NCBI GenBank assembly: GCA_000424365.1
Contig: AUJT01000002.1
Coordinates: 310,001 to 374,000 of the forward strand
Direction of reading: 5' to 3'
DNA length: 64,000 bases
Source: Lachnospiraceae bacterium NK4A144
GTDB lineage: Bacteria > Bacillota > Clostridia > Lachnospirales > Lachnospiraceae
Shown here piece after piece: positions 1 through 64,000 of the stretch (the first letter of the stretch is position 1; every line of letters begins with the position of its first letter). The position numbers and the translations under genes are program-made. A model generated the notes under the pieces. That model saw nothing but the letters and a program-made list of their open reading frames with translations. It was not told the origin of the DNA and did no database searches.

Positions 1-1681
1 TCTGACCCGTGATGTCTGCGATTATTTCAGTGATCTTTCCTGCCGACTCAGAACTGTCTGTAGCGAGCTTCGCTATTTCTCCCGCTACAACCGCAAAACC
101 TTTTCCTGCTTCTCCGGCTCTGGCTGCTTCTATAGATGCGTTGAGCGAAAGCAGGTTGGTCTGCATAGCGATCGAATCGATCATTTCTACAATGCCTGTG
201 ATCTTTTCAGCTGACTGACCTACAGTAACAACTACTTCATTCATCTCTGTCATGGAATCACTGATCGCAGACATATTTCTCTGGACATTGCCCATATCTT
301 TCTGTCCTGCCCCTGCCTGATCCACAAGCTGAAGCATCGTGTCATTCGCTGTATTACCCTTTTGTGTCAGGTCACTTACCGCACCGGCAAGCTCTGTCGC
401 ATTATTTGCAAGATCACTTACCGCATTTGTCATTCCCTCCATGACCTCATGTATCTGACCCATGGAATCTGACTGTTCCTTGGTCTGCTCGGTCATCTCA
501 TTGGCAGCCATCTTACTGGTTGAAGCCTCATCACCAAGCTGACCTGCCGTTTCCTGTATTTTTGAAATGATATCACGCATTTTCTCGACATACATCCCAA
601 GCTCATTTCGTATGAGTCCGATCTCATCACCCTTTGCTCCGGCAAAACTCACGGTAAAATCTCCGCCTGCAACAAGACTGATCTTTTTGGCAAGGGACTG
701 GATCGGTACAGAAATTATTTTCTTTGTCGCGATCAAAATAATTGCTGCGATAACTGCACTGATAACAACCATGATAATACATGCAATAAACTGGAAATGA
801 CGAAGTTCTTCCAGAATATCCGATTCTTTCACAGATGAGATGAGTGTCCATGTTGTACCGGGAACTGATGCAAACGCAACATAATAGGATTTACCTGATG
901 CATAGGTAACTTTCTCTACAGTGCCTGCATTTGCTTTCCATACAGCATTCAGCTCAGGATTAGTGTCCGAAAGCATGGTTCCAACCTTATCCTGCTCGTT
1001 ATATGACATGATATATCCTGAGCCATCAACGATGAATGATGATCCTTTTTTCAGCGGCACTAATGAATTAGCCTTTTCCTGTACATCTGCAAGGAATATA
1101 TCCGTAGCGATTACGCCAAGCTCTCCGTCCTTAAAATCGACACGTCTGGAAAGTGTTATACACAGATCCTTTGTCGTGGAATCTATATACGGATCTGTAC
1201 TAACCCATGACTTGGTATCGATACCTTTTACGTACCATTCACGTTCTGTCGCAACCCAACCATCATTATGATGTGTGGTACCATTAGCAAAGAAATAAGT
1301 ATTATCCGAAAAACCAATAAAAAGTCCTATGTTTTTAATAGCATTATATTCTACTGTCGGAAGGAGATACTCAAGCATAGCATCATGATCCTTAAAATAC
1401 ACTGTTTCAAGTGTATTTGCATATGCATCAAAATGCGAAGTCACCATCTCCATCTGCGAGCCTATATCTCTGGCGTTTGCCGTCGTTTCAGCCTGCAGAT
1501 CCTGCTCAACAAGATCAAGAATCGATTTCTTTGCCTGTGTGATAAGGATTGAAATAATTATTATAATTCCTAAAATGGTAACCGGCAAAAGGATCGTAAG
1601 AAGAGTAGCACTAACACTTCTCTTTATCTTAAAATCATTGTTCTTGGCCTCGCCGCCACTCTTAGCTTTAGTTTCCGCCAT
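1..1681 (-). CDS. Methyl-accepting chemotaxis protein (3' end outside window)
   Basis: Transmembrane chemoreceptor that would pass ligand signals to a CheA/CheW array. Reading from the ATG at 1681 (GGGAG ribosome site 8-10 bases before it) gives a basic cytoplasmic N-terminus, a first membrane helix at about residues 25-48, an extracellular dCache-like sensor of about 240 residues, a second membrane helix near residue 295, a HAMP linker and a signalling coiled coil. The conserved hairpin tip ([18 protein letters not shown]) is present just before the window edge, so only the last part of the signalling domain and the C-terminus are missing. The ligand cannot be read from the sequence. No stop or frameshift occurs in the 560 visible codons. 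It implies a motile host. Confidence 0.95.
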
Positions 1682-1792
1682 ACTATATGTCTCCCTTCTG
1701 GTTAGAAAACAAGTACATCGCAACAAACACTAATTATTTAATCGGCGTAATTTTAAGATCCCACTCCAATAAAAATGCACTTTTTTATATGC

Positions 1793-2268
1793 AACCGCTT
1801 AGAGCCAACCGAGGATGACTTTAGTTCCTCCGAGATCTGAACCCGTCGCCGACAGGCGACTGGGGGCAAGTCACACTTCCTCGCTCGTGCGGAAGATGGG
1901 GCGCTGGACGTCCAGTGGACGTCCGCTTAGCGCCGACCGAAGAGGACTTTATGTCCCCCGAGATCTGAACCCGTCGCCGATAGGCGACTGGGTTCAAGTC
2001 ACACTTCCTCGCTCGTGCGGAAGATGGGGCGCTGGACGTCCAGTGGACGTCCGCTTAGCGCCGACCGAGGAGGACTTTATGTCCTCCGAGATCTGAACCC
2101 GTCGCCGATAGGCGACTGGGTTCAAGTCACACTTCCTCGCTCGTGCGGAAGATGGGGCGCTGGACGTCCAGTGGACGTCCGCTTAGCGCCGACCGAAGGG
2201 GACTTTATGTCCCCTGAGATCTGAACCCGTCGCCGCAGGCGACTGGGTTCAAGTCACACTTCTGCACG
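1793..2268 (-). repeat. 128-bp tandem repeat array downstream of tRNA-Leu
   Basis: About 3.7 units repeat with an exact 128-bp period; the landmark AGATCTGAAC occurs at 1833, 1961, 2089 and 2217. Each unit is a chain of hairpins: GTCGCC/GGCGAC inside GAACCC/GGGTTC, CTTCC/GGAAG, GGCGCT/AGCGCC enclosing two GGACGTCC boxes, and a GGAC-tttat-GTCC hairpin. The words TGCGGAAGATGGG and GGGTTCAAGTC match the 3' end of the neighbouring tRNA-Leu in both orientations. Open frames run through the array, but their peptides only mirror the repeat and are not credible genes. The array lies where transcripts reading past the tRNA terminator would go. Confidence 0.93.
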
Positions 2269-2269
2269 C

Positions 2270-2303
2270 AAAAATAGCAGGTGCACATGCACCTGCTATT
2301 TTT
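2270..2303 (-). terminator. Terminator of tRNA-Leu copy 1
   Basis: A perfect inverted repeat with 16-base arms (AAAAATAGCAGGTGCA) and a 2-base centre sits 2 bases past the tRNA 3' end. A/T runs on both sides make it an efficient, probably bidirectional, intrinsic terminator. The same hairpin follows the copy at 7615. Confidence 0.88.
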
Positions 2304-2305
2304 CG

Positions 2306-2389
2306 TGCGGAAGATGGGACTTGAACCCACACAACGTTGCCGTCACAAGATCCTTAGTCTTGCTCGTCTGCCAATTCCGACACTTCCGC
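2306..2389 (-). tRNA. tRNA-Leu (anticodon AAG), copy 1
   Basis: An 84-base class II tRNA with acceptor stem GCGGAAG/CTTCCGC, discriminator A, a long variable arm and a T-arm GGTTCAAGTCC. The anticodon stem CAAGA/TCTTG closes the loop CTAAGGA, which gives anticodon AAG. The CCA end is not encoded. An A at position 34 normally needs conversion to inosine by TadA to read CUN codons. The sequence is identical to the copies at 6056 and 7615. Confidence 0.95.
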
Positions 2390-2433
2390 GTTTATTTTGT
2401 TTCGCTGCGCTTTCGTGCGCTGCAACGATGTAT

Positions 2434-2463
2434 ATACTACTATACATCACATTATTATGTCAA
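2434..2463 (-). promoter_or_regulatory. Promoter of tRNA-Leu copy 1
   Basis: On the minus strand a -35 TTGACA (2458-2463) is followed after 18 bases by TAGTAT (2434-2439), about 45 bases before the tRNA. The -35 and spacing match the promoters at 5105 and 6185. Confidence 0.7.
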
Positions 2464-2502
2464 CACCTTTTTTCAACAAAACCGCAAAATATTTTTTACC
2501 CA

Positions 2503-4116
2503 TTAATGCGTTACAAATTTCAGATCATAATTAATGCTTTTACATAAACCTTTCGGTATCTGATACTTTTCATTATTCATGATCTCCCTTATCCACGCTG
2601 CTCTTTCCTCGGAGACGCTGCCGTACATATTGCGTCCGTATACTCCGGTTCTTATCACGTCTCTTATAGACTCATCTTCATAGGAATAAAGCATAAGAAC
2701 GTACGGTAATCTGTCCCACGATGATTCATGCACCAGCATCCTCGCCAACCTTTGCTTTGCAAATTCCGCTTCCGCCTTAACAAATAATTCATACACAGCC
2801 TTTGCGCCATACTTTATCCTATAAGCACATATCTCACGATATGCCTGATTCATTACGATCAAACGTTGATCCTGCAGATATTTCCAAAATATCTCATCTG
2901 CCTTATCTCCGCAAAGCATAGCAATTGCATGGATAGTATTTTTAACAACTGCCGTATCCTGATCCTCAAGATACTTCATCAAAAGATCGGCATCACTTTT
3001 CTCTCCGGTCTCTCCTATTCCCAAAATAGCTATTTTCCTGACCGGCGTATCTAGATGATCCTTATAAAATGCGGTTACATCTATCCCCGAATGCCTGCTA
3101 AGAATATACCTGACAGTTTCCCTTATACTTTTCGCCGGTGACAGAAGCATTTGCTCTAATCCATCCCAGCAATCACCTATAGTTTCATACTTTCGCTCGA
3201 TAGCCACTTTCTGGACTATCTTGCTCTTGTGATGAATATAGAAATCAAGTTCATCCACCGAAAACCCATAGCAGCTGATAAACTCTGTCAAATAGATTGC
3301 CTGACACTGACGATTTTTTTCTCTATCCAAAAGCCGTTTCATATCATATTTTTCGACAATCCCATAATCCATAAGAAAACGGTACACAGACTTTTTGGTA
3401 TAAAAATCATAATCATTTAAATCCAATAAACTCTTCTGCTCGAAATGACTTTTGAGACGTTCTGCCATTTCTTTCGCGACATTTTTAGCAACTTTCTCAT
3501 TTCGCCTCCTGCCCTCATATAAAACTTTCGAAAGAAATGGAACGCACGAGATCAACTCTTTATCAGATACATACTCAAGATCCTCACACATTCGTTCCGC
3601 AAGATCACGTATCTCTTTAACACTGTCATTTAATCTAAGTATTATATATTTAAGAGAATCTTCGTCACACTCGATCGCCCGCATACATTTTTCTCGAAAA
3701 TATCCATTTGAATGAAATGTTCCGAGTCGCGCAACCCACAAGAAATCCTCTCCGTCCCCAAGCTTCTCCAAAAGACTATCAATATCAACTTTCCGCCAGT
3801 CATAGTACCATTCCAAATAGTCGTAATCATGAAGTCGCTTACCAAGCCGAATGATCTCATCGCACTTCATATCACGCATATATCCGGCAATAGATTTCGC
3901 TGCCATTTTTGCTTTTTCAGAATCACCAAATACTGCCTCCTGATACATCAGGGACAGATTATGCTGATTCTCATTATCCAAGTCTCCTATAGTACCTGTG
4001 CATCGAAAAACCTGAGTTTTTTCCTGCTTTTCAACTTCCTTCGTGTTTTCACTTACCAATGCAGCCTTTTCTGCGATTTTATCCGGTTCTTTTTTCTTAA
4101 AAAGAAATCCAAACAT
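2503..4116 (-). CDS. HEAT-repeat-like protein of unknown function
   Basis: A soluble 537-residue protein that I do not recognise as a named family. The N-terminus (MFGFLFKKKEPDK) is short and basic and is followed by a charged linker to about residue 40. The rest is almost wholly alpha-helical, with regularly spaced helical pairs typical of HEAT/Armadillo solenoids, for example around 'VRKIAILGIGETGEKSDADL' and the following segment. Such solenoids usually mediate protein-protein contacts. I chose the ATG at 4116 because GAGG lies 6 bases upstream; an ATG 12 bases earlier overlaps that ribosome site. It is transcribed divergently from the flavodoxin-like gene and stands alone between two repeat clusters. 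Confidence 0.75.
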   Translation of the reverse strand: MFGFLFKKKEPDKIAEKAALVSENTKEVEKQEKTQVFRCTGTIGDLDNENQHNLSLMYQEAVFGDSEKAKMAAKSIAGYMRDMKCDEIIRLGKRLHDYDYLEWYYDWRKVDIDSLLEKLGDGEDFLWVARLGTFHSNGYFREKCMRAIECDEDSLKYIILRLNDSVKEIRDLAERMCEDLEYVSDKELISCVPFLSKVLYEGRRRNEKVAKNVAKEMAERLKSHFEQKSLLDLNDYDFYTKKSVYRFLMDYGIVEKYDMKRLLDREKNRQCQAIYLTEFISCYGFSVDELDFYIHHKSKIVQKVAIERKYETIGDCWDGLEQMLLSPAKSIRETVRYILSRHSGIDVTAFYKDHLDTPVRKIAILGIGETGEKSDADLLMKYLEDQDTAVVKNTIHAIAMLCGDKADEIFWKYLQDQRLIVMNQAYREICAYRIKYGAKAVYELFVKAEAEFAKQRLARMLVHESSWDRLPYVLMLYSYEDESIRDVIRTGVYGRNMYGSVSEERAAWIREIMNNEKYQIPKGLCKSINYDLKFVTH

Positions 4117-4151
4117 TGCATACCTCATTTCGATTTTTGTATGATGTTAAT

Positions 4152-4205
4152 GTCAAAAGTAAAAATCCTTTTTGTGCAAGCACAATCGGATTTTTTACTT
4201 TTGAC
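4152..4205. repeat. Long inverted repeat between divergent genes
   Basis: Arms GTCAAAAGTAAAAATCC (4152-4168) and GGATTTTTTACTTTTGAC (4188-4205) are complementary apart from one extra T, with an inner TGTGC/GCACA pair. It lies 36-90 bases upstream of the HEAT-repeat gene, between divergent transcription units. It could be an attenuator, a regulator-binding site or a small mobile repeat. Confidence 0.75.
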
Positions 4206-4393
4206 CATGTTATCATTATAATCTATCACACATTTTCTTTTACAATTTTTTGCATTCAGTTTTAATTTACATCTGACGATATTCTTTACAGAATAATTTG
4301 TGCGGTAATAAAGGGATCTGCCGGTTACATCGCATCCGAACCGCTGCATACCATGGAACTACGATCGCAGTAACAGAAAGATGAGAAAACGAA

Positions 4394-4942
4394 ATGATCT
4401 TATTTGTAAATGCTTGTGTACGAAATGATTCGAGAACAAAACAGATAGCTGATGCACTTTTGGAAAAATTAGGCGGGAACTATATTGAAGCGAGACTCGA
4501 AGATATTGAGTTTCCGAAAACAACCGATGAATTTTTGCACTACAGAGACACCTGCATAGAGCGCAGAGATTTTTCCGACAGCTATTTTGAACATGCCAAA
4601 AATTTTGCCCTTGCAGATACGATAGTCATCGCTGCTCCCTATTGGGATCTGTCTTTTCCTGCTATTTTGAAACAATATATCGAGCATATAAATGTCCTGG
4701 GCATTACCTTTGAATATACCGAAGAAGGCTATCCCAAAGGACTTTGTCACGCAAAAAAGCTCTATTACGTGATGACTGCCGGCGGCAGCTTCGTCCCCGG
4801 CGAATTTGGATTTGGATACATCAAAACCCTCGCCGAAAGCTTTTACGGCATAAAAGACGTAGAACTCATAAAAGCAGTTGGCTTAGATATATACGGTGCC
4901 GATCCAGAAGCCATCATTCATGAATGTATCAAAGGGCTTTAA
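4394..4942 (+). CDS. Flavodoxin-fold NAD(P)H-dependent oxidoreductase
   Basis: A 182-residue protein of the flavodoxin-like NAD(P)H quinone reductase/azoreductase group, which transfers hydride through FMN to quinones or azo compounds. The N-terminal beta strand with the phosphate-binding loop (MILFVNACVRNDSRTKQIAD) and the central 'APYWDLSFPAILKQYIEHIN' segment fit the FMN-binding loops of this family. A glycine-rich turn, 'TAGGSFVPG', lies near residue 130. The length suits single-domain members. It is the only plus-strand gene of the first 34 kb. Its stop codon lies at the very edge of a tRNA-associated repeat unit, so the repeat may have supplied the last bases of the gene. Confidence 0.88.
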   Translation: MILFVNACVRNDSRTKQIADALLEKLGGNYIEARLEDIEFPKTTDEFLHYRDTCIERRDFSDSYFEHAKNFALADTIVIAAPYWDLSFPAILKQYIEHINVLGITFEYTEEGYPKGLCHAKKLYYVMTAGGSFVPGEFGFGYIKTLAESFYGIKDVELIKAVGLDIYGADPEAIIHECIKGL

Positions 4943-5075
4943 CTCCTCCGAGATCTGAACCGTTTTCCGCAGACGACTGGGGCCAAGTCACACTTCCACG
5001 CTCGTGCGGAAGATGGGGCGCTGGACGTCCGGTGGACGTCTGCTTAGCGCCGACCGAAGGGGACTTTATCTCCTT
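4941..5075 (-). repeat. Single diverged unit of the tRNA-Leu-associated repeat
   Basis: One copy of the 128-bp unit, starting at the stop codon of the oxidoreductase gene. The CTTCC/GGAAG hairpin, the GGCGCT/AGCGCC hairpin and GGGGACTTTAT are present. The first hairpin has decayed (GTTTTCC against GACGAC), so this copy looks inactive or older. It joins directly to a tRNA leader and promoter that has no tRNA. Confidence 0.88.
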
Positions 5076-5104
5076 CTCGACGCTTGTGCACCGCAACGAA
5101 ATGT

Positions 5105-5134
5105 ATAATACTACATATCATATTTTTATGTCAA
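5105..5134 (-). promoter_or_regulatory. Orphan tRNA-Leu promoter
   Basis: On the minus strand TTGACA (5129-5134), an 18-base spacer and TATTAT (5105-5110) are nearly identical to the promoter of the tRNA-Leu at 6056, including the leader GTTGCGG. No tRNA follows; the promoter faces straight into a repeat unit and then into the 3' end of the plus-strand oxidoreductase gene. Confidence 0.75.
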
Positions 5135-5190
5135 CACCTTTTTTTAATATTTCACTCAAAATTTCACCCCAAAAATTTCTCCGGATTTTC

Positions 5191-5628
5191 TCATGAAAAC
5201 ATCCCTATGATGTTATTCACTTTCATCAGGCTTTCAGGCGCTATTTTAAGAGTCAGATACTCATCTCCCGTTCCACCATAAACAAAGTCATGCTTCATTA
5301 ATTTCTCATCAAAAAGACACGGCAAACCCAAACCAACCAGCGGAACCGAGCCAACTTCAAATCCCGTTTCTTCTTTTATCTTCTTCGGAGAAGCCATCTT
5401 TAACTTACTATATCCAAATTCTTCTTTTAATTTATCGAAATCAAGACGTCCATTCTGTAAAGAAACCATACATCCTATCAAGCCGTTTTCTGTTTCCAGC
5501 ACAAACGTAGGCGCCGACTTCTCAACCGGATAATACCCCTCCGCATCCATCGCCGACCGGATCGGTTTATCCTGCTTTATTAATTCATATTCAATCTCAT
5601 GCCCCTTAAGAATATCCTCAATAAACAT
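5191..5628 (-). CDS. YbaK/EbsC-family aminoacyl-tRNA editing protein
   Basis: A free-standing editing domain of 145 residues, related to YbaK/ProX and the insertion domain of prolyl-tRNA synthetase. Members hydrolyse mischarged aminoacyl-tRNA, typically Cys- or Ala-tRNA(Pro). The family pattern is visible: 'PTFVLETENGLIGCMVSL', a lysine-rich middle with 'LKMASPKKIKEETGFEVGSV' and the final 'VYGGTGDEYLTLKIAPE' giving the glycine loop. Substrate specificity cannot be told from sequence alone. It sits alone between two tRNA-Leu repeat clusters. The ATG at 5628 has a GGGAG site just upstream. Confidence 0.85.
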   Translation of the reverse strand: MFIEDILKGHEIEYELIKQDKPIRSAMDAEGYYPVEKSAPTFVLETENGLIGCMVSLQNGRLDFDKLKEEFGYSKLKMASPKKIKEETGFEVGSVPLVGLGLPCLFDEKLMKHDFVYGGTGDEYLTLKIAPESLMKVNNIIGMFS

Positions 5629-5699
5629 TTCCCTCTCCCCTTATTTATTTTCATTCAAAAAAATTGTACCTTATATCCCTCTGCATAGCAACCATGACC

Positions 5700-6012
5700 A
5701 CATCCTCATTCCTCATTCGTGTAGAAAATAGTGATACGCTGGATATGCCGTGAAAGTCTGCTTAACTCCGAAATCTGAACACGTTTGCCGCAGGCAAACT
5801 GGGTTCAGATCACACTTCCACGCGAAAGAAAAAGAGCAGATGCTCTCGCATCTGCCCTTTCTGTTCGTGCGGAAGATGGGGTGAGGCGGATTCAGAAAAA
5901 GATCCTGTGGATCTTTTTCCCGACGAACCGACCGACGAAGCGCTCCCGCGCGCTTCGGAGATCTGAACCGTTTGCCGCAGGCAAACTGGGTTCAAGTCAC
6001 ACTTCCTCTCGA
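5700..6012 (-). repeat. 188-bp variant of the tRNA-Leu-associated repeat
   Basis: Two units with a 188-bp period (landmark at 5771 and 5959), preceded by a decayed piece from about 5706. The architecture matches the 128-bp form but several stems are replaced: GTTTGCC/GGCAAAC for the first hairpin, AAAAAGATC/GATCTTTTT in place of the GGCGCT hairpin, and CGAAGCGC/GCGCTTCG in place of the GGAC hairpin. A terminator-like hairpin at 5826-5863 is inserted in the CTTCC/GGAAG loop. The tRNA-end word TGCGGAAGATGGG recurs at 5876. Long open frames here are artefacts. Confidence 0.9.
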
Positions 6013-6015
6013 ACG

Positions 6016-6050
6016 AAAAAGAGCAGATGCTCTCGCATCTGCCCTTTTTT
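6016..6050 (-). terminator. Terminator of tRNA-Leu copy 2
   Basis: AAAAGAGCAGATGC and GCATCTGCCCTTTTTT flank a TCTC loop immediately past the tRNA. The hairpin differs in sequence from that of copies 1 and 3, but a near-identical second copy lies at 5826-5863. Confidence 0.85.
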
Positions 6051-6055
6051 GTTCG

Positions 6056-6139
6056 TGCGGAAGATGGGACTTGAACCCACACAACGTTGCCGTCACAAGA
6101 TCCTTAGTCTTGCTCGTCTGCCAATTCCGACACTTCCGC
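6056..6139 (-). tRNA. tRNA-Leu (anticodon AAG), copy 2
   Basis: Base-for-base identical to the copy at 2306, with loop CTAAGGA and no encoded CCA. It differs in its downstream terminator and in the type of repeat that follows. Confidence 0.95.
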
Positions 6140-6184
6140 GTTTATTTTGTTGTTTCCCGACGCTTGTGCGCCGCAACGAAATGT

Positions 6185-6214
6185 ATAATACTACATATTG
6201 TATTTTTATGTCAA
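6185..6214 (-). promoter_or_regulatory. Promoter of tRNA-Leu copy 2
   Basis: TTGACA (6209-6214), an 18-base spacer and TATTAT (6185-6190) on the minus strand, 46 bases before the tRNA. Confidence 0.75.
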
Positions 6215-6251
6215 CAATTTTATTAAAAAAAAAATTTAAAATTTTTCGCAC

Positions 6252-7268
6252 CTACGCCGAATACCGCCATATACTTTTCATCTGCGACACTAACACATCC
6301 GCATCCCAATGTTTCTTACTGTTTTTCGGACTGTTCGGATCATTTACTACTACCTTTCCATCATCGTCAATATCAGTTAGAACAATAAAATGTCCTGTTG
6401 TAGTAAAATCTCCCTTGGTCATGGAACATATCATCGGCGTCGTCTCCGAAAGGTTATTTAATATATAATCCACAGACACATTTCCGGTCGAAACATTCAA
6501 TCCATAGTGTTCCGCCCCCTCAGTCATCATACTCCAGGATGTTCCCTCTCCATAGGTATAGTAACCCGAACTAGCCGAATATACGCCAACATCATACGGA
6601 TTGATCGCATCATTCTTTTCCAAGCCGCACACTACCATCGCAAGGCACGTCGGTCCGCAGCCGGCGACACCTATATAGTTTCCGCCGTAATCTCTATATC
6701 CCCATCTTTTATCCCATTGTATAAAAAGCGGGATATCACGTTCTGCCATTTCGGAAGAAACATCCATGTCAAAATTCACATTTTTATATTTATTATAATC
6801 TCTTACATATCCCTTCGCTTCAGGATACTTCTTACCAAATTCGACGATCTCATCCGGTACGCCTTTCGTACCGCCACCAAATAAAGAATCGCAGCCCGTC
6901 AATTCGATAACCTTTTCCGGAACATCAATAAAGCTATCCTCAAGCAAAGAATCATACTTCATCTTAAGCGCCACGCTTATCACCATCTCGATCACGAGAA
7001 TAACCGCAATAACTCTGCCAATCTTTATTTTTTTGTTTTTCTTTTCTGCCCTCTTGTGCCTTCCTTTTGACTTTCTGATAAAACAAACAAATCTGATAAT
7101 TCCAACTACAAGATGGATCACAAAAACAGCCATCAGACTCATTGCCGCAAATCCATCAGTGATCCAGTCAAACGCAAAAATATAATCAAGCGCCAATAAC
7201 CCCAAAAGAGTCAACAGCAGCAAAACCAGTCCTGTTATAAACCATATTAAAAACCGCTTCAAAATCAC
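6252..7268 (-). CDS. Membrane-anchored C39-family cysteine peptidase-like protein
   Basis: A 338-residue protein with two membrane helices at about residues 8-30 and 40-64, a basic loop, a third helix near 83-102, and an extracellular C-terminal domain of the peptidase C39_2 type. The papain-like active site is visible as the cysteine of 'GCGPTCLAM' (C208), the histidine of 'TGHFIVLTDI' (H293) and a following 'VNDPNS' (Asp/Asn). Such proteins are thought to cleave or process secreted peptides. There is no ABC exporter nearby, so it is probably not a bacteriocin leader peptidase. It is monocistronic and lies between two tRNA-Leu cassettes. Confidence 0.85.
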   Translation of the reverse strand: MILKRFLIWFITGLVLLLLTLLGLLALDYIFAFDWITDGFAAMSLMAVFVIHLVVGIIRFVCFIRKSKGRHKRAEKKNKKIKIGRVIAVILVIEMVISVALKMKYDSLLEDSFIDVPEKVIELTGCDSLFGGGTKGVPDEIVEFGKKYPEAKGYVRDYNKYKNVNFDMDVSSEMAERDIPLFIQWDKRWGYRDYGGNYIGVAGCGPTCLAMVVCGLEKNDAINPYDVGVYSASSGYYTYGEGTSWSMMTEGAEHYGLNVSTGNVSVDYILNNLSETTPMICSMTKGDFTTTGHFIVLTDIDDDGKVVVNDPNSPKNSKKHWDADVLVSQMKSIWRYSA

Positions 7269-7341
7269 CGTAAAACCTCATCAAAATCTTCACAATCCAC
7301 TCAAAAAATTGTACTCCAAATCCTACCCCCACACAACCCAT

Positions 7342-7569
7342 TGTACCTCCAGTGGACGTCCGCTTAGCGCCGACCGAAGGGGACTTTATGTCCCCTGAGA
7401 TCTGAACCCGTCACCGCCAGGTGACAGGGTTCAAGCCACACTTCCTCGCTCATGCGGAAGATGGGGCGCTGGACGTCCAGTGGACGTCCGCTTAGCGCCG
7501 ACCGAAGGGGACTTTATGTCCCCTGAGATCTGAACCCGTCGCCGCAGGCGACTGGGTTCAAGTCACACT
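7342..7569 (-). repeat. 128-bp tRNA-Leu-associated repeat, about 1.8 units
   Basis: Landmark AGATCTGAAC at 7398 and 7526 gives the same 128-bp period as the array at 1793. The first unit has the stem GTCACC/GGTGAC where others have GTCGCC/GGCGAC, a two-sided change that preserves pairing. The last unit and its junction with the terminator match 2160-2305 almost exactly, so the two loci share a recent copy. Confidence 0.92.
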
Positions 7570-7578
7570 TCTGCACGC

Positions 7579-7612
7579 AAAAATAGCAGGTGCACATGCA
7601 CCTGCTATTTTT
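7579..7612 (-). terminator. Terminator of tRNA-Leu copy 3
   Basis: Same 16-base-arm perfect hairpin (AAAAATAGCAGGTGCA) as at 2270, directly downstream of the tRNA. Confidence 0.88.
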
Positions 7613-7614
7613 CG

Positions 7615-7698
7615 TGCGGAAGATGGGACTTGAACCCACACAACGTTGCCGTCACAAGATCCTTAGTCTTGCTCGTCTGCCAATTCCGACACTTCCGC
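7615..7698 (-). tRNA. tRNA-Leu (anticodon AAG), copy 3
   Basis: Identical to the copies at 2306 and 6056. Its upstream leader is different, so the duplicated segment ends close to the tRNA 5' end. Confidence 0.95.
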
Positions 7699-7742
7699 GT
7701 TCATATATATTATCGAAACGAACTCGTTTCGCAACGAAAGCT

Positions 7743-7771
7743 ATCATACCGCAACGCGTCCCATCTGTCAA
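7743..7771 (-). promoter_or_regulatory. Promoter of tRNA-Leu copy 3
   Basis: TTGACA (7766-7771), a 17-base spacer and TATGAT (7743-7748) on the minus strand. Unlike copies 1 and 2 the spacer is GC-rich, so this promoter is probably native rather than copied. Confidence 0.75.
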
Positions 7772-7821
7772 CACATAATTTATTATTATTTGAATTTTTT
7801 TGAAATACTTAAATCTTCTGC

Positions 7822-8295
7822 TTATTGATCACCAAAATCCATCTGCAGATCCATATCGTCCGTAACTACCTCTTCATCATCCGTATCTTCTGATGACGGT
7901 GTCGGTATAAATTCTGTCATATAGTCTTTTTGATCCAATCCATCAAGCATAGCAGGCAGGTTGATGATCACTCCATCCATATTGTACGGAATAGGAAGTT
8001 TCACCTGTACCTTTGATGCAGAGCCGCCCTTTTCCTCTGTAATAACGAGCTGCATCTTGAAATCCTGCCCCATGGTATCGACCATTCCACGCTCACCGTC
8101 TTTAAGGCTCGCTACTTTTTCTCCATTGACCAGCACTTCGATCTTGTATGGAGTATCTATGGTCTTTCCACCATTTTCAAATGATTTGTTATCAAAATAA
8201 ATCGTATGACCGCGTCCGATTATAAACATGGCAACTGCAATAAGAAGTATAACTGCCACAGCCGCGGCACGATAAATCAAACTTTTCTTACCCAT
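7822..8295 (-). CDS. DUF6672-like membrane-anchored protein of the ABC operon
   Basis: Last gene of the five-gene ABC transporter operon. The start at 8295 (MGKKSLIYRAAAV) is preceded by AGGAG and overlaps the upstream permease by 8 bases. A single membrane helix spans residues 7-26. The extracytoplasmic remainder, ending in an acidic tail, resembles the small DUF6672 proteins found with this transporter type; that family name is from memory. The function is unknown. Its constant position behind the permeases suggests a transporter accessory or assembly role. Confidence 0.7.
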   Translation of the reverse strand: MGKKSLIYRAAAVAVILLIAVAMFIIGRGHTIYFDNKSFENGGKTIDTPYKIEVLVNGEKVASLKDGERGMVDTMGQDFKMQLVITEEKGGSASKVQVKLPIPYNMDGVIINLPAMLDGLDQKDYMTEFIPTPSSEDTDDEEVVTDDMDLQMDFGDQ

Positions 8296-9391
8296 TTGCG
8301 TTCTCCTGCTCCAGTGCCAACTGCTGGCTTTCCTTGCTCTTGTTTTTCCTCTTATTGGTTTCATACATTATAAGTGCCACGGTTATGACTGCATATGAAA
8401 CAAATACGCGGAAATATTCACCGATCATCGAGTCGCCCGTAATAACCGTTCCTGCCTTCGGTGCCACGATAAACATGGTATGGAAGAGAACGATTCCCAG
8501 GAAAACATTTCCTATAGACGCCTTATCAACTGATGCACCTCCAACAAGAAGTGCCGCTATACAAAACATTCCTATCTGCGAATGCGAGCTGTAAGTCGCT
8601 ATATTTCCCATATTCTGCAGATATATGATCATGCCGATGCCTGCAAGCACAGTGGAGAGTACCATTGATATGATCCTCGTCCGTTCTACATTTATACCAG
8701 CATCTCTTGCGACTTCCATATCCTGTCCAACTGCGCGCATATCCTGACCAAGTTTAGTCTTTCTAAACCAGATGATCACCAGACAAAGCACGAATACTAC
8801 CAGAAAAGTGGCAACCGGTATTTTAACACCCGCGATCGTTAACGGTATCAGATTATCAAGTTTTTGCCTCATGGACAATAAGGACACTGTATTTCTGACA
8901 CCGTAGCCTCTCGGAAGCTTTATGGTGCTGTGCTTAATAGGGATCACCGGACCCATGAGATAAAGCACTATGAGCTGATAAATACCATTGATAAAGAAGC
9001 TTATGATATAGCTTGTGATCATCTCTCTTCCCTTTGCCATGTTCAGGACTTTTCCGCAAAAAAGACCGAGCAAAGCGGATATCGGGATCGAAATGATCAT
9101 GGCAAGAACCATTCCTGGGATACTGACGATCTGCCAGTCACACACCAGTATAAGTCCGATCTCACCTGCCATAGCACCAAGTGTCATACTGAAATTCAGA
9201 CCCATTCCTGCCATGATAGGTATCAACAAACTCAATATCAAGAAGGCGTTTCGTCCCATTCTGGTTACTATCTCATTTATAAGGTAACTTGGTGACAAAC
9301 CTGATATCGGTGCACATATCACGCATATGATCACAAACATGATGGGAACCGAGAAGCGCCTCAAATAATCGCCTAAATTATTCTTACTCAT
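8288..9391 (-). CDS. ABC transporter permease, sugar/nucleoside type (second)
   Basis: Integral membrane subunit of the BPD_transp_2 family (RbsC/NupQ-like), 367 residues with about nine hydrophobic helices. The conserved cytoplasmic loop 'GQDMEVARDAGINVERTRI' near residue 225, which contacts the ATPase, and the later 'LLVGGASVDKASIGN' are typical. Its start overlaps the end of the first permease by 4 bases (ATGA), so the two are translationally coupled and probably form a heterodimeric channel. The substrate cannot be assigned. Confidence 0.92.
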   Translation of the reverse strand: MSKNNLGDYLRRFSVPIMFVIICVICAPISGLSPSYLINEIVTRMGRNAFLILSLLIPIMAGMGLNFSMTLGAMAGEIGLILVCDWQIVSIPGMVLAMIISIPISALLGLFCGKVLNMAKGREMITSYIISFFINGIYQLIVLYLMGPVIPIKHSTIKLPRGYGVRNTVSLLSMRQKLDNLIPLTIAGVKIPVATFLVVFVLCLVIIWFRKTKLGQDMRAVGQDMEVARDAGINVERTRIISMVLSTVLAGIGMIIYLQNMGNIATYSSHSQIGMFCIAALLVGGASVDKASIGNVFLGIVLFHTMFIVAPKAGTVITGDSMIGEYFRVFVSYAVITVALIMYETNKRKNKSKESQQLALEQENANG

Positions 9392-10458
9392 TTTGTTCCC
9401 TCCGTTTTTCTCGTAAGAGCATACAGGATCATACCGTTAGATACTATTATCCTTATGACCTCACTCATATCCAGATGAATCATGTTATTCATGACTGTAG
9501 GAGTCATCGTTACTATTCCCTGAAACAGTATAGTTCCGATTATCACGTTCATTATAGAAGCCTTATTTACCGAAGCACCGCCTATAAGGATCGCCGAAAC
9601 AGCCGGCAGAGCCATGTAGAATGGTGCCATGTAAAGCTGTATAAAACCAAATCCCTGCTCGTAGACCAGTATTCCGATCGCAGCGAGCCAGGTAGACATG
9701 ACAACAGATATAAGCCTTATCTTGTCAACATTTATTCCCGCCGATCTGGCAAATTCAGGGTTCGATCCTACTGCCGTCATGGCCGTTCCTGTCTTTGTGT
9801 GCAGAAATGCCCACATCGCAAAGGCAAGTACTATGAAGAAAAGGATCGCTCCTGTGGGGATCATCAGATTTCCAATATTTATCTGAAGTATCTTTGCAAG
9901 AGCCTGTGTGTAATACCCTTCAAGAGAAATCGTAGTTCTCAGGCCCTTTCCTGCCATTCCCCATACCATGTTTGGACTGTGATACGGCAGAAGCAGCCAC
10001 ATCATACACATCAGAGATACCGATGAAAAGCCTACATAAGTCGCTATCATCATCTCTCCGCCCTTTATCTTATTTAGGAGCCATCCATAAACCGTTCCCA
10101 GTACAAGAGCAAACGGTGTCGCAAGAAGCGCCGCCATTACAAAAGAAATCGCTCCTGTAAAGCCAAGTTCTATTGACAATGTTGCACCTAAAAGACCGGA
10201 AATAATACCGAGCGGAAGTCCGAAATTCAAGCCACACCCTGAATGGACCATAGGAACCATCGCAAGTACGAGAACTCCATTCCAACTAAAGCGATTAATG
10301 ATATTGGAGATCTGCGTCGGAAGATCCGCTCCCACAAAGGGCGATACTACAAGTAACAAAACCAGAAATCCAGTAATAATAAGTCTGGGAAGGCCAAACT
10401 CCTGTGCTGCATTCCTGATCCTTTCATTGAAAGCATTTTTCTGAGTTTGTTCACTCAT
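9388..10458 (-). CDS. ABC transporter permease, sugar/nucleoside type (first)
   Basis: Second integral membrane subunit of the same BPD_transp_2 family. I use the ATG at 10458 (MSEQTQKNAFNE), which has GGAG 8 bases upstream; a TTG start at 10482 would overlap the ATPase gene. The ATPase-contact loop 'VGSNPEFARSAGINVDKIRL' and 'AILIGGASVNKASIMNV' mirror those of its partner, so the two permeases look like ancient duplicates. Confidence 0.92.
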   Translation of the reverse strand: MSEQTQKNAFNERIRNAAQEFGLPRLIITGFLVLLLVVSPFVGADLPTQISNIINRFSWNGVLVLAMVPMVHSGCGLNFGLPLGIISGLLGATLSIELGFTGAISFVMAALLATPFALVLGTVYGWLLNKIKGGEMMIATYVGFSSVSLMCMMWLLLPYHSPNMVWGMAGKGLRTTISLEGYYTQALAKILQINIGNLMIPTGAILFFIVLAFAMWAFLHTKTGTAMTAVGSNPEFARSAGINVDKIRLISVVMSTWLAAIGILVYEQGFGFIQLYMAPFYMALPAVSAILIGGASVNKASIMNVIIGTILFQGIVTMTPTVMNNMIHLDMSEVIRIIVSNGMILYALTRKTEGTK

Positions 10459-10475
10459 ATCAGCAACTCCTATGT

Positions 10476-12062
10476 TCAGCAATTTTTTAGCATCAGTTCA
10501 CCAAACTTCTCAAGTTTTTCACCGGATGGAAGTATTCCTGCAACCTTTCCTCCGGATATGATCGCGATCCTGTCACAAGTCTGGCGTAATTCCTCTAACT
10601 CAGAAGAAACCATGACTACTGTGACACCTTTTTCTTTATTAAATTTTTTTAACGCATCGAGAACCAATGCTTTTGCTCCGACATCTATTCCTCGTGTCGG
10701 CTCACTTACAAACAACAACTTCGGTTCCAGCGCAAAGGCTTTGGCAAGGCACACCTTTTGCTGATTTCCTCCCGACAGTTCCTTCGCTTTTTGCGTCGTG
10801 CTTGTACATTTTATTGCAAGCTCATCGATATATTTTGATGTTATCTCTTTTATTGCCTTATCATCTCTCCATTTGATAAGTCCCCCGAGATAAAGCTTCA
10901 GGAATTTATTCTGAACCTGCATCGCTGGAAAAGCGATATTCCATTCAAGAGATTCATCAAGCAGAAGCCCCACACCTCTCCGGTCTTCTGATACAAATGC
11001 AAAAGATGCGTCCAGGCATTTTCTCGGATTATTAAGTGGTATTTCTTCGCCGTTAAAAGTAACCTTTCCGCCTGCTGGATACAGTCCCATGACTCCGTTT
11101 GGAATACCGAGTTTTCCCTGTCCTGCAAGACCTCCGATACCGAGTATTTCTCCTTCTCTTACATCAAGTTTTACATTTCTAACTGTTTCTCCTGGCATAT
11201 CTACCCAGAGCTTATCGATAGATAAAATGATCCGCTTATCTTTTCCCGTGTCTTCTGTGACATATGAAGCACCGCCGGCTCCCACATCCCTGCCGACCAT
11301 CCATTTGGTGATTTCTGCTACAGATGTATCCTTTGCGTTGACTTCATTCACTACACGTCCGTCCCGCATGGTAACGACGCGGTCACACACTGCCAAAATT
11401 TCTCCCAGCCGGTGTGTGATGAAAATGACCGCTATACCGCGTTTCGCCATACCACGTATAGATTCCAGTAATGCCTCTGCTTCTTTTTCCGTCAGGACCG
11501 CCGTCGGTTCATCCAATATCAAAAGTTTTAACTGCTCTTTTGAAAGCTCTCTTGCTATCTCCGTGAACTGCTTATGGCCTACAGGCATATCACTGATACG
11601 CATGTCCTGATCTATGTTAACGCCCATTTTCCTGATCGCTTCGTCGGCGCGTTTGTCCATTTCCTTGCGGTCCAATGTGTCCATTCTGTCGCTGAATAGT
11701 TCCGACAGCACGCTCTTTTTCTTTGATTCTCTGTTTAACAGGATATTTTCCGTTGCAGCAAATCCGGGGATCAAAGAAAATTCCTGATGGACCATCCCTA
11801 TTCCTTTTTCGATCGCCTCAAAAGGAGAATTGAATGATACTTTTTCCGAGTTAAGGATTATCTCTCCACCATATCCGCCTGTCTCTCTGATAACATCCGC
11901 TCCAAAAAGGATCTTCATCAATGTAGACTTACCCGCACCATTTTCTCCGACGAGACCTATTACTTCGCCTTCTCTCAATGTCAGGTTTATATCTTCAAGA
12001 ACCTGATTTCCGAAAAAATCTTTTCTTATATTTCTCATTTCCAGAAGCGGTGCTTTTTCCAT
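10476..12062 (-). CDS. ABC transporter ATP-binding protein with two ABC domains
   Basis: A 528-residue duplicated ATPase of the RbsA/MglA/NupO class that powers import through the two downstream permeases. The N-terminal domain has a perfect Walker A GENGAGKST (residues 39-47) and Walker B 'LLILDEPTAVLT'. The C-terminal domain has the usual degenerate Walker A of this class (GGLAGQGKLGI) but a good signature LSGGNQQK and 'LLFVSEPTRGID'. Length and domain order are normal. Second gene of the operon. Confidence 0.95.
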   Translation of the reverse strand: MEKAPLLEMRNIRKDFFGNQVLEDINLTLREGEVIGLVGENGAGKSTLMKILFGADVIRETGGYGGEIILNSEKVSFNSPFEAIEKGIGMVHQEFSLIPGFAATENILLNRESKKKSVLSELFSDRMDTLDRKEMDKRADEAIRKMGVNIDQDMRISDMPVGHKQFTEIARELSKEQLKLLILDEPTAVLTEKEAEALLESIRGMAKRGIAVIFITHRLGEILAVCDRVVTMRDGRVVNEVNAKDTSVAEITKWMVGRDVGAGGASYVTEDTGKDKRIILSIDKLWVDMPGETVRNVKLDVREGEILGIGGLAGQGKLGIPNGVMGLYPAGGKVTFNGEEIPLNNPRKCLDASFAFVSEDRRGVGLLLDESLEWNIAFPAMQVQNKFLKLYLGGLIKWRDDKAIKEITSKYIDELAIKCTSTTQKAKELSGGNQQKVCLAKAFALEPKLLFVSEPTRGIDVGAKALVLDALKKFNKEKGVTVVMVSSELEELRQTCDRIAIISGGKVAGILPSGEKLEKFGELMLKNC

Positions 12063-12169
12063 GATTTACCTTTCTTTAAAATTGAGAGGAGATAAATCAA
12101 TACCTCCTCTCAAAATCTCTGTATCAAATTTCCATTGTAACTGTGCAGTGTTTCACAGTTTTTTACGGA

Positions 12170-13471
12170 TTACTTTGTTGTGAAATACTTTTCAGGAACT
12201 TCTACATCTGTTGAACCCATGTAATGTCCGGGATCACCCATGATATAAGTATCCTGATAGATAAGGAATGTATTATCAGCCTTTACGCCTGTATCTGCAT
12301 TTGTGTAATTTGATCCATTCCATGCAGCGCCAGGTGAGAATACTTCGTATGCCTTTGAAATATCATCGATATCAGTGAGCTCGCTCTTTCCATCGATAAC
12401 GTTCATTGCATGCTGTGCAAGTCCTGCTGAAACAGTATAGCCATAGGAATATGCCCATGTACCAAACTTACCTGCACCACCCTTTTCTACGATGGCACTC
12501 TCAACCTTTGCAAGGATCTTCGTAAAGTCGCCTGCTTCTTCTGTAAGGTCAAGACCGAGAGCTCCGGGATAACCCATAAGAGGTGACGGCAGATCTGCTT
12601 CGATAAAGTAGCCGCCATTCTCAAGAAGTCCTCTTAAAAGAGGCTCTGTATGTGCATCATTTGTACAGAAATATGCTGAATTCTTGCCGTACTTTTCTAC
12701 CCATTCCGGTACGTGCTCAGCGATGTATGCCTGTGCACCGGGAACACCTACATCTGTTGTAGGATCGGGAGCAGATTCCATAACGAATTTCATGCCGAAC
12801 TCTTCACAAGCGGCCTTCATTATAGCTACTCGACGGCTCATTGTTTCATAAGACAGATGACGTGGGAATGAGATATGAACGAAAGTATCACATCCAAGCT
12901 CATGTGCTGTCCTGATGATAAGATAACCACGAGCAACAAAGTCGTTGTTACATACCAGATCAGCTGCACTTCCGATTTCCGGAAGGTCTTCATGAGACTC
13001 ACCTGCGATACAGATAATGTCAGGTCTTCTCTCCTTGATCTGACGGAAAGCTTCTGTAGTACCCGGAATCGCCTGGTTTACAATGATAGCCTTCATCTTT
13101 TCATCATCAGAAAGATTAACGATGGTCTGGATAGTTGTCTCAAGCTCTTCTGTAAAGTTATCCGGATAAGTTGCCAGGATCACCCTGTCTTCTCCATACT
13201 TTTCCTGAAAAGCCTCAGCGCCTCGTCTGTCATCTTCTGACTGAGAAACCGAACCTGTTACGATACCGATATGATAATCGTCAGATGCCTCAGTTCCCTC
13301 CACAGAACTTGCAGCCTCCGCAGATTCAGTACCGGCAGCCTCCGTCTCGACCGCCGCAGCAGAGGAAGTTTCCTCTACCTTTTCGATAGTTGCACCGCCA
13401 CTATTTCCGCATGCTGTGAGTAAAGAAGCAAGCATTACAGTGACTGTCATGATACTGACCCACCTTCTCAT
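12170..13471 (-). CDS. DUF3798-type solute-binding lipoprotein
   Basis: The first gene of the operon encodes the extracellular binding component. The ATG at 13471 is preceded by AGGAGG. A lipoprotein signal peptide ends in the lipobox LLTAC, with the lipidated cysteine at residue 21, followed by a Ser/Glu/Ala-rich linker to about residue 70. The mature domain is a two-lobed periplasmic-binding fold ('YHIGIVTGSVSQSEDDRRG' strand, 'YFCTNDAHTEPLLRGLL') matching DUF3798 proteins. The ligand is unknown. The neighbouring transporter class suggests a sugar, nucleoside or sugar-derived metabolite. Confidence 0.85.
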   Translation of the reverse strand: MRRWVSIMTVTVMLASLLTACGNSGGATIEKVEETSSAAAVETEAAGTESAEAASSVEGTEASDDYHIGIVTGSVSQSEDDRRGAEAFQEKYGEDRVILATYPDNFTEELETTIQTIVNLSDDEKMKAIIVNQAIPGTTEAFRQIKERRPDIICIAGESHEDLPEIGSAADLVCNNDFVARGYLIIRTAHELGCDTFVHISFPRHLSYETMSRRVAIMKAACEEFGMKFVMESAPDPTTDVGVPGAQAYIAEHVPEWVEKYGKNSAYFCTNDAHTEPLLRGLLENGGYFIEADLPSPLMGYPGALGLDLTEEAGDFTKILAKVESAIVEKGGAGKFGTWAYSYGYTVSAGLAQHAMNVIDGKSELTDIDDISKAYEVFSPGAAWNGSNYTNADTGVKADNTFLIYQDTYIMGDPGHYMGSTDVEVPEKYFTTK

Positions 13472-13513
13472 AATCACTTTCCTCCTTTGACGTTTTAAAG
13501 TACCAACAAATAA

Positions 13514-13542
13514 AGTATATCGACATTCTGTCGAATTGACAA
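13514..13542 (-). promoter_or_regulatory. Promoter with embedded operator for the ABC operon
   Basis: On the minus strand -35 TTGTCA (13537-13542) and -10 TATACT (13514-13519) are exactly 17 bases apart. The spacer holds the perfect palindrome TCGACATTCTGTCGA (13520-13534, 6-base arms). A repressor bound there would block RNA polymerase. The cognate regulator is not in the window. Confidence 0.75.
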
Positions 13543-13609
13543 TACAAAACATCAATTTTAAAGAGGAAGACTAACAAATTATTGTCATTAACGCTTGAAC
13601 ATTTACAAA

Positions 13610-14977
13610 TTAATGTACCACCTTATTTCTCTTCATAAAGTAATGATAGTAAACAAAAAAGGCTATCGAAGAAATGACCCAGGTGATCGGATAGCATGAC
13701 ATCAGGACCTGAATGATATGCGCAAACGGCAGCACGCATAAAATCCATACCACACGTACCAGACATACTCCAACGCAGGTAATGATCATCGGTGTGACTG
13801 AATTTCCCATACCTCTGAGTGCTCCGGAATAAACTTCTACAAACAGGTATGTTGCGTAAGTAGGTGTCAAAAATTTGATCATCATAGTTCCGATCTCGAT
13901 CACCTTTTCATCAACCGTAAATATAGTCAGAACATTTCCGCCAAAGAAATAGATGAGCAAGCTGATAAAGACAGTAGAAACTGTTGTCATGACTATGCAG
14001 ATATTTACGCCTTTTAATATCCTGTCCTTTTTACCGGCGCCATAATTCTGTCCGACAAAAGTCATTATCGACGTTCCAAAGGAATTCATTATCATCCAAA
14101 AAATCAGATCTACTTTTTCATACGCCGCCCATGCTGCCACAGTATTTGTACCAAAGCTATTGATCGATGTCTGAACAAGCACATTTGAGCTCGTGTACAT
14201 AAGAGACTGCATGCCGCTCGGCAGTCCTATGCGAATGATCTTTGCCAATACATTTTTATCTATCTTCAGCTCTGAAAGAATAAGTCTGCAGGGACCATCC
14301 ATACGCAGCAGGGTTGTAATGACCATTCCGGCACTTATCACCTGGCAAAGAACTGTTGCAAAGGCCGCACCCGCTATTCCCATCCTGAAAACAATAACAA
14401 ATAAAGCATCCAAAACAATATTGGATCCGCAGGAAATAATAAGGAAAAGAAGCGGTTTTTTAGAATCTCCTAACGCTCTCAATATAGATGCACCCATGTT
14501 ATAGATAAAATTTGGGATCATTCCCATAAAAAAGATGCGCATATATATTTCAGAACTTTTATACACATCAGAAGGTGTACCCATCGCCTGCAGCATAACG
14601 GGAGTAAAGATGATCCCGATGATCATTATCGCTAAACCCGAACACGCAGAAAACACCAATGCTGTATGTACTGCTTTCTTAACCTCACGATGATTCTTTG
14701 CACCAAAGTACTGCGATATTATTACAGCCGCACCATTTGACACACCTATAAAGAAGTTTATAAAGACAGCCAGGATAGTTCCTGTAGAACCTCCAACAGC
14801 CGAGAGCGCCACTTTTCCAAGTGTACGTCCGACAATTATGGCATCCGCAGTGTTATATAGCTGCTGGAAAAAGGTACCAAACAGCAAGGGAAAGAAGAAC
14901 ATCAGAAGCTGACTTGATATCCTGCCCTCTGTCAGCGCAAGGCTTTTATTGTTTTTACGTGTCTCAGAAACAACCAT
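13610..14977 (-). CDS. MATE-family multidrug/cation efflux transporter
   Basis: A 455-residue, twelve-helix exporter of the MATE (DinF/NorM-like) family, which exchanges Na+ or H+ for organic cations or metabolites. The two MatE halves are visible as repeats, with 'LFGTFFQQLYNTADAIIVGR' near residue 25 and 'GLPSGMQSLMYTSSNVLVQT' near residue 250. I chose the ATG at 14977 (MVVSETRKNN) because GGAGG lies 8 bases upstream; longer starts lack a good site. A large hairpin lies between it and gdhA. The substrate is not predictable. Confidence 0.92.
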   Translation of the reverse strand: MVVSETRKNNKSLALTEGRISSQLLMFFFPLLFGTFFQQLYNTADAIIVGRTLGKVALSAVGGSTGTILAVFINFFIGVSNGAAVIISQYFGAKNHREVKKAVHTALVFSACSGLAIMIIGIIFTPVMLQAMGTPSDVYKSSEIYMRIFFMGMIPNFIYNMGASILRALGDSKKPLLFLIISCGSNIVLDALFVIVFRMGIAGAAFATVLCQVISAGMVITTLLRMDGPCRLILSELKIDKNVLAKIIRIGLPSGMQSLMYTSSNVLVQTSINSFGTNTVAAWAAYEKVDLIFWMIMNSFGTSIMTFVGQNYGAGKKDRILKGVNICIVMTTVSTVFISLLIYFFGGNVLTIFTVDEKVIEIGTMMIKFLTPTYATYLFVEVYSGALRGMGNSVTPMIITCVGVCLVRVVWILCVLPFAHIIQVLMSCYPITWVISSIAFFVYYHYFMKRNKVVH

Positions 14978-15038
14978 TTTCATATCCTCCAGCCTTCTTA
15001 TAAGAAAGAATCGGCTTAAAATTATTTTCTTATAAGTC

Positions 15039-15097
15039 AAAAGAGGACTGCTGTCCGAATGAATGATAAATATCATCCGGATCAACAGTCCTCTTTT
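15039..15097 (-). terminator. Hairpin between gdhA and the MATE gene
   Basis: Arms AAAAGAGGACTG (15039-15050) and CAGTCCTCTTTT (15086-15097) pair perfectly, with a further imperfect stem inside. On the minus strand it follows gdhA by about 55 bases, ends in a T-rich tract and precedes the MATE start by about 60 bases. It can act as the gdhA terminator, as an attenuator of the transporter gene, or both. Confidence 0.8.
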
Positions 15098-15152
15098 CTG
15101 TGGAAGAACTATATCACTATCTCTGATTTAATTCAAGAGTATTTTTATCTTA

Positions 15153-16598
<1,446 letters not shown>

Positions 16599-16603
16599 TT
16601 AGA

Positions 16604-16632
16604 ATAATACAACCTGACACAAAAAAACTCAA
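16604..16632 (-). promoter_or_regulatory. Promoter of gdhA
   Basis: TTGAGT (16627-16632), a 17-base spacer and TATTAT (16604-16609) on the minus strand, giving an untranslated leader of about 110 bases. Confidence 0.7.
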
Positions 16633-16721
16633 GCACTTTTTTAAATTAAAATATTAACTAACTAAAGTTACTGTCCACTCGCTTTCAGCTCGCTCACGTA
16701 ACGGATTTTGCCTGATGATAC

Positions 16722-16750
16722 AAAAACCCCACGGCTTTTTGCCGCGGGGT
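16722..16750 (-). terminator. Terminator of the SH3-domain gene
   Basis: ACCCCGCGGC, an A-rich loop, GCCGTGGGGT and then TTTTTG on the minus strand; a strong intrinsic terminator 11 bases past the stop codon. Confidence 0.9.
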
Positions 16751-16760
16751 CCTAATCTTA

Positions 16761-18014
16761 TCAATTCTTTGTACAGTAATCGCTCTTAATATAAGCAGTC
16801 TTGCCATCATAGCTGATCTTGTACCAGCCACTCTCTTCACCGAGAAGGCTATAAGTTGCTCCCTTATATGCGCTGCCGATCTTCTCTGCATCAGTGCTTG
16901 CGGAAGCTCGAACAGATACAGCCTCATTAACTGTAATCTTTCCGCTTGCTGAGGAAGAAGTTTCTGTCTTTGTCTCAGTAGTTGTTGTAGTCTCTTCAGG
17001 CTTTGTCTCTGTTGTTGTTTCCTGACTCTGAACCTCGCCACCAACAACAGTATCACCCTCTGCAGTAGTCAGGAACTCGGACTTAATGTAAGCCTCACCA
17101 TCCTTGTACTGGATCTTACTCCATTCACCATCATCACTGAGACGTACAAATGTATCTCCGGCAGATGCCTGACCGATAACAGAATCATCATTCTGATTTG
17201 CTGCGCTGCGGATTCGTACTGCGTCTGTTGTTCTAACTCTAACCTGTGCTCCATCTGTTTCTGCAGCATCTTCGGAAGAAGCAGCATCTGAAGATGATTC
17301 ATCGCCGCTCTGCGCTGCAGCTGCATCAGACTTTGTCTGAAGTGATGTCATAAATGCTGCAAGTGTAGCATCATTCTCTGTATTTGTCTGATAAAGCTTA
17401 TCAACCTGAGTCAGAAGATCCTGAACATCACTCTGGTTTGCAATAGCCTTAATATAATCCTTCATGTTCTGCGGAAGAGAACTGATATCCTTCATATAAA
17501 GACTTCCGTCATCATTTGTGCAAACATAGAAGGTTGAAAGACCAGGAGCAAGAGTATTTATGTTCTTGAACTTAATCTCATAATATACGAATACGATATA
17601 TGAATTTTCTTCCGGACCGGGCTTTGTATAGCAGGACATATTTTCATAATCTTCTGTATATCCAGCCTTTACTGTAACCTTTGCACGGTCATTCTCATCT
17701 AAAGTCATTCCCATATCAGACATAGCGTCAACATTGCCTTCTGCAACTGCCTGATAATATTCAGTAAAGAAGGAATTCACATTCTCATATGCATTTTGCT
17801 CAAGCTGTGCGCTCTCCGGAACTTCTATCGGTTCTGTTCCGATCGAATCAGAAGAAACCTCCGTCGCATCCGCGACACTTGTGTTTTTCCCTTTTTTCAT
17901 ACCACTGAACACCAGCAAAACGATGACCAGCACTACAAAAAGCACGCCTACTGCAAAATACTGATAATGTTCAATAACAAAACTCTTATAATCCTTGATA
18001 TCCTGATTTTTCAT
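16761..18014 (-). CDS. Membrane-anchored protein with two bacterial SH3 domains
   Basis: A 417-residue surface protein. A single membrane helix at about residues 17-36 places the rest outside. Residues 60-220 form an NTF2-like or lumazine-type globular segment that I do not recognise, followed by a Ser/Ala/Asp-rich linker. Two SH3b domains follow: 'VRIRSAANQNDDSVIGQAS...FVRLSDDGEWSKIQY' at about 265-315 and 'SVRASASTDAEKIGSAYKGA' with 'GWYKISYDGKTAYIKSDYC' at the C-terminus, separated by a Thr/Glu-rich linker. SH3b domains usually bind peptidoglycan, so a cell-wall role is likely. It ends at a clear terminator. Confidence 0.85.
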   Translation of the reverse strand: MKNQDIKDYKSFVIEHYQYFAVGVLFVVLVIVLLVFSGMKKGKNTSVADATEVSSDSIGTEPIEVPESAQLEQNAYENVNSFFTEYYQAVAEGNVDAMSDMGMTLDENDRAKVTVKAGYTEDYENMSCYTKPGPEENSYIVFVYYEIKFKNINTLAPGLSTFYVCTNDDGSLYMKDISSLPQNMKDYIKAIANQSDVQDLLTQVDKLYQTNTENDATLAAFMTSLQTKSDAAAAQSGDESSSDAASSEDAAETDGAQVRVRTTDAVRIRSAANQNDDSVIGQASAGDTFVRLSDDGEWSKIQYKDGEAYIKSEFLTTAEGDTVVGGEVQSQETTTETKPEETTTTTETKTETSSSASGKITVNEAVSVRASASTDAEKIGSAYKGATYSLLGEESGWYKISYDGKTAYIKSDYCTKN

Positions 18015-18150
18015 TGACTTCTCTTTTCCTTTTCCACCACTGAACTTAAAGCATAATAAATGGCATGCCGCTCTTCCGGACCATTAGCCCATGTAACACT
18101 GATTTGCAGCATACCCATATTAACCCCCGAACCGCTATTCTCATAAAAAA

Positions 18151-18224
18151 TGCGTTTGGAGGGATTCGAACCCTTGACACCAGGCGTCGGAGGCCTGTGC
18201 TCTATCCAGCTGAGCTACAAACGC
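18151..18224 (-). tRNA. tRNA-Arg (anticodon CCG)
   Basis: A 74-base tRNA with acceptor stem GCGTTTG/CAAACGC, D-arm AGCTCAGCTGGATAGAGC, anticodon stem CAGGC/GCCTG closing the loop CTCCGAC, and T-arm GGTTCGAATCC. It reads CGG codons. CCA is not encoded. Confidence 0.96.
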
Positions 18225-18265
18225 GTGTACCCAGATAGATACATTCTCGTCTGACGTACTTGAGT

Positions 18266-18294
18266 ATAATACCATAATCTACTTTTTTTAGCAA
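18266..18294 (-). promoter_or_regulatory. Promoter of tRNA-Arg
   Basis: TTGCTA (18289-18294), a 17-base spacer and TATTAT (18266-18271) on the minus strand, about 40 bases before the tRNA. Confidence 0.7.
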
Positions 18295-18405
18295 CGGAAT
18301 TGTTACGAAAATATTACATAAAATCACCGTTATGATCATCGGTCGTATATGAGCAGAAACCGCGTAGAAACTGCCCATAATACGCCTAAATGTCCGTGAG
18401 TATGA

Positions 18406-19332
18406 TCACCCCATCACAGAAATTTCATTTTTTTTCAGATCGTAACGATATACTTCATCAGAAAGATAATCCTCATCATAAACGACAGATCTGTTGATAC
18501 TCGAAACCATACGTCTCAGTTCATTTATATCCATCTCTTCTGTTTCCGGGAGAATGATAAACTCATGTACAGATGACGGCAGCAAGATCAGATCAACCGC
18601 TCTCTCCTCTGCAAATTTACGAAGGATATCAGGTGCTAAGATTCCCGCAGCTCCATAAGAACCGCTTCGATTAGTGAGTACGTACATAGGCAAAGCATCA
18701 TATCCCATAATATCTTTGTCAATGATATCCGTTATACCACATATTTCGGGTTTTATGAGATCTTTTATATTCTCCATGGCTGCTGTATAGAGTTCTTCTT
18801 CGCCTACTCCCCACGCCTTCATATGTTCATTTTTAACGGTGACGCTTCCGAACGATTCCTTCTCTCCTACAAACACAACATATATCACAGCAAGATCCAA
18901 AAAATCTCTATGTGGAACACCTGACAGCAACTTCGCGTTTCGTACTTTATTTACAAGTCTGACTCCTATCTTTTTTCGAACCGACTCAAAACTCAAAAAT
19001 CCTTCTATATCGAATTTCCCCGGATCTCTATGGCTGCTGTAAGCCTTAAGAATACTATTAACTACCTCCTGCAAATTTTTATCGTCTTCCATATACTCTT
19101 TATATAATGACTCCAGATAAATTGTCGGAGCTATCTTACTTTCCACTTCAGATATAGACACACCACACAACTTCACAGAATTATTTTTCATCACTTCCGC
19201 CTTTTTTACGCGAAATTCAGGTCCACAGATGTCCTTTAACTCTTCTACGACCCGATCGCAGAATACCCCAAATTCCATCTTCTCCGACTCTGATGTGTTT
19301 CTCACTTCAAAATCAATTTTAAAATTATCCAT
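18406..19332 (-). CDS. DUF5688-family protein
   Basis: A 308-residue soluble protein. It matches the general layout of DUF5688 proteins, which are abundant and of unknown function in Lachnospiraceae: an acidic N-terminal helical part, a middle 'KIGVRLVNKVRNAKLLSGVPHRDFLDLAVIYVV' segment, and a C-terminal half with 'LPMYVLTNRSGSYGAAGIL' and 'LLPSSVHEFIILPE'. No catalytic motif, signal peptide or membrane helix is seen. The ATG at 19332 has AAAGGAG upstream. It is probably monocistronic. Confidence 0.75.
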   Translation of the reverse strand: MDNFKIDFEVRNTSESEKMEFGVFCDRVVEELKDICGPEFRVKKAEVMKNNSVKLCGVSISEVESKIAPTIYLESLYKEYMEDDKNLQEVVNSILKAYSSHRDPGKFDIEGFLSFESVRKKIGVRLVNKVRNAKLLSGVPHRDFLDLAVIYVVFVGEKESFGSVTVKNEHMKAWGVGEEELYTAAMENIKDLIKPEICGITDIIDKDIMGYDALPMYVLTNRSGSYGAAGILAPDILRKFAEERAVDLILLPSSVHEFIILPETEEMDINELRRMVSSINRSVVYDEDYLSDEVYRYDLKKNEISVMG

Positions 19333-19672
19333 AAAACTCCTTTCCGGTTATCACCGGCGTGCTTAGCACGTATAACATAAATTTTTCTGATCTTGACTGA
19401 GATGTTGACTAACAGAATTTGAGAACGCAAAAAGAACAGACTCCTGCGCAGAGAAAAAGGCAGAAAAATCCATGTATGATGTAAAACAATTAAATAAAAC
19501 AATGAAATCTCGATCCGAACCGGATCATGAACTCCCTGAAAAGGGAAAAGAAAGAATTGATATATCCGAATGATATATCCGAAATATTTAGCTTGAACAA
19601 AAAGATATCAAGCCGAGTTCATAAGCCATACGACCCATGAACTCCGGCCTGAATGTCTACAAAGAAATAATC
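19333..19672. other. Intergenic stretch between DUF5688 gene and efp
   Basis: No convincing gene. Small hairpins occur, including GAGTTCAT/ATGAACTC at 19616-19645, just past the efp stop, which may help end transcription although no T-run follows. A TATATCCGAAT motif is repeated near 19561-19585. Confidence 0.5.
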
Positions 19673-20230
19673 TCAGACACGAGAGAGATACTCACCTGTA
19701 CGAGTATCGATCTTGATCTTATCACCCTGGTTTACGAACAGAGGTACATTTACCTGTGCGCCAGTTTCAACTGTTGCCGGCTTACTTGCACCTGTAGCTG
19801 TATCACCCTTAAATCCAGGCTCAGTCTCAGTAATCTCAAGCTCAACAAAAAGAGGAGGCTCAACTGCAAATACAGAACCATTGTAAGAGTTGATCTTGCA
19901 GTTTTCGTTCTCCTTAACGAACTTCATTGCATCGCCAACAACATCCTTTGCGATAGAAATCTGCTCGTAAGACTCAGGATCCATGAAATTGTAAAGATCA
20001 CCATCGTTGTAAAGATACTGCATATCTCTACGATCAATGTGAGCTGTCGGGAATTTTTCCGTAGGGCGGAAGGTCTTCTCAACAACACCACCGTTGATGA
20101 TATTCTTCAGCTTTGTTCTTACGAAAGCAGCACCTTTACCGGGCTTAACATGCTGAAACTCAATTATCTGAAATACGTTGCCTTCGATCTCAACGGTCAG
20201 GCCATTCCGAAAATCACCTGCAGAAACCAT
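19673..20230 (-). CDS. efp: Translation elongation factor P
   Basis: A 185-residue ribosome-associated factor that relieves stalling at polyproline stretches. The three beta-barrel domains have normal length: KOW-like N-terminus ('[16 protein letters not shown]'), a loop '[14 protein letters not shown]' carrying the tip lysine at about residue 32, and the C-terminal '[20 protein letters not shown]' and '[12 protein letters not shown]'. AGGAGG precedes the ATG. It follows yqeG and nrdR in the same direction. Confidence 0.97.
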
Positions 20231-20306
20231 AAAAATAATCCTCCTATTAGAACAATCCAGTCAAAATACTAAGATATTTTACACTAGATGAATGATCTTT
20301 TCAACC

Positions 20307-20816
20307 TCATTTTGAATTGTGCGAAAAATAGCGCTTTAAAACGATTGCCTCAAGACGTCTTTTCAGAACGATCTGAATTTCTTCTTTCGGATTTATCGGG
20401 TGAACCAGTATGTTTCTGATACCGGCTCTGTGTGCTCCCCAGACATCCGTAAAAATCTGATCCCCCACAAACAGTGTTGTGCCGGAAGTCGTTCCCATCT
20501 TTTTCATTGCCGCAAAATAACCGCTTCGTGAGGGTTTATTTGCCTTAAATATATACGATGCATATTTTACGTCTTCCGCAAAATGCTTTACCCTCGGTTC
20601 TTTATTATTAGATAAGAGTAATGCTTTAAACCCTATATCATGCAAACGCTTAAACAGTGCTTTGGCTCTGTCATCAGCAGGAGCATCATGCGGCACCAGT
20701 GTATTGTCGACATCAAAGATCACTCCACGATAACCCTGCTTATAAAGCGACTCAAAATCTATTTCATATGTGGATCTCACATATTCATCCGGATAGAAAT
20801 TTTCAAAAAAACCCAT
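20307..20816 (-). CDS. yqeG: YqeG-family HAD phosphatase
   Basis: A 169-residue HAD-superfamily (subfamily IIIA) phosphatase. The catalytic motif I 'VIFDVDNTLVPHD' with its DxD, motif II serine in 'ALLLSNN', a lysine in 'FKANKPSR' and motif III 'VGDQIFTDVWGAHRAG' are all present. The YqeG family is widespread in Firmicutes, and in chloroplast-related homologues acts on phosphatidylglycerophosphate. The substrate here is unproven. Gene order nrdR-yqeG-efp suggests co-transcription. Confidence 0.92.
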   Translation of the reverse strand: MGFFENFYPDEYVRSTYEIDFESLYKQGYRGVIFDVDNTLVPHDAPADDRAKALFKRLHDIGFKALLLSNNKEPRVKHFAEDVKYASYIFKANKPSRSGYFAAMKKMGTTSGTTLFVGDQIFTDVWGAHRAGIRNILVHPINPKEEIQIVLKRRLEAIVLKRYFSHNSK

Positions 20817-20854
20817 CTTTTCCGGTTCTCCTTTTCATACGAAAAGGTGCCGCA

Positions 20855-21304
20855 TCACTGCAGCACCTTTTTAAGCTCATCCATAAAGGAATTTACATCC
20901 TTAAATTCACGATAGACAGAAGCAAAACGAACGTAAGCAACCGCTTCCAGATCTTTTAGCTTCTCCATGACCATTTCTCCGATCACCGATGAAGGTATTT
21001 CCCGCTCTCCGATATTGAAAATCTCAGTTTCAACCTCATCAAGCAACTTTGTGATCTTTTCTGCCGGAATCGGACGCTTGTGACATGCAAGAAGCACGCC
21101 GCGTTCGATCTTTCGCCTGTCATAAGCTTCCCTGTTACTGTCTTTCTTTATGATCATAAGCGGAATCGTCTCAACTTTTTCATAAGTCGTGAATCTCTTT
21201 CCGCATTCGTCACATACTCTTCGCCTCCTAATGGCATTATTTTCCTCAGAAGGACGTGAATCGATGACTCTTGTATTATCATGACCGCAATATGGACATC
21301 TCAT
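20855..21304 (-). CDS. nrdR: Transcriptional repressor NrdR
   Basis: Zinc-finger plus ATP-cone repressor of ribonucleotide reductase genes, 149 residues as usual. The four-cysteine zinc ribbon (MRCPYCG ... CDECGKRFTTYEKVE) occupies residues 1-40. The ATP-cone follows from about residue 49 (IKKDSNREAYDRRKIERGVL). It sits immediately downstream of ftsZ, linking division and dNTP supply as in other Clostridia. Confidence 0.97.
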   Translation of the reverse strand: MRCPYCGHDNTRVIDSRPSEENNAIRRRRVCDECGKRFTTYEKVETIPLMIIKKDSNREAYDRRKIERGVLLACHKRPIPAEKITKLLDEVETEIFNIGEREIPSSVIGEMVMEKLKDLEAVAYVRFASVYREFKDVNSFMDELKKVLQ

Positions 21305-21361
21305 TTGTCAGGCTTCCTCTCAGCTATTTTATTCACTCAACCTGGTTCCTCTAAAATGATT

Positions 21362-22555
21362 TCAGTTTCTCTTAAGAAAATCCGGAACCTTTATGCTTCT
21401 GGGCTGAAGTCTGGGTGTGCTGGGCGCACTTACCTGTCCTGACTGTGTACTCTGTGATGACGTTGTCTGAGTGCTGCTTCCAAGATTACCCGCGGTATAT
21501 GCGCCTGGATTAAACGGAGCAGTTCCATGTACGCCTGTTGAAAGTCCGGGATTCGGATACTTTATGCCGCCAAGCATGCCTGCACTCTTTGCCTGCTGAT
21601 TATCATTCTCCTCAAGTCCTGTTGCAATAACAGTGATCTTAACGAAATCAGCCTCAGACTTATCCTCTTTCGCACCGAAGATAACATTTGTATCTTCACC
21701 TGTAAGAGACTCAACATAGTCACTTGCCTCTGAAGCTTCAAACAATGTAATATCACCGGAAATATTGATAATAGTATTAGCAGCTCCGCTAATAGTAGTC
21801 TCAAGAAGAGGACTCTCTACTGCAAGTTTAACTGCCTCAAGTGCCTTATTTTCGCCCTTTGCCATACCGATTCCGATATGTGCGATACCCTTATCCTTCA
21901 TAACTGTGCGTACATCCGCAAAGTCAAGGTTGATAAGAGCCGGAACGTTAATAAGATCTGTGATTCCCTGTACCGCCTGCTGAAGCACTTCATCCGCCTT
22001 CTTAAGTGAATCAGAGAACGAAGTCTTACGATCAACGATCTCCAGAAGCTTGTCGTTAGGAATAACGATCAAAGTATCAACTGCATTCTTAAGCTTTTCG
22101 ATACCTGATTTCGCATTATTCATACGGGTTCTTGCTTCAAACTTAAACGGCTTTGTAACTACGCCGACAGTAAGGATGCCCATATCCTTAGCGATACGCG
22201 CAATAACCGGAGCCGCACCTGTTCCGGTACCGCCGCCCATTCCACAGGTAACGAAGACCATATCATATCCCTTTACGGTATTTGTGATCTCATCCTGGCT
22301 TTCCTCTGCCGCTTTTTCACCGACTTCCGGGTTTGCACCGGCACCAAGTCCCTTTGTCAGCTTTTCGCCGATCTGTAAGAGCTTCGGAGACTTACATAAC
22401 TGCAGAGCCTGCTTATCAGTATTTACACCGAGGAAATCTACACCCTCGATCTTTTCATCTATCATTCTGTTGACAGCATTATTTCCTGCTCCACCTACTC
22501 CAACTACGAGTATCTTGCAGCCATTTACTGCCTCATCTTCCTTAATTTCCAGCAC
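21362..22555 (-). CDS. ftsZ: Cell division GTPase FtsZ
   Basis: Tubulin-like GTPase forming the division ring, 397 residues. The nucleotide-binding loop '[13 protein letters not shown]', the tubulin signature '[15 protein letters not shown]' and the T7 loop '[11 protein letters not shown]' are intact. A Ser/Thr/Gln-rich linker leads to the C-terminal partner-binding peptide '[10 protein letters not shown]'. The start is GTG at 22555 with GGAGGAG upstream; no internal ATG has as good a site. Confidence 0.98.
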
Positions 22556-22637
22556 GGAATAACTCCTCCTTTACACCCTTCATTCGGCTCTCCTAGAGAG
22601 ATTGTACCTAAAATAATCCCTTTTAAACCTATTTATA

Positions 22638-22666
22638 ATAATATATATTCCGATACAATAAATCAA
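22638..22666 (-). promoter_or_regulatory. Promoter upstream of ftsZ
   Basis: TTGATT (22661-22666), a 17-base spacer and TATTAT (22638-22643) on the minus strand, inside the 215-base ftsQ-ftsZ gap. ftsZ can therefore be expressed separately from the division cluster. Confidence 0.65.
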
Positions 22667-22770
22667 CCTCTAATTCATGCCGAACTGTGATTTTGTTATT
22701 GTAAACCATCTGAAGTTCGCTCTGGTAACGAATTTCAACGGTCAGGTCAGAAAATCAGATTTTTTTCCCA

Positions 22771-23517
22771 TCACTCATCTTCTTCAAACGTTATGTATCC
22801 GTCTGAATTTTCTTCACTGTAATTTTCCATCCGGAGCACACCCTTTAGCCCTTTGAGAGATGGTACTATGTACCGCAGGCGTATCATCTTCTCATCGATA
22901 TTATCCATGGTTCCAAGCGCAACCCTTGCTTCACCAAAAAACAATGTTATGGTGTCATCCCTGCTGAAATAGATCGAGTCTGTAACAATATCATATTTTG
23001 TAAGAAGCTGTGTTATCGAAAGAATATCATTAAAGATCTCCGGATCCTTTACCGGAAGCTGTTCCCCGACAACACAATGGTCAAAATTAAGTCCCGTCAC
23101 ATACGGTATACCTTCAAGCTGTCTTGAGGAACTCTCAACAATGATACCATCTCTGTCAAAATACATATAGTGATCTAAAAATCCAACATAACCGGCAACC
23201 GCCTTCTCATACACCTCTATGGTGATCGCATGAGGAGAATTGATATTCACATCCATTCTCTCGATGAACGGAATATTCGTCACCGGATGATTTCTGTATC
23301 TAAACAACAGATACAGTGAATTATTTCCCATTGGACCGGTCATGATCATATCCTGTACTTCCTGATCGGTATAATGAGAACTTCCTGCCACTGTCACTTC
23401 CGTAACCATGAAAAATGACCTGACAAAGAAGACTGCTCCCAGCAATAATGCGATTACCGCAAGAACCAGGATCAGATTTTTCAAAGATTTCAGTTGTATT
23501 CCCCTCCGCCATCGCAT
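22771..23517 (-). CDS. ftsQ: Cell division protein FtsQ/DivIB
   Basis: A bitopic divisome protein of 248 residues with a short basic cytoplasmic N-terminus, one membrane helix (about residues 14-33), an extracellular POTRA domain beginning 'FMVTEVTVAGSSHYTDQEV', and a beta domain. Its ATG overlaps the ftsW stop codon by one base (TGATG), so translation is coupled. murG, often found between ftsW and ftsQ, is absent. Confidence 0.92.
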   Translation of the reverse strand: MRWRRGIQLKSLKNLILVLAVIALLLGAVFFVRSFFMVTEVTVAGSSHYTDQEVQDMIMTGPMGNNSLYLLFRYRNHPVTNIPFIERMDVNINSPHAITIEVYEKAVAGYVGFLDHYMYFDRDGIIVESSSRQLEGIPYVTGLNFDHCVVGEQLPVKDPEIFNDILSITQLLTKYDIVTDSIYFSRDDTITLFFGEARVALGTMDNIDEKMIRLRYIVPSLKGLKGVLRMENYSEENSDGYITFEEDE

Positions 23518-24653
23518 CAGACTTGAATACTCCTTGAAACATTGAGTGCAATGCCTATTTCCGTTAACAGAAATAATACCGATGTTCCTCCGAAGGATAT
23601 GAACGGAAGAGTGATACCGGTATTTGGTATCGAATTTGTCACAACGGCTATATTCAGGATCACCTGAATAGAAATGTGCCCCATGACTCCAACTACCAAA
23701 AGCGCTCCAAATTTATCCGGCGCATTATTTGCCACAACCATAAAACGCCATATGAGGATCAGGAACAAAATCAAAATAGCTGTGGCGCCAAACAGGCCAA
23801 GTTCTTCGCAAATGATCGAAAAGATCATATCATTCTGGGCTTCCGGAACGAATCCCAGTTTCTGTGTACTCTGTCCCAGTCCTTTACCAAAGATACCTCC
23901 GGCTCCTATCGAATATAACGACTGAAGCGTCTGATATCCGGTTCCGGACGCATACGCTTCCGGATTCAGCCATGCTCTGATACGTGATAATCTAAATCCC
24001 GCATCCGGCGGAAGTTCTCCGCTGGCAATAACCCAGACAACGAGGCCTGCAAGTCCCAAAACAAGTAAACCTCCAAGAACAAAATACCAATACTTTGGTG
24101 TAGCTACAAAAAACATCACTGCAACTATTCCAAAAACAATAATAGCCGAACTCAGGTTATCTGTAAGCTTATAAAGCATTAATGACGGTATTCCGCCTAT
24201 AACCGCTATAGCCATGATGTTTTTTTTCATATTTGCATTTATCTTTGGACCATCTCTTCCACACAGAAGTGCTGCAACAAAGAGAATAACTGCGATCTTT
24301 GCTGCCTCTGCCGGCTGAAAGGAAAAACTTCCGACTCCAAGCCAACGTCTGGCACCATTCCTGGTAATACCGAGCGGCGTCCTGACCAAAATGATCAAAA
24401 ACAGCGAAACCACATAAGACGCCAGTGCAAGTCTTCTCCAAAAATGATAATCGATCCTGGAAAAGATAAGCATGCAAACAACCCCTAATGCAGTTGCTCG
24501 GGCCTGACTCCTAAGATAAAAGGTCGGATCATTAAATTTCAAGCTTGCTTCATACGAACTTGCGGAATAAACCATGATCAGTCCAAATACCAGAAGCACG
24601 ACTACAGCCAGAAGCAGATTAACATCCATGGCTGATTTACCGGACTTAGCCAT
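23517..24653 (-). CDS. ftsW: SEDS peptidoglycan polymerase FtsW
   Basis: A 378-residue integral membrane glycosyltransferase that polymerises lipid II at the septum. About ten helices are seen. Family landmarks are 'GARRWLGVGSFSFQPAE' (residues ~92-108) and the large extracellular loop with 'GKGLGQSTQKLGFVPEAQND' carrying the catalytic acidic residue region, and the C-terminal 'TGITLPFISFGGTSVL'. Its place after murD and next to the class B PBP cluster supports ftsW over rodA. Confidence 0.95.
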   Translation of the reverse strand: MAKSGKSAMDVNLLLAVVVLLVFGLIMVYSASSYEASLKFNDPTFYLRSQARATALGVVCMLIFSRIDYHFWRRLALASYVVSLFLIILVRTPLGITRNGARRWLGVGSFSFQPAEAAKIAVILFVAALLCGRDGPKINANMKKNIMAIAVIGGIPSLMLYKLTDNLSSAIIVFGIVAVMFFVATPKYWYFVLGGLLVLGLAGLVVWVIASGELPPDAGFRLSRIRAWLNPEAYASGTGYQTLQSLYSIGAGGIFGKGLGQSTQKLGFVPEAQNDMIFSIICEELGLFGATAILILFLILIWRFMVVANNAPDKFGALLVVGVMGHISIQVILNIAVVTNSIPNTGITLPFISFGGTSVLFLLTEIGIALNVSRSIQV

Positions 24654-24677
24654 TTTATATCCTCATTTTACTTGTTC

Positions 24678-26063
24678 TCACGCTTTGAGATACTCTCTTA
24701 CATACTGCTTAAAGAGATCTCCACGCTCCTCATAACTCTTAAACATATCCCAGCTTGCACATGCAGGAGAAAGCAGTACGGCATCACCTTTTTCCGCATG
24801 ATCATGACAAACCTGTACAGCCTCTTTCAGATCACCGACCATGACTATATCCGTAAAGCCATGCTTTTCTGCACATTTCTTTATATCGCCTGCTGTTTCT
24901 CCCATAAGTACCAGGAGTTTAACCTTATCGCCAAATGACTTGATCCAGTCATCATAAGGGAGCTTTTTGTCATATCCGCCGCCAATAAGAAGTGTCGGCT
25001 TTGACATTGCCTCTATAGCCTTGATCGCAGCATCTGTATTAGTTCCCTTGGAATCGTTATAGTAAACTACATCATTAATAGTCTCTACATACTCGATCCT
25101 GTGCTCTACTGCCTTAAACTTGCGGATCACATCAGCAATAAGTTCAACAGGTACACCATAGCTGAACGCCATTCCCACTGCAGCCATTACATTCTCATAG
25201 TTATGGCTACCGATAAGATTCATATCATGAATATTTATAACTTTTGTTCCGTTATAATAAATATCCTCATTCTGAAGATGTACAAAATCTACATTAGGAA
25301 GGTCTTTCTCAAAATCTGCATTTTTTGTAAAATAAACAACCTTTGCGTTTGTCTTCTCCCCAAATTCACGAGTATAAGGGTCATCATAATTAAGCACTAT
25401 CGTGTCGTCTGCAGTCTGCTTTTCAGCTATACGCTCCTTTACAGCCACGTAATTTTCCATAGTATGATGTCTGTTAAGATGATCCGGAGTTATATTCAGG
25501 ATCGCTGAGACATGCGGATGGAACTCGTGAGTAGTCTCCAGCTGGAATGAACTGATTTCTGCTACAACGATAGAATTCTCATCAGTCGCTGTTGCCGCAT
25601 CCGTATACGGATTTCCGATATTTCCAACTACAAAAACTTTTCTGCCTTCTTCTGTTTCAGCAAAAGCCTTCATGATCTCGCCAACAAGTGACGTTGTAGT
25701 TGTCTTTCCATTCGTACCGGTAATGGCGAGCAGATCACCCTTTGAGGACTGATATGCCAGTTCAACCTCACCGTAAACCGGTATTCTATGCATTTTAAGG
25801 TCCTCAACCATAGGACTGTCTATCGGTACTCCGGGGCTTATAACCGCACAATCGACACTCTGCCATACGTCATCAGGCATGTCCTTAAGGACGAGACGTA
25901 CTTCCGCATCTTCCTGAAAGTTTTTCATAATAGCGACGCGATCAACAGTATCTTTTGCGTCATAAAGAATGACGTTCGCACCAATTTTCAGTAAAAGCCG
26001 CGTTGCGCCGATGCCGCTTTTTCCTGTACCGATTACCAGAACATTGAGACCCTTGAAATTCAT
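24678..26063 (-). CDS. murD: UDP-N-acetylmuramoylalanine--D-glutamate ligase
   Basis: Adds D-glutamate to UDP-MurNAc-L-Ala in the cytoplasm, 461 residues. The N-terminal Rossmann 'VLVIGTGKSGIGATRLLLKI' is followed by the ATP-binding P-loop 'ITGTNGKTTTTSL' (residues ~112-124), the metal/substrate 'NITPDHLNRH', and the C-terminal 'YNDSKGTNTDAAIKAI' with 'LSPACASWDMFKSYEERG'. All ligase motifs are intact. Confidence 0.97.
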   Translation of the reverse strand: MNFKGLNVLVIGTGKSGIGATRLLLKIGANVILYDAKDTVDRVAIMKNFQEDAEVRLVLKDMPDDVWQSVDCAVISPGVPIDSPMVEDLKMHRIPVYGEVELAYQSSKGDLLAITGTNGKTTTTSLVGEIMKAFAETEEGRKVFVVGNIGNPYTDAATATDENSIVVAEISSFQLETTHEFHPHVSAILNITPDHLNRHHTMENYVAVKERIAEKQTADDTIVLNYDDPYTREFGEKTNAKVVYFTKNADFEKDLPNVDFVHLQNEDIYYNGTKVINIHDMNLIGSHNYENVMAAVGMAFSYGVPVELIADVIRKFKAVEHRIEYVETINDVVYYNDSKGTNTDAAIKAIEAMSKPTLLIGGGYDKKLPYDDWIKSFGDKVKLLVLMGETAGDIKKCAEKHGFTDIVMVGDLKEAVQVCHDHAEKGDAVLLSPACASWDMFKSYEERGDLFKQYVREYLKA

Positions 26064-26108
26064 TTCTGCACCTTTCTTGTAGCTGACGTGTATATTGTTT
26101 CTGTGTCT

Positions 26109-27086
26109 TTATATCATAAAATATGAAATGAGGCACAAAAATGCAGTTAGTGCCGTAAAAGCCCAGACGACCTTTACTTCACTCCAACCACCTAATTCAA
26201 AATGATGATGTATCGGCGCCATACGGAAAAATCTCTTTCCGTGAGTTGCCTTAAAATACAACACCTGAATAATAACCGAAACCACCTCTGCGAGGTAGAT
26301 GAACGCTACAAAAATGATAAATATAGGCATCTTCATCAGGATCATGCAGGCTGCAACAAATCCACCAAGTGCGAGAGATCCTGTATCTCCCATAAACACC
26401 TTGGCAGGATGCCAGTTATAGACGAGGAATCCAAAAAGGCTTCCCATCATCGCAGCTGCCGAATAATTGATCGTAAGACCCAGACGAACAGAAACTATCG
26501 CGATAAATGCGCAGATCACGATGGTAACGGAACTGAGCAGACCATCGAGACCGTCTGTGAAATTAGAACCATTAACCGTTCCGAGGATAACTACAAACAA
26601 AAACGGTATGGTAAATATACCGAGATTCAGATATATCGGATTTGCATCTGCCGAAAACAGTCCCGAGAAAGGAACCATCATCTCGAATGACACACTCGTA
26701 AAATTGTAGATATAAAATAACAGAATACCGGCAACAGCCGCCTGACCGATCATTTTCTGTATCGGAGTGAGTCCAAGAGACCGCTTCATGACTACCTTGA
26801 TATAGTCATCAGCAAAACCTACCAGACCAAATCCTATAGTAGAAATGGCAATCGGTATTACCTGGCGGAATTTAACTGAAAGCACAACTGAAAACACCAG
26901 AAAAACCAGCAGGAACATGATACCACCCATGGTCGGTGTTCCCGTCTTCTGGAGATGCGATGCAGGTCCGTCTTCTCTTTCCGTCTGGCTTGCTTTTAAG
27001 CGTCTGAGCCATGGCAGTATAACAAGCCCTGACAGCGCAGTTAAGCCAAACGAAAGTAACATTATTATTAAAAAACCGAAAAACAT
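26109..27086 (-). CDS. mraY: Phospho-N-acetylmuramoyl-pentapeptide transferase
   Basis: Makes lipid I from UDP-MurNAc-pentapeptide and undecaprenyl phosphate in the membrane; 325 residues and ten helices. The motifs 'KTGTPTMGGIMFL', the paired acidic 'FADDYIKV', 'NGSNFTDGLDGL' and the histidine cluster 'FRMAPIHHHFELGG' are complete. It lies directly upstream of murD and downstream of the PBP gene; murF, often next to it, is missing. Confidence 0.97.
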   Translation of the reverse strand: MFFGFLIIMLLSFGLTALSGLVILPWLRRLKASQTEREDGPASHLQKTGTPTMGGIMFLLVFLVFSVVLSVKFRQVIPIAISTIGFGLVGFADDYIKVVMKRSLGLTPIQKMIGQAAVAGILLFYIYNFTSVSFEMMVPFSGLFSADANPIYLNLGIFTIPFLFVVILGTVNGSNFTDGLDGLLSSVTIVICAFIAIVSVRLGLTINYSAAAMMGSLFGFLVYNWHPAKVFMGDTGSLALGGFVAACMILMKMPIFIIFVAFIYLAEVVSVIIQVLYFKATHGKRFFRMAPIHHHFELGGWSEVKVVWAFTALTAFLCLISYFMI

Positions 27087-27166
27087 ATCTTTTCCTCTGA
27101 TTTAGTTAGTTACAACGATTTTCAATTATAAATCATTCTTGCATACATTTCAATGCAAGAGAGGTT

Positions 27167-29491
27167 TTAATAGTCGGGCAGATCCGACGATGCCCCATTT
27201 ACAGGCTGGTGTGTAACAGGGTCAAGAACCTCTCCTGTAACCGGATCCAGCGGATATCCCGTTTCCGGATCATATTTTATCTCATTGACCGAGATCGGAT
27301 TTCCTGCACTGTCAAACTTAACTTCTTCCTCGGTAGGGATCACAATGGTTCCGTCATCGTTTAGCCCTGCTTCTGCCCCTTCTCCTTCACTACCTTCAGG
27401 CAGTTCATTTCCACTTACAAGATTTGATCCAATGGAGAAATCGCCTGTTGCCTCTGCAAGAGCCTGCTGCTCTTCCTCCGTAAGAGGTTCTGTCGGGAAG
27501 ATATTCAGATACGGCAAAACTTCTGTCATGATGTCTTTATTAAGTACAGTCGCAAGTCGTGTAGATTCTGACTGATTAGGAGTATTCGGTCTGTCTATTA
27601 CCACATAACACAAAACCTGCGGATCATCAGCCGGTACATATCCCATAAACGAGATCAGGTAATTCTTCTTGGCACGCGGATATTTTTCTGCGGTTCCTGT
27701 CTTTCCGCCCTCTGTATATCCCGCCGGTCTTGCCGACCATCCCGTACATTCTCCGGGTTCACTCATAACTACCGCACTAAGATAATCCCGCATCTTTGCA
27801 GATGTTTCTTCACTGATAACCTGCTTTAAGACTCTCGGAGACTTTTCCTCTACGACAGCGCCCTCCGCATTCATGATCTGGCTCACCATATGAGGCTGAT
27901 AATAATATCCGCCGTTAACAAGTGCCGAAAAACCTGCTGCCATCTGTATCATCGTTACGTTAAAGCCCTGTCCAAAAGATGCTACCGCAAGATCTGTAAG
28001 GCCCATATTTTCATTAAACGTAAGCTCACTCGCATTTGCCTCTCCGGCGAGGTCAATATTTGTTTTTAATCCAAAATTGAAGACCTTGTTGTAACGCAGC
28101 CACTCTTCTTTACCCATCGCAAAAGCCACGTCCATGAGCACAACGTTACAGGACTTTGCAATACCCTGCTTAATGGTAAGAAGACCGTCTCCAAGACGAT
28201 TATGACAGTGAATATCAAAGCCACCAACCGTAAGATAGCCATTACACTGATAGGTCTCATTACCGGTGATCTTTCCGGAATCAAGCGCACTCGCTATCGT
28301 GAACGGTTTCATTACCGATCCGGGCTCATACGAGTCAGAAACACAGAAGTTTCTCCAGATATTGTTCATAGCCTTCATTTCCGGCGTATCTTCCGGTTTT
28401 ACTTCTGCACTGTTTTCGCTAACTTCTGCAGTAACATTCTCTGCTGCATTTTCCGCAGTATTTTCTGCTGTATTCTCAGCCTGATCGTCCGCCGCTGCGT
28501 TTGCAGAAACTGATGCAGGCATATAATACTGCAGATCGATCCCATCCATATTTCTCGGATTATTTAAGTCAAAAACAGGATAACCTGCCATGCCATAAAT
28601 CTCACCATTATTGGGATTCATAACTATAACACCGATATTATCAGCCGCAGGTCCTTCTCGATATTCATCTTTGTGAGCCTGCATAAACTTTGCTATATGC
28701 TTTTCGATGATAGACTGGATATTGGTATCCAGTGTCGTAACAATGGTATTTCCATCCTGCGCCGGTCTAATGGATGACTCCATGACAGCATCTTCATTCA
28801 TATATCCATACTGTCTGCCATCAACTCCGTTCAAAGTACTGTTATAGTACTCTTCCAACCCAAAAAATCCGGCATTATTACCCTGTACAAATCCTATCAC
28901 ATCACAGGCAAGTGAATTATATGGGTAACGTCTTTGGTAATCTTCCTCAAACCAGACTCCTGCAAGCTTTCCGGCGCCCTTTTTATCATCATCTTTATCT
29001 TTAGACGCAGAGTTTACCGACACTCCCGTCTTCATCAGCTCTTCAAAGGGCTCAACTTCGTCGTACGGAAGTTTCTTCGCAAAAATCTTGTATCTGGACG
29101 CAGGATTATCCGAAACATATTTCCTTATCGCCTGCACATCAACTTCCGGGAAGTATTTCTGCAGCGAATCAAGCGTAACCGCGAGATGAACACCGTCATC
29201 ACTATTCATCAGTTTTGCATCGATTACCAGATTGTAAACCTTTTCGGAATAAGCAAGCTTGCTTCCTTTTCTGTCAACGATATCACCTCGTCTGAAAGGA
29301 AGAACCTTCGAATCCGTCTGCTGCTGGGAAAGAACCTGCTTTTTGTAGTCATTTCCCTTACTTTTATAAATCTGTACCAGTCTCCAGGATAAAGCAATAA
29401 AAGCCAGCAGTACGAAAATGAACAGCACCACCAGCTTTTTTTGCATCTTTATGGTAAATTTCTGAAACCTTTTCTGTCTTCTCTTTTTCAA
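27167..29491 (-). CDS. Class B penicillin-binding protein (FtsI/SpoVD type)
   Basis: Septal peptidoglycan transpeptidase, 774 residues, partner of FtsW. It has a basic N-terminus and one membrane helix (residues 19-36), a dimerisation domain, then the transpeptidase domain with active-site SVMK (S392), SCN (447-449) and KTGT (597-600). No PASTA domains follow; the C-terminus is an acidic, proline-rich tail. An odd feature is an Ala-Glu-Asn-rich insertion (about residues 335-370) just before the active-site serine, made of near repeats of TAEN. The start is TTG at 29491 with GGAG nine bases upstream. Confidence 0.93.
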   Translation of the reverse strand: MKKRRQKRFQKFTIKMQKKLVVLFIFVLLAFIALSWRLVQIYKSKGNDYKKQVLSQQQTDSKVLPFRRGDIVDRKGSKLAYSEKVYNLVIDAKLMNSDDGVHLAVTLDSLQKYFPEVDVQAIRKYVSDNPASRYKIFAKKLPYDEVEPFEELMKTGVSVNSASKDKDDDKKGAGKLAGVWFEEDYQRRYPYNSLACDVIGFVQGNNAGFFGLEEYYNSTLNGVDGRQYGYMNEDAVMESSIRPAQDGNTIVTTLDTNIQSIIEKHIAKFMQAHKDEYREGPAADNIGVIVMNPNNGEIYGMAGYPVFDLNNPRNMDGIDLQYYMPASVSANAAADDQAENTAENTAENAAENVTAEVSENSAEVKPEDTPEMKAMNNIWRNFCVSDSYEPGSVMKPFTIASALDSGKITGNETYQCNGYLTVGGFDIHCHNRLGDGLLTIKQGIAKSCNVVLMDVAFAMGKEEWLRYNKVFNFGLKTNIDLAGEANASELTFNENMGLTDLAVASFGQGFNVTMIQMAAGFSALVNGGYYYQPHMVSQIMNAEGAVVEEKSPRVLKQVISEETSAKMRDYLSAVVMSEPGECTGWSARPAGYTEGGKTGTAEKYPRAKKNYLISFMGYVPADDPQVLCYVVIDRPNTPNQSESTRLATVLNKDIMTEVLPYLNIFPTEPLTEEEQQALAEATGDFSIGSNLVSGNELPEGSEGEGAEAGLNDDGTIVIPTEEEVKFDSAGNPISVNEIKYDPETGYPLDPVTGEVLDPVTHQPVNGASSDLPDY

Positions 29492-29520
29492 TGGTCCGCA
29501 CTCCGTTTTTCAAAATCAGT

Positions 29521-30033
29521 TCATTTCTCCGGTATCTTTCCATACTGACGAACATAGTCATCGCCTTCGCCGGAAATATTTACAACCTGACTCTGATCCG
29601 GATATTTCATTCCAAGTTCTGTCATTGCTATTCTCTTTATTTCCTCGAGATCAACAGAACCCATTATCCGTTCATATTCCTCATCGTTACTGAGTTTCAG
29701 CTCATTAAGCTGACTCTCAAGTCTGGACACCTGTCGCTGACTTGTGGTTATCTTTGAACGGATATCCACGTACCAAATACATACAGCCGCAGTAATAAGT
29801 ATCGCAAGAACTACAAACATATAATACGCAGGACTCACATGCGTTTCCAGTCCTGTATTTGCCTTCGCTGACGCTTTTTTGACAGACTTACGTTTTCTGC
29901 TTCTTACCGGAAGATCATCTTTTTCATCGAGCCTCGGCTGTATGGTTCTTACTGTATTTCCGTCGACATATACGCTTCCGACAGAACGGTCATACGCCTG
30001 CGTCCTCCTTCTGTTTTTATTTCTTCTAGCCAT
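29521..30033 (-). CDS. FtsL-like division protein
   Basis: A 170-residue bitopic protein with a long, very basic cytoplasmic N-terminus, one membrane helix at about residues 71-90 and a short extracellular coiled coil ('SRLESQLNELKLSNDEEYER'). Size, topology and position between rsmH and the class B PBP fit FtsL, a stabiliser of the FtsW-PBP complex. Sequence conservation in FtsL is low, so the name rests mostly on context. Confidence 0.8.
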   Translation of the reverse strand: MARRNKNRRRTQAYDRSVGSVYVDGNTVRTIQPRLDEKDDLPVRSRKRKSVKKASAKANTGLETHVSPAYYMFVVLAILITAAVCIWYVDIRSKITTSQRQVSRLESQLNELKLSNDEEYERIMGSVDLEEIKRIAMTELGMKYPDQSQVVNISGEGDDYVRQYGKIPEK

Positions 30034-30113
30034 ATCCGGTCTCCCCTAAAAAATTCTGATTTCCCCTCGATTTTACTCTTCCGCATCCTTGCGACCATGT
30101 GAGTTATTCCCCG

Positions 30114-31076
30114 TCACTCACTCTGGTACTTCACCTTTTCAAACACTCTGAGCTTTGCGCTCTTTGATCGTGAATTTTCCTCTAATTCTTCCTCTGACGG
30201 TAAGATCGGTTTTCTGGTAACCACCCGTCCTTTTGATTTCTTCCCACATACACATACCGGAAATTCCGGAGGACATATGCACGGATTTTCGTTTCTCTTA
30301 AAGTTTACCTTTACGATCCTGTCTTCCAACGAATGGAAAGTTATGATCGCGAGCCTTCCTTCCGGTGCCAGAAGATCGATCATTGTATCCAGCGTTCCTT
30401 CTAACACATCCAGCTCACGGTTTACTTCTATACGGATAGCCTGAAATGTTCTCTTCGCCGGATGACCACCATTTTTTCTGATCTTCATCGGTATAGACGC
30501 CTTAATGATCTCAGACAATTCCAACGTGGTCTGAACCGGCTTTTTTGCTCTTTCAATGCAAATATGCTTTGCAATATTTTTAGCAAACTTATCTTCACCG
30601 TAATCACGGATCAGTCTGAATAATTCCTGCTCCGAATAATTATTTACTATTTCATATGCGCTAAGCGGACTTCTCTGATCCATTCGCATATCAAGCGGTG
30701 CATCTTCCATATAAGAGAAGCCTCTTTCAGCGGTATCAAGCTGATATGAAGAAACACCAAGATCCAGCATTATGCCATCGACCTTTTCTATACCAAGTTC
30801 CTGCAGTACACCTTTTATATTGCTATAATTACTACGAACAATGGTAACTCTATCTTTGTATGGTTCCAATCTTTCAGATGCAGCCTTTATCGCTGCCTCA
30901 TCCTGATCCAGTCCGATCAGGCGTCCTCCGGCTGAAGGATCAAGTTTTGAAGCGATAAGTGACGAATGTCCTGCACCACCAAGTGTCCCGTCTACATATA
31001 TTCCTCCGGGTTTCACATTTAATCCATCTACTGTCTCATGCAGCAGGACTGATTTATGACGAAATTCATGTTCCAA
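30114..31076 (-). CDS. rsmH: 16S rRNA (cytosine-1402 N4) methyltransferase
   Basis: Methylates C1402 of 16S rRNA (old name mraW), 320 residues. The SAM-binding start '[19 protein letters not shown]', '[20 protein letters not shown]', '[15 protein letters not shown]' and '[12 protein letters not shown]' are family hallmarks. The start is TTG at 31076, supported by GGAGG nine bases before it. Confidence 0.97.
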
Positions 31077-31103
31077 TTATTACTTCCTCCCGGTTCTTCC
31101 GTT

Positions 31104-31532
31104 TTAGAGACTAAAACCCATATCTCCAAGTGATTCTGCAAGTTCTTCAATGTCATCCGGTTCTTCTGCTGCCCACTTCTCTGCATCCCAGATCTCCACT
31201 CTCGATCCGGCGCCTACCAATACGGCATCTTTCTTTAGCCCGGCATATTCACGAAGTTTTAACGGAAGAAGGATACGGCCCTGTTTATCATATTCCTCCT
31301 CAGAAGCGCCCGCAAGGAAGAAATGTATAATTTTCCTTGATTCTTTCTTAAATTGAGGAAGCGCCTTCAACTTTTCCTCGATTTCGCTCCATGTAGCAGG
31401 ATCATAGGCATACAGACATCCATCAAAGCCCTTGGACACGACAAATTTCTCACCAAGTCCCTCTCGGAATTTGGCTGGAATTATAAGTCTGCCCTTGGCA
31501 TCGATTGTATGGCTGTACTCCCCCATGAACAT
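31104..31532 (-). CDS. mraZ: Transcriptional regulator MraZ
   Basis: First gene of the division cluster, 142 residues. It contains two SpoVT/AbrB-type half domains ('MGEYSHTIDAKGRLIIPAKF' and 'SEEEYDKQGRILLPLKLREY'), as in all MraZ proteins. It autoregulates through repeated boxes at the promoter; four such boxes lie just upstream. I use the ATG giving MFMGEYSH, the family's standard start. Confidence 0.96.
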   Translation of the reverse strand: MFMGEYSHTIDAKGRLIIPAKFREGLGEKFVVSKGFDGCLYAYDPATWSEIEEKLKALPQFKKESRKIIHFFLAGASEEEYDKQGRILLPLKLREYAGLKKDAVLVGAGSRVEIWDAEKWAAEEPDDIEELAESLGDMGFSL

Positions 31533-31580
31533 AAAAATCAACCGCGCCTTCCGGGATTGGTGACATTTTTCATCACCTCT

Positions 31581-31615
31581 CCACTATCCACCACTTTGTG
31601 ACACTTTCTACCACT
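31581..31615 (-). promoter_or_regulatory. Four MraZ boxes upstream of mraZ
   Basis: On the minus strand AGTGG, AGTGT, AGTGG and AGTGG recur at an exact 10-base period (complements at 31611, 31601, 31591 and 31581). This matches known MraZ operators in Firmicutes and Mollicutes. The array lies just downstream of a promoter (TTGCGG, 17 bases, TAAAAT ending near 31627), so MraZ binding would repress the cluster. Confidence 0.85.
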
Positions 31616-31730
31616 TCAGTACAATTTTAGCTCAATTAAGGTTCGTCCGCAAGGCGATATTTACGGCACAAATGCTGATAAATCGCCTTTTTCAAATGTA
31701 ATTAAACGTTTTCTTTCTACATGTAGTATC

Positions 31731-31773
31731 AAAAAGCGGGCAGTGCCACCACATATGGCACTACCCGCCTTTT
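31731..31773. terminator. Terminator between mraZ promoter region and lgt
   Basis: AAAAAGCGGGCAGTGCCA and GGCACTACCCGCCTTTT form a long stem with an 8-base loop and A/T runs on both sides. It lies 37 bases past the lgt stop codon... on the wrong side for lgt, whose end is at 31810 on the minus strand, so it terminates lgt/ychF transcription before mraZ. Confidence 0.85.
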
Positions 31774-31809
31774 ATATCATTATGTATTATTTTTTATACT
31801 TTTTTAATT

Positions 31810-32697
31810 TTATTTGTGGGAGTCATCCGATGCGCCACTTCGCTCCACCGTTTTCATAGCAAAACGATTTCTGAGAAGAGCCGCCCCTGCAAAAAGCATA
31901 CATATAACGGCAACAATCTGGCTGATAGGCAGCCCGAGCACGGGCACTACCAGCTGATCCGTCCTGAGGCCTTCGATCCAGAACCGGCCCAGGCCATAGA
32001 AAAACAGGTACAGGCAAAAGATCTCGCCTCTGAATTTCTTATGCTTTCTAAAGCAGAACAGGCACGCGAACAATACAATATTCCACATCGACTCATACAA
32101 AAATGTCGGATGTACCTGGATGTAATCCATCCCCGCCGTGAGATGCTCTGCGATCCCGACAGAAATATCTGATTCACGAACTGCTGCTATCGGAAGTCTC
32201 ATCGCAAATAAACCATCCGACCAGCCGCCGAACGCTTCTCTATTAAAGAAATTTCCCCATCGGCCCATTGCCTGTCCCAGAGGAAATACCAGCGCAACAC
32301 TGTCTGCAAGTTCTAAAAAGCTCTGTTTCTTTATACGGCAGTAGATCCACGCTGTGAGAAATCCTGCAATGATACCGCCGTAGATTCCCAATCCGCCCTG
32401 CCTGAGATTAAGGATACTCATGAGATCATTTTTATAATTATCCCACTGAAATATCACATAGTATGCACGCGCTCCGAAAATACCAAATACAATACCGTAA
32501 AGCGCCGCATCCCAAATCGTTTCTTCGTCCAGTCCCCTGCTCTTTCTGTCATATCCGGCAATCAGTACACAAAGAAGCATTCCGAAACCGATAACACAGC
32601 CGTAAAGCGCGATCGAAAATCCAAATACAGAAAAATTCTTTGGCACATCTTTCAGATATATGTGAAGATTTGGAAACTCAATATCCGTAACATTCAT
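31810..32697 (-). CDS. lgt: Prolipoprotein diacylglyceryl transferase
   Basis: Transfers diacylglycerol from phosphatidylglycerol to the lipobox cysteine of prolipoproteins, at the membrane; 295 residues, about seven helices. The Lgt signature 'GQAMGRWGNFFNREAFGG' (around residue 140), 'RQGGLGIYGGIIAG' and 'HPTFLYESMWN' are intact. It would process, among others, the DUF3798 lipoprotein. It follows ychF by 14 bases and is probably co-transcribed with it. Confidence 0.96.
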   Translation of the reverse strand: MNVTDIEFPNLHIYLKDVPKNFSVFGFSIALYGCVIGFGMLLCVLIAGYDRKSRGLDEETIWDAALYGIVFGIFGARAYYVIFQWDNYKNDLMSILNLRQGGLGIYGGIIAGFLTAWIYCRIKKQSFLELADSVALVFPLGQAMGRWGNFFNREAFGGWSDGLFAMRLPIAAVRESDISVGIAEHLTAGMDYIQVHPTFLYESMWNIVLFACLFCFRKHKKFRGEIFCLYLFFYGLGRFWIEGLRTDQLVVPVLGLPISQIVAVICMLFAGAALLRNRFAMKTVERSGASDDSHK

Positions 32698-32711
32698 ATT
32701 TCAACTTACTT

Positions 32712-33809
32712 TTATACATTGAAACGGAAAACAATTACATCTCCGTCCTGAACAACGTATTCCTTTCCTTCCATACGAACAAGACCCTTTTCACGAGCTG
32801 CCGACAGAGAACCCTCACGAATGAGATCTTCCCAATTAATTACCTCTGCCTTAATGAAACCTCTCTCAAAATCAGTGTGGATCTTACCTGCTGCCTGCGG
32901 AGCCTTTGTACCGATCTTGATAGTCCATGCACGAGTCTCATCCTCTCCGGATGTAAGGAAGCTCATAAGTCCAAGTGTTCTGTAGCTTGCAGCGATAAGT
33001 TTATCAAGACCTGACTCAGAAAGTCCCAGACTCTCAAGGAACTCTGCTTTCTCATCTTCATCAAGTTCAGAAATCTCAGCCTCGATCTGTGCGCTGATCA
33101 CAAATACTTCGCTGCCTGTCTTTGAAGCGAGTTCCCTAACCGCTGCCACATACTGATTTGACGTACCGTCATCAGCAAGGTCATCATCCTTTACGTTAGC
33201 AGCATAGATAACCGGCTTCCAGGTGAGAAGATCATAGCCATTCATAAGAGCCATCTCATCTTCATCATCGATTTCCATTTCTCTCGCCATTTTGCCGCCT
33301 TCGAGCACTTCCTTGATTCTTTTAAGGAACTCAAGCTCTTTAGCTGCTGTCTTGTCCATTCTTGCAGTTTTTGTAACTTTGGCGATCCTTCTCTCAAGAA
33401 CTTCGAGATCCGCAAATACAAGTTCCAGATTAATGGTCTCGATATCTCTTGCAGGATCAACACTTCCATCTACATGTACCACATTTGGATCTTCAAAGCA
33501 TCTGACAACATGTACGATAGCATCTGTCTCACGGATGTTTGCCAGGAACTGGTTTCCAAGTCCCTCACCCTTTGATGCACCCTTTACGAGTCCTGCGATA
33601 TCAACGAATTCTATAGTAGCAGGGGTTACCTTCTTTGAATTGTAGAGATCACCAAGAGCCTTCAATCTCTTATCGGGAACTGCTACGACACCAACATTCG
33701 GATCGATTGTTGCAAACGGGTAGTTCGCAGCAAGCGCTCCTGCATTAGTAAGCGAATTGAAAAGTGTGCTCTTACCAACATTTGGTAAACCTACAATGCC
33801 TAGTTTCAT
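32712..33809 (-). CDS. ychF: Redox/ribosome-associated ATPase-GTPase YchF
   Basis: A 365-residue OBG-family P-loop protein that binds ATP in preference to GTP and associates with ribosomes. The motifs are '[18 protein letters not shown]' (G1), '[20 protein letters not shown]'-type G3 with the preceding DIAG, and a C-terminal TGS domain ending in '[13 protein letters not shown]'. AAGGAG precedes the ATG. It marks the last core gene before the accessory island. Confidence 0.96.
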
Positions 33810-33917
33810 AATTCTTTATATCTCCTTAAAAATCCTTTATTTTATGGGCTTTCCGCATTTCCGCATATAGACCGGGCCACACCACGGGCCACATTCTATT
33901 GTTGATGGCATTAAGTT

Positions 33918-34085
33918 TTATACCACTTTTAACGCGTCAGCCAGCCATTCTCTTACTTCTTGTAATTTTTTGGATCTCTTGGTCCTACGCTTTCCAAACT
34001 TATCTACAAACCTCGCAAAATAGATTCCGTTCGGTTGCTGAAGAATCCCTTCACCAAGCTCCTTTCCTTTGAGATCTTTACCCAT
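33918..34085 (-). pseudogene. Truncated integrase (N-terminal Tn916-type fragment)
   Basis: Only 55 codons remain: 'KGKELGEGILQQPNGIYFAR' followed by 'DKFGKRRTKRSKKL'. This is the N-terminal arm-site DNA-binding domain seen in Tn916-like tyrosine integrases. A stop follows, and the catalytic domain with the R..HxxR..Y residues is absent from the region. A good ribosome site (AGGGAG) is kept. Together with the adjacent excisionase it marks one end of a former integrative element placed beside ychF. Confidence 0.75.
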
Positions 34086-34219
34086 TTTTGCGGCTCCCTT
34101 CCGTTAAAAGAAGCCCCAAATTAGCACGCAATATTATACACTAATCGGGACCTCTTTACAATGTTGTTTAATTTTTGTGGCACTCGCAAAACCCTGTGAA
34201 ACACTGAGTATTATTGGGT

Positions 34220-34477
34220 TTATATCTCAATGTTGTCTATTATGAACTTCTCGAATTCCTTCCTCTTAACAAGCTTCTTGCCTACATACAGTACAAACGG
34301 GCATCTTGGAGATCTAAGAAGGCTCTCCAGCTTGTTTATACCAATATTGGAATACTCAGCCGCTTCTTTGATCGTGAGCGCAACCTTCTCCTGAATCGGC
34401 ACTGTTTGCACCTTTGTCTGCTCCTTTGCATATATTCCGGATTCCTTATATTCTTTATCAGTTATAATATTCATCAT
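34220..34477 (-). CDS. Excisionase-like helix-turn-helix protein
   Basis: An 85-residue small basic protein with 'VALTIKEAAEYSNIGINKLE' forming a winged-helix/MerR-like recognition motif and 'CPFVLYVGKKLVKRKEFEKF' forming the wing. This matches Tn916-type Xis, the recombination directionality factor. It precedes the integrase fragment in the usual xis-int order. With the integrase truncated it cannot act in cis on this element, though it could serve a related element. Confidence 0.8.
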   Translation of the reverse strand: MMNIITDKEYKESGIYAKEQTKVQTVPIQEKVALTIKEAAEYSNIGINKLESLLRSPRCPFVLYVGKKLVKRKEFEKFIIDNIEI

Positions 34478-34982
34478 ATTCTCCCCTTATACAACCAAAG
34501 ACTGCCTCTACGTCTCCCGCGGCACAAATATCTATGAATGCAAGATAGATGTGCTTGGCTATAAGAAATTCGTGCGTCTATACTACTTTACCGGTACTTC
34601 ACAGTAGAAGCTGGGTTTTGATTGATTGATCAAGCCCCCTCACTTCAATATTCTGATTTTATATAGCATTCTCCTAATCTCATCCCTAACGCATATAGCA
34701 AATCTTTTTATCTCTATCCATTTGCTATCCAAATTCAGAACATATGACTCAAGTATCCTGCAAATCCCTTCCAAAGGTTCTATATCATATATATAATCCA
34801 TTTCTCACTGAAAACTTATATTTCCATTACAGTCATATGCTTTAAATTCCCACGCATTCATCTGAAGCAGCTTGCCGTTTTTCATTTTATGCTTGCTCAT
34901 AATTCCTGCTCCATGGCACAACTTTCCAAAAAATCCGAATGCATCTTCTCAATTCGAAATATCTCATATCGTCTTTAATAGA
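34478..34982. other. Decayed accessory DNA between excisionase and island genes
   Basis: No intact recognised gene. On the plus strand 34491-34607 is open and ends with 'IYECKIDVLGYKKFVRLYYF', which looks like the tail of a lost transposase-like gene, unassigned. On the minus strand two tiny frames occur: 34805-34900 (31 codons, MSKHKMKNGKLLQMN) and 34640-34801 (53 codons, MDYIYDIEPLEGICR), both without strong ribosome sites. They may be small element-borne proteins or debris. Confidence 0.5.
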
Positions 34983-36443
34983 TCAATCCATAAAATACGA
35001 TATGATTTTCTCTTTTGAATCAAGTATTTCATCTTCAGGAACACCAAGTTCTTTTGCAAGCTCAATCGATCCACGAAACGCAATTCTCATATCCGGTGCA
35101 AAAGCCCTATCTAAAATAGCCATAAAACTTTCCATATCTTTTGATAATTCGTCTATAAAATTCTTGTAGTCCTGCATTAGCTCTTCATCAAGATTCTTTA
35201 TCTCTTCAAGATACTTTTCAACAATCCTTTGTTCCCTTGCAGACAAATTGTCCTTTGAAATCTGATAAAGCATTGTTCCAACTGCATTACCAATAACTGC
35301 TCCTATAACAGGGACCGGAATAACAACTTGGCCTGCAAAAGAAGATAAAGCGCTCACAGCAGCATCAAGGCATAACATCTCAGAATTTTCAATGAACGCA
35401 AGCTCATCAAGTCTTCCCTGCCTTAACATATTGGCTTGATTTGCCACTCCAAACGATGCTGTAACTATAGCACTAGCTACAGCTGCTGGTGTAGCTGTAA
35501 AATTTGTTAAAAGATATATACTGGATCCCCGTATACCTCCCTTTGCAAAGCCCCCACCTGTATCAACAGCAATTTCATTCCAATCATCTTTAGTAAACTC
35601 CCTAATTCTCTTTCCTTCTCGCTTTTTCTTAGCAATATCAATTATAAAAGTCGTTCCACCCTCAACAGCTGCAGCAACTACAGATGCTTTAAGCCCCTCA
35701 TTCAAAGAGGGCTTATTTTCATTGTATGCTTGATTTTTCCGACCAGTATTACGCTCCTTGATACTCTGCTCTTCCCCCATAAGAGTATCTTCATAAGTAT
35801 TTTTTTGAACGCTTTTATAATCGAGCTTTGATGCCTCTATAGAATCTATGCTTACTTTTCCACCATCAAAAAAGTCATGAACTTCTTTCCACTGCCTATA
35901 AGAAAACTCCCCAGTAGAGGTAGGCATTTTGTTCGCCTGCTCCTCAGATATATTAAGGAGCTCCCTTATCTTTTCATAATGGTCAGATGGAATCTGATAA
36001 ACACCACCCCTATCTATAAAATTAGGATAATGTTCTAAATGCTTTTGTATAGCCTGGAGTGATAAATGATTGCCGCTATTAACAAATTTTTGTTGAATTA
36101 GAACTGCTCCACGCCGAAGATCTTCTGGACCATTATCATTTATCCACTCAAAAATAGGTAGTTTTCCTTCAATCTGGCTTCTTGCATTGCCTATTCCGCA
36201 TTCTGCAACTTCTGCGATAAAACCATGAATCCCCCTTTCACCGCCACGCCCTAATCCATTATTAACAATATCCCTATCAATAATATTTAATGTCTCTCTT
36301 ATAGTTGCAACAGCTTTCTCAAGATTTTCCTGCTCATTTGACAGAGCTTCCATAAGACGATCCAACCGAATTTGATTAAGATAATTAATCCAAGATGCAA
36401 CTGCTTGTTCCTGACTACTTTTCATCACCTTCTCTGCTTGCAT
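34983..36443 (-). CDS. Unknown protein with central glycine/alanine-rich hydrophobic region
   Basis: Last gene of the accessory operon, 486 residues, family not recognised. The N-terminal 200 residues are charged and helical. The middle (about 255-400) has hydrophobic Ala/Gly-rich helices, 'AVIGNAVGTMLYQI' and 'VVIPVPVIGAVIGNAVG', suggesting membrane insertion or glycine-zipper packing. The C-terminal 90 residues are a charged coiled coil. Its start overlaps the upstream gene by 29 bases, so the pair is translationally coupled. One possible reading is a pore-like effector pair, but no catalytic or toxin family motif is visible. Confidence 0.75.
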   Translation of the reverse strand: MQAEKVMKSSQEQAVASWINYLNQIRLDRLMEALSNEQENLEKAVATIRETLNIIDRDIVNNGLGRGGERGIHGFIAEVAECGIGNARSQIEGKLPIFEWINDNGPEDLRRGAVLIQQKFVNSGNHLSLQAIQKHLEHYPNFIDRGGVYQIPSDHYEKIRELLNISEEQANKMPTSTGEFSYRQWKEVHDFFDGGKVSIDSIEASKLDYKSVQKNTYEDTLMGEEQSIKERNTGRKNQAYNENKPSLNEGLKASVVAAAVEGGTTFIIDIAKKKREGKRIREFTKDDWNEIAVDTGGGFAKGGIRGSSIYLLTNFTATPAAVASAIVTASFGVANQANMLRQGRLDELAFIENSEMLCLDAAVSALSSFAGQVVIPVPVIGAVIGNAVGTMLYQISKDNLSAREQRIVEKYLEEIKNLDEELMQDYKNFIDELSKDMESFMAILDRAFAPDMRIAFRGSIELAKELGVPEDEILDSKEKIISYFMD

Positions 36444-37602
36444 TCATTTCACACTCCTCACCTAATGAAGCCGACAGCGCCTTTGCATTATTAACTATTG
36501 TTCCAAGTAGAAGCTGCTGATCATCAGAAAGCTCTATAAAGTTTTTTCCAAAGCAGCTCATTCCAGTGGCATACTGTTCACTTAATCCATTCCGAATACT
36601 ATCTGTCTTTTCTAAAAGAGCAGCGAGTTTTGTATCCATTTTCTTTAGTTGTTCTGTATTTTTCATTACAGATTCAATTTCTGTTTTTTTCTCTTTATCA
36701 AGTTTTATCTTCTTATTTGTAAACAAAACTATTGAGGTAAGAAGAGTAGCTCCCGCTATGCTCCAACCAACAGGACCCGCTAAAGCCAGAAATGCATTTC
36801 CTGCAGCCATTCCACCTCCGCCAGCAGTCAATGCACCTCCACCTATCCAAGCCAACGCAGCATTTGTTGCAGCTGCTCCAGATAATGCCGAAATAGCTGT
36901 TCCTGTAGATGCAGTTCCAAATGTTGTCGCAATCCACATCGCTGCACTAGGTGCGAGTGATGCGACTGCCACACCGCCTGCAACTCCAGCTCCAACTCCA
37001 ACAGCAGACTTCTTTGCAGCTTCAAGCTTCTTCTTGGCAAAATCGCACACATCTCTAAACTGCTTTTTATCTATCTGAATCTTAACTATATCCGTATCAA
37101 ATTCCTTAGGATGATTCGCTATACTATTTATTAAATGCTCTACATTATCTAGTAAATCTATTGCTCTTTCTCTCTGATTAAACAGCTTTATTCCATGATC
37201 ATTCAAATCCGTATAAGCTGAATTGTAATCATTTACCGCTGCCTTAAGTTGCTCATCAAGGCTGGAACACTTGTCTTTTTTATTTTCCTCATTATTAACG
37301 ACAGGTTCTTTGATTTCTTCAATTCTTTCACCAAACTTGTTTTCATTTTTTATCTTTTTATCTGCATTTTCCTTCATAGTTTTTATCGCAGATATCGCTC
37401 CCATTCCACTATTCTTCGCTGTTTCTGTAAAATCCTTGAAGCCTGAGCCCGCCTTCTGAGCCGTTTTAGAAATATTTTCTCCGGTCTTCTCTGCAACTTT
37501 CGAAATATTCGATCCTGCTTTTATAGCAGTCGTTGTAAGCTCCTCCCCTGCTTTTGACAAAAAATCTTTCGCTCCCTTTGCTTTATCAAAATTTATCCGC
37601 AC
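36415..37602 (-). CDS. Unknown protein with glycine-zipper-like membrane segment
   Basis: A 395-residue protein, family not recognised. The N-terminus (residues 1-80) has repeated amphipathic 11-residue-like stretches ('KAGSNISKVAEKTGENISKT'), as in apolipoprotein/LEA-type helices. The centre (about 198-300) is strongly Ala/Gly-rich and hydrophobic ('VGVGAGVAGGVAVASLAPSA', 'GGGALTAGGGGMAAGNAFLA') and is flanked by coiled coil on both sides. This arrangement fits an inducible membrane-binding or pore-forming protein. It is co-translated with the gene that follows. Confidence 0.75.
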   Translation of the reverse strand: MRINFDKAKGAKDFLSKAGEELTTTAIKAGSNISKVAEKTGENISKTAQKAGSGFKDFTETAKNSGMGAISAIKTMKENADKKIKNENKFGERIEEIKEPVVNNEENKKDKCSSLDEQLKAAVNDYNSAYTDLNDHGIKLFNQRERAIDLLDNVEHLINSIANHPKEFDTDIVKIQIDKKQFRDVCDFAKKKLEAAKKSAVGVGAGVAGGVAVASLAPSAAMWIATTFGTASTGTAISALSGAAATNAALAWIGGGALTAGGGGMAAGNAFLALAGPVGWSIAGATLLTSIVLFTNKKIKLDKEKKTEIESVMKNTEQLKKMDTKLAALLEKTDSIRNGLSEQYATGMSCFGKNFIELSDDQQLLLGTIVNNAKALSASLGEECEMNASREGDEK

Positions 37603-37671
37603 TATTCATTGCCCCTTTTATAATATTCGTTCACCACTTTATTCCATATACACTCAACTAATTGAGTTGCA

Positions 37672-38976
37672 TTAATAAAGATTAATTTCACGTTGCTGAT
37701 ACATAACAACTGAATTACTATTAAATATCAATCCATACACAATTAACTCCATGCACGGCATCAAAAATGTTTCAAGAAGAGTTTTTGTCCAAATATCAAG
37801 ATTATCGTATGTAATGTGATGTTCATTTACCTTGTCATGAACAATAGTGCAACGAATCTGATATATAAGTTTACCTGTCAACAAAAGAATTTGATTACTA
37901 GTGCTTGAACTATATGTAGGACAACCGCTTGATATTCCAAGTTTCCGCATCAGAGTTGCTGTATTACTCTTCAAATCCCTATTAGCATCTATTATCGATT
38001 TCCACTTATTTGCAATATGGTCTTCTAAGCTAACACTATCTATCATTACAGATGCGCATCCTTTTAATAGGCATTTCAATGCATCAAGTTCTTTGCTTGC
38101 GAGCTTTTCACTTAGGTTTTTAAAATCTCTTATAGATATTTTTCTATAAGAAAAATCATCACACATTTCGCATATTTGGCATTTATACATATAGTTTTCT
38201 ATAACTTGATAAATCCTTAAATACTTATCTAGAATATTTTTATGAATATTATATTCATTCATAACCGAAACAATGTCAGCGAATTGATAATAATTAATAG
38301 AGGGATCATACTTAACAGTAATATTAACAGGGTTATAGACATATTCTTGTGGTTTAAATAATACTTTTCCCTGCATAACCGCATTAAGTTTTATAAATTC
38401 TACTCTTGATTCTAATTCAATCTCTGAGTTAGATATTAAACTTGAACCAAGTAAGATTATCTTATACGTTTTCTTTCTATCTAGCCCACACAACAAACCA
38501 AGAATCAGATTCGAAATCCCTGTTTCCTTATTAATAAAATCTTCAAAATCATCTATATTACGGCAATCGATTAATAGCATAGGATTATCTGGATCAAATC
38601 GACTAGTATATCTTGCATTTACCACATGATACTTATCATCATTAAGCTCAAAAACTTTATACGTAGACGTTAATCCAAATTCACCATCCCAGTCTTCAGT
38701 CTGCATATTGCCAGCAAGTTTTTCTATCAAAATAGCTATTATTTTTAGTGTATTGCAATCATACAACGAAGGATGTGCTTCTTCGCTCAATTCTTTAAGA
38801 CTCTCTGATAATTCATTTATTATTGAAATATCATCATTATTCTTTATTTCATCAAGTGCTTTACCAAATGTAATAATCTTATCCTGAAATTCATCAGAAA
38901 GAGGTAATGATTCAGCCTCATCAACTATCTTTAGTAGCGAATCACAGGTCACTTTAAGTATGTCTAACGCTTTCAC
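37672..38976 (-). CDS. Unknown protein with C-terminal HEPN-like domain
   Basis: A 434-residue protein. The N-terminal 240 residues are not recognised. The C-terminal part is helical and holds 'YQIRCTIVHDK', an R-x4-H motif of the HEPN superfamily, many of whose members are RNases or toxins in defence loci (ApeA-like). A cysteine pair 'YKCQICEMCDDFSY' near residue 265 may bind metal. Its start codon overlaps the end of the DGQHR-like gene, so the two are likely to work together. Enzymatic activity is inference. Confidence 0.7.
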   Translation of the reverse strand: MKALDILKVTCDSLLKIVDEAESLPLSDEFQDKIITFGKALDEIKNNDDISIINELSESLKELSEEAHPSLYDCNTLKIIAILIEKLAGNMQTEDWDGEFGLTSTYKVFELNDDKYHVVNARYTSRFDPDNPMLLIDCRNIDDFEDFINKETGISNLILGLLCGLDRKKTYKIILLGSSLISNSEIELESRVEFIKLNAVMQGKVLFKPQEYVYNPVNITVKYDPSINYYQFADIVSVMNEYNIHKNILDKYLRIYQVIENYMYKCQICEMCDDFSYRKISIRDFKNLSEKLASKELDALKCLLKGCASVMIDSVSLEDHIANKWKSIIDANRDLKSNTATLMRKLGISSGCPTYSSSTSNQILLLTGKLIYQIRCTIVHDKVNEHHITYDNLDIWTKTLLETFLMPCMELIVYGLIFNSNSVVMYQQREINLY

Positions 38977-40793
38977 TACTCATTACCTCCAAAATAATTA
39001 TTCCAGTCAATGCTATTTATTTTTTTATTTATCAAATCGAGAATCGCTCGATTCACTGCTGTCTTTGTAACATTTCCAACATTAACTTTGCTAACCTCAA
39101 TGTTGTCATTTTTCGCCGCCTCATAAGTTTGAAGATTTAGACCATCTATATTACTTAGCAAAAGACTAAACGCATCAACATCATCACTAACTTCCCCTAA
39201 TGCTGCAAACATACCGACTAAAACAGTTTCACGGCCAATCCACTTTGTTCCAACTTCTCCATAACTAGCCTCTAAAGCCGCATCTAGATCAAACATAAAC
39301 TTCATTATCTTTTTTACTGTATTATTATCAATATCTTCTCTTTTATCTTGTTGAATACCTTTAACGAGCTTTACATTGGTAGTTACAGCCTTTTTATCTG
39401 AATATGAAATAGCAGCCGAAATAATATGCGAAAAATAATACTCACCTTTTTTACGCTCTTTGCTATAAAGCATATCAGTTTTATCCTTATTTCTTATAAT
39501 ACCTATAACATGATTATCCTTGCACATCTTATTTAACTCTGGTAGCATATTCAAAAATAGCAGTTCTAATTGGTGTCTTATGTCCATTTCTTTATGTCCA
39601 GCGTTCAAAATCAGCATCTTTTTAGTCTCATCTTCAGGACTCAAATTCTCCCAAATTTCAAACCATTGAACATTCGAATTGTAATACTTCCAAAATCTTT
39701 CAATAGATCCGTTATTTCGATATTCATTTAGCACCTCAAAAAAAACAGATGCATTACAATCATGCTCCTTAAGATCTGCAGACAATTCTCTGGCAAGCTT
39801 AATTCTGCTATAACTTAACAGTTCATCTTTATCTTCTATTTCTTCAAAGAAGTTCATGCATTTCCATATTTCATTTATGCGGAATGTTCTCTGAAGTCCA
39901 TCTAAAATACGATACTGTTCTAGTTTTAATGTCTGGCCATCATTTATTACACTTATTCCATCTGCTACCAGCGTAATTGTAGGTATACTATCATTTCTAA
40001 TTATTGTTTGAACTATGCGATCAAGATATTCGTTTTTCACTATTCCTCTCTGAATATCATTATTACAATATGAATCAGGGAGACTTTTCATATATTGAGC
40101 CAACGTACATCCACAAAAATAACATACTGCTCCTGTATCCGTACTCTTTTCTGTATAAATCGAAAAGGCTTTATCAAACTCAGTGTTATCTGATATATCT
40201 TCGTATACATCAGATAATCTTATATAAGTATTTGCATTAAAAAATGTATCATAATCCGGGAGAATGTCATTTTCATAGAAGCTCTGGTTAATACCGATGC
40301 ATACTATATTATTAGCTTCAATGCGAAGTAAAATAAAAAGATCATTTGGAACCAACAAGTCTCTTAAAGTATTAAAATCGTCACTATTCTTTGAAATCTG
40401 TTTGGATAATTGAATTTGCTTCTGAGTTCTTTTCCCAATACTGACGTGAGAATTAATAAGTTTAATTTCGGCATCCTTAATATCTAATCTATGTTTCGCT
40501 AAGGCCTCAATATTACCATTAATTAGCTTCACATCAATTTGATCTACGCTTTCACAATCCATCTTCTCAAAATCATTAGCATTATAGAAAAAAGATATTG
40601 TTTTTCCTGTAATGGCAATGTGAGTTTGATGTCCTTTGCCTTTCTTGTTTTTTATCACAACATTAGAGTCTGCCAGTTTTAATGCAACTATTTCTGTAAC
40701 ATCACTAATAAACGTCTTCACCGACTCTTCTTTATACCCCAAATAACATAAGTATTTCTCTAATAAATCTAATAATCTCTCGTGTTCTTTCAT
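38976..40793 (-). CDS. DGQHR/DUF262-like protein with N-terminal domain shared with the McrB protein
   Basis: A 605-residue protein. Residues 1-170 contain QTHIAITG (56-63) and 'HVSIGKRTQKQIQL', both paralleled in the McrB-like protein encoded at 51911. From about residue 270 it carries 'RILDGLQRTFRINEIW' and later 'ILNAGHKEMDIRHQLELLF', resembling the DGQHR/ParB-like fold of DndB- and DUF262-type proteins found in phosphorothioate and restriction systems. A CxxC-type 'CYFCGC' lies near 224. The catalytic function is unproven. It is overlapped by the HEPN-like gene and follows the XRE regulator by 26 bases. Confidence 0.7.
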   Translation of the reverse strand: MKEHERLLDLLEKYLCYLGYKEESVKTFISDVTEIVALKLADSNVVIKNKKGKGHQTHIAITGKTISFFYNANDFEKMDCESVDQIDVKLINGNIEALAKHRLDIKDAEIKLINSHVSIGKRTQKQIQLSKQISKNSDDFNTLRDLLVPNDLFILLRIEANNIVCIGINQSFYENDILPDYDTFFNANTYIRLSDVYEDISDNTEFDKAFSIYTEKSTDTGAVCYFCGCTLAQYMKSLPDSYCNNDIQRGIVKNEYLDRIVQTIIRNDSIPTITLVADGISVINDGQTLKLEQYRILDGLQRTFRINEIWKCMNFFEEIEDKDELLSYSRIKLARELSADLKEHDCNASVFFEVLNEYRNNGSIERFWKYYNSNVQWFEIWENLSPEDETKKMLILNAGHKEMDIRHQLELLFLNMLPELNKMCKDNHVIGIIRNKDKTDMLYSKERKKGEYYFSHIISAAISYSDKKAVTTNVKLVKGIQQDKREDIDNNTVKKIMKFMFDLDAALEASYGEVGTKWIGRETVLVGMFAALGEVSDDVDAFSLLLSNIDGLNLQTYEAAKNDNIEVSKVNVGNVTKTAVNRAILDLINKKINSIDWNNYFGGNE

Positions 40794-40819
40794 GTCCTGT
40801 CTCCTTTAGATAATTAGTT

Positions 40820-41239
40820 CTAAATAATATCTCCATTCTCCAACTTAAAACCATGTAGAAAATCCATATTAGTTACCTCAGCAATCTTTTTCATATCCTC
40901 AATTGAAAAAGATCCCTTTTTCATCTTCGCATTGGAGTTCTGAGGTGACGTTCCCAGCCTTCTTGCCAATTCAGCTTGACTAATATTTAATCTTACGCGT
41001 AAATCTTTAATCTCTTCTGATATTGTTATACACATTTCCTCACTGATTAATACTAGGGAGTATTGTAAAGTAACACGGTATATATTTCCTGGCTTTTTGA
41101 CGTTTACTGTCATATTGACAAGATTGAACAAGGCTTCCTCAACATCCATCTCATCCCCGATAAAATACCCGGCTTCATAATCAATACTGTCTGCAACATC
41201 AGTAAGCGCAGCTGAAAGATTACTAAAGGATGCTTTCAT
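40820..41239 (-). CDS. XRE-family transcriptional regulator
   Basis: A 139-residue protein. Residues 72-130 form a Cro/C1-type helix-turn-helix ('LRVRLNISQAELARRLGTSP'); the first 70 residues are an additional domain, 'GYFIGDEMDVEEALFNLVN', that I do not recognise. It probably controls the downstream genes to 34983. The 160-base gap upstream holds two GGAA-ATG-TTCC-type palindromes that could be its operators. An internal start at the methionine before CITISEE would give the bare helix-turn-helix. Confidence 0.82.
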   Translation of the reverse strand: MKASFSNLSAALTDVADSIDYEAGYFIGDEMDVEEALFNLVNMTVNVKKPGNIYRVTLQYSLVLISEEMCITISEEIKDLRVRLNISQAELARRLGTSPQNSNAKMKKGSFSIEDMKKIAEVTNMDFLHGFKLENGDII

Positions 41240-41322
41240 ATATCTCCAATGCCAAACGCCTTAAACACTACGTCTACTACATATTGGTAAAAAATCAAAT
41301 TGAAACTGCTCATTTGATCAGG

Positions 41323-41357
41323 CGGAAATGTTCCGAGATAGAACGGATAAATGTTCG
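41323..41357. promoter_or_regulatory. Candidate operator pair for the XRE regulator
   Basis: CGGAAATGTTCCG (41323-41335), a perfect palindrome with a 3-base centre, and the related CGGATAAATGTTCG (41344-41357) start 21 bases apart, i.e. two helical turns. They lie about 85-120 bases upstream of the regulator gene, in the only sizeable gap of the lower half of the operon. Confidence 0.55.
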
Positions 41358-41402
41358 CGAAAAAACATTTGTGAATTCTTACCAAACATCAACCGTTAAA
41401 TC

Positions 41403-41609
41403 TCACAGCAATTCCTTAAGTTTTTCCGCCTCCTCAACTGTAAGCGTAATGCCTTTCCCCATTTTCTCATGTCCTGGTGCCCACTCTCTGATATCATATT
41501 TTGGTGATGCACCATTCCAAGAAACTAAGTTCAATTCTTTTCTCCACCCTTTCGAAGTTTCTGATAAGACTCCTACTTCTTGTAGTATTTCAAATGTAAA
41601 ATCAGCCAT
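41403..41609 (-). CDS. PC4/YdbC-family single-stranded-DNA-binding protein
   Basis: A 68-residue protein. The pattern 'WNGASPKYDIREWAPGHEKM' followed by 'GKGITLTVEEAEKLKELL' is the signature of the PC4/YdbC family, whose members bind single-stranded DNA as dimers. Length is normal for bacterial members. It follows the AIPR gene by 16 bases. It may stabilise unwound DNA or act as a transcription cofactor for the locus; small YdbC proteins are also frequent on mobile elements. Confidence 0.85.
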   Translation of the reverse strand: MADFTFEILQEVGVLSETSKGWRKELNLVSWNGASPKYDIREWAPGHEKMGKGITLTVEEAEKLKELL

Positions 41610-41625
41610 TAATTAAATTCTCCTT

Positions 41626-43806
41626 TTATATATCTATAGGCATTCCTTCACTTAATAATTTTTCTCTAACTTTCATTACTATTTTTATCTGCCGTTCTGA
41701 AAGAGAACGTCCGTCATCATACATATCAATACACGCCTTCATAGCATCTTTTTCAGCTGGAAAGAGTAATTTTCGATCGCTCCCCCATTCTAGCACATTC
41801 TTCCAATAGTTCCTTCCTGCATTCAGCACAAAGTTAAAATCATCTACCTCATTTTTTAATTTTTGATCAGCCCTTGCATTTCTTTCTTCTATCTTAATTG
41901 TTTCTTTTGCAATTAACGTCTGTAAAAACTCGGGCAAAATTGTCCATTTTCTCTTTTTTGCCTGTTCCCAACACTCTTTTTTCTTACACCATTCTGTAAC
42001 ATTCTGAGTTGGTCTGTCATCATCAGTAATGAAGTCATATACTTCCGGCCATAAAACTGTAATCTGCTTTTCAAGTTCAGGATAGACATCTTGATTATTC
42101 CAGATCCTAGAAAAATCAATCGAAGCTTCTTTAGATCTATTGCGAATGTCCTCAAAAATCAAACTCAACAAATATGCAATGACATTTGCCTTATATGAGT
42201 TTCTTCCGCCTGTTTTATATTCCGCACTTGTTTTAATAATCTGATCCGCTTTATTAAACATAATTGCAATTGCGACAACTCTCTTATAATAAGCGACATT
42301 ATACTGCTCATCAGATTTCATCCATTGTTTCTTTATTTGCTCAGCAAATTCTTTGACTATTGCCTGTTTGCCCTTACTAACCTTATCCGGTGCGCCTTCA
42401 TATATTTCCATATATTTTGCAAGTTCAACCATCTTTATAACTTGTTTTTCAGGATATCGAAGTTTATACTGCTTCACCTGCGCCGGTGTAAGTTGCATCT
42501 TTCCTTGATTATATTGTCCTCGAGTTCGCTCATAGTACCAGTATTGCTGGTACTGATTACCATTTACTGCAGGAGCCGGTGTCTTTCTTGAATACTCTTC
42601 CATGCGTATATGGAATGGATGGTTTGAAAAGAAATCTGATGCATCGACTTTATTCTGTGAGTTCGAGTATTCTGATATCTTGGGAATAATTTTTTCCGAC
42701 ATATCATGATCTAAGACAGAAATTTTCATCGGAACCTTTATCTTTTCCAATTCAATCAGCTCACCTTTACGTGCTGAAAGCACAGCATTAGCAATCGACG
42801 CTGTTGTTTGTCCACCATTTACTATCTGCAAATCCTTGATTTTTGTAATAATCAATCCACTTGATGTTTGTACAGTTTCTACTCCTGTTGCAGTTGCTGC
42901 AATTCCATTATTATAAGCAAAAAACATCTCTGGACAATTTTTTATTGTATTTTGAATACTCTTATTGACTTTTCCTTTTACGCTCAAAAATGAGCGTACG
43001 TTTCCTTCCAGTAGTCTTGATCCATATTCAAGATACAAATCGCATAAAATATTTCCAGGAACAGCCGTCAAATAAGATGTATAAGTGATCAAATACATTT
43101 TATTGACAGATTGGTCTTCCCCTTCATATGCCGTCAAAACTTCAATATCAGATTTAGCATTAACACATTCCGTTCCTTTAACACATGGCAACCCATCTGT
43201 ATTGAATTCTGACAAATTGATTTCTACACTTTCCTTTTGCATTGTAGAACTAACAACATCAAAAATTCTGTTAATATCCCAAATATTAAGTTCTACTGTT
43301 TTTCCCGCTATTTCCTCAGCTTTTATATTTTTGGATCTTTGATTGTTATAAGCATCCGTTAAAATATATAACCGAAATTTTGTTATCTCATCATTGTTAA
43401 GATATAAATTTCTGGCAAACTCATATACTTCTGTACTTTCCTCTAACTCCCGATAAAATTCATATTTTATTGATTCCTTTATAAAACGTTTCAACGAATC
43501 AAATAGAGTGTCACTCCGTTTTTTGTCAAAACTATCACTCTCGTATTTTCCCCTATAGTCAACAATGAAAATGCAACAGCTTTTATCAAAATCATCCATT
43601 GCATATCCATCGATTTTTATCGCACCATGACCACTTCCGCGTGATACTCCTTCATAATAACACTCCGTAAAATCATCAAATTCTTCTCCAGCTATAAGAA
43701 TATCCGTTACTGTCTTTAAGAATTCATCTGATTGATTAGACATATTTGATTCGGCAGCGATAGATATATCCTCATGTAGCATCTCTCGATACTCTTCTAC
43801 CTTCAT
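41626..43806 (-). CDS. AIPR-family (abortive infection) protein
   Basis: A 726-residue protein of the AIPR family, named after a lactococcal abortive-infection determinant. The core motif 'LQIVNGGQTTASIANA' (residues 326-341), preceded by 'MFFAYNNGIAATATGV', is diagnostic. The N-terminal 200 residues contain an RG/IDGY segment resembling a nuclease-like domain, not identified with confidence. AIPR genes are repeatedly seen next to Z1 ATPases, GHKL ATPases and DUF4420 nucleases, exactly as here, so it is taken as a component of that restriction-like system. Confidence 0.88.
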   Translation of the reverse strand: MKVEEYREMLHEDISIAAESNMSNQSDEFLKTVTDILIAGEEFDDFTECYYEGVSRGSGHGAIKIDGYAMDDFDKSCCIFIVDYRGKYESDSFDKKRSDTLFDSLKRFIKESIKYEFYRELEESTEVYEFARNLYLNNDEITKFRLYILTDAYNNQRSKNIKAEEIAGKTVELNIWDINRIFDVVSSTMQKESVEINLSEFNTDGLPCVKGTECVNAKSDIEVLTAYEGEDQSVNKMYLITYTSYLTAVPGNILCDLYLEYGSRLLEGNVRSFLSVKGKVNKSIQNTIKNCPEMFFAYNNGIAATATGVETVQTSSGLIITKIKDLQIVNGGQTTASIANAVLSARKGELIELEKIKVPMKISVLDHDMSEKIIPKISEYSNSQNKVDASDFFSNHPFHIRMEEYSRKTPAPAVNGNQYQQYWYYERTRGQYNQGKMQLTPAQVKQYKLRYPEKQVIKMVELAKYMEIYEGAPDKVSKGKQAIVKEFAEQIKKQWMKSDEQYNVAYYKRVVAIAIMFNKADQIIKTSAEYKTGGRNSYKANVIAYLLSLIFEDIRNRSKEASIDFSRIWNNQDVYPELEKQITVLWPEVYDFITDDDRPTQNVTEWCKKKECWEQAKKRKWTILPEFLQTLIAKETIKIEERNARADQKLKNEVDDFNFVLNAGRNYWKNVLEWGSDRKLLFPAEKDAMKACIDMYDDGRSLSERQIKIVMKVREKLLSEGMPIDI

Positions 43807-43811
43807 CTATT

Positions 43812-44726
43812 TTAATTCTCCCTATAACTACTTATTCCATCCAATAATAATGTATAAGTTACATTTCCTATTGAATCCGAAACCATTTTACGAGTTAATC
43901 TTGGGAAATCTTTGGAAACCAAATAGCTCTGTCTTCCCTTAAACACGAAATTATAGTTATCATATTCATCATCCGGAATATAACCTACGTTATCTAGCCT
44001 TGTTCTAAATAAATCCATATCATCTGGATCAGATATCTTTTCTATTATGCTCATAACGACTTTATTTAGATTTATTGCCAATCCCGATGTAATACTTGCA
44101 TCCTCTAAACGCATAATAACAAGATGTCCATCCTCTTCAGCTTCTAGCTGTTCCAAAGAGCTGATATTAACTTGCACAGCATTTTCATTGACCGATTTTA
44201 CCTCATACCATGTATGTGCAATTTCAAAATCTTTATGTCCAGCTAAAGGTCCCATCCAACTTTGAATAGCGGCAGTCGCCTTAAACTCCTTCATAAAATG
44301 ATCCCTAAGCTCTATAAGTTCCCCAATTAACCCCTTGATTTCTTGCTTATTAAGTATTGACTGCTTTTTCTTTCCAAACATTTCCTTCCAATATTTCCAT
44401 CTTGTCAATGCATTAGATATAGCTGTTTTGCTTCCTGCAGACTCACAAACAAGAATAATATCTTTGCAAAAAATCAAAAACATTGACTTATATGAATTAT
44501 CAAGTAAATCGAAAGTTAATGCCATTTTCTGATCATCTCGCCTTTTAAGAGAAACATCTATAAGTTTGGAGGATTTAACTAAGGCATCTTTTCCTGGTTC
44601 TGTTATAACCATTGACATATGTCCATCATCGTTATAACCCAAAAACACATTCACCTTGTATTCAATACCTATCCTCTGGTAAGTATTAGATTCAGCGCCT
44701 TTTGCAAACTTTTCTTCAATATTCAT
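43812..44726 (-). CDS. DUF4420 PD-(D/E)XK nuclease-like protein
   Basis: A 304-residue protein. 'GLIGELIELRD' (132-142) and 'HKDFEIAHTWYEVKSV', with D166 and E175-V-K177, reproduce the PD-(D/E)XK nuclease core of DUF4420. It is the probable DNA-cleaving subunit of the Z1/GHKL system. Its start overlaps the Z1 stop codon by one base (ATGA-type coupling) and AIPR begins five bases after its end. Confidence 0.88.
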   Translation of the reverse strand: MNIEEKFAKGAESNTYQRIGIEYKVNVFLGYNDDGHMSMVITEPGKDALVKSSKLIDVSLKRRDDQKMALTFDLLDNSYKSMFLIFCKDIILVCESAGSKTAISNALTRWKYWKEMFGKKKQSILNKQEIKGLIGELIELRDHFMKEFKATAAIQSWMGPLAGHKDFEIAHTWYEVKSVNENAVQVNISSLEQLEAEEDGHLVIMRLEDASITSGLAINLNKVVMSIIEKISDPDDMDLFRTRLDNVGYIPDDEYDNYNFVFKGRQSYLVSKDFPRLTRKMVSDSIGNVTYTLLLDGISSYREN

Positions 44727-47497
44727 CAGTCAACCTCATCATCATCATAGTAATCATCAAAGTCGCCTTCAAAAATTTGTTGAATAGCAACCTTATTTAG
44801 CATATAACGTGCGTACTTTGTTGCCTGATCTGACAATAGCGGAATTCCAATTCCAAATCCTACTGCTGTTTTCCCTTGATATTCTTTGATTATTTTTAAT
44901 ATATCCTCAATACTATCCTTTTTTTTCTCCCCCTGTTTTTGTTCTTTTAACTCTATAAAATATATTGTTAAAAGTGGATTTCTCTTTATCTTAATTTTTG
45001 TAAAATAGTCTTTTTGTGAAAATTTTTCTGACCCTTTATCCTTCTTTAATTGCTCAATCTGTTCATCATCTAATCCTAGTTTTCCATCATTTTTTCCGCC
45101 TAAACGATGTCTAGCTCCATTAATTTTTAGATTCTTCCCTCCGTTCTCTAATGTGAAAATTCTAGTGGGACAATTATAAACAACCCCATATCCAAGATCT
45201 ACAGAATTAGATGAATCACCTGAAACGAATGCAATATCCCATTTTTTTAGTTCTTCACCTCTATAACTCGAAATAAAACTTGTAATTGCTTGCGTATTAA
45301 ACTGAGCGTTTTTAGGGGACACATCGATTTCTTTCAGCAAATCTAACACAATATTCATATCAATATTTCTATATTCAAAACGTCTCTTTCCCGTAGCCAT
45401 GCAAATTTCCACATGTTTATTGCCACTTTCTTCAAGTGTTTTAACAAAATTTATTACAGCGTTCTTATTTGCCTCATTTTTTTCATAATCTGCATAAATA
45501 TCCGGTGTTTCTATAACTTCACCACTAAGACTTATCACACATGTTCTACTTTCTGCACTTCTCATCTTGTTTCTGGCAGTGACAAGCAGTGAAGTAATAT
45601 CCGATCTTACTCTAAGACCAAAATCCTTAGGTGTTAAAGATGTATCCTCATATCGTTTAACCTCTTCTCTCAATTCATCTGTTGCATCACTAATATGGCG
45701 GTACCACGCAATGCTGTCAGAAGACATAAATATTCTACATATATCCGCATATCCTTTCCTATATCCGAACCATCTTCCCATCTGCATTAAAGTATCATAC
45801 ATCTTCGAATTACGATAAAAATAGCTGATTACAAGTCCTTCGAGCGTCAAACCTCTTGACAAGCTCATACCACCAACAGCTATGACTCTCAAGCCATCTT
45901 TATATTCCTCATAACTAAAATTCTGACCTGCACTTCTATTAAATGCTTGAACAATAATTCCTGCACATGAAAAATGCAGTTGGTTCTGAACTGTCTTCCA
46001 CTCAAACTCTGATCCTTCGTACAATTTTTCATATGTTTCTTTCAATTCAAAAATGTACGGATCCTTAATCGCCTTTTCAACACTTAATGATGCATAATTT
46101 CTACACGCAGATTGCATCTCTTTAAGATATTCATTTACCAAAATAGCAATCTGATTTTGAATCATAGTAAATCGACTCACATTAATCAGCATTGAACGAT
46201 GATTTCCATTGAATCCTCTAAGATCTTCTAACGTATTTGCTATCAAAAAAGCTGCAATTGCAGTTTTTAAATCCTTCGGAAGCATACTTACTTGACGTGA
46301 CTGTCTATGATTTAAAGGCAAAATTGAAGCAATACTTGAAGGATCTTCTACATTTTCGTCTATTTCGACTAGCATATAATCAGCATCTGCATTTTCACCA
46401 AATATATTTCTTGCTCCAGTATAGTTTGATGGAGCATTTAAGGAATATATATAGTCTTTTGGAAACAAATCGTCCGAATACATATCATTTTCATTCTCAG
46501 GATCAATAAAAATATTAGCAAAAGGTGTTGCGGTAAACCCTACATAACTTGACTTCGTAAACATTGCCAAGAGCTTACGAATGTTTCCGTTTATAGCAGT
46601 AGGTGTCTCTTCCGGGTCTGCTTTTGTATTTACAGAAGCATTATCAGCCTCATCATCTATTACTAATAAAGAATGATTTATCGGATCCGTTCCATTTTGA
46701 TTATATGTACTTAACCATTTATTCAGACGTTTGAGCACCGCAGAATTTTTCTTTACAACAAAAATTACAGGTCCATTAATATTTCTCAAATCAAAATTAA
46801 GATTTTTGGCATTCTGAGCCTTAAAATCATCTGTCGTAGAAGTCAATACCATTGGCCGAACAGAGGAGTCATACTGACCGACTCCAATAATCAAACCATC
46901 TTCCTTCTGCTTTATCATTGCGCTACTATCCGCTCCAACAAACCCCTCATCTATTCTTCTCTGCGTCTGCTGTCGTAATTTCTCAATCGTTCCTGTGAGC
47001 AAAACAACAACTTTGTATCCCGCATCAACTGCCTTGCAGATCAGACCAGTATAGTTTGATGTTTTTCCAGACTGAACATCTCCAATAATCAGTCCCTTTC
47101 TGTTATAAGCCACATCCCTATCTGGATTTCCTAAAAGATCCGTTAATGTATCTAAAATATCATCCATAGAATTAACGACATTAGTTGAAAACCCTTGTTC
47201 TTTTAGCAAATATTTTTTATAACGCTCCCAATACCTCATATCAAGTTTAGGTTTTTTTGCCAGAAACCATTTTTCATGTCCTTCTTCTTCAATTAAGGTT
47301 CCTTTATCAAGTTTGATAGAAAACTCAGACTTGATAGCTGCCGAAACTTCTTTAACCTCCTCGTCAGAAAGAGCAGAAAATGAAGGTATATATCTTACTT
47401 CTCCAATCCGATCATCTATAATTGATTCCGTAAGATCTTTTTCGCTCGCAATATACATTGCAACCATGTCTTTGAATTTTTTTTGGTTCTCATTCAT
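44726..47497 (-). CDS. Z1-domain helicase-like ATPase
   Basis: A 923-residue superfamily II-type P-loop ATPase with the Z1 domain. Walker A GDVQSGKT (139-146), Walker B 'LLVIDDEADNAS' (281-288 region), motif III-like 'YVGFTATPFANIF' (318-330) and the C-terminal 'MQMGRWFGYRKGYADICRIF' of motif VI are intact. Z1 proteins occur in restriction-modification systems with MORC/MutL-like ATPases and are thought to translocate on DNA. It overlaps the GHKL gene by 8 bases and DUF4420 by one, indicating equimolar production. Confidence 0.93.
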   Translation of the reverse strand: MNENQKKFKDMVAMYIASEKDLTESIIDDRIGEVRYIPSFSALSDEEVKEVSAAIKSEFSIKLDKGTLIEEEGHEKWFLAKKPKLDMRYWERYKKYLLKEQGFSTNVVNSMDDILDTLTDLLGNPDRDVAYNRKGLIIGDVQSGKTSNYTGLICKAVDAGYKVVVLLTGTIEKLRQQTQRRIDEGFVGADSSAMIKQKEDGLIIGVGQYDSSVRPMVLTSTTDDFKAQNAKNLNFDLRNINGPVIFVVKKNSAVLKRLNKWLSTYNQNGTDPINHSLLVIDDEADNASVNTKADPEETPTAINGNIRKLLAMFTKSSYVGFTATPFANIFIDPENENDMYSDDLFPKDYIYSLNAPSNYTGARNIFGENADADYMLVEIDENVEDPSSIASILPLNHRQSRQVSMLPKDLKTAIAAFLIANTLEDLRGFNGNHRSMLINVSRFTMIQNQIAILVNEYLKEMQSACRNYASLSVEKAIKDPYIFELKETYEKLYEGSEFEWKTVQNQLHFSCAGIIVQAFNRSAGQNFSYEEYKDGLRVIAVGGMSLSRGLTLEGLVISYFYRNSKMYDTLMQMGRWFGYRKGYADICRIFMSSDSIAWYRHISDATDELREEVKRYEDTSLTPKDFGLRVRSDITSLLVTARNKMRSAESRTCVISLSGEVIETPDIYADYEKNEANKNAVINFVKTLEESGNKHVEICMATGKRRFEYRNIDMNIVLDLLKEIDVSPKNAQFNTQAITSFISSYRGEELKKWDIAFVSGDSSNSVDLGYGVVYNCPTRIFTLENGGKNLKINGARHRLGGKNDGKLGLDDEQIEQLKKDKGSEKFSQKDYFTKIKIKRNPLLTIYFIELKEQKQGEKKKDSIEDILKIIKEYQGKTAVGFGIGIPLLSDQATKYARYMLNKVAIQQIFEGDFDDYYDDDEVD

Positions 47498-48959
47498 ATT
47501 TCTCTATCTCCTTCTGGATTCTCTCTTTTATTTCAGGATAATTACAATACGGTTCAACTTTTTGAAATGCTTTATAATATCGAACAAGCGGTAAATTATT
47601 AGCTTTAATATACTCGAACTGCTTGTTTAACTCATTCCATATTGTTTCTATTTCTTCCTTATGCTCTTCAGTTTTATGTTCTTCAATGTTCCCCTTTGCT
47701 ACATCAGCATACAAAGCAAGCACCGGAAATGACTCTTCCAACGTCTTTATAACAGAATCTAGCATCTTAATCTGACCATCATTTAATGTCTCTTCCAATA
47801 ACCTCAACTGCGGTATATTTCTGTTAATTATATATTCATATCCATCACGATTCTTTATTTTTTCCCAAACATACTCTATATCTACATCTTTCTTCTCTTT
47901 TCTTCCCCTATATGTGTGAACATTTTCGCTACCAAGCACAGAATCATATACTGCACTATACATATTTTTTTTAATAATATCTGGAAGCGTTGCCGTACTC
48001 TTTTTTATATCAATTGACCACATATAATCTAATGTATTAGGTATATCAACACGTACCCTTGCAAGCTTATTTAGTTCATCTTTCCGCTCCAATCTAAACC
48101 ACGTTCCCCAGATAATTAGTCTCTTGTTTCTATACACATAAAAACCTTGATTCGTCCTCAAGTTCTCTTTTCCCCCGACTTTGTCTAAATCAGAACGAGA
48201 TAACTTAGACAAATGCGGCAGAATGAATGGCTTTAAAAGAATCCTTTCATTATTTATATAAATAGAACTTTCTTTTTTTCTCTGCGTTGCTGGGTGATAT
48301 GATAAAAATGGGTCTCTTGCTTCCACAGGCAATTCGTTAATACGTATATTAAGACCTTCTTCTATAAATCTATGAAACACAAGGGCAATATGGTCATTCA
48401 TTTCACTAAGGTTTTTATTAAAGGTCTCAGAAATATTACTTGTTGATTCCTTTATACGATCAAAATCCCCTAAAAAAATATACGTTCCATGCTCAAGTTT
48501 TTTTAATCGTTTGATCTCTGGATATTTGTCAAGCTCCTCTTCAGAAAAACCTTTTAACATCCATGACTTTTTCTCTATCACATAATCCAAATCCCACGAA
48601 TAAGCACAAATGTCATGATACTGTTTACTGATTACAACTAAGTGCCTACATTGAGAAAGTGATGCCGATTTCATTCCTAAACCAAATCTTCCAAGATCAT
48701 TTTCTCTCCGCTTTTCCAAAGGATTTGAACTTCCATAGCGCATTGCCTCGTATAATTCATTCTCTGACATACCTGTACCATCATCAAGAATTACAAGCCA
48801 CGGATCTTTACTTGGTTCGGAAAAAATATCAATATTTTTGGAATTTGCACTAATACTATTATCAATTAAATCTGCTATTGCTGCCGGAAACGAATAGCCA
48901 AGTGATCTCATTGATTCGATAAGAGAAGGTGCAAATGGCACACATTCATGTTCAAACAA
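47490..48959 (-). CDS. MORC/MutL-type GHKL ATPase
   Basis: A 489-residue protein. All GHKL motifs are present in the first 100 residues: 'AIADLIDNSISA' (motif N), 'LDDGTGM' (G1) and 'GRFGLGMKSAS' (G2). The following S5-like domain and a C-terminal coiled coil (about 400-480) resemble bacterial MORC relatives described in restriction systems (Iyer, Abhiman and Aravind). ATP-dependent clamping round DNA is the expected role. Its gene lies between vsr and Z1. Confidence 0.9.
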   Translation of the reverse strand: MFEHECVPFAPSLIESMRSLGYSFPAAIADLIDNSISANSKNIDIFSEPSKDPWLVILDDGTGMSENELYEAMRYGSSNPLEKRRENDLGRFGLGMKSASLSQCRHLVVISKQYHDICAYSWDLDYVIEKKSWMLKGFSEEELDKYPEIKRLKKLEHGTYIFLGDFDRIKESTSNISETFNKNLSEMNDHIALVFHRFIEEGLNIRINELPVEARDPFLSYHPATQRKKESSIYINNERILLKPFILPHLSKLSRSDLDKVGGKENLRTNQGFYVYRNKRLIIWGTWFRLERKDELNKLARVRVDIPNTLDYMWSIDIKKSTATLPDIIKKNMYSAVYDSVLGSENVHTYRGRKEKKDVDIEYVWEKIKNRDGYEYIINRNIPQLRLLEETLNDGQIKMLDSVIKTLEESFPVLALYADVAKGNIEEHKTEEHKEEIETIWNELNKQFEYIKANNLPLVRYYKAFQKVEPYCNYPEIKERIQKEIEKYE

Positions 48960-49006
48960 AGTTCATCCTCCACGATACAAGCAAATAATTCTAGTAATAT
49001 TAGCAA

Positions 49007-49456
49007 TTAATCGATTAACTCGACATCACTAATCCTTTTTTCAAGAATTGTTTCTTCAATTACAACCACGCATTCCTCAATATGCTTCTTTATGTCATTT
49101 CCCCAAAAACGAATGACTGTCCAGCCCATGAAGAAGAGTTTCTGATTTATTTCAACATCTCGTTCTCGGTTCCTGGATATCTTCTTTATCCAAAATTCGC
49201 TATTATTACTTTTCTCAAGTCTTGGTTTCAGCACTTCCCAGTCCTTGCCGTGAAAAAACTCACCATCACAGAATATGGCAATTTTGTACTTTGTGATTGC
49301 TATATCCGGCGTACCTGGAAGAGCTTTATAATTCTTCCGATACCGATAACCTTTTTTCCAAAGAGCTTTTCTCAGCAGCACTTCAATTTTTGTATCCTTT
49401 GATTTGATATGCTGCATATTTTTTCTTCGTTGCTCAGCAGTCAATACATCAGCCAT
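49007..49456 (-). CDS. vsr: Very short patch repair (Vsr) endonuclease
   Basis: A 149-residue nuclease that nicks at T:G mismatches formed by deamination of 5-methylcytosine. The N-terminal 'RRKNMQHIKSKDTKIEVLLR', the catalytic aspartate in 'LPGTPDIAI' (D51), 'FCDGEFFHGKDW' and 'RNRERDVEINQKLFFMGWTV' match the family. Two cytosine-5 methyltransferases are encoded in the same operon, which gives it a clear purpose. The zinc ligand pattern is less complete than in E. coli Vsr ('FCDGEFFHG' where many have a second cysteine). Confidence 0.93.
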   Translation of the reverse strand: MADVLTAEQRRKNMQHIKSKDTKIEVLLRKALWKKGYRYRKNYKALPGTPDIAITKYKIAIFCDGEFFHGKDWEVLKPRLEKSNNSEFWIKKISRNRERDVEINQKLFFMGWTVIRFWGNDIKKHIEECVVVIEETILEKRISDVELID

Positions 49457-49468
49457 AATCAGCCTCCG

Positions 49469-51907
49469 TTAAAACTGTACTACTCTCGGTGAATGCAGAC
49501 TAAAGCTGTCATTTCCATTTAGACCATTTATCTCCGTTACGCTCCATGACTCAGATCTAAGCGAATTATCTATAACCTTGACCTTCATCATGTAATAGAA
49601 ATCTGCATGATGCTCCGTAACTGATGTTATGTAGCCCTGTTCATTTAAGCGTTCAACAAGATCCTGTCTTGAAACCAGCTCATTTTCCTTTATCTCACAC
49701 AATACCGGTTCCAAATCATACGTACCAGAATTATAGATATTGTTTTTGTAAAAGCGGAACATACCAGCTTTAGCAATATCATGATGATGCGAATAAACAG
49801 TGCTTTCCTTAATTGCATAATAGTAAAAAATAAATTCTTTACCGTTCTCAAGAAGTCCGTTATTCTTCAGTGAAAAATAGTAATCTGTCGTTTTATCAGC
49901 TCTGATATACCCGATAACACACAACGAATCCGAAAGATTTTTCCGTGTGCTCTCGTCATCTTTATAGTGCTTAAACGCAGCCGGTTCCTGATATATCATC
50001 TCAGCATAGTATTTCAGTCGATTGAGCCGGGAATTCTTCTGACTCTTTTCCGTAATCAACCCCATAATAAACCGCCGTAGTTCGTTCTCACCAAGTTTGC
50101 TGATACTCGGTTTCATTGCAAAGGCACCGACTCCCGGAAGTATTTCATCATAAAGACTGAATACTTTATTTTTCCAGTCAGATGTACCTACATCACCAGG
50201 ATATAGAACATAGCTGCCTATTGTTCTTCTGATTGCATCATTATAGGTATGCATCTTCAGTAAATCGCCACGCTTATATGTATTTGTTACCTCAGCCGCC
50301 TTTTCTTCTATTAGTTCATTTTCATCAAAGTCAGCATCATCTTTTCCCTTTCCGATAAATGCTGTCAGATCCGTTATACGGTACTTTGCATCAAAATGAA
50401 CATAACTGACCGCACCATCATTTACAGCCTTACTTTCTCCTCCATCTTTTCCGCCAGTATAACTACTCGGAAAAATAGCAAGAGTATAATCAGGCCGGAA
50501 TGGTCTCGAATAAGATCCTTCATATCTCGTAGTTCTGAATGCTGTTGGCGAAAATGTCCTGTTATAGTAAAGGTTAATTCTTGTACTAAGCCTTTCTATG
50601 ACAAATGCCTGACAGGATTCTTTACCCTCCTGCAGAGAAATTGTGAGTTTTCCGCTATCCATCATCAAAAATGGATTTTCTATATCTGTAATAGCCTCAC
50701 AACCATCTATCGAATTGATTACACTACCAAGCTCAAAGAACAACCAGTATTCATAAAGCAGAGCAACATTTTTCGACTCACCGTCATAAACGGAATTTTC
50801 ACCGTTCCAATCAAGCTGAAGAGCAAGATCCACCATAGAGTATGCAGCAAAAATTTCAGAGTATCCTTCTCTCTTCTGCAAAACCTGGTTATTCTGTGGC
50901 ATCATTTCAAGTCTGCCAATTTCTTCGAAAAATCGGTCATGAAGAATTTCATCAAGCATCTGCTGTATATATGAAGCCTCGATCAAACACTCCGTCTGCT
51001 TCGCTGCTCCAGCCTGATTCAGCGAACTGATCAGTTCATCACAGATATACTGAAATTTCTCTAATGCGAACTTCAGAAATCTGTTAGCAACTGTATCTAT
51101 ACTGTCCTTTTTCTGAGTAACAGCAACAATTGCAGGAAGAAAATGCCTTTGTCCATCTTCAGACTCATATCTGTTCCATTTCTGAGCATACCTAAAAGGA
51201 TGTGTAAAAACCTTCCTTGAAGGTACTCCACATCCTATCGGCTTAAATTCCGGATCCTCGACCAGCATACGATCGGGATTTCTCTTGATTGCCTCAAATA
51301 ACCCCAAAAGATTCTCACTGAAACAAAACCTGCGCAAAAATATAAATTGCTCAAGCAAAGTCTTTGAATCATCATCCGCCTGGCTGAATACATTTGAAGT
51401 AGCACCTGAATATTCCATAAGAAGCTCAGAGCACTTTTCAGCTAAGGATTCCGTCAATTCTATATAATCGTCTTCATAGTTCATCTTGTTAGGAACCACC
51501 TCAAATATCAAGTCCCTACGCTGATCATGATCTATAAACGATGCTTTTGTTCTTCCAAGATAATTTATGAATTGGAAAGTTACAGAGTTTTCATCCCTGT
51601 CAATTTTAAGAGATTTATTATTTTCATTCTGTAATACAGGCAATGAATTTATGCCTTTTCCATTGCCTTCCAACCTAATGATATATCTCCTGGTTTCAGT
51701 TACCCTAAGTACAGGCTCGCCATCAAGACCATTCACGATATCAATTCCATCTACATTTGCATCAGATGGTTTAAACTGATATGTAAAATAATCATTTCCT
51801 AACTTACATGGAAGCTCATTCTCCCAGTCTATTTTGTTATATGTTCCGACAGGGTAAAGGTATGCATCATAATCTCCATTAACCCTGAAGCGTAATGCTG
51901 CATCCAT
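49469..51907 (-). CDS. DUF2357 McrC-like PD-(D/E)XK nuclease
   Basis: An 812-residue protein with an N-terminal beta-rich DUF2357 region, a helical middle containing 'VALLYEYWLFFELG' (381-394) and a nuclease core 'RPDYTLAIF' (471-479) followed by 'YVHFDAKYRI' (D506-A-K508), i.e. a PD-(D/E)XK site as in McrC. Such genes follow McrB-like AAA GTPases and form modification-dependent or type IV-like restriction complexes. The gap to the McrB gene is only three bases. Confidence 0.9.
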   Translation of the reverse strand: MDAALRFRVNGDYDAYLYPVGTYNKIDWENELPCKLGNDYFTYQFKPSDANVDGIDIVNGLDGEPVLRVTETRRYIIRLEGNGKGINSLPVLQNENNKSLKIDRDENSVTFQFINYLGRTKASFIDHDQRRDLIFEVVPNKMNYEDDYIELTESLAEKCSELLMEYSGATSNVFSQADDDSKTLLEQFIFLRRFCFSENLLGLFEAIKRNPDRMLVEDPEFKPIGCGVPSRKVFTHPFRYAQKWNRYESEDGQRHFLPAIVAVTQKKDSIDTVANRFLKFALEKFQYICDELISSLNQAGAAKQTECLIEASYIQQMLDEILHDRFFEEIGRLEMMPQNNQVLQKREGYSEIFAAYSMVDLALQLDWNGENSVYDGESKNVALLYEYWLFFELGSVINSIDGCEAITDIENPFLMMDSGKLTISLQEGKESCQAFVIERLSTRINLYYNRTFSPTAFRTTRYEGSYSRPFRPDYTLAIFPSSYTGGKDGGESKAVNDGAVSYVHFDAKYRITDLTAFIGKGKDDADFDENELIEEKAAEVTNTYKRGDLLKMHTYNDAIRRTIGSYVLYPGDVGTSDWKNKVFSLYDEILPGVGAFAMKPSISKLGENELRRFIMGLITEKSQKNSRLNRLKYYAEMIYQEPAAFKHYKDDESTRKNLSDSLCVIGYIRADKTTDYYFSLKNNGLLENGKEFIFYYYAIKESTVYSHHHDIAKAGMFRFYKNNIYNSGTYDLEPVLCEIKENELVSRQDLVERLNEQGYITSVTEHHADFYYMMKVKVIDNSLRSESWSVTEINGLNGNDSFSLHSPRVVQF

Positions 51908-51910
51908 ATT

Positions 51911-53599
51911 TTATATAAAGCTTGCATACTGAATCTGAGCAAGCTTTCCTTTCATCTTCTCTATCTTATCGCCACTTAATGTCAATTCCTTCTCAGTACA
52001 CAGTGCTGAAAGCTCCTCAAGAAGATTGCCTATCTCCTTTTTATTTCCATGTATCTTCGGAAGAATCTTCTGTATCAGCTGCTCATCGATTACATCTTTA
52101 AGCTCAAAACTATCTTTATTATCTGCAAGGTCATATGCAGCAGAAATATACTGACGGATCTCTCTTACAGTTCGATACGCAAATTCATATCCACATTTGT
52201 CAACTATATCGTAGATTTTCCTAAAGGTGTCCTGAACCTCATTTAAGTCTGCCTCTTGTAAATTGCACTGACCATTTCTAATCATATAAGCCATCTTTGC
52301 AAAAGCTTCTGCTGTTCCATCACTCGCAGCCTTGACCTTTTCGTTATCCGAAGGATTTACAAACATATCAAGTACGGATTCTTCATCCGGCTTAAACTCA
52401 ATAACATTTGCCCGATCCAGTACTTTCGGGCTAAACATATATGTAGTTTCATCTATATTAACCGTTCCAACCACAAATAAGTTTTCCGGATATTTTACTT
52501 TTCCAGGATATCCATCAAGTACAAAATTCAAATCCGGTGTTTCCATATGGCTAAGAAAATCAGCAAAGTATCTTTCAACATGGCTAAGATTCATTTCATC
52601 CAAAATTATGAAAAATGGTATATTTTGATTTTCCGGACGGTTTGCTCTTTCAATGAGTTTCAGAATCTCCGTCTTTTCATATTTTCCCTTGCCATCATCT
52701 GCCAAAGGGTTATAGAATCCCAAAATCTTTGTATTGTCAGTCCAGTCAGCACCAACAGGCACTAAAACCCAGTTTTTCTCATCATCTTCATCACGTACTT
52801 CAAGATACTCTGCAAACTGCTTCGATATCCTTGTCTTTCCCGTACCGCTGTTACCGGTCAGAATAACAAACGGTTTCGCCATAAGAGACTTAATATAACG
52901 ATGTGCAAAGCTTGTATTGAAGCATTCCGGCAGGTCTGACAGGTTGAATTTTTGCTTCATTTCCTTGAAAACACTATCATCAGACTCAACCATTATTTCA
53001 TCCAGTTTTACCACTGTATTTGTCGATTGTTTATAAAACGCATTATTCAAATTTTGGAGATTATTCTGTCCATCCGATTCCTTAACACAGTACAGATCAT
53101 ATAGCAGCTGTTCCCTCCGTTTCAGCAAAATCATATAGCTTTTTGCGTGAACAATACGTCTGTACGCCACGTAATCAGCAGAGTCCAGATTTGTCATTGA
53201 CATCTGAATCTGATCAGCAGCATCCTTTCGCCTTGACCTTACAATACTCACATGCACAAGATGTTCTTCTTCTGCTGAGAGAGAAGTCTCAGAATCAAGA
53301 TATGTAATATTTTCCTTATGCAAATAAACCGGAATCTGTGCAACGAAAAACTTCTTAAGTGCACTATCCTGTTTGTCATACTGAACTTCAAAATAACCAT
53401 CAGCACGAACATAGGGAAATAAATCCATCTGATTTCCCGTTATTGCAATATGCGTCTGATTTGTTGTCCGTCCCTCATCTAATGTATTCGATGATTCTAA
53501 TTTTTTTACAATAAGTCCATCGAATGCATTTTCATTAATATGACTTCCGATTCTATCAAGTGTTTCACCTATTTTATGTATTGCTTCCGAAAAATCCAT
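51911..53599 (-). CDS. McrB-like AAA+ NTPase
   Basis: A 562-residue protein using the ATG at 53599 (MDFSEAIHK), which has AAGGA upstream; a TTG 27 bases earlier is possible. The N-terminal domain (about 1-180) has QTHIAITG (48-55) and 'HLVHVSIVRSRRKDAADQI', also recognisable in the protein encoded at 38976. The AAA+ domain has Walker A GNSGTGKT (249-256), Walker B 'FFIILDEMNLSHVERYF' and sensor 'FVVGTVNIDETTYMFSPKVL', typical of McrB GTPases. It would drive the DUF2357 nuclease encoded next. Confidence 0.93.
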   Translation of the reverse strand: MDFSEAIHKIGETLDRIGSHINENAFDGLIVKKLESSNTLDEGRTTNQTHIAITGNQMDLFPYVRADGYFEVQYDKQDSALKKFFVAQIPVYLHKENITYLDSETSLSAEEEHLVHVSIVRSRRKDAADQIQMSMTNLDSADYVAYRRIVHAKSYMILLKRREQLLYDLYCVKESDGQNNLQNLNNAFYKQSTNTVVKLDEIMVESDDSVFKEMKQKFNLSDLPECFNTSFAHRYIKSLMAKPFVILTGNSGTGKTRISKQFAEYLEVRDEDDEKNWVLVPVGADWTDNTKILGFYNPLADDGKGKYEKTEILKLIERANRPENQNIPFFIILDEMNLSHVERYFADFLSHMETPDLNFVLDGYPGKVKYPENLFVVGTVNIDETTYMFSPKVLDRANVIEFKPDEESVLDMFVNPSDNEKVKAASDGTAEAFAKMAYMIRNGQCNLQEADLNEVQDTFRKIYDIVDKCGYEFAYRTVREIRQYISAAYDLADNKDSFELKDVIDEQLIQKILPKIHGNKKEIGNLLEELSALCTEKELTLSGDKIEKMKGKLAQIQYASFI

Positions 53600-53628
53600 A
53601 TCCTTAAATCCTTCTACCCTTCCCAATT

Positions 53629-55068
53629 TTATTTATTGTGGTATTTCTCCACATATTCTTTTAGAACCGTTGCGATAGCTCTTCCCAGTAATGGTGGAAC
53701 TGAATTTCCTATCTGCATATATGTTTTAGTATAAGCTCCACGGAAGTAATAATCATCCGGATAAGACTGAACCCTTGCCGCCTCTCTTGGTGTTAATCCT
53801 CTTGCCTCATAAGGATGAATATACATATTGCAATCAAACTTCATATGAGCAGTTATAGTCTTACAAACTTTATCCGGTTCGAGCTTGAAATATTTATCCT
53901 TAAAGATATCATTTCTTCTCGCATACGGCATAATATCCGCTATTTTAGGATCCGTTGATTTATCACCAGGATTTAATCTGCTAAATATTTCAATATCTCT
54001 GTCATTGTTATATCTTGCTTTATGATTTAATACTGCCGGATATACTTTTCCCTGATTAATATATGAAACATAGTCGTTATGTTTTTGGATATAGTCATGA
54101 TCAATACGTCTTCCCGACTCATCTGTATCCAGATCTGTTGCATTTTTAATTCTTAACGCTTCCAGTTCTCTTAATCCAAACAACGCATCACCTAATGTCG
54201 TATTAGGGATTTTTTCACTCAACTCGTCAATCCGATCAAAGATTTCATCATTATCAACATTAACCCGATTACCAATATATATTAGTCTTTCCCTATTCTG
54301 TGGCACTCCAAAATCTTTTGCGTTAAGAACTCGTGCCACAACCTTATACCCAATTGTCTCAAAGTCTTCAATAACTTGATCTTTAACAGAAAGCATCCCC
54401 TTTACATTTTCCATTACAAAAAATGGAGGTCTGACTTTTTCAACAGTCTGTACAAAATTTTTGTATAGCTTATTGCGAGGATCATCAATTAACCTTTGAC
54501 GATTTGCCATACTGAATCCCTGACAAGGAGGACCCCCAACCACAACGTCAACATGTTCTCCTCCGATCAGTGATTCAATCCTGTCGACAACCACCTCTTT
54601 AATATCGCCAAGGACTATCCTGTTCCTCGGTGTCTCTGGATGATTATGTGCGTATGTATCCACACAGACATCTTGAATATCATTAGCAAGGCATGTAACA
54701 AATCCTTTCTGGGTAAAACCAAGTGATAATCCACCTGCCCCACAAAAGAGATCTACCATTTTTAATGAATCCTCATTCACGGCATTTCTAGCAGCACTAA
54801 TGTATGAATTACAATACTTACGTACAGGACAATCTTCACATGATGTCTTTGTTTTGTTACAGATTCCACTCAGATAGGAAAGTTGATTCTTAAATTCAGA
54901 ATCATTCTCATACGCTTCACGTATATCCGAAGCTCTTTCCATCAAAAACGTTTCATTGATACTTTTTGTCATCTGCTCCAAACAGAATTCTGTATCAAAA
55001 TTGCTTTCAGGCAACTGAAACGCCTTTATAAATTGTTTAATTTCTGCAATTTCATTTTTATTATTCAT
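53629..55068 (-). CDS. DNA cytosine-5 methyltransferase with N-terminal Fe-S-like cysteine motif
   Basis: A 479-residue enzyme; the ATG at 55068 lies one base after the first methyltransferase stop and is preceded by AGG. Motifs I (FCGAGG, 108-113), IV (GGPPCQGFS, catalytic C182), VI (ENVKGM), VIII (PQNRERL), IX and X (IGNSVPP) are complete, so it should be active. The first 100 residues carry C70-x6-C77-x2-C80-x5-C86, the spacing of the 4Fe-4S loop in endonuclease III/MutY. The target sequence is unknown. Confidence 0.95.
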   Translation of the reverse strand: MNNKNEIAEIKQFIKAFQLPESNFDTEFCLEQMTKSINETFLMERASDIREAYENDSEFKNQLSYLSGICNKTKTSCEDCPVRKYCNSYISAARNAVNEDSLKMVDLFCGAGGLSLGFTQKGFVTCLANDIQDVCVDTYAHNHPETPRNRIVLGDIKEVVVDRIESLIGGEHVDVVVGGPPCQGFSMANRQRLIDDPRNKLYKNFVQTVEKVRPPFFVMENVKGMLSVKDQVIEDFETIGYKVVARVLNAKDFGVPQNRERLIYIGNRVNVDNDEIFDRIDELSEKIPNTTLGDALFGLRELEALRIKNATDLDTDESGRRIDHDYIQKHNDYVSYINQGKVYPAVLNHKARYNNDRDIEIFSRLNPGDKSTDPKIADIMPYARRNDIFKDKYFKLEPDKVCKTITAHMKFDCNMYIHPYEARGLTPREAARVQSYPDDYYFRGAYTKTYMQIGNSVPPLLGRAIATVLKEYVEKYHNK

Positions 55069-55069
55069 C

Positions 55070-56023
55070 TTACCTGTTCCACTCACCTGTTTCTTCCAGC
55101 TTTTTCCTCACTTCTTTTGCAACGGCATTTGCTACATTGACCGTAACAGCATTTCCAAACTGTTTATATGCCTGTGAATCAGAAACAGGAATAATATAAT
55201 CTGATGTTTTAGGTCCATCAAATCCCTGCAGTCGAGCACACTCTCTCGGTGTCAGTCTGCGTAACCCTTTTTCCTGCGTAACATAATTATCCTGGCTTGC
55301 ACGGTGCATTTTAGCCATAGTTGCACATAATGGTCTTGCAATTGGTAAGTCGGTTTCAGCTTTTGCATCCCAGCCACCTGTTCCATTTGACAAAACTGTC
55401 TTTTTTATTTTCTCAGAAAGAAAATACTTGTCTGGTACATCTGTCTCTAAAAGATCCTGCATATGATAATTCAATTCACATGTTGGAGGCGCTTCGAATT
55501 CTGTCACTTTCTCATTTGCAAAACAAACAATATACGTTCTGTTCCTTGTCTGTGGCACCCCATAATCTGAAGAATTCAAATTCATGTCAAACACGCGATA
55601 TCCCAGTTCCTCCCGAAGTATTTCCTTAATTCTAGCAAACGTATGACCTTTATCATGTGTCCTAAGCGCGCGAACATTTTCCAAAATAATTGCCCTAGGT
55701 TTATTTCCTCTGTGCTTAATCTGATAATCAATTATCTCAGCAATTCTAAAAAACAGTGTTCCCCTTGTGTCTTCAAATCCCTTTTGTTGTCCCATCATAC
55801 TAAATGGCTGACACGGAAAGCCACCTATCAATACATCAAACTCTGGAATATCTTCTAATGGATACTCTGTTATATCCGCAAGCGTTGCAGGAGTTTCGAA
55901 ATTTGCATTATATGTTTCTACCGCATACTTATCAAAATCATTTGCCCATATTACATCAAATCCCGCATCAACAAATCCCTTATCTAATCCTCCTATTCCG
56001 CAAAAAAGCGAAGCCACTCTCAT
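55070..56023 (-). CDS. DNA cytosine-5 methyltransferase
   Basis: A 317-residue complete enzyme. Motif I FCGIGG (7-12), motif IV GGFPCQPFS (catalytic C71), motif VI ENVRAL (115-120), motif VIII 'VPQTRNRTY', a target-recognition region of about 90 residues, motif IX 'RRLTPRECARLQGF' and motif X 'QFGNAVTVNV' are in order. Its start overlaps the preceding small gene by 4 bases. Having two methyltransferases of different type suggests an asymmetric site or two separate specificities. Confidence 0.95.
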   Translation of the reverse strand: MRVASLFCGIGGLDKGFVDAGFDVIWANDFDKYAVETYNANFETPATLADITEYPLEDIPEFDVLIGGFPCQPFSMMGQQKGFEDTRGTLFFRIAEIIDYQIKHRGNKPRAIILENVRALRTHDKGHTFARIKEILREELGYRVFDMNLNSSDYGVPQTRNRTYIVCFANEKVTEFEAPPTCELNYHMQDLLETDVPDKYFLSEKIKKTVLSNGTGGWDAKAETDLPIARPLCATMAKMHRASQDNYVTQEKGLRRLTPRECARLQGFDGPKTSDYIIPVSDSQAYKQFGNAVTVNVANAVAKEVRKKLEETGEWNR

Positions 56024-56214
56024 TGAATATCGTCCTCCTCGTGTTCCTTAATGTATTCACGGATCCAGTTACAGATTTGTCCAGATGCTGTCAATCCCTC
56101 AGCCGCCAATAGGTCCATAAATACCTGTTTAATTCCGGGTTCAATTGCGACTTCTATCTTGGATGTCTTCTTTCGACCTTTTGGCCTTCCTCCTGCATTC
56201 ATCTTTTTATCCAT
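56020..56214 (-). CDS. Small ribbon-helix-helix-like DNA-binding protein
   Basis: A 64-residue protein. 'GRPKGRKKTSKIEVAIEP' is a basic arm leading into a beta strand, followed by two helices, 'IKQVFMDLLAAEGLTASGQI' and 'CNWIREYIKEHE', as in CopG/Arc-type proteins. It is the first gene after the operon promoter and overlaps the first methyltransferase by 4 bases, so it may be an autoregulator acting like the C proteins of restriction systems. Confidence 0.7.
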   Translation of the reverse strand: MDKKMNAGGRPKGRKKTSKIEVAIEPGIKQVFMDLLAAEGLTASGQICNWIREYIKEHEEDDIQ

Positions 56215-56258
56215 TCTCTAGCTCCATATAAATTCATGTTTTTATCATGGTCTAAACT

Positions 56259-56287
56259 ATCATACCACGAATCATATATTGGGACAA
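56259..56287 (-). promoter_or_regulatory. Promoter of the defence operon
   Basis: TTGTCC (56282-56287), a 17-base spacer and TATGAT (56259-56264) on the minus strand, 45 bases upstream of the first gene. From here to 41403 no gap between genes exceeds about 50 bases. Confidence 0.72.
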
Positions 56288-56337
56288 CACGATTAGAACT
56301 TTCCGGGGATGATCTATATCACGTTTTTTTACACAAA

Positions 56338-56375
56338 ACAGGGGCAGCCCCGGCTCACGAACCGAAACTGCCCCA
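56338..56375 (-). terminator. Terminator after the broken methyltransferase
   Basis: GGGGCAG and CTGCCCC with an inner CGG/CCG stem, followed by TGTTTTGTGT on the minus strand. It separates the relic upstream from the defence-operon promoter. Confidence 0.78.
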
Positions 56376-56389
56376 TCCATAAAATCCCA

Positions 56390-57194
56390 TTATTCCATTA
56401 ACGCTCTTCCAATAACTTCAACAACAATCATCGTATCACCATTCCCTACTTGCTTATAAAGCTGACTGTCCGAATTTACAAAAGCCGCTCTTTCATAATA
56501 TTCATCACTGCAGCCTGAAGCACTCTTTTGGTGTAAGTCTCCTTATCTCAATATAGCTTTTATAGTTCTCGTACCATCTCGCATATATACTGAGATCTTC
56601 ATCTACCGGAACGAATATTCCCTGGCTGCATGACGTGTCAAGAATATGTGCTTCCTGTCTTACGATACGTCCACGTCTCAGCGTACTGTTAAGATATGAG
56701 AAGTTTATCGAGTCTCCCAAATGTGCTTCACTATATCCTTTCTCAACTGCCTCTTTTATCGGGATTGCAACCTGTCTCGGCTGTTTATAGTCCGTTGCTG
56801 TAATGCATCCGGCACATCCTCTTGCTCCCCATACATCTTCCCGGTATCCGATTCTTTTTGCATTTTTAGGTTTTGTATTACAGACCACATGGATCTTTAC
56901 ACTGTTCCCCGGAATACAAATTTGTCCATCTTCTCTCTCGACAGGAAATATTTTTCTGGGACCTTTTACTCTAAAATGTCCGAGAGTATACACTCTTTCC
57001 CTGTTCTGTGGTACGCCCCAATCTTTGCTGTTGAAAAGCTGCCATTGCACGTCATACCCCAGTTCGTCCATTTCAGAAAGTATGGCAAGGTAGTCAAATC
57101 CTTTGTTGTTCGAAAACATTCCCTTAACATTTTCATAGATAATCCGCCTATACTGGCGAAAAAATCTATAAATCTCATCTTCTCCTCCGATCAT
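56390..57194 (-). pseudogene. Broken DNA cytosine-5 methyltransferase
   Basis: The 5' end is missing, so motifs I and IV with the catalytic cysteine are gone. What remains starts near 'IIYENVKGMFSNNKG' (motif VI), then 'DWGVPQNRERVYTL' (VIII), a recognition region and 'IEIRRLTPKECFRLQ' (IX). A frameshift follows at about 56508, after which the other frame continues with 'CSDEYYERAAFVNSDSQLYK' and 'QVGNGDTMIVVEVIGRALME' (motif X) to a TAA at 56390. It is not close in sequence to the two intact enzymes, so it is the relic of a third system. Confidence 0.85.
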
Positions 57195-57428
57195 ACTTTT
57201 ATTGTTTTTAAGCCCCTATCTTCGATGGGACTCGTAGTCGCGCAAGCAGTGCCCGTGTACGGATACGGGCTCTTTGCTTGTTTGTGGATACTCCCCCAGT
57301 CCCCCAGAAACTGACCAAAGGACGGTCAGGCTACGCACCCACTTCGTGTGCGCTTCATGCTTTTGAATCTGCTGAAATTAAAAAAATCGGGTGAACAGCA
57401 TCTATATAAATGCCATCCACCCGTAAGA
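57195..57428. other. Hairpin-rich stretch downstream of the relaxase relic
   Basis: No gene. Two good hairpins occur: CAAGCA-GCCCGT/ACGGGC-TGCTTG at 57243-57280, and CTGACC/GGTCAG at 57311-57329, either side of a G-rich tract on the minus strand (CTGGGGGACTGGGGGAGT). Similar stem-loops follow relaxase genes on mobilisable elements; a role as terminator or element RNA is possible. Confidence 0.5.
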
Positions 57429-58128
57429 TCATCTTTTCTGCTCTTTCTTATTTTTGTCCTCTCTCTGTCGCTGCTCTTTGTCGATTTTCAGGAACTTATC
57501 TATGTCCTGTTTTGCAATCTGATAGTCCATCATCTCCTTCTTTTCTGTGCGATACTCTACATAGAGTTTCTTCTTTTCCGCAAGAATTCTTCCGTACGCT
57601 TCAGATAATTCTTTCCATTTCGGAAGTTTCTCAAGCTGCATCCTGTCAAATGTTTCCTTTGCAGATTTATGGATCAGGATATCTTCCCTATGCTTCTCAT
57701 AATACTTTTTGCTGTATCCTGCCTTGCGATAATCAGCGTATACGTCTTTTGTCTTTGAATAATTTCCTATCGCAGTCTTCAATTCAACAATTTCTGACAG
57801 CCTTGCTTCTTTTGATTTTATCGAGTCGGACAGCTCATGAAATCTGTCGGAACTTCCCTTTGCTTTTTGAGCCAGATCTTCATAATCTCTTATTCCATGT
57901 TCCTGCAAATACAATAATGCTTTTGATATCTGCTTTACGTTGTAGACCTTAGCCCAGCGTTCATACCCTGTGATACGGACTATGGTTATCACGCTCCGAT
58001 GGTTTTCGTGGAATTATTACAGACAGCGCATGCTCCAAACAGACAAGGTTGCTAACTTTCTGAAGTACCAGTGCTATAAACCATGAATCCCGGAACTTCC
58101 GGTCACATGAAAGATTTGTGGAATTAAG
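57429..58128 (-). pseudogene. Broken relaxase (mobilisation nuclease), C-terminal two thirds
   Basis: Reading on the minus strand from about 58128, one frame encodes 'LNSTNLSCDRKFRD' and 'VSNLVCLEHALSVI', matching the region after the third catalytic motif of MobA/VirD2-type relaxases. A frameshift near 57975 moves coding into the frame running 57992-57429, which gives the helical C-terminal part ('YSKTKDVYADYRKAGYSKKY', 'AKQDIDKFLKIDKEQRQRED'). The catalytic N-terminus is absent; a group II intron relic sits where it should continue. It shows that the island came with a conjugative or mobilisable element. Confidence 0.8.
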
Positions 58129-58350
58129 TAGGCTAAGCCCCCAGCGCCTTACTACATTACTGTAGTAAGTTTCCGAAGACTCGCCCCGAAACCGGACTTA
58201 CAACTCGTCACTGTATCCGGCTTCCCATCTATTTCTCAGCTTACTTATAAATGTATCATCTCATGACATTGCGGACAGACAACGTAAGCGTCATATATGC
58301 CCCCGGATTCCCATGCAGCTGATTTTTTTTCATAATGGTGTCGAAATCCG
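58129..58350 (-). mobile_element. Group II intron relic (3' end)
   Basis: On the minus strand an HNH-like tail 'AYVVCPQCHEMIHL' ends with a stop at 58245, as at the C-terminus of intron-encoded proteins. About 20 bases later, 58188-58226 can fold like intron domain V (AAGCCGGA ... TCCGGTTT with a GNRN-type loop and AGC near its base), followed by further hairpins. The sequence then joins the relaxase frame at its conserved NST segment. Splice-site precision suggests insertion in the relaxase; the 5' part of the intron is gone. Confidence 0.55.
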
Positions 58351-58373
58351 ATCTGCCACATTGAATCTATAAA

Positions 58374-58475
58374 AATCTTCCATCTAAAAAGCGTGTCATT
58401 CCTGTAAGCCCGGAAGATCGAATCTGTCCAAACTGTAATGGTGAAATGGAGCATCTTGGCGAAAAGTTTGTCTGA
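58374..58475 (+). pseudogene. IS66-type transposase zinc-finger relic
   Basis: The plus-strand frame reads 'PEDRICPNCNGEMEHLGEKF' followed by a stop, after 'NLPSKKRVIPVS'. This matches the CxxC-containing zinc-finger segment of IS66 TnpC. Only about 34 codons remain. It is an insertion-sequence remnant. Confidence 0.65.
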
Positions 58476-58491
58476 GCCTACGTTCCCGTGA

Positions 58492-58627
58492 AATTATACC
58501 AAGGTTCAGATATAAATCATTGGCGTCTTCAATCGCAAAACCTTGATTTTACTGGCTTTGCGGACGCAAAATCTTATATCAAAAGCTTACTTTTTAATTG
58601 AAATCTCAATAATTCCTTGGTATAATT
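58492..58627. mobile_element. 136-bp element with 13-bp inverted ends (MITE-like)
   Basis: AATTATACCAAGG (58492-58504) and CCTTGGTATAATT (58615-58627) are perfect inverted repeats. The core CCTTGGTATAA also occurs at 61840-61850, at the downstream end of the IS1634-like transposase gene. The short element has no coding capacity and looks like a deletion derivative mobilised by that transposase, or its left end. Confidence 0.7.
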
Positions 58628-58770
58628 ATATCAAAGAGACCAACTATGAAAAGTCAACCCTAAATTAGCAGAAAATTCTTTTTTTCTATCGATGGTAAAA
58701 AAGGGTAACCTTAATAAGGCTCCCAGTTGGGCGCTTTTAAGCAAATCTATCGATATGGTATACAGACCTC

Positions 58771-59943
58771 TTAGTCGAGGTTAAATTCCAAGTCGTCTGT
58801 CATCATTTTCCAGATGACTCTGACGAGCTTGCCAGCACAATGTCCCAGGGCATTGTAGTGAGTCCGGCCTTCTGCCATCTTGGTGTCATAGTAGGCCTTG
58901 AAGGTGGCGTTGTTCTTTACAACATTGTGAGCTGCATTTATCAGAGCATAGCGCAGTACTTTGGATCCACGCTTTGACATCTTAGTCTTGCGAGCCTGAA
59001 AGTTGCCTGACTGATATACAGAAGGGTCAAGACCTGCAAAGGCAAGCAGCTTACCAGGACTGGAGAAACGGTGAATATCACCTATTTCACCGATTATCAT
59101 TCCGCCGTTGATGTAACCGATACCCAGAATGGTCATGATAACTGAGTCATTGAATTTCATGATCTCAGTCATCTCTTCTTCAATCATATTCAACTGGCTA
59201 TCCAGTAACTCGATCTGTGCAATGGTGTGAGTTATCTGAATAGATAGAGCGCTGTCGGATGCACCGACAGACTTCCGTGCGAGAACTCTTAATTCTTTGG
59301 CCTTCTCTTTTGTGAAGTGGCCGTGCGAGGTTTTCACAAGCAGATTGGCGAGATGAGTCATATGCATGGAAGTGATGGCCTCTGGTGTAGGAGCCTCCTT
59401 CAGGATGGCATAGACAGATTTCTGATGCAAACCGGATTTAAAGAAGTACTGGAGCTCCGGGAATACCTCATCAACATAGGCAGTAAACTGAATTTTCAGT
59501 CGAGTCCATTGCTTGATGGTCTTTTGGTAGAACCGCCCCATGACCTTGAGATCCATAAGATCAAGGTCATAGAAAGTGATAAAGCGGTAAGATTCCTGCA
59601 TCATAAGTGTTTTAGCAATGATGTATGTGTCGACCTTATCTGTCTTCGTTTTGCGAATGTTATTCTTCCGCATAGTAGAAGTCTTGATGGGGTTCAACAC
59701 ACACACCTGGAAATTTTCAGCGACAAGGTATCGAACAAGGTTGTCGCCATAGTGTGCCGTTGATTCAAGACCGATGATGATGCTGTCGGGCTCTGCGTCA
59801 AGCGAATTGAGCTTCGAGACCAGCATTTGGAAGCCATCATCGTCATTTGTAAATTTGAACGGCTCAATGATTACTTCACCATCAGACGAGATTGCTGAGG
59901 CGAAATGGTTGAGTTTGGCAATATCGATGCCAACATAGATCAT
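58771..59943 (-). CDS. IS110-family transposase
   Basis: A 390-residue bridge-RNA-guided recombinase. The N-terminal RuvC-like DEDD domain starts '[18 protein letters not shown]', has '[19 protein letters not shown]' with its acidic residue, and '[14 protein letters not shown]' with the last aspartate pair. The C-terminal Tnp domain holds the catalytic serine region '[20 protein letters not shown]' and '[20 protein letters not shown]'. All parts are intact and the length is normal, so the element may be active. Confidence 0.95.
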
Positions 59944-60150
59944 GAGGTTGTACCTCCCTTCCTAAAGTCTGATACCGTGATGTCCACCAATCCGTATCAT
60001 CGTAGACTTGCGTGAGATAAGTACTCGAGGATAAACTCCTGTGGCACATCCAACTAATAAACAATTCAGATACAGTTAGCGGCAATACACTCCTTCGAGT
60101 AGTCAGGGCTACAGGTAGCAAATCAAAAGTCCACAGTATCTGAATGTATT
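59944..60150 (-). ncRNA. Candidate IS110 bridge RNA (left-end non-coding region)
   Basis: About 200 bases directly upstream of the transposase have no gene and can fold strongly. ATTCAGATAC (60065-60074) and GTATCTGAAT (60136-60145) pair perfectly and enclose a 61-base loop with an inner hairpin CTACTC-GAAG-GAGTG. In the IS110 subgroup the bridge RNA that pairs with donor and target DNA is encoded in just this position. Exact ends and guide loops are not determined. Confidence 0.55.
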
Positions 60151-60218
60151 GAACCACGATATAAAAAAGAAAGGGAAATGGATGTTTTTTCTTCTGAAAA
60201 CATCCTACAAGGTAAGCT

Positions 60219-61838
60219 ATGGAAATCAAGATAAATGAGCCCTGGATCACCAATAAAGTTCGCGTTCAGAACAGTTACGCATATATTGATCATCCCTTCT
60301 GGAATGCAGAAAAGCAGCAGGCTGATCATAAGCGTGAATACATCGGTAAATATGATGGAACGAGCTTCAAACCAAACAAGAACTTCCACCGCCTCAAGGC
60401 TGAGTATGAAGCTGGCTTAACTGCATCTAAGACTGGGCCGGTTCCAACTGATATTTGTATTCGCCAGTTCCATGGAGCTACATACCTTCTTGACAGGATT
60501 GCTGAAAAGACAGGTATTGCTGCTGATCTCGGAAAGTGCTATGGCTCATTGACACCACAGATTCTATCCATTGCTTACTACCTCGTTGTCGAGGAAGGAC
60601 TGCCATTATACCGTTTCACCAAATGGGGCAGTACCCACAGGCACCCTTATGGCAAGGATATTCCTTCTCAGAGGAGCAGTGAATTGTTTGGACTTATCAC
60701 TGAAGAATCCAAGATGGATTACTTCAAGTACCAGGCAAAGCGACACTCCTGCGATGAATACCTCGCTTTTGATACAACATCTATCTCTTCGTACTCAACA
60801 CTGATAAAACAGGCTAGGTATGGAAAGAACAAAGAAGGTGATTCTCTTCCGCAGATAAATCTTGCTCTGCTGTATGGAGAAGAATCAATGCTCCCTGTTT
60901 ACTACAGGAAGCTTGCAGGTAACATCACCGATGTTAAGACCATCGAGAATCTCGTTAAGGATGTTGATTTTCTTAAACTTGAAAAACTCAAGCTTGTTAT
61001 GGACAGAGGTTTCTACAGCGAAAAGAACATAAATGATCTTATGAAGCATCACCACAAGTTCCTTATCGGTGCCAAGCTCTCACTTAACCTTGTGAGCAAT
61101 CGTCTTAACAATATCCGGGATGATTTCGTTACCCGCTTTAACTATAATTCCGAGCTAAAACTCTATGTCATGTCATTCACAGAGGAATGGGGGTATACCG
61201 AGAAAAAAACTCGTTCCGGCGAAGTCATTACTGACAAGCGCCGTATATATGTCCATTTTTACTACAATGACCAAAAAGCTACTGACGACAAAGTAAGGTT
61301 CAATGCAATGCTTGACCGCCTTGAAAATAACTTGGTAAATGGCACCCCTAATCCTGAAGATGCAAAACTGTATCAGAAGTACTTTACAATACATGAGACA
61401 CCAGTTAGAGGAACGGTTTATTCCTTCAATGAAGATGCAATCCGTAAAGCAGAGCGAAACTATGGTTATTTCGCTCTTATGACCAATGGCATCAAGGATC
61501 CTGTTGAAGCACTGCGTATTTACAGGCTTAAGGATCTGATCGAGAAGTCCTTCGGCAACCTTAAAGAGCGTCTCTCCATGCGCAGGATGTCTGTCGCATC
61601 CGAGGAAAACTTTGAAGGTAAGCTTTTTGTGCAGTTCATAGCACTACAGCTGATGTCTTATATCAAAAAACAGATGGATAAAAACGGCCTGTTCAGTGAT
61701 TACACCATGCAATCACTGCTTGATGAGCTGGATGTTATTGAATACTACCAGCAACCAGGTAAGGCCCATCATCTGTCAGAGATAACTAATAAGCAACGTA
61801 AGCTCTATGAGCTTATGGAAGTACCTGTCCCGACGTAA
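60219..61838 (+). CDS. IS1634-like DDE transposase
   Basis: A 539-residue IS4-superfamily (IS1634-like) transposase. The DDE core shows 'YLAFDTTSISSYSTLIKQAR' (first D), 'LKLVMDRGFYSEKNINDL' (second D) and 'LKDLIEKSFGNLKERLSMRR' (E with the Y-x-x-K/R-type neighbourhood). Full length, with no frameshift. The downstream end CCTTGGTATAA lies two bases past its stop. The matching left end is not next to the gene but at 58492, beyond the IS110 element. Confidence 0.9.
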   Translation: MEIKINEPWITNKVRVQNSYAYIDHPFWNAEKQQADHKREYIGKYDGTSFKPNKNFHRLKAEYEAGLTASKTGPVPTDICIRQFHGATYLLDRIAEKTGIAADLGKCYGSLTPQILSIAYYLVVEEGLPLYRFTKWGSTHRHPYGKDIPSQRSSELFGLITEESKMDYFKYQAKRHSCDEYLAFDTTSISSYSTLIKQARYGKNKEGDSLPQINLALLYGEESMLPVYYRKLAGNITDVKTIENLVKDVDFLKLEKLKLVMDRGFYSEKNINDLMKHHHKFLIGAKLSLNLVSNRLNNIRDDFVTRFNYNSELKLYVMSFTEEWGYTEKKTRSGEVITDKRRIYVHFYYNDQKATDDKVRFNAMLDRLENNLVNGTPNPEDAKLYQKYFTIHETPVRGTVYSFNEDAIRKAERNYGYFALMTNGIKDPVEALRIYRLKDLIEKSFGNLKERLSMRRMSVASEENFEGKLFVQFIALQLMSYIKKQMDKNGLFSDYTMQSLLDELDVIEYYQQPGKAHHLSEITNKQRKLYELMEVPVPT

Positions 61839-61877
61839 TCCTTGGTATAAAACGACGGGACTTCAGGTTTAATACTA

Positions 61878-63239
61878 TTACAAACCACGCTTTTTAAGAT
61901 CAAACCTATAATTGCCACTCAATGCTACAGCTGTGTCCGTACTCATAATATAATCTCTTAAGTTAGACACAACAGGTTTTATTAAATCATTGTTTGATAT
62001 CCTCCCTGTCACAATCTCGCTTATATTATCACTACTAATAGACATCTCTGTTATTCGCACGTATATTCTTCGGCTGCTTCCACCATTTAAAGAAGCTATA
62101 TTTTTCAGACTCATCCTAAATATGTCCGTGCCAACACGCTCCACCTTTTTCAGTAACCCGAGCGAAAAGGTCTTCCCACACTCTGTTCCAACAACTTCAA
62201 CCGTATTACTACCCATTTTCAATAGCGCTACAGCAATCTTATCTGCCTCCTTAAATAGTGTCGTATCGGCCGAGATTTGATGCTTAACCTCAGAAACATT
62301 TTCATCATATAATAATGAAGATAAAACGGTATCTGGTACATTATTTTCCGCAATCGCAATCTGCTGATTAATATAATTCAAGCACTCATCTACCGTTATT
62401 CTTTCATTATTGTCATATCGTGTTGCCTCTTCCATCATTTTGTGTAGCGGCTCTATGGTTTTACCCAAATTAAGCTGATCCTTATCCAAATAAATCATTC
62501 GATCCGCTCTATTGTATTCTCCTCTAAACCCTTTATGATTACCTGTCAGAATAATCCAGATAGTTTTTACAAACAAGTATACGTCAACCTTTTGAGGATC
62601 AATTTCGATATTTAATTTATCTACATGGTTCTCCATTTCTGGCGGACGGATTCCATCAGGGCCTAAAGCTTCATTAGTTCCTGTAATATGACGATCTTCT
62701 TCAACATTCCACACCAAGCCAAAGTCTGTTAGAAAACACCGGTCTTTGAAATATAATATGTTCGCAGGTTTTATATCTCGATGATACACTCCATTTTTAT
62801 GCAATTTCGATAGTGTAACACCCATCCTGCACATTTGCTTAAGTCTTTCAAGTTCTAACCCTCTTCTGCTATACTTATATTCTTTTGCCTTGGGCATCAC
62901 ATACCACTCACATGAGCAATTATCAACATCCATATAGGAATCGATTATAGGTAAAACATCTAAACCAGAATCTATAACCTTTCTAACTGCTTTGACCTCT
63001 CGTTGAAAGCGTTCGCGTCTTTTTTTCCTTTCCTCCTCATTCTTAATGTGCGAAATTGTTAGAATCTTTATAACGGTTTCTTGCTTTTCACTCAGCCAAT
63101 TATCTTTCCGGTCCACAATACGAACGTCGAATACAGTACCATTTCCTCCATGACCGAGTTCATCGCCAAGCTCGTATATTCCATGCTTTCCGTCAATTCT
63201 ACTGCCCTTTATGGGCATAACATCATTAGAAATGCCCAT
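61878..63239 (-). CDS. Serine/threonine protein kinase
   Basis: A 453-residue Hanks-type kinase using the ATG at 63239 (MGISNDVMPIKG), which overlaps the upstream gene by 14 bases and has AGGAAT before it. The glycine loop 'LGHGGNGTVFDV' (29-39), lysine K58 in 'TVIKIL', the catalytic loop 'HRDIKPANIL' (153-162) and DFG (172-174) are complete. The C-terminal 150 residues are not recognised and have no membrane helix or PASTA domains, so it is cytosolic. Its pairing with a large unknown protein resembles kinase-containing defence or stress loci. Confidence 0.9.
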   Translation of the reverse strand: MGISNDVMPIKGSRIDGKHGIYELGDELGHGGNGTVFDVRIVDRKDNWLSEKQETVIKILTISHIKNEEERKKRRERFQREVKAVRKVIDSGLDVLPIIDSYMDVDNCSCEWYVMPKAKEYKYSRRGLELERLKQMCRMGVTLSKLHKNGVYHRDIKPANILYFKDRCFLTDFGLVWNVEEDRHITGTNEALGPDGIRPPEMENHVDKLNIEIDPQKVDVYLFVKTIWIILTGNHKGFRGEYNRADRMIYLDKDQLNLGKTIEPLHKMMEEATRYDNNERITVDECLNYINQQIAIAENNVPDTVLSSLLYDENVSEVKHQISADTTLFKEADKIAVALLKMGSNTVEVVGTECGKTFSLGLLKKVERVGTDIFRMSLKNIASLNGGSSRRIYVRITEMSISSDNISEIVTGRISNNDLIKPVVSNLRDYIMSTDTAVALSGNYRFDLKKRGL

Positions 63240-64000
63240 TTTCAGCTCTATTCCTTTCCTCCTCAGCCTCAGCCATATAGTGCCTATACATTCCATAGTA
63301 TATTTCTGCGGTCTTTGGATAATTAATTTTGAAATAGTCAGCTGTAGATCTATGCTTTTCCGCTATAGCCTTTTCAGCTCGGCCTTCTGTCGGAGTAAAC
63401 ACACCTCTTTCATTAAAAAGTGTAACCCTATATTCTGTAGCCAAACTATCATCAGCATATTTCTCAATAGCTTCTCGAACTGCCTCACAAGGATAATAAC
63501 CATCTTTCCCTTGCGGCGAAAAAGCAAATAAACGGCCAACCAAAAAGCCAAATAAGTTTTCCTGATGATTCTTTTTTAATAAATCTATAAGTCCACTCAG
63601 CCAAGTGTCTAAATCATTTGAATCAACCGTTCCGTTATTTTCAGCAGGACAAAAATGTGCCATGTAATACAAACGATAAAGTGAACTTACAAGCTGTTTC
63701 TGTTCATCTGTTTTTTCTTCACTTGTGTCTTTGTCATCTCTTTTAAAAATAATCGATACAATTTCTGCAAATGCTTCAGGTGTCCTGCTGATCTCATTCC
63801 TAAAACACTTCATTTGTTTCCAGTCTAGTAACCCAAAGAAGTGGATCTCAAGTTCAACCAATTTCTGTGCTTTTTCCGGAACAGTAGCATACTCCTTTTG
63901 AAGTGGCTCTATCAGTTCTGAAATGTAATACTGCAAATTTCCTACCTGTTTTTCATGTGGCATCTTATAGATGTCAATCATATAATCAAACAAAGCTTCA
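63226..64000 (-). CDS. Unrecognised large protein, C-terminal part (5' end outside window)
   Basis: The frame is open to the window edge with no start needed, so only the last 258 or so codons are seen. They are helical and charged, with 'NLFGFLVGRLFAFSPQGKDG' and 'NERGVFTPTEGRAEKAIAEK'. No membrane segment, P-loop or nuclease motif is visible in this part. It is translationally coupled to the kinase gene (14-base overlap), suggesting that the two act together. Confidence 0.8.
   Translation of the reverse strand, partial: EALFDYMIDIYKMPHEKQVGNLQYYISELIEPLQKEYATVPEKAQKLVELEIHFFGLLDWKQMKCFRNEISRTPEAFAEIVSIIFKRDDKDTSEEKTDEQKQLVSSLYRLYYMAHFCPAENNGTVDSNDLDTWLSGLIDLLKKNHQENLFGFLVGRLFAFSPQGKDGYYPCEAVREAIEKYADDSLATEYRVTLFNERGVFTPTEGRAEKAIAEKHRSTADYFKINYPKTAEIYYGMYRHYMAEAEEERNRAENGHF

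Follow-up and report, generated by a model that had tools for sequence, protein, structure and literature searches.

A tandem array behind a Lachnospiraceae tRNA-Leu gene, probably an amplified form of a dispersed palindromic repeat

What is the 128-bp repeat that follows a tRNA-Leu gene of Lachnospiraceae bacterium NK4A144, and how did pieces of the tRNA come to lie inside it? The repeat belongs to the window, that is, the whole stretch of 64,000 nucleotides that was analysed, positions 310,001 to 374,000 of contig AUJT01000002.1. A sequence-only reading had proposed a tRNA-derived mobile repeat, a processing or decoy RNA arising by read-through from the tRNA, or an integration hot spot renewing the tRNA end. 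It had also taken pairing-preserving changes as a sign of selection on structure in RNA or single-stranded DNA.

The array and related modules in the window

The host tRNA of the array is tRNA-Leu(AAG) gene 1, located at 2305-2389 on the minus strand (ARAGORN and Rfam). Its sigma-70-like promoter, TTGACA-18-TAGTAT, lies at 2434-2463 (minus). Directly 3' of the gene, a terminator palindrome (2270-2303, minus) has 16-bp arms that match at 100%. Together with the flanking tRNA tail and an inverted copy of that tail, it forms one longer palindrome. The array is found past this terminator, 3' of the gene, at 1795-2262, and its sense strand is also the minus strand. TRF delineates 3.7 units of 128 bp with 94% matches, and a repeat search of the window places the unit starts 128, 128 and 127-128 apart, so that the 128-bp period noticed earlier is real. 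Units 1 to 3 occupy 2144-2263, 2016-2136 and 1888-2008; unit 4 (1795-1880), the outermost one, is degenerate (all minus strand).

On the tRNA strand, each unit reads as a short spacer, S', hairpin H2, a T-arm half, hairpin H3, a CGGTC tag with the E hairpin, and A. S' repeats the T-arm and the acceptor 3' strand of the tRNA in inverted orientation (GGAAGTGTGACTTGAACCCA); A repeats the tail in direct orientation (CCCATCTTCCGCACGA). As had been claimed, every unit thus holds the tRNA 3' end in both orientations (TCGTGCGGAAGATGGG and TGGGTTCAAGTCACACTTC). H2 is GTCGCC/GGCGAC, the T-arm half is GGGTTCAGATC and H3 is GGAGGAC-ATAAA-GTCCTCC. The E hairpin, GGCGCT-aagc-GGACGTCC-ACT-GGACGTCC-AGCGCC, follows the conserved tag. 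It is part of the central module of the unit, an element of about 55 nt that we call E (gTCTcCGCTCCGCTtCGGTCGGCGCTAAAC..CCACTGG..AGCGCC). Our covariance model of E, R1, matches a core copy in unit 1 (2155-2213), unit 2 (2027-2085) and unit 3 (1899-1957), all on the minus strand.

Unit 2 is predicted to fold into a closed four-helix cloverleaf (-71.4 kcal/mol, z -8.3). The fold from S' to A lies 8.3 standard deviations below dinucleotide shuffles, none of which equals it, and DNA parameters give z = -7.5. In addition, GAGATCTGAACCC occurs 12 times where 1.1 occurrences are expected. Because of this excess and of the fold, the array is not a product of chance. It is not a CRISPR either: the whole 128-bp unit repeats at 94% and unique spacers are absent. 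An integron attC array was likewise rejected, GTTRRRY core sites being absent inside the array and the two matches lying outside it.

Two further tRNA-Leu(AAG) genes, both identical to gene 1, are present on the minus strand at 6055-6139 (gene 2) and 7614-7698 (gene 3). Each of the three genes has a TTGACA-type promoter. Gene 3 is followed by the same terminator (about 7579-7612) and by a two-unit array at 7345-7572 (minus), with one complete unit (7453-7572) and one truncated. Behind gene 2, a cassette at 5866-6010 (minus) is composed of S', a GTTTGCC/GGCAAAC hairpin, a CGCGCGGG hairpin, a GGTTCG-type variant of E and a tail copy; it shares the layout of the array units but differs in hairpin sequence. 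A second, degenerate cassette with its own terminator copy lies at 5760-5865 (minus). Finally, an orphan partial unit (4933-5075, minus), whose tRNA is deleted, is fused to a tRNA-type promoter (5105-5134). The stem variants listed in the sequence-only reading are all present: GTCGCC/GGCGAC in the first array, GTCACC/GGTGAC at 7406, GTTTGCC/GGCAAAC at 5965, as well as GGGGAC/GTCCCC and GAGGAC/GTCCTC. In the genome of NK4A144 the unit occurs nowhere outside this 6-kb tRNA-Leu cluster.

An AAG anticodon (A34) on tRNA-Leu is unusual in bacteria; congeners carry one to four copies of the gene. The gene order among the tRNA-Leu modules (window 2503-8364) is shuffled with respect to that of genome G030 (locus L037). 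The shuffled genes encode a flavodoxin-like protein, an aminoacyl-tRNA editing domain and a C39 peptidase, and their neighbourhoods differ. Elsewhere in the window, 58128-58225 gives a weak match to a group II intron (RF00029, 41.1 bits for a gathering score of 40).

Dispersal of E and tRNA-tail copies behind tRNA genes

The consensus of E over 114 copies is gTCTcCGCTCCGCTtCGGTCGGCGCTAAACGaACGTCCACTGGACGTtCAGCGCC, with no conservation in the flanks. Its hairpin measures 35 nt; stems of 6 and 8 bp are stacked in it, a bulge of 4 nt lies on one side, and the loop has 3 nt. CGGTC is invariant before the stem in an alignment of 105 copies. A degenerate pattern of E matched at least 119 stretches of the genome collection; nearly all of the matches listed are labelled Lachnospiraceae, and they include Mediterraneibacter catenae SW178 and Agathobacter ruminis JK623. 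With R1, E was detected in 53 of 99 relatives, with a maximum of 35 copies per genome; outside Lachnospiraceae the model gives three weak matches only. Further copies in relatives, which the earlier reading called for, thus exist. In congeners the E part is dispersed, unlike the unit in the genome of the window. E is present at many unrelated sites, most of its copies being away from tRNAs.

A phage or plasmid origin of E was rejected, since the core turned up in no plasmid and in no more than 2 viral contigs and 1 phage record. An ORF bounded by a pair of E copies (L081) was considered as a transposase, but its translation looks like an esterase-type gene. A link to IS200 or to a RAYT, the Y1 tyrosine transposase associated with GTAG-class REPs, was also considered. 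Y1_Tnp is absent from draft genomes G020, G023 and G025, which hold 16-35 copies of E, and present in other genomes; in this set, part of which are drafts, its presence does not seem to track E copy number. No mobilising enzyme for E was identified among the ORFs near the array or the Y1 transposases across relatives. The idea of a tRNA-derived mobile repeat comes close as regards the family-wide dispersed core, not as regards a linked integrase or transposase.

Cassettes similar to those of the window are found behind other tRNAs. In E-bearing loci, 28 of 95 tRNAs have their own 3' 11-mer repeated within 250 nt downstream, a sample biased by the fact that these loci were fetched because they hold E. 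In the same 95 tRNAs, the anticodon-arm 11-mer is never repeated and the 5' 11-mer is repeated once. In an unbiased look, the cassette was seen at none of the 33 other tRNAs of the window's genome and at 3 of 50 tRNAs of three congeners, where a fourth match is an ordinary duplicated tRNA-Gly. Tail copies are found, among others, behind Leu-AAG, Leu-TAG, Gly-CCC, Gly-GCC, Arg-CCT, Arg-ACG, Lys and Met tRNAs. The shared layout runs tRNA - terminator - S' - GGTTC(RA) - E - A. The direct repeat of the tail starts at nt 60/61, with a left extension of 0-1 nt in all but two listed pairs. Inverted tail copies score more than 4 above the shuffle mean in 20 of 28 cases. An origin of S' from the 5' acceptor strand was discarded, as G061 has 22 of 24 nt of the inverted tail. 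Tandem periods elsewhere are 198 (tRNA-Leu, G036), 165 (tRNA-Lys, G027) and 123 (G022).

Could a site-specific recombinase of the integrase or Xer type have inserted a miniature non-autonomous element at the tRNA 3' end, the tail copies being att repeats and the array a tandem accretion? tRNA 3' ends are classical att sites. Tandem units, a crossover region in the T-loop and direct copies of each tRNA's 3' end that begin at a fixed boundary are what such an enzyme would leave, and the cassette shares the direct repeat and the tandem accretion with tRNA-integrated genomic islands. However, it measures only about 130 bp (units of 121-198 nt), it contains an inverted copy that recombination does not predict, and no integrase-like or transposase ORF was found among the ORFs around the array. 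Moreover, every tail copy matches its local tRNA, be it Leu, Gly, Arg, Lys or Met, so that a single attP cannot explain the copies. The direct repeats also extend far past the tRNA, by about 180 nt at G036 (period 198) and about 110 nt at tRNA-Lys, and E occurs at many non-tRNA sites. We consider this explanation unlikely. Of the proposed hot spot renewing the tRNA end, the direct copies and their boundary hold; the integrase is missing around the array, and inverted copies would be better explained by template switching.

Covariation of the hairpins

Compensatory changes are seen in H2, H3 and E. For E, covariation was measured on 105 distinct copies, retrieved by sequence profile and not by structure. 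In this set, 98.6% of the cells of the hairpin are paired and 12 of 14 pairs have changed on both sides, with 225 double-change cells compared with 50 in shuffles. Pairing falls below 41% when the partners are slid. In 10 distinct rows of the window-type unit, 9 pairs are doubly changed, compared with 2.1 after shuffling. The pairing-preserving changes noticed earlier are thus upheld and considerably reinforced.

The stems of E are almost devoid of G-U pairs: 11 of about 1,450 pairs (0.8%), compared with 164 of 1,811 (9.1%) in tRNA stems of the same loci and 9.6% in terminator-like hairpins, a set that may include chance folds. A Fisher test of E against tRNA stems gives p about 1e-30, a value that is indicative only because E copies are related. 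Stems selected as RNA normally pass through G-U. The scarcity of G-U combined with strong covariation therefore points to a palindrome kept at the DNA level rather than as RNA; an enzyme acting on folded DNA, template switching, or both might ensure this upkeep. According to published work, template switching gives rise to stems that are perfect and compensated (PMC8794818). Of the selection on RNA or single-stranded DNA structure put forward before, the DNA part gains from the G-U count and the RNA part loses. E would be a natural case of strong DNA-level covariation, a warning for methods that equate covariation with RNA function.

The same figures bear on the possibility that the array works, by read-through from the tRNA, as an attenuator or a functional structured RNA, for instance a switch that sequesters the tail, with the tRNA tail and A as alternative pairing partners of S'. 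The stable closed cloverleaf and the compensatory changes would suit such a role, and so would the preservation of the layout in congeners with quite different hairpins (tRNA-Leu(AAG) loci L262, L267, L269, L272 and L286). A position that is mostly downstream of the tRNA and on its strand would suit it too. Other congener tRNA-Leu(AAG) loci hold E as in the window. Besides the near absence of G-U, the position of the array behind a terminator argues against it, as do the lack of a cassette at about ten congener tRNA-Leu(AAG) loci, about half of them, the inverted orientation of E in the tRNA-Met cassette (L096), and the many E copies remote from tRNAs. Among the covariance models of Rfam 15, tRNA is the sole match, the remaining hits being far under the gathering score. 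A functional RNA is in our opinion improbable, and the processing or decoy RNA suggested at first finds no support, the array being placed past the terminator and Rfam giving no match to it.

E in T-loops and a possible origin of the array

Hairpin loops harbour E at more than the expected frequency. Across the insertion point the flanks form 11.0 pairs, compared with 8.7 expected from permuted flanks (p = 0.003); a stricter near-junction test gives p = 0.05, and the preference is modest on average. Clear cases of E at the tip of long inverted repeats are L261, L192 and L030. Of 84 flank-distinct copies, 11 lie within 300 nt of a tRNA, compared with 21 of 1,382 control points drawn at random from these loci.

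Some copies are inside tRNA genes. The T-loop motif GGTTCRA directly precedes 13 of 238 non-redundant E copies, and removal of E restores a tRNA call across the junction for 7 of the 238, compared with 0 of 759 random removals. The interrupted tRNAs are two Leu-CAA, Ser-CGA, Ser-GCT, Ala-TGC, Asn-GTT and Arg-CCT. The junction is identical in all seven, after TTCRA(n) (nt 57-59) and before C61. In the T-loop fold nucleotides 59-60 bulge out, and an insert at this place would therefore be the least disruptive. E thus shows a repeatable, base-exact target in tRNA genes. Such targets are missed by standard annotation, in which interrupted tRNAs and tail copies are uncalled or miscalled.

The exact recurrent position and the intact acceptor and T stems around the insert might suggest that E is an intron-like or tolerated insert in functional tRNAs. 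We find this very unlikely: E has only 55 nt and no catalytic core, intact tRNA copies often adjoin interrupted ones (L018, L190, L228), and the L190 copy carries another insert as well.

In L190 (about 1360-1560), a tRNA-Leu(CAA) with an intact copy next to it has two E elements in tandem in the T-loop, and its D-arm region carries a hairpin insert. L146 (5858-7205) and L062 (53-2508) are tRNA arrays with several T-loop-interrupted tRNAs; they may be prophage-borne, because endolysin or helicase/repressor genes are nearby. A tRNA-Thr of L062 has a different palindrome, ATGTCTGCTTGCAGACAT, in its T-loop.

We propose that the array is probably a tRNA-linked, tandemly amplified form of E, a short palindromic repeat of Lachnospiraceae. 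E would spread as folded hairpin DNA that enters the tips of other hairpins, among which the T-loop would be both favoured and tolerated. Template switching at the terminator and T-arm hairpins would then write the inverted and direct tail copies. The resulting S - S' - S(E) pattern can be seen as a micro tandem-inversion-duplication, and copying of hairpins by template switch would also keep the stems perfectly Watson-Crick. Unequal recombination or slippage between direct tail copies could amplify the 128-bp units, as well as those of 198, 165 and 123 bp elsewhere. Recombination between tail copies may also have produced the orphan promoter-unit fusion (4933-5134) and the shuffled gene order in the window genome (G000) and G030. 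If so, the array is most likely selfish or neutral DNA, and not a gene. Against this reading, S' and E are constantly associated 3' of tRNAs in several species, which could also reflect selection for the closed structure. A purely local rearrangement, in which tandem inversion duplication and slippage at the tRNA terminator act without a mobile element, would account for the S-terminator-S'-S pattern and the palindromic junctions but is hardly tenable, being already contradicted by the E core consensus shared by hundreds of unrelated sites, other genera included.

The array has features of tandem inversion duplications and template-switch (quasipalindrome) mutations, namely a forward-inverted-forward order, palindromic junctions and perfect compensatory stems (PMC8794818, PMC7202029). 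Unlike tandem inversion duplications, its segments are tens of bases long, fixed, and recur at tRNA 3' ends with a dispersed element.

E itself is best read as a REP- or palindromic-element-like family that favours hairpin loops and tRNA T-loops. REP elements of the GTAG and CGTC superfamilies are short imperfect palindromes, dispersed outside genes and clustered, whose stem is preceded on the 5' side by a conserved, unpaired tag; those of the CGTC class have no dedicated transposase (Di Nocera et al. 2013, PMC3733652). The text of that paper names no Firmicutes or clostridia. E also is a short imperfect palindrome with an unpaired tag 5' of its stem; it is dispersed extragenically, forms clusters and fits the REP size class, with a 35-nt hairpin within the 20-40 nt range and up to 35 copies per genome. 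In contrast, its CGGTC tag is neither GTAG nor the exact CGTC tetramer (REP tags also include TGTC and CCTC) and does not qualify as a REP tag, in agreement with the view that the repeat is not a standard REP. E also differs in belonging to Lachnospiraceae, in landing in tRNA T-loops and in having copies of the host tRNA tail on its flanks. Rickettsia palindromic elements are similar to E as small palindromes that invade genes and intergenic regions of one lineage. They are known mainly as in-frame protein inserts, and this description sets them apart from E, which occupies one fixed place in tRNA genes.

No earlier report of a Lachnospiraceae palindromic repeat or of a T-loop insert was found in the open-licence PMC literature searched. 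The recurrence of E at the same T-loop position of different tRNA genes appears to be undescribed, and E appears to add a REP-like family to the Lachnospiraceae, which are dominant in gut and rumen. Going further, E may be a family of mobile DNA hairpins with a fixed T-loop target (nt 59-61), the first of its kind to be described. It would move as folded single-stranded DNA by means of a putative enzyme and either tolerate the interruption of the tRNA or repair it by copying the local tail, giving rise to pseudo-tRNA arrays. We advance this only tentatively; mobility of E, and any function, are what we infer. If mobility is true, which enzyme moves a 55-nt hairpin into T-loops becomes the question.

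In G020 (L237-L240), E is embedded in a larger palindrome, GCATGGCG...CGCCATGC, whose dispersed copies are nearly identical, and many of the 35 E copies of this genome lie at contig ends.
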